Below, piece after piece: positions 1-14,561 of a DNA stretch of 14,561 nt. This stretch comes from Streptobacillus canis. GTDB lineage: Bacteria > Fusobacteriota > Fusobacteriia > Fusobacteriales > Leptotrichiaceae. The position numbers and the translations under genes are program-made. Each line of letters begins with the position of its first letter. Position 1 is the first letter of the stretch. A model generated the notes under the pieces. It ran no database searches. It was given only the letters and a program-made list of their open reading frames with translations, and was not told where the DNA came from. The stretch is from NCBI RefSeq assembly GCF_009733925.1, contig NZ_WOEI01000033.1, positions 1 through 14,561 on the forward strand, read 5' to 3'.

Positions 1-93
1 CACATTGAAACATTTATGAATAATTATCCAAGAAAAATTTTCAATGCTTTAACATCTAATCAAGTTTATGAGTGTCTATTAAATCTAGCTTAA
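1..93 (+). CDS. IS30-family transposase, C-terminal fragment (cut by window edge)
   Basis: This is the last 30 codons of an open frame that enters from the left edge and ends in TAA. It carries the segment FMNNYPRKIFNALT, which resembles the (N)N-x-PRK-x-L-x-x-x-TP ending of IS30-family DDE transposases. The stop codon lies seven bases before a terminal repeat that matches perfectly the one at the right side of the window, as expected for a transposase ending near its element's right end. The enzyme would cut and join IS ends. The catalytic core is outside the window, so whether this copy is intact cannot be judged. Confidence 0.75.
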   Translation, partial: HIETFMNNYPRKIFNALTSNQVYECLLNLA

Positions 94-99
94 TTAAAC

Positions 100-127
100 T
101 TTTGGACACTTACTATTTTAATTTAGG
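100..127. repeat. IS30-type terminal inverted repeat (right end)
   Basis: These 28 bases are the exact reverse complement of 14224-14251. The inner half carries GGACACTTACTATTTT and the outer edge ends TTTAGG. Perfect identity suggests that both copies are recent members of one IS. Confidence 0.85.
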
Positions 128-190
128 GATTTATCTGAACTTTATTATTTGAATCTTTTTATAGTCACTTTTAAACAAAGTCTACAAACT

Positions 191-748
191 CTATTTTACG
201 ATTTCTAATTTAACTTTAGTAATCCCTTTATTTAGATCCTCAATTTGTTTAAATGCTGCTTTACTCAAATCAATTACTCTACCTTTAATATATGGTCCTC
301 TATCATTAATTCTTACAACAATTGATTTACCATTTCTTAAGTTTGTAACTTTTACTTTTGTACCAAAAGGTAACTTTTTATGTGCAGCTGATATCTTCCA
401 AGTATCAAAAATTTCTCCACTTGCAGTCTTTCTACCATTCCATCTTTCTCCATAATATGAAGCTATTCCAGTTTGATATACTTTTTCTTCAACTACTTCT
501 TCTACAGTATTTTCTTTTTCTTCTTCCTTAACTTCTTCTACTGGCTGACTTTGTTCTTTTAGTTCAATGTTTAAATTAAAGTTCTCATCTTTTTTTTCTT
601 CATTTTCTCCTTTTATTTCAGATATTAATTCCTTAATATCAGCTTCTTTAATTTCAACATTCTCTACATGACTACTACTATTATTTTCATTAGCATTAAC
701 TGATGAAAATGTTAACCCTAATAAAAGTATAGTTAGTAATTTTCTCAT
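191..748 (-). CDS. rlpA: RlpA-family septal/peptidoglycan protein, secreted, no SPOR domain
   Basis: This 185-residue protein begins with a signal peptide ([19 protein letters not shown]), then a Glu/Lys-rich linker (about residues 20-90) and a double-psi beta-barrel RlpA domain (about 92-185). Landmarks are GIASYYG (94-100), TASGE (108-112), HKKLPFGT (123-130), INDRGPY (147-153) and RVIDLS (157-162). E112, H123 and D149 have the spacing of the residues implicated in lytic transglycosylase activity of Pseudomonas RlpA, so activity on peptidoglycan is plausible. No lipobox cysteine follows the signal peptide and no SPOR domain follows the barrel, so it is probably a soluble periplasmic protein, unlike classical RlpA. 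The ATG has a strong GGAGGT site seven bases upstream. It lies just after the sheath-type operon but has its own promoter. No clear terminator is visible in 94-190. Confidence 0.88.
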
Positions 749-773
749 AGTACCTCCGTTTCTGAATTAACTT

Positions 774-803
774 AGTATAACACAATATTTTTATATTTGT
801 CAA
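774..803 (-). promoter_or_regulatory. Sigma70-type promoter of the rlpA-like gene
   Basis: On the minus strand TTGACA (798-803) is followed after 18 bases by TATACT (774-779), about 25 bases before the ribosome binding site. The -35 box overlaps the stop codon of the preceding gene. No terminator hairpin separates the two genes, so readthrough from the operon may add to expression. Confidence 0.7.
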
Positions 804-2860
804 TTTTTTGAAATAAATACATCTTCAAATTGACAAAATATCTGATCTTCTCTACGTCTAACATAGCAAACTTTTAAAGTATCTACATCTTTAAATGAGA
901 AAAAAATTCTAACTATATCATTAACCACTTCATCAATCTCAAAGTCTTTAATTCCAAGCTCATCGGTATGTAATAATTCATTTTCATCTAACTCCATATA
1001 TTCATTTGGCAAATATAAGTGTATATTATATAATTCATTTTTCTTAAATTGAAATATTTTTTCTACATATAATTCTACAAATTTCGTTGTATTATCTTTA
1101 TCAATAAATGTTGTTTTATTTTCATATAGTGAAATAATCTTATGAATTTCCCCTAAATAATTTAAATATGATATTGAAATATCAAATTTAAGTGGTGTAA
1201 ACTTATAATTTAATACTAAATTCCCTTTTTCTTTCTTTTTGTTAAAATCGTTAATTATTTTGAATATTTCAGAATTATTTATTTGACTTTTATATTCTAA
1301 AAGTTTTCCAGGTATAAATTCCTTTAAAACATCAATAAAACTTTTCGTATACACTAGCCTACCTTGTAATTTTATATTTTCAAATTTTTTTAATATATCA
1401 ATGATTTTAAATTGATCAAAAAATTCAAAAATAGATTTAAATGATAAATAAGTTAAAATATCATCTAGGTCACTTCTTTCTTCAAAAGTAATATCAGAAA
1501 AATAATTATTTATCAGTTCTTTACTTTTTTCCCTAATAATCTGCGAAGGTTCAACATTATTTTTAATTTCTAAATCTTTATTTAATTTTAAATAATTAAA
1601 AATATTTCCTTTATAATTAATCATACTTTTATTTTCACTTACATATTTCATAACATGATTTAGAAAAGAAAGCTCAGTCAAATATTTATTTTCATGAATA
1701 ATTTGTAATAACATATTTAATCTATAACTTACTTTATTATTTACTACTCCATGTCTTACATATATAATTCTAAAAATATCTAGGTCCGATAATATATATG
1801 TGTATTCTCTATCATTATTATTGAAATATTTAATATTATGTAAACATTCAAAACTTAATCCATCATTTTGATTATATCCTTCATTTTTTAAAATAATAAT
1901 ACTTTGAAATTTAGTTTTTAAAGTGTATTCAATCTTTCTAAGATAATACTCTAAAAATTTCTCAAATAAGAAATTTTTACTTACTATTTTGCTATTTTGC
2001 CTTTCATCTTTAATTACTATATCTTCATTTTTCGTTAGAAAATATTCTACATTCATAAAATAGCTTCTATTTGTTATAAATCCATTCTCTTTCAACCTTT
2101 TTTTTGCATCATCTCCAAAATTTAAACTAATGTTATTTTCTAAATTAATTACATCTATACAAAAGTCTTCTTTTAAATATTCTGTTTCAAAATAATCAAT
2201 TCCAATTTTTATATATAAATTATTTTCTTGTGGACAATTAAATATTATTTCATATTTAATTATAGGTACTATGTATGAAAATACACTATTTTTTATCATA
2301 TCACTTTTATATTTATTATAATAAACCGAATATAGATCTACACTCTGTTCAAAAAAAGCAAAATAAAGTTTTTCTGTATTATGTTCATTTATAATTCTAT
2401 TCAATTCAGGATGCAAAGTTAATTCACACTTCACATATTCTCCATCTTCTTCTAAAATCTCACTTTGTAATATCCCATAAATATATCTGTATTCATTAAC
2501 TAAAAATACAATATTCAAATCAATTTTTCTATTTTTATTCACATAAATAATAATCTTACTTACTATCTCTTTATATATTTTAAAATCTTCATCAATAATA
2601 ATATCGTATCTTTCTAATTCAAGTACCCTTAAATTGTTTTCAAAAAATTCTTGTAATAAATAATAACCTTCATCTAAATACTCTTCAATTTGGGGAATAT
2701 ATTTAAATTCTGTATACTCTAAAATTCTATTAATAATTTTATTTCTAGATGTTTCAAAAAAATATTTATTTTGTATTTTTTCTTTTTGTGCAATTTGATT
2801 TAATTCATAATTATTTTTTAGCAATAATTCATTTTTACTATAATTTTTCAATAATATCAC
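800..2860 (-). CDS. Large unrecognised protein ending the sheath-type operon
   Basis: This is a 686-residue soluble protein with no signal peptide or membrane segment, rich in Lys, Asn, Ile and Tyr. I do not recognise a family with certainty. The C-terminal third has the stretch IKLQGRLVYTKSF..LKEFIPGKL (about residues 496-520), which loosely recalls the late nucleotide-binding-fold region of Hsp70-like proteins that occur in similar clusters. No N-terminal phosphate-binding Asp-x-Gly motif is visible, so this is only a lead. The frame opens with GTG at 2860, 23 bases inside the kinase gene, with no good ribosome binding site. TTG at 2851 is an alternative. The overlap suggests translational coupling. 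As the last gene of the unit it is probably a cytoplasmic accessory factor or chaperone-like component of the apparatus, by context only. Confidence 0.7.
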   Translation of the reverse strand: MILLKNYSKNELLLKNNYELNQIAQKEKIQNKYFFETSRNKIINRILEYTEFKYIPQIEEYLDEGYYLLQEFFENNLRVLELERYDIIIDEDFKIYKEIVSKIIIYVNKNRKIDLNIVFLVNEYRYIYGILQSEILEEDGEYVKCELTLHPELNRIINEHNTEKLYFAFFEQSVDLYSVYYNKYKSDMIKNSVFSYIVPIIKYEIIFNCPQENNLYIKIGIDYFETEYLKEDFCIDVINLENNISLNFGDDAKKRLKENGFITNRSYFMNVEYFLTKNEDIVIKDERQNSKIVSKNFLFEKFLEYYLRKIEYTLKTKFQSIIILKNEGYNQNDGLSFECLHNIKYFNNNDREYTYILSDLDIFRIIYVRHGVVNNKVSYRLNMLLQIIHENKYLTELSFLNHVMKYVSENKSMINYKGNIFNYLKLNKDLEIKNNVEPSQIIREKSKELINNYFSDITFEERSDLDDILTYLSFKSIFEFFDQFKIIDILKKFENIKLQGRLVYTKSFIDVLKEFIPGKLLEYKSQINNSEIFKIINDFNKKKEKGNLVLNYKFTPLKFDISISYLNYLGEIHKIISLYENKTTFIDKDNTTKFVELYVEKIFQFKKNELYNIHLYLPNEYMELDENELLHTDELGIKDFEIDEVVNDIVRIFFSFKDVDTLKVCYVRRREDQIFCQFEDVFISKN

Positions 2861-3512
2861 TTATCTTTTCTATCATATTTTTTATATTTCTATGTCTCTT
2901 TAATCTATTAAGTGAAAGCCCTTTTTTCAAAAAAAACTCTATTTTTTTATTATTATGTGTAATGTAATTATATTTAGTATCACAAATATCTGGATTTTTT
3001 TTATTAAATATTATGAAATAGAATATTGCTGTCAAAGAATATGTATCATTTTCATAATAATTTTTTTCAATATTAGAATATCTTTCAATACTTGAGAATC
3101 CCCTTGTATATGAATAATATTTCTTATCATAATATTTTTCTATAAAACGTGCTTCACTAAAATCAATTAAATATACTTCATTTCCATTAATAATAATATT
3201 GCAAGTATTAATATCATTATGTATTAAGCCTAATTCATGTATTTCAAAAACAGCTTCTAATATCTTTAAGTATAATTCCAATTTTTCTTTCAACGATAAT
3301 TTCTCTATGTTATAATCATATAATGTTTCACCATTAATTTTTTCATAAAATATTTCTTTATTATCTTTTTGAATTTTTACTCTTAAGATTTTAGGTATAC
3401 ATTTAATTTTATTCATTAGTAAATAAATCATTGTATTTATCTCATTTTTAAACATAAGATCAAAACCAGGTAATGAAATATCAAATGTTTTTTTGTAATA
3501 TTCTATTTCCAT
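2838..3512 (-). CDS. Minimal Ser/Thr-type protein kinase
   Basis: This 224-residue protein has a protein-kinase-like C-lobe. The catalytic loop HNDINTCN (98-105) keeps the catalytic Asp and metal-binding Asn but has Asn where most kinases have Lys. The DFG position reads LIDFSEA (115-121). RGFSSIERY (137-145) sits at the APE position, and NDTYSL (155-160) fits the helix-F Asp. The N-lobe is very short: I see no glycine-rich loop and no clear beta-3 Lys, only a possible helix-C Glu in FKNEIN. It may be an atypical active kinase (eukaryotic-like or choline-kinase-like) or a pseudokinase. The ATG at 3512 is preferred because GGTGGG precedes it. A GTG at 3524 in the same frame is an alternative. 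The gene overlaps both neighbours. Two FHA proteins in the operon are the obvious readers of its product. Confidence 0.78.
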   Translation of the reverse strand: MEIEYYKKTFDISLPGFDLMFKNEINTMIYLLMNKIKCIPKILRVKIQKDNKEIFYEKINGETLYDYNIEKLSLKEKLELYLKILEAVFEIHELGLIHNDINTCNIIINGNEVYLIDFSEARFIEKYYDKKYYSYTRGFSSIERYSNIEKNYYENDTYSLTAIFYFIIFNKKNPDICDTKYNYITHNNKKIEFFLKKGLSLNRLKRHRNIKNMIEKISDIIEKL

Positions 3513-5263
3513 AATTCCCACCACTTTTTGCCCATTTTTCTTTTTATATATTCTATTTTTTTATTTACTTCATTTTGTGTAGTTTTGGAATAATTTACCT
3601 TAGGCATGCTATCCAGTGCTCTTTTATATTCAATATACGCTTTTTCAAAATCATTGTTTTTTAAATAATCATCCCCTTTTTCAATTGACAATTTAATACT
3701 TTTTCTTATTTCAAATTCTAATTTTTCTTTATTAACTGGTTTTATTTTTTTATTTTCATCATCATCCTTTTTTTTCTGTTTATAAATTAACCTAATTCTT
3801 CCCTCTATTTCTTTTATTTTATTTTGATTATTTAAAAGATTAGCAAAATATAATGATTTTTCAAGATATGATACCGATGTAATATACTCTTTATTATCAT
3901 AATATTTTTTATGTTTTTCAAATAATTCATTCATTTCTGATTTTAAATATTCTATTTTCTCATCTATTTCAATTTTCCTTTTTTCTAAAGATTCTCTTTC
4001 TAAATTTAGTGAAAGTTTTGAATAACCTTCAATTAATTCTTCTAATTCAACTTTTGCATTTAATATATCATTCTTTATTAATTCATCTAATTTTGAATTT
4101 CTTTCATCTAATACTTTTTTTATTTCATTTATTCTATTTTGATTTTTACTCTTTATCTCATTTAAATCTAAAATATTAATATCAAAATATGATTTTTCAT
4201 ATTCTCCAATTAATTTATCAACTATCTTTATATTTTTAATTAAATCATCATCTGTTAAAAATAATTCATCATTTTGAATTATTACTAATCTATCTATTTC
4301 TCTTATATCTTTTTCGATATACTCTAATAATTCATTATCAACTTCTTCTATTTTGCTTTTAATCTTAATATATTCATTCTTAGCATTTAAAAACTCTCTA
4401 TTTTTTATCAATATTTTGCTTAATTCTTTTATTTCAAAAACTTTTTTTAAAATTTCATTATTTTTTTTAGCTATGTTTATTTTATTTATATATTGCTCTT
4501 TTTTTGTTATATTATTTCTAGTTAAGAATAAATATTTCTTATCTAGTCTTTTAAGTAAAATTTCTATATTTATAAATATCTTATTATTATTTTCATAATT
4601 AAAGTCTTTGTTTATATTTATCATTTTTATTTCATTTTCAATATTTTCATATATTTTATTTACAAACATACTAATCAAAATAAAATAAGATATAATGAAT
4701 AAAATTGAAAATATAAATAGATATTGAAGGAATATATTATTCGTTTTAAACTTTGTTTTTGTATTTATTTTATTTATAAGAACTTTAGTTAAAATAATAT
4801 CGTTAATTAATACATTTATTTCGTCATTTTCTTTTAAAGGAAATATTTCTGTTGATGCAAAAACATCTTCATTAGTTATTATTTCATTTTTAAAAAATAT
4901 TTCATCAGATCTAATAATTTTTAAGTTATAATCTTTCATGTAAACATAAATAAGATTAGAATAATCCGTTAATAAAACAGACAAATATATTGATGTATTT
5001 TCTTTATCTTTTTCAATTTTTAAATCATCAAAATCTCTAAGTGTTTCTTTAATCAATTTTTTTATATATTTAGCACTATAATTTGGATTCTCACTAAATT
5101 TAAAAACTAAATCCTCAATTAGTGTTACTAAATATATTTTTTCAAATTCCCCTTCAATAAAAAGAGATACCCAAATTGTAAATTCATCTGTTTCAAAAAA
5201 TACAAAATGGGTATCATCTTTATTTATATCATAGGGAAAAATACTTAATTTATTATTTTCCAT
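3503..5263 (-). CDS. Membrane protein with degenerate PP2C-like head and coiled-coil/TPR tail
   Basis: This 586-residue protein has three regions. Residues about 1-165 look like a worn PP2C phosphatase domain: SIYLSVLLTDYSNLIYVYMK.....IIR has the shape of the central PP2C strands, but the metal-binding Asp-Gly motifs are missing. A single transmembrane helix follows (about 178-201). The rest is highly charged and helical, probably coiled coil, ending in a TPR-like repeat (GDDYLKNNDFEKAYIEYKRALDSMP) and the tail KKWWELWK. It may act as a membrane scaffold or phospho-sensor rather than as a phosphatase. The ATG at 5263 shares one base with the upstream stop (TGATG); a TTG one codon earlier is also possible. 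The head domain assignment is inference from pattern, and the membrane helix and helical tail are seen directly. Confidence 0.72.
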   Translation of the reverse strand: MENNKLSIFPYDINKDDTHFVFFETDEFTIWVSLFIEGEFEKIYLVTLIEDLVFKFSENPNYSAKYIKKLIKETLRDFDDLKIEKDKENTSIYLSVLLTDYSNLIYVYMKDYNLKIIRSDEIFFKNEIITNEDVFASTEIFPLKENDEINVLINDIILTKVLINKINTKTKFKTNNIFLQYLFIFSILFIISYFILISMFVNKIYENIENEIKMININKDFNYENNNKIFINIEILLKRLDKKYLFLTRNNITKKEQYINKINIAKKNNEILKKVFEIKELSKILIKNREFLNAKNEYIKIKSKIEEVDNELLEYIEKDIREIDRLVIIQNDELFLTDDDLIKNIKIVDKLIGEYEKSYFDINILDLNEIKSKNQNRINEIKKVLDERNSKLDELIKNDILNAKVELEELIEGYSKLSLNLERESLEKRKIEIDEKIEYLKSEMNELFEKHKKYYDNKEYITSVSYLEKSLYFANLLNNQNKIKEIEGRIRLIYKQKKKDDDENKKIKPVNKEKLEFEIRKSIKLSIEKGDDYLKNNDFEKAYIEYKRALDSMPKVNYSKTTQNEVNKKIEYIKRKMGKKWWELWK

Positions 5264-5772
5264 CAAAAATTCCAGTCAAAATTCAATCCACATAATTCTA
5301 TGAAAATGAATCTACTTTCCCCCATTTCTATAATATCTAAATTAATAAGTTGTTTGCTTTCATATAAAGCTTTACCTTGTAAATATACTAATCCACTACT
5401 TTCACCAGGTGAAAGTACAAATACTCTCTGTTTTGGATTATATGTTATAGAACAATGATTTCTTCTTGCTATTGTATGGTCATTTTCTAAACATACATGC
5501 ATTTCTGTTGATCTTCCGATAAAATTTCTCTCATTAATTAATCTGAAATCTTTTCCTTTATCTACTCCAGAAATACATACTAGCCATCCAACAACAGGAG
5601 AAATGTTGCTTTCTTTAATCCAAAAAACTGATGTTTTTATATCCCCTTCTAATATTATTGGTTTTTTCTCTTCCTCTTTTGATAAATCTATTTTATCTCC
5701 ATCGCAATACGGACAATTTGTATATTTAGTTGTATTAAACATGTGCCCATTACTACATTTCAATAATTTCAT
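5263..5772 (-). CDS. Zinc-ribbon plus FHA domain protein
   Basis: This 169-residue cytoplasmic protein begins with a likely zinc-binding motif, C6-x3-H10-x9-C20-x2-C23 (KCSNGHMF...NCPYC). A charged linker (25-45) leads to an FHA domain (about 60-162). FHA landmarks are FIGRS (84-88) and ARRNH (102-106), which match the Gly-Arg and Ser/Arg-x-x-His positions used to read phosphothreonine. The usual Asn-Gly turn is replaced by SSGLVYLQGKAL. The expected role is to bind a phosphorylated partner, most simply a target of the kinase encoded two genes downstream. The start has AAGGTG eight bases upstream. The stop overlaps the next start. Confidence 0.85.
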   Translation of the reverse strand: MKLLKCSNGHMFNTTKYTNCPYCDGDKIDLSKEEEKKPIILEGDIKTSVFWIKESNISPVVGWLVCISGVDKGKDFRLINERNFIGRSTEMHVCLENDHTIARRNHCSITYNPKQRVFVLSPGESSGLVYLQGKALYESKQLINLDIIEMGESRFIFIELCGLNFDWNF

Positions 5773-5783
5773 TTAATCACACC

Positions 5784-6473
5784 TTAATTTACTAATATCT
5801 TAATTACACCAATATATATGATATCCCCAACTTCTATCAAATATGATTTTGTTGGAATAAGTTTTTCTTTTATTCTATTTTTTCTTTCAATTCCACTACC
5901 ATTTTTTGATTCTAAATCTTCATAGTACCAATTATCATTTACTTTATTTAATACTCCATGTAATCTACTAACTAAATGAGAATATTCATTATTTGAAAGA
6001 TCAATATCGATTTCTAAATTACTTTCACTTTTTTTACCTATTACAACAGCTGATTTATTTGAAATATCCCATGAAAATATATCATAATCAAAGTCATCCT
6101 TTAAAGTAAGAAGTTTTATGTGGTTTTTATGTGACTTGAGATTTTGTTCATTTAATTCATGTATATATTCATCTTTTTTTTCCTGTAAAATTTTATTGAT
6201 ATATCTAATATTTCTTTTTCTTTCGTGAGGATAATAAAACAGAAAAAAATACATAATATATATATTAAATATTGAATATGCAATAAGTAATGCTTTATAT
6301 GAAAAATTAATATAAAGATATACTAAAGAAGTAATTATTAGAAATATTAAAATTATCATATATTTAGTGTATGAATTTATTTTTTGGAATTTTACTTTAC
6401 CATTAATATTAAAGTTTGAATGTTTTAAATATTTAAATAGTATATACTTATACTTAGCAAACATCTTGTTCAT
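5784..6473 (-). CDS. Membrane-anchored FHA domain protein
   Basis: This is a 229-residue protein. A basic N-terminal segment (1-37) is followed by two hydrophobic helices (about 38-57 and 59-81, separated by a short turn), a charged linker and a C-terminal FHA domain (about 140-229). FHA hallmarks are LVSRLHG (around 167-173) and DLESKNGSGI (around 186-195), both close to consensus. The first Gly-Arg is Gly-Lys (VIGKKSES). It would place a phosphothreonine reader on the inner face of the cytoplasmic membrane, which fits a docking or regulatory part of a secretion machine. The start is uncertain: ATG at 6473 is chosen, but an in-frame TTG at 6482 would overlap the upstream gene by eight bases. 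Neither has a strong ribosome binding site, which suggests coupled translation. Confidence 0.85.
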   Translation of the reverse strand: MNKMFAKYKYILFKYLKHSNFNINGKVKFQKINSYTKYMIILIFLIITSLVYLYINFSYKALLIAYSIFNIYIMYFFLFYYPHERKRNIRYINKILQEKKDEYIHELNEQNLKSHKNHIKLLTLKDDFDYDIFSWDISNKSAVVIGKKSESNLEIDIDLSNNEYSHLVSRLHGVLNKVNDNWYYEDLESKNGSGIERKNRIKEKLIPTKSYLIEVGDIIYIGVIKILVN

Positions 6474-6474
6474 T

Positions 6475-7221
6475 TTATTCAACTTCTACTTTTTTATTAA
6501 AGTCAAATTCCTCTTTGTTTTTTTCTAAAATGCTATGGATTTCATATAGCTTAATTAAAATCTCTGTATTAGTTATTTTTTCTTTATAGAAATTTAATTT
6601 TTCAAAGATATATTTTTTCAAAACATTTAAATTTATAGTTTCTATATTACATAAAGAAGAGATCCATAAATCCATACTATCTTTTAAATTCAACATCATC
6701 ATTTTTTCAGACCAAATTTTTAATAATTTGGGATTAATTCCAGTTTTAGAGTATTTTACTTCATTTATATTTATTGAATTATACTCCATTGAAAATTTTT
6801 TTAATTCATAATCATAGTTTTTCAATGTTGCACCATCTCTTAAATTAAATCTTGCTACTTCAAAGCCTTCAATTTCTGCATGTCTATTGATTTTTAAATA
6901 TATTTTTTTATTTTTCGTGTATTCCTCTTCATAATCCTCTGTCATAATATACACAAAGAATTCTCCCTCTCCACTTGGAATTTCAATTGAAATCTTTTTA
7001 TCTAAAAGAATTACTTCATTATTATTTTTATATATTCCTTTATCCACGTAAACATTTTGTCCATCTGTTGTAGCATGTAGTCCTAAAATTATACCTTCTT
7101 CTTCATCCATATATTTTAAAAAAGTAGCACTATTAATATTTTGATTTATTGTAAATAAATCTGTACTTCTTAGTACTGTTTTACTTAAGAATTTAGGTAC
7201 AATATATTCATTTTCTATCAT
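6475..7221 (-). CDS. Possible baseplate/adaptor-like protein of the contractile operon
   Basis: I do not firmly recognise this 248-residue soluble protein. The N-terminal half is beta-rich. A pattern near residues 40-65, GIILGLHATTDGQNVYVDKG, resembles the 'Gl.vt.dg..v.V..G' opening of phage baseplate and tail-fibre attachment domains. It is followed by strand-rich segments with FFVYIM and EGFEVARFNLRDG. The C-terminal half (about 165-248) is helical and charged. Placed directly after the tube gene and before the FHA genes, a baseplate wedge, TssK-like adaptor or similar connector is the best guess, by position and weak pattern only. The ATG has a strong GGGGG ribosome binding site six bases upstream. 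Confidence 0.68.
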   Translation of the reverse strand: MIENEYIVPKFLSKTVLRSTDLFTINQNINSATFLKYMDEEEGIILGLHATTDGQNVYVDKGIYKNNNEVILLDKKISIEIPSGEGEFFVYIMTEDYEEEYTKNKKIYLKINRHAEIEGFEVARFNLRDGATLKNYDYELKKFSMEYNSININEVKYSKTGINPKLLKIWSEKMMMLNLKDSMDLWISSLCNIETINLNVLKKYIFEKLNFYKEKITNTEILIKLYEIHSILEKNKEEFDFNKKVEVE

Positions 7222-7229
7222 TTAACCCC

Positions 7230-7661
7230 CTATTTTTGATATCCACCTTCAACTACTATTTCTTTTATTTTTTCTTTTTTTTGTTTTATTTTCAAATAAA
7301 AATTTCCATTTCCATTTTTCTCATCAAAACTCTCAATATAATCAACTAGGAATGCATTTGTTAAATTAAATTTTCTTACTACATTGCCAGCTAATATTAC
7401 TTCAAGAGTAATATTTTTATATGCTTCTAAATCTTCAGCACTAACTAAAGACCATAATAATAATTTTCTTGTAACATCATCAGTATCATTTTGTCCAATA
7501 TTTGGAATTATTTTACCTTCAATTTCTAATCCAATACTTAAATCTGTTGATCTTGCATTTGAACTATCTTGTGTATCAGATAAAAATTTTACACTGATTA
7601 TGTTTTCTTGTTCAACTACAAATTCTTCATTTGCACCTTTTAAATTTAATCTAAATCCCAT
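7230..7661 (-). CDS. Tail-tube / Hcp-like protein candidate
   Basis: This 143-residue protein is almost all beta-strand, with the pattern NARSTDLSIGLEIEGKI (about 36-52), KLLLWSLVSAEDLEAYKNIT (66-85), a strand VVRKFNLTNAFLVDYIESF and a final strand YLKIKQKKEKIKEIVVEGG. This agrees with small tube proteins that sit beside sheath genes in type VI-like clusters of Clostridia, as I recall them, and with the size and fold logic of Hcp and phage tube proteins. It would form stacked rings inside the sheath. The gene lies 14 bases after the sheath gene and has an AAAAGGGGAAGAG ribosome binding region. Assignment rests on pattern and gene order. Confidence 0.68.
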   Translation of the reverse strand: MGFRLNLKGANEEFVVEQENIISVKFLSDTQDSSNARSTDLSIGLEIEGKIIPNIGQNDTDDVTRKLLLWSLVSAEDLEAYKNITLEVILAGNVVRKFNLTNAFLVDYIESFDEKNGNGNFYLKIKQKKEKIKEIVVEGGYQK

Positions 7662-7675
7662 TAACTCTTCCCCTT

Positions 7676-9814
7676 TTAATTAGTTTTATTAATTTCAATT
7701 TTTAGATTCTTTATTTCACCTAGGAATACTAAATTTAATTGACATGTATTGGTTTGTTCATCTATTATATGAGAAATGTCATCACCCTGTCTTAAAATAG
7801 CATTAACACTAGTTGATTCTTTTAACCATAAGCTTTTTTGACTAGTTGGACTATTACTAAAAAAATAATTTAATTTATCGGATTTAAAATCATTACTAGT
7901 ATATCTAAGCAATCTTTCTATATAGGTTGTTGTTAGTGTTTTGTATATACTTTCATAATTATTATTGCTTGTTTTAAATAGACTTCTTGCTTTGTATACT
8001 GTAATATTTTTTATCTTTTCATTCTTTAATTGTGCCTGTTCAGAGGCAAAAATAAATCCATAATTATTATTATTAATTTCTTCTTTTATTCCAACTGTAA
8101 ATCCACTTATTTCACGCGCCATTACTGTTCTTACAATTAATGAATTATCTTCAGCTTCTATATTAAATCTTACACCTGGATTATTTGATACATTTTTAAA
8201 TCTTTCTTTTAAATATGCAGGACACTGGTAGGCTGAGACGAGTCCTGCTGCAATATATGCTCCATCAACATATATTCCATCTAAAAAAAATTCTAAATTA
8301 TCATCTTCATTAAAAAATACTCCACTTTCGTTTATATATGCTTTTTTATCTAATTTAATTCCAGATTTATCTTTAGGAATTAAAGTAAGATTAGGTAAAA
8401 CTGGTATTATATATTCAGAAAAATATGTGTTTTCAAGTGGTTTTGTTTTTTCAATGTATTTACTTATTCCATGTACAGCTAAATTTTCAAACGTATTTTC
8501 ATTATTACGTTCAAAACTTATAAAAGTCTGAATTTTATGAGCAGATAGTATCTCCATAATATTTGTTAGATCTTCAATTGTATTTTGATTTTTATTTTTA
8601 GCTTTATTATTACCAGTAAATATATTTTTATTTGTTTTTTTCAACTCTTCTTTAAGTGAAATATTTGGAAAAATTGAAAACCATATAGTATTCTCAAATT
8701 CATTTTTATCATTGACAGTTCTTAAAAATTTTTCTAATTTCTCTCTATTCTTAGTTTGGGTCAATAAATCATTATCAATATTTGTAATTAGTAATTTAGG
8801 TAGCATATTTTTTGTATTTACTGAATATTGATCAAAGAATAATTTTACGCCCATTACTTTTTCAATAAGTTCTTTAGCAATCTTTATAAAATCTTCTTGA
8901 GAATTCTTGTATAACTCTAAATATTGATTATAGTTATTTACTTCTTTATCGAAATCTATATTAAGATTATTTGTTGTAATTGGAACATAAGTTCTTTTAA
9001 TTAAATTAGCAACATAATTATTGGGTTTCTCGGTTGATTCATTATAATCATTTTCGAATATTTCAATCAATTTTTGGCTGTTGTCCGATAATAATTTAGG
9101 TGTATCTAATTCTAATTTATTTTCGATAAATTCTATTTCTCCCCCTTCAGAAAACTCTAAATAACCAAGTTTTATATTATCAATATTTACATTTTCCTTA
9201 TTTTCACCTATTTCAAGTCTTGTTTTTATATCTTCTATAGCTAATGGCAACATAGCTAACACATTGTTATAATTTTTAGATGCCTCTTGAAATTTATAAT
9301 TTAATATATCACCTAAATCCAGTTTTTTAGGATTAAGATCACTTAATGCTTCGTATTTCCCAAATAAGTAGTTAATCTCTTTTCTTTGTTGTTTTATATT
9401 TTCTATTATTTTCCTAGGAGAAATTAATTCCAAAATATCTTCAAATTGAAATTCAACGTTCTTTTTATCCAGGTTTTTCCTATTTTCAATAAGTGTTGAT
9501 AACATTCTAATAAAACTATTATCATTATTAATATATATTGTAGTATACATTGAATCAGGTATATTTTCATTTTTACTTAATGTATATCCTATCCGTTTAT
9601 TTTCTACATCCATATATGAATAAATTTTAGGTTCGAATTTTTCTAAAAATTCATTAAAATTTGATACTAATAAATATTTGTTAATCTCTTCAATTTTCTC
9701 ATCATCTAAACTACTGACATTATCAACATCCCCTATCAATGTTAATATATCATAGGCTTCATCATTAAATTTTTCAAATAATAGCACTCTATTTGTTTGC
9801 TTAATTACCTCCAA
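7676..9814 (-). CDS. Contractile sheath protein, type VI secretion-like (TssC-like)
   Basis: This 712-residue soluble protein is the first gene of the operon. The C-terminal half carries the sheath-like signature: YIIPVLPNLTLIPKD (468-482), GIYVDGAYIAAGLVSAYQCP (513-532), a VYKARSLF segment (607-613), IERLLRY (632-638) and a final pair of strands (QLNLVFLGE, NLKIEIN) that would fit the strand exchange of sheath subunits. The N-terminal half is helical and poorly conserved, so it may also contain the TssB-equivalent part; no separate TssB-size gene is visible. It would polymerise around the tube and contract. The start is TTG, seven bases after GGGGG; no ATG fits. Upstream lie a consensus promoter and tandem repeats. 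Family is inferred from remembered clostridial and type VI sheaths, not from a search. Confidence 0.72.
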   Translation of the reverse strand: MEVIKQTNRVLLFEKFNDEAYDILTLIGDVDNVSSLDDEKIEEINKYLLVSNFNEFLEKFEPKIYSYMDVENKRIGYTLSKNENIPDSMYTTIYINNDNSFIRMLSTLIENRKNLDKKNVEFQFEDILELISPRKIIENIKQQRKEINYLFGKYEALSDLNPKKLDLGDILNYKFQEASKNYNNVLAMLPLAIEDIKTRLEIGENKENVNIDNIKLGYLEFSEGGEIEFIENKLELDTPKLLSDNSQKLIEIFENDYNESTEKPNNYVANLIKRTYVPITTNNLNIDFDKEVNNYNQYLELYKNSQEDFIKIAKELIEKVMGVKLFFDQYSVNTKNMLPKLLITNIDNDLLTQTKNREKLEKFLRTVNDKNEFENTIWFSIFPNISLKEELKKTNKNIFTGNNKAKNKNQNTIEDLTNIMEILSAHKIQTFISFERNNENTFENLAVHGISKYIEKTKPLENTYFSEYIIPVLPNLTLIPKDKSGIKLDKKAYINESGVFFNEDDNLEFFLDGIYVDGAYIAAGLVSAYQCPAYLKERFKNVSNNPGVRFNIEAEDNSLIVRTVMAREISGFTVGIKEEINNNNYGFIFASEQAQLKNEKIKNITVYKARSLFKTSNNNYESIYKTLTTTYIERLLRYTSNDFKSDKLNYFFSNSPTSQKSLWLKESTSVNAILRQGDDISHIIDEQTNTCQLNLVFLGEIKNLKIEINKTN

Positions 9815-9830
9815 TAACTTTCCCCCTTAT

Positions 9831-9887
9831 TTCTCAATTAACCCTTTACTTCTCAATTAACCCTTTACTTCTCAATTAACCTCCTTT
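9831..9887. repeat. 19-bp tandem repeats in the sheath-operon leader
   Basis: The unit TTCTCAATTAACCCTTTAC occurs exactly at 9831-9849 and 9850-9868. A third copy at 9869-9887 matches over its first 13 bases and then diverges. Read on the minus strand, every unit gives a purine-rich GGG or GGAGG block, TTAA and TTG. The array lies in the transcribed leader between the promoter and the TTG start of the sheath gene. Confidence 0.85.
9846..9887 (-). other. Possible leader minicistron with strong ribosome binding site
   Basis: AAAGGAGG (9880-9887) is the best Shine-Dalgarno match in the leader. Four bases later a TTG (9873-9875) opens a nine-codon frame (L/M-R-S-K-G-L-I-E-K) that stops at 9846-9848. 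It may be a decoy or coupling site, or simply a relic of repeat expansion. Translation is not shown. Confidence 0.3.
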
Positions 9888-9903
9888 CCCTTAGTGATAA
9901 TTT

Positions 9904-9932
9904 ATTATATAATTTTTTAAATTTAATGTCAA
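9904..9932 (-). promoter_or_regulatory. Consensus sigma70 promoter of the sheath operon
   Basis: On the minus strand TTGACA (9927-9932) and TATAAT (9904-9909) match consensus at all twelve positions with a 17-bp spacer. A-rich DNA lies upstream, like an UP element. Transcription should start near 9897, giving a leader of about 80 bases that contains the tandem repeats. No operator-like inverted repeat is evident apart from generic A/T palindromes. Confidence 0.85.
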
Positions 9933-9970
9933 GTGTTTTTTAATTTAAAATTAATTATTTTTTTCGTTAT

Positions 9971-9997
9971 AAAAAAAATAGCATCAATGATGCTATT
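9971..9997 (-). terminator. Intrinsic terminator after trmB
   Basis: AATAGCATCA (9977-9986) and TGATGCTATT (9988-9997) form a perfect inverted repeat, followed on the minus strand by six Ts (9971-9976). The stem includes the trmB stop codon. It separates the tRNA/trmB unit from the sheath operon. Confidence 0.85.
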
Positions 9998-10688
9998 CTT
10001 TTACTATTTCAATATACTTAATATTCATATTGTGTTTTGATAAAAATAAATGCTCAAATTCTGTCTTAATATTATCAACTGCTTTCTCCGAATTATGTAA
10101 ATCATCTGTGTGATATACAACTTCATAGCCTTTTCTATTTTTTATTAATTCCAAAATATCTAGATAATAATTTAAGTGGTCTGTTTTAAAATAAATTTTA
10201 GAACCTGATTTTAAAACAACATCTAAATCATCAAGTAATTTTTCACCAAATATTCTTTTATGTTCTTCGTTTTCCCATGGATCTGGAAAATTAATATATA
10301 ATCCTGACAATTCATTTTCTCCAATAAACTCTTTAAGTGAATCTACTCTTTTTTTCAGGAATATTAAGTTATTTAATTGATTTTTTTCTGCTTTTCTTGC
10401 TGCCTGTACTAATCTTTTTAACCTTAATTCAACCCCCATAAAATTTATATTTGGATTTTGTAATGCTTTATTATTTGTAAAATTAGCACTCCCACTACCA
10501 ATTTCAAGATGTAATTCATTATTATTTTTAAAGTATAAATTATTCCATTTACCTTTTGCGTTTAATATTTCTTCATTATCAAATATTAAATGTTGAGGAT
10601 AATTTGGCATTTCATACATATAAATATTATAATGTTTTTTGGGTTTTTCGAAAAAATATTCCCAAAGTTCTTTATCTCTATATTTCAT
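9993..10688 (-). CDS. trmB: tRNA (guanine-N7-)-methyltransferase
   Basis: This 231-residue Rossmann-fold methyltransferase makes m7G at position 46 in the variable loop of many tRNAs, using S-adenosylmethionine. Visible family marks are the SAM-binding loop LEIGSGSANF (61-70), MGVELRLKRL (84-93) with the acidic ribose-binding residue, the TrmB signature INFPDPW...H (132-143), KTDH (168-171) and TEFEHLF (209-215). Length is normal for the family. The ATG lies six bases after the preceding stop, with no good Shine-Dalgarno sequence, so translation is probably coupled. It shares a probable transcript with an upstream tRNA gene, which is a fitting neighbour for a tRNA-modifying enzyme. Confidence 0.94.
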   Translation of the reverse strand: MKYRDKELWEYFFEKPKKHYNIYMYEMPNYPQHLIFDNEEILNAKGKWNNLYFKNNNELHLEIGSGSANFTNNKALQNPNINFMGVELRLKRLVQAARKAEKNQLNNLIFLKKRVDSLKEFIGENELSGLYINFPDPWENEEHKRIFGEKLLDDLDVVLKSGSKIYFKTDHLNYYLDILELIKNRKGYEVVYHTDDLHNSEKAVDNIKTEFEHLFLSKHNMNIKYIEIVKE

Positions 10689-10694
10689 ATTATA

Positions 10695-11477
10695 TTATTT
10701 TACATATTCCTTTACAAGATTTTCTATATTGTATTCTTTTATAACTCTTTCTACAATTTCTTGTTTAACTTCTGCAACTTTAGTATTTAATAATGAGTCT
10801 CCTACATACTTAAATAATTGGTCTTGTGAATAATTTTTAACAGCTTCAAAATTTTCCTTTGAAAATCTTTGCATTTCATCTAAAACAGTTTGATTTGAAA
10901 CAACTGCTTTTTCTTCAATTAATTTATTTAGATAGTAGTTTAATCTTGCATCTTTTTTTATTAATTCAATTTCTTCTGCATTTTCAGTAAAGAAATTATC
11001 TTTTTTAGCATTTTCTTTTAAAACATTAATTAATAAAATTGATTTTATTAAATTTTCATTACCTTTTGTAAATAAAATATCTTCTTTAGATAATGTTACA
11101 TTTTCATCCATTTCGTTCATTAATTTTTTTACTAAATCTTCAAATAATCCATAATTTAATTGTTCAACTAAATTATTTTTAATCATTTCTCTAGCTTCAT
11201 TAAATGGTATTTTATTTTGTTCAAAGTATTCTTTATTATTGTTATATACTTCAATAATTGAATTTTCATTTACCATAACTCTTGGTTCTACTTTTTTTCT
11301 CATATATAATTCTAAAATTAAATTTTCTTCACTAAACCAAATATTTTTATTATCAATTTCAGTAAATTCATAGTTTAAGCTTTCATTATATATTGCTTTT
11401 GATACTAAGTTCATTTTTATAGCTTCTTCATTTTTTTCAAATACTTCTATTTCTTTTTCTGTTAATTTTAATTCCAT
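10695..11477 (-). CDS. SurA-N/trigger-factor-like helical protein, no signal peptide
   Basis: This 260-residue, largely helical, charged protein appears to lack both signal peptide and catalytic parvulin domain. Two regions resemble the N-terminal chaperone helices of SurA/PrsA-type proteins: SIIEVYNNNKEYFEQNKIPFNEAREMI (about 73-99) with the 'I..vY..N...F' and 'f.eare.I' pattern, and VVSNQTVLDEMQRFSKEN (about 190-207), repeating the theme. A cytoplasmic folding helper or inactive foldase relative is plausible, but the family is not certain. The ATG has AAAGGGTG eight bases upstream. It starts 21 bases after a tRNA gene and no promoter fits in that gap, so it is likely transcribed with the tRNA and with trmB. 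Confidence 0.72.
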   Translation of the reverse strand: MELKLTEKEIEVFEKNEEAIKMNLVSKAIYNESLNYEFTEIDNKNIWFSEENLILELYMRKKVEPRVMVNENSIIEVYNNNKEYFEQNKIPFNEAREMIKNNLVEQLNYGLFEDLVKKLMNEMDENVTLSKEDILFTKGNENLIKSILLINVLKENAKKDNFFTENAEEIELIKKDARLNYYLNKLIEEKAVVSNQTVLDEMQRFSKENFEAVKNYSQDQLFKYVGDSLLNTKVAEVKQEIVERVIKEYNIENLVKEYVK

Positions 11478-11498
11478 ATTATCACCCTTTCAAAAAAA

Positions 11499-11581
11499 TG
11501 GTGACTAGGAAGGGACTCGAACCCTTATGATTTCTCGGCAGATTTTGAGTCTGCTGCGTCTACCGATTTCGCCACCCAGCC
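11499..11581 (-). tRNA. tRNA-Leu (anticodon CAA)
   Basis: The 83-base minus-strand sequence folds as a class II tRNA. The acceptor stem pairs GGCTGGG with CCTAGTC (two G-T pairs), discriminator A and encoded CCA. The D-loop region reads GGCGAAATCGGTAGACGC, the anticodon stem GCAGA/TCTGC encloses CTCAAAA (anticodon CAA, reading UUG), the variable arm is about 11 bases, and the T-arm is AAGGG-TTCGAGT-CCCTT. UUG is used as a start codon by several genes here, but initiation uses the formyl-Met tRNA. A weak promoter (TTGTTT, 17 bases, TAAACT near 11593-11621) overlaps the preceding terminator tail. Confidence 0.95.
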
Positions 11582-11610
11582 ATCTATATTAAGTTTATCA
11601 TAAATAGTGT

Positions 11611-11639
11611 AAAAAAACAAGATAGAACACACGTCCTAT
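11611..11639 (-). terminator. Intrinsic terminator of the lysine transporter operon
   Basis: On the minus strand ATAGGAC and GTTCTAT (11633-11639 and 11622-11628) pair around a four-base loop, followed by CTTGTTTTTTT. It begins two bases after the stop codon of the ATPase gene. Confidence 0.8.
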
Positions 11640-11640
11640 T

Positions 11641-12372
11641 TTATTTTAATACCCTTGATAAAAATGCTTTTGTTCTCTCATTTTTAGGATTTGTAAAAAT
11701 TTTATCTGGATGTCCTTCTTCTAAAATTATACCACTATCCATAAATACAATTTTATCTGAAACTTCTCTTGCAAAATCCATCTCATGTGTAACAATTATC
11801 ATTGTTAATCCTTCATCCGCTAATTCCTTCATAACTTTTAATACCTCTCCAACCATTTCAGGATCTAATGCAGATGTTGGTTCATCAAATAAAAGTGCTT
11901 CTGGATCCATTGACAATGCTCTAGCTATTGCAACTCTTTGTTTTTGTCCTCCAGAAAGTTGATTCGGTCTAGCATTAATAAATTTGTCCATACCTACTTT
12001 TTCTAAATATTTTATAGCATTTTCTCTTGCTTCTTCTTTTGTTCTTCCAAGCACATTTGTTTGAGCTAACATACAATTTTCCAATACATTTAAGTTATTA
12101 AATAAATTAAATTGTTGAAAAACCATACCAACTTTTGCCCTATATTCATTTAATTTCATATTTTTATCTTGTATATCTACCCCATGATATAATACTTTAC
12201 CTTCATCATAATTTTCAAGTAAATTTAAACATCTTAATAAAGTTGATTTTCCAGATCCTGATGATCCAATAATTGAAACAACTTCACTTTGGTTTACCTC
12301 AAAATTTATGCCTTTTAATATTTCTCTTTTCCCATAACTTTTCTTTAAATTTTCTACATTTATTATACTCAT
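11641..12372 (-). CDS. Polar amino acid ABC transporter ATPase, probably lysine
   Basis: This 243-residue ATPase of the GlnQ/HisP/ArtP group powers import of a polar amino acid from the cytoplasmic side of the membrane. Walker A is GSSGSGKST (36-44), the Q-loop is VFQQFNLF (84-91), the ABC signature is LSGGQKQR (139-146), Walker B is LLFDEP (160-165), the D-loop is SALD (167-170) and the switch His is in VTHEMD (194-199). All active-site elements are present and the length is normal. The ATG lies two bases after the permease stop, and GAGGG within the end of the permease gene serves as its ribosome binding site. Lysine is inferred from the L-box leader of this operon, as the ATPase itself does not show substrate. 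Confidence 0.92.
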
Positions 12373-12374
12373 AT

Positions 12375-13907
12375 TTATCCCTCTATCTCATATTCTTTAT
12401 TTCCATCCATTTTTGCCTCTAAATATCTAAATAATTTAGATAACGAATATGTTAATACAAAATATATAGCACATGTAATTACGAAAACTTCATAATATCT
12501 AACATGTGATCCAACTATTGATTTTGATGTAGTGAATAATTCAGTAACTCCTATAGAGAATAATACTGATGTATCCTTAATATTAATAATAAATTCATTT
12601 GCAACTGATGGCATTACATTTCTTATTGCTTGTGGTAATATTAGCTTTCTCATAATATTAAAATGATTCATTCCCAATGCTTCTGCAGCTTCATACTGTC
12701 CTTTATCTATTGAATCTATCCCACCTCTTACTATTTCAGTAATATAAGCACCAGTATTATATGAAACAATTATTAAAGCAGAAGTTAAAGCAGGTATGTT
12801 AATACCTGTAACTTGTGAGAATCCATAATAAAAAATTATTGCTTGTACTATCATTGGAGTTCCTCTAATGAAAGTAACATATATTTCAACTAGATATTTA
12901 AATATCGTATATATAAACATTGAAAATTTTGATTTTTTATTTACATTTCTTTCATCTCTTAATAAAGATAGTATTAATCCTATTATAAATCCAAAGAAAG
13001 TACCAACTAATGATAAATTGATTGTTGTTAAAGTTCCATATAAGAAATCTTTCCAATAATTAACTATAAAATATTTTATCCAACCAAAGAATGTTGTTGG
13101 AACTTTTTCTGAATCTTGATTAGGTTGAGTTTCTATTGCTCTTTGCATAATTTCTTCTCTTTTTTCTTTTGAAATATCATCTAAAGCACTATTAATTTTA
13201 TCTTTTAATTCTGTATTACCTTTTTTTAAGGCTATTGCAATATTTACATCATCTCTATCATATTTAAAACCATTTGATTTATCAAATTCTACAAAAGATA
13301 TGTTAGGATTTGATAACTTAGCTGAAAGTGCTCCTGGCTTCTCAGAAACATATCCATCTATTTTCCCTGATTCTAAAGCAACCAACATATTAGAAAAATT
13401 TTCACTAGCACTTTCCTTTTTTAATCCATTTATTTGGTCTAACACAGTATAATGAAAAGTATTCAACTGTGCAGTTAATTTAGCATCTTTAAACTCTTGA
13501 ATATTCTTAGCATTAATATATTTAGAATCATTTCTAACAACTATAACTAAATCAGATTCATAATATAGATTAGTAAATTCAAGATTTTCTCTTCTTTCTT
13601 TTGTTGGAGACATTCCAGCAATAACAACATCAATCTTATCAGAATTAAGTGCTGGTCCTAACAATGAATCCCAATCACTTTGAACAATTTCTAATTCCAT
13701 ATTTAATTTTTCAGCTATTAATTTAGCAATTTCAACATCATAACCACCTGCATAACCATTTTTTAGTTTTACAGCGCCATTTCTATTGTCATTTTGAAAC
13801 CAGTTAAATGGGGCATATCCCGCTTCCATACCTACCCTAAGTTTTTCTATACTAAATGATAAACTTGATAGTATCATAAACATAAATAATAAAAATCTCT
13901 TTTTCAT
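12375..13907 (-). CDS. Fused substrate-binding/permease ABC importer protein, probably lysine
   Basis: This 510-residue two-part protein starts with a signal peptide or N-terminal anchor (about 1-19). A family-3 periplasmic amino-acid-binding domain (about 20-262) follows, with [14 protein letters not shown] near its start, [14 protein letters not shown] (54-68) and [20 protein letters not shown] (93-112). A HisM/GlnP-type permease (about 285-495) completes it, with several membrane helices and the EAA loop [10 protein letters not shown]...LPQA (405-427) that docks on the ATPase. Such fusion resembles the GlnP layout, placing the binding domain on the outer face of the cytoplasmic membrane. 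The leader carries a lysine riboswitch, so lysine is the likely substrate. AGGAAAAG precedes the ATG. Confidence 0.92.
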
Positions 13908-13925
13908 ACTTTTCCTTTCTAAAAT

Positions 13926-13952
13926 AAAAAAAACTGATAGTTATCTATCAGT
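13926..13952 (-). terminator. Riboswitch-controlled intrinsic terminator (attenuator)
   Basis: On the minus strand ACTGATAG and CTATCAGT pair around ATAA and are followed by a run of Ts (13926-13932). The hairpin lies between the lysine aptamer and the ribosome binding site of the permease gene, so termination there would stop transporter expression. A competing pairing just upstream joins TATACTTA (13952-13959) to TAAGTATA (13984-13991). Confidence 0.85.
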
Positions 13953-14004
13953 AAGTATAAAAATATATAAAAATAATATAAAATATACTTAACCAATAGC
14001 ACAA

Positions 14005-14165
14005 CATTATATACTATAATGACAGTATTGCAAATCTTATTTACAATCCCACCTACATATTTGTCAAATATGTAAATTCGGCATTTTCCCCTTTCAAATT
14101 TAATCATTGACTTGACTGTCTCATAAATTTTACTCTTGAATCATGCGCCTCTATCTCGTTAGTAA
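14005..14165 (-). promoter_or_regulatory. Lysine riboswitch (L box)
   Basis: The minus strand shows the conserved L-box blocks in order: GAGATAGAGGCGC (14145-14157), AAGAGTA (14131-14137), AGGGGAAAATGCCGAA (14077-14092), a hairpin with 8-bp stem (14055-14073), GGTGGGA, a 9-bp stem ATTGTAAAT/ATTTGCAAT (14027-14047) and closing ACTGTCA. GATAG (14151-14155) pairs with CTGTC (14021-14025) as part of P1. Part of the P1 3' strand can instead form CATTATA/TATAATG (14005-14021). Lysine binding should stabilise P1 and favour the downstream terminator. The predicted effect is lower transporter expression when lysine is plentiful. Confidence 0.93.
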
Positions 14166-14169
14166 ATAT

Positions 14170-14198
14170 ATCATATCATAAATTTATTAAATTGTAAA
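14170..14198 (-). promoter_or_regulatory. Promoter of the lysine riboswitch/transporter operon
   Basis: On the minus strand TTTACA (14193-14198) and TATGAT (14170-14175) are separated by 17 bases. Each differs from consensus at one position. The start site would fall near 14163, right at the beginning of the riboswitch P1 region. Confidence 0.75.
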
Positions 14199-14223
14199 GT
14201 ATAATAAATTGTATTATTATTTT

Positions 14224-14251
14224 CCTAAATTAAAATAGTAAGTGTCCAAAA
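14224..14251. repeat. IS30-type terminal inverted repeat (left end)
   Basis: This is the exact 28-base reverse complement of 100-127. It begins CCTAAATT and ends in GTGTCCAAAA. Confidence 0.85.
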
Positions 14252-14272
14252 TATAAGTTGAAAAAAAGTGGA

Positions 14273-14320
14273 TATACAGTACAATCATAAACGACTAAAT
14301 TCATTGAGAGGAACTGTATA
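14273..14320 (+). promoter_or_regulatory. Hairpin in the transposase leader
   Basis: TATACAGT (14273-14280) and ACTGTATA (14313-14320) are perfectly complementary; two further G-C pairs can form across one bulged A. The loop holds GAGAGGA, the likely ribosome binding site, and the transposase ATG begins four bases after the stem. Many IS elements use such structures to limit transposase translation, but the role here is inferred. Confidence 0.4.
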
Positions 14321-14323
14321 CCC

Positions 14324-14561
14324 ATGACTAATAATAACATAAATTTAGAAAATAATAAAAAAGCTAAATATAAACATTTGAATTATGCAGATAGAGTAAT
14401 AATATCACATCTACTAAAACAAGCTAAAATAAATGATTTAACTAAATATGTTTCTAATCCCACTAAAGGGCATAAAAAATATAGCTGATATCTTAGCTAA
14501 ATGTACAAAAACAATAAAAAGAGAAATTAAAAGAAGAACTCTAGAACAACTTGATTATCTT
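14324..14561 (+). pseudogene. IS30-family transposase, N-terminal part, frameshifted
   Basis: The frame starting at ATG 14324 reads KYKHLNYADRVIISHLLKQAK, typical of the start of IS30 transposases, then stops at TGA 14486-14488. The family pattern continues in another frame as NIADILAKCTKTIKREIKR (from about 14478), a helix-turn-helix ending in the T-I-x-R-E-I-x-R signature, and stays open to the window end. One extra A in the A6 run at 14474-14479 explains the break: with five As the reading is continuous. This is either a real inactivating mutation or a sequencing error. The needed shift is +1, so it does not look like standard -1 programmed slippage on the A run. Confidence 0.75.

Follow-up and report, generated by a model that had tools for sequence, protein, structure and literature searches.

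A predicted contractile sheath–tube operon with FHA, kinase-like, PP2C-derived and Hsp70-fold genes in Streptobacillus

The window analysed here (the whole stretch of 14,561 nucleotides) contains eight open reading frames that a preliminary description had placed on the minus strand between positions 800 and 9814, and all of them were confirmed (Table 1). Neighbouring frames of the operon are separated by gaps of 8–14 bases or overlap by 4–23 bases, which is consistent with a single transcription unit, and the sheath-, tube-, FHA-, kinase- and PP2C-derived genes do lie together in one operon, as had been proposed. The assignment to a probable fusobacterial host also stands, the closest named proteins coming from Streptobacillus, a fusobacterium. 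Of the window's 123 promoter-like matches, only the one at 9932–9904 (minus) fits the sigma-70-type consensus at 12/12 positions; shuffled sequences give a mean of 135.5 such matches, hence no enrichment, and its role as the promoter of the sheath gene is suggestive only. The label 'ppi260' for a 260-aa gene was found to be without support.

Table 1. Predicted features of the operon and of the region upstream of it
Feature	Positions	Strand	Basis
Promoter-like site TTGACA-17-TATAAT, upstream of the sheath gene	9904..9932	-	consensus match only, 12/12
Single-chain contractile sheath protein, 712 aa	7676..9814	-	model and structural comparison
Hcp-family tube protein, 143 aa	7230..7661	-	TssD matches of the family and weak Hcp1 profile match
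Conserved 248-aa protein, possibly a baseplate or adaptor part	6475..7221	-	alignment of homologues
Membrane FHA protein FHA232, 232 aa	5784..6482	-	PF00498, E 9.7e-8; hydrophobic segments read from the sequence
Zinc-ribbon-like and non-canonical FHA protein FHA169, 169 aa	5263..5772	-	PF00498, E 2.3e-6; Cys motifs
Membrane protein of 587 aa with a decayed PP2C-like N-domain, a single hydrophobic segment and a TPR-like C-part	3503..5266	-	
Ser/Thr-kinase-like protein, 228 aa, with truncated N-lobe, probable pseudokinase	2838..3524	-	PF00069
Hsp70-fold protein p686, 686 aa, without ATP-binding motifs	800..2860	-	

Sequence searches with the 712-aa protein against Pfam, NCBIfam, PHROGs and the PDB returned no sheath match, and a Foldseek search with its model gave nothing at E <= 0.001 (best E 0.59); NS1 matches of the sheath profile were judged to be due to chance. 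A contractile sheath fold is supported by the structure model and by structural comparison with VIA-align. Sheaths of phages and of contractile injection systems (CIS) align with the protein as one chain, from residue 1–9 to about residue 700, whereas T6SS TssC-type chains align only from about residue 286–314 onward.

The 143-aa protein matches PF17642 (TssD) with an E-value of 0.1, below the cut-off. The same profile is matched at E <= 1 by 26 of the 37 members of the tube family (best 7.5e-7), while gp19 is matched by one of the 37 (E 0.0056). The sole match of the 37-member profile in the PDB was Hcp1 (6bdc), a weak one (E 0.052). Taken together, these matches support an Hcp-family tube; FimG matches obtained with the first tube profile were attributed to chance. 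The preliminary description had made its reading depend on a sheath core in the 712-aa protein and a tube fold in the 143-aa protein. The model supports the former, and the sequence profiles, by which the latter was tried, did not refute the tube identity. For the 248-aa protein, 32 homologues from loci of the same kind were aligned, and no Pfam family was matched by more than one of them; it may be a baseplate or adaptor part. Two further families, labelled here f428 and f231, gave no informative Pfam match in the members scanned.

Both FHA proteins and the kinase domain described previously exceed the Pfam cut-offs. In the alignment, FHA232 has the VSRLH and SKNG phosphothreonine-binding signature, with the first motif reading GK, and FHA169 has a non-canonical variant, ARRNH, along with Cys motifs that may bind zinc. 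The kinase-like protein matches PF00069 with 40 bits (cut-off 31.7) and keeps HNDINTCN, but DFS replaces DFG, the glycine loop is absent and the ATP lysine is not clearly aligned; judging by its sequence, it is probably a pseudokinase. In three sister lineages with small genomes, the kinase has 156–201 aa and keeps an IK-type lysine, with DFG also altered. Kinases of 230–235 aa with both lysine and DFG intact are found in Cetobacterium and in G032 and L001, so short length alone does not mean decay. The 587-aa protein has no PP2C match in Pfam and a weak TPR_2 match below the cut-off (E 0.0092), and its alignment to PP2C relatives, some active-looking and some inactive-looking, indicates loss of the metal-binding aspartate motifs. 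PP2C_2 was found above the cut-off in none of the seven genomes of the window's clade and in three of the five other fusobacterial carriers. The name 'PP2C-like membrane protein' given to it earlier is thus justified by descent, though not by a Pfam match.

The Hsp70 fold of p686 is supported by a model with a pTM of 0.59, the input alignment of which included motif-intact relatives favouring that fold. Thirty long p686-type sequences matched DnaK in hhalign (E 8.5e-6), and six short ones did not. Of the 30 long members (alignment A3), 29 carry the phosphate-1, phosphate-2 and adenosine motifs with minor variations; the window's p686 and the five other short members lack them. Neither this fold, nor the J-domain partner in relatives, nor the spike genes elsewhere in related genomes had been part of the preliminary description.

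Gene linkage was surveyed by a six-frame search in 82 loci, with L002, L029 and L056 left out as duplicates. The 69 loci with at least 10 kb downstream were counted (13 of the 82 had less); the loci are related to each other and the counts are not independent. FHA-1 and FHA-2 were each found in 64/69 loci. The five loci without an FHA gene in range are G068, G075, G080, L006 and L061, of which G075 and G080 also lack the tube. The kinase was found in at least 50/69 and the strict PP2C motif in at least 38/69, both being lower bounds from strict patterns searched 6 kb upstream. p686 was not found in range in six loci, and the J gene was present in 59. All three Hsp70 motifs occur in 57 loci, each of which has the J gene; none of the three occurs in four loci, each of which lacks it. 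Motifs and J gene are likewise both absent from the window and from two further Streptobacillus-like loci with shorter flanking sequence. L018 has lost Hsp70 motifs and kept a J gene, which indicates that the two losses are not strictly coupled. A second short J-domain protein is encoded in all seven genomes of the clade (in a frame of 158–175 aa; two matches are below the cut-off). In the four of these seven genomes examined (G100, G098, G070 and G088) its J domain is C-terminal and preceded by hydrophobic segments at the N terminus, an arrangement unlike that of the system's N-terminal J protein, and the explanation that the system's J gene has merely moved was rejected.

Matches to Phage_GPD, Phage_base_V, DUF2345 and DUF4280, some just under the Pfam cut-off, were detected downstream in genomes of Cetobacterium, Brevibacillus and Paenibacillus. 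A VgrG/gp27-gp5 hub and spike was found in relatives and, outside the window, in four Streptobacillus-like genomes, with several matches below the Pfam cut-off. In all four of the latter, the spike genes sit apart from the sheath in a separate, second cluster, where VgrG is split and homologues of the same neighbouring families occur, and it is likely from these related genomes that the window's own genome has such a cluster. The one Streptobacillus-like copy of the DUF4280 (PAAR-like) protein that was scanned has a weak CHAP match, which might reflect peptidoglycan cutting. A gp25-like protein is a usual component of CIS; PF04965 was over the cut-off in none of 13 carrier genomes and gave two weak matches, and divergent forms could escape the profile.

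The lineages with decayed motifs group in one sheath clade (support 100/99). Between two Streptobacillus-like sister genomes, dN/dS of the eight genes ranges from 0.04 to 0.27, with 0.09 for the sheath, 0.04 for the tube and 0.19 for the kinase compared with 0.06 for trmB. Values of pN/pS against the window are 0.57–0.64 for the 587-aa gene, 0.47–0.51 for p686 and 0.40–0.60 for the kinase, indicating weak selection on these three. The active sites of the PP2C-like and Hsp70-like proteins, and probably that of the kinase-like protein, seem to be gone, the genes being kept. We consider it quite probable that the operon is the sheath-tube-control half of a CIS lineage common to Fusobacteriota and Bacillota, with its enzymes decayed in the window's clade.

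A working phospho-signalling circuit, in which a component phosphorylated by the kinase is read by FHA232 and dephosphorylated by a different phosphatase, is an unlikely alternative. It could draw on a kinase that passes the Pfam cut-off, retains HxD and the Asn motif and has a low dN/dS, on the intact signature of FHA232, on the IK-type lysine of the three sister lineages and on the short kinases elsewhere with intact lysine and DFG. However, the defects of the window's kinase, the reduced sister kinases with changed DFG, the missing J gene, the lost PP2C motifs and the lack of PP2C_2 above the cut-off in the seven clade genomes speak against it, and the active phospho-control circuit previously envisaged for this organism is not borne out. 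Still less probable is a reading of the locus as what remains of a system undergoing pseudogenisation in this clade. The enzymatic motifs and the J gene have been lost, the p686, kinase and 587-aa genes evolve fast, and one sister genome carries p686 as two separate frames, but between the two sister genomes compared dN/dS stays below 0.3 for all eight genes, sheath and tube are close to trmB in this respect, and the spike cluster is retained in all four genomes. A defective prophage or phage-tail remnant is highly improbable. The folds of sheath, tube and hub are related to those of phages, but the sheath is unmatched in 50,697 phage and 72,556 plasmid records and present at full length in 32 of 98 Fusobacteriota genomes. 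The operon genes are under purifying selection and, in three Streptobacillus-like genomes, occupy the same position, flanked by trmB and rlpA; the stretch from the fourth stops short of rlpA. Except for two kinase families, PHROG matches of the window's proteins are weak (E >= 0.015).

For a CIS lineage with decayed enzymes, a mechanism can be outlined on the computed folds, gene linkage, motif loss and selection; its anchoring, gating, recycling and targets we infer. The single-chain sheath would polymerise around the Hcp-like tube, the tip of which would consist of the VgrG-like hub and spike and the DUF4280 protein, and contraction, judging by the folds, would expel the tube with its tip from the cell. 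In most relatives, the kinase, two FHA readers and the PP2C phosphatase may gate assembly or firing, and the system's own Hsp70 and J protein may load or recycle subunits, perhaps in the role that ClpV has in T6SS. The window's clade lacks the J gene, yielded no active-looking PP2C, has lost the catalytic motifs of its Hsp70-like and PP2C-like proteins and has a reduced kinase. There the retained proteins would now serve mainly as scaffold, with FHA232 and the 587-aa protein as anchors and the FHA domains as docks; this role is suggested by genes remaining under purifying selection despite motif loss. A broader proposal, to which we give somewhat less than even weight, is a separate type of contractile secretion in cells of fusobacteria and Gram-positives: firing would be set by a kinase/FHA/PP2C switch, sheath handling would fall to a dedicated Hsp70-J pair in place of ClpV, and in the Streptobacillus clade the enzymes would have turned structural. 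If that is true, the scaffold role is separable from catalysis. The window's clade offers a natural experiment in which scaffold and enzyme functions may be told apart. The Hsp70-J module would be an unexpected addition to contractile machines, and a contractile machine is placed in Streptobacillus, the rat-bite-fever genus.

The preliminary suggestion of a distinct contractile system related to loci of Clostridia is supported. The locus resembles T6SS in its Hcp-family tube, VgrG-like hub, DUF4280/PAAR-like tip and contractile sheath, and in kinase and FHA control (PpkA-Fha in T6SS, where PppA also takes part). It differs in having a one-chain sheath instead of the two subunits TssB/TssC, and its own Hsp70-fold protein, joined by a J protein in relatives. 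Sequence profiles of TssC (PF05943), TssM/IcmF (PF06761) and TssK (PF05936) matched none of the 13 carrier genomes, all relatives, with positive E. coli controls; ClpV (TIGR03345) was above the cut-off in none of the 13 and in one of 14 controls, with sub-cut-off Clp homologues in all 13. AFP, PVC, Streptomyces CIS and haloarchaeal CIS differ from the system described here, which has FHA/kinase/PP2C-type and Hsp70/J genes, VgrG/DUF4280 cassettes and no gp25-like match over the cut-off in the carrier genomes. The T6SS of Francisella (IglG, DUF4280) shares the DUF4280 PAAR-like tip, and its sheath and control genes differ from those here. Francisella is reported to use ClpB for T6SS disassembly (PMC7182274).

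In the titles and abstracts searched, which excluded preprints and most subscription journals, no description of a sheath-tube-FHA-Hsp70 locus was found. The possibility of a Gram-positive translocation system was raised on DUF4280 alone (PMC5349215). PMC8651086 infers an unknown 'phage-like translocation system' in Firmicutes from PAAR_H2 beside Phage_GPD genes and reports conserved eCIS or T6SS genes to be absent near these pairs. That system, as presented there, has the same Phage_GPD and DUF4280 gene pair, and differs in that sheath and tube are identified here in loci that also have Phage_GPD matches. It is probably the system described here, and the present operon family supplies the sheath and tube for DUF4280/Phage_GPD loci, giving them a defined gene set.

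The contractile sheath, tube and control genes of the window lie in a compact operon, with gaps of 8–14 bases or overlaps of 4–23 bases between its genes, in DNA of 16–26% GC (1-kb steps). The nearest named proteins for both sheath and tube come from Streptobacillus: sheath identity is 88% with S. ratti and S. moniliformis and 87% with S. notomytis, and tube identity is 86% with S. notomytis and S. felis. Genomes G099–G102 are termed Streptobacillus-like because their sheaths are 84–88% identical. The 260-aa gene upstream of trmB matched no Pfam family above the cut-off and is kept in all four of them.

Features of the window and their coordinates
Feature	Position	Strand	Remark
Operon of eight genes	800-9814	minus	sheath, tube and control genes
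DPBB/lytic-transglycosylase (RlpA-like) gene	191-748		borders operon on one side
trmB	9993-10688		borders operon on other side
260-aa gene	10695-11477		upstream of trmB
ATPase-like gene	11641-12372		comes after the ABC transporter fusion gene (sequence reading)
Amino-acid ABC transporter gene	12375-13907		substrate-binding protein and permease in one fusion

The family of the 143-aa tube protein (37 members, mean column identity 58%) points to an Hcp-like fold. PF17642 (TssD/Hcp) was matched at E <= 1 by 26 members (best 7.5e-7) and T4 gp19 by one (E 0.0056); the window's own protein gave E 0.1 against TssD, under the cut-off. Hcp1 was the sole PDB match of the 37-member profile at E <= 10 (E 0.052). 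Iterated profiles place the tube paralogue beside VgrG (c190) in this family as well.

The operon of Cetobacterium, Brevibacillus and Paenibacillus genomes continues into the conserved families f428 and f231, with Phage_GPD, Phage_base_V and DUF2345 matches further along, several of them slightly below the cut-off; Cetobacterium also has a 1196-aa protein with DUF4280 (E 5.4e-19). Two or three VgrG-like genes of unequal lengths follow the core in four Brevibacillus and Paenibacillus loci (L076–L079). The Streptobacillus-like genomes showed no f428, f231 or Phage_GPD/Phage_base_V/DUF2345-type genes next to their sheath gene. All four of these genomes have a second cluster with homologues of f428, f231 and the tube paralogue, a VgrG divided over two genes and one protein of 1034–1088 aa; the single copy scanned (1084 aa, G100) matched DUF4280 (E 1.1e-4) and CHAP (0.0038), both under the cut-off. 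Sheath and hub are separated by about 100 kb in G100 (673,933 and 776,355); in G102 the distance is about 66 kb, and in G099 and G101 they lie on separate contigs; the hub is likewise distant in G071 and G098.

Linkage was counted in the 69 of 82 loci with at least 10 kb downstream of the sheath, which are mutually related and were retrieved via tube or sheath. The tube is present in 67, each of the two FHA genes in 64, the J-domain protein gene and the PP2C-like gene in 59 each, and the kinase in at least 50; the gene of the Hsp70-fold protein p686 was not found in range at six. The J gene accompanies p686 in all 57 loci with the three Hsp70 motifs (phosphate-1, phosphate-2, adenosine) and is absent from all four where every motif is lost. 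One locus (L018) has lost two motifs and kept the J gene; another (L006), truncated by the locus end, has two visible motifs and no J gene. In the midpoint-rooted sheath tree, the decayed lineages fall inside one 10-row clade (support 100/99), where the p686 check covered all rows except three from metagenomes (P0006, P0009, P0011); in the neighbouring six-row clade, the three genomes checked (G071, G090, G096) are all intact. In G101 (L102), the p686 gene is broken into two overlapping frames of 268 and 428 aa, by assembly error or real loss. FHA genes were not found in range at sheath loci L006, L061, L117/L118 (G068), L106/L107 (G080) and L119 (G075); their control module may lie elsewhere, or it may be a part that can be separated from the machine.

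The PP2C-like gene of the window, and probably its kinase gene, also appear decayed. Bacillota carry an active-looking PP2C (ADG, SDG and QDN motifs) alongside another PP2C/TPR protein that looks inactive. Of the two, the window retains just the inactive-looking one, more decayed still. No genome among the seven in the window's clade had PP2C_2 above the cut-off; in two of them, a 373-aa frame elsewhere in the genome gave a weak match. Of five other fusobacterial carriers, three had it above the cut-off, as a separate gene in G090 and G096 and inside the TPR protein in G071. The window kinase retains HND, is without the G-loop, has DFS in place of DFG, and its lysine has no certain alignment. 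The kinases of three small-genome sisters retain a lysine but have DFA or DFD, and the short kinases of Cetobacterium, G032 and locus L001 have both lysine and DFG.

The operon genes are under continuing selection in the window's clade. Between G100 and G102, dN/dS (own Nei-Gojobori script) was 0.09 for the sheath, 0.04 for the tube, 0.12 for gene 248, 0.17 for FHA232, 0.09 for FHA169, 0.27 for gene 587 (PP2C-like), 0.19 for the kinase and 0.18 for gene 686 (p686), with 0.06 for trmB. Against the window, where dS is high (0.5–1.1), pN/pS was 0.13–0.19 for sheath and tube, 0.57–0.64 for 587, 0.40–0.60 for the kinase (0.60 comes from a copy truncated at the border of the fetched sequence) and 0.47–0.51 for 686; these higher values indicate that the last three genes evolve much faster than sheath and tube.

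Sheath matches were found in 34 of 98 Fusobacteriota genomes (32 full-length; fragments in G055 and G081) and in 14 of 398 Bacillota genomes, which include two carriers picked in advance (G002, G005), one marginal match (7.9e-4) and two distant ones (29–31% identity). Three Fusobacteriota genomes (G075, G077, G084) have two full-length copies apiece. The tube scan gave at least 67 loci, 48 of those listed being titled Paenibacillus, Brevibacillus, Aneurinibacillus or Cohnella; the phage and plasmid records searched gave no sheath match. A complete fusobacterial-type operon lies on a contig (L001, 12,266 bases) of an archaeal Methanovirga metagenome bin and is probably mis-binned; the sheath tree puts it in a group with Cetobacterium and G032.

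It is likely that the machine operates like T6SS or CIS; gating, anchoring and Hsp70-driven recycling would be steps of its action. T6SS has TssC, TssK, IcmF and ClpV, whereas in 13 carrier genomes the TssC, TssK and IcmF profiles had no matches (the E. coli control was positive for each) and ClpV was never above the cut-off (1 of 14 controls was). Judged by these profiles, the system is not a T6SS in the features tested. From DUF4280 and Phage_GPD genes, PMC5349215 and PMC8651086 had conjectured that such a system exists in Gram-positives; PMC8651086 describes conserved eCIS or T6SS genes as absent nearby. Contractile systems in Gram-positives are per se already known: the Streptomyces CIS is one, and PMC8213781 reports some Firmicutes with eCIS-associated genes.
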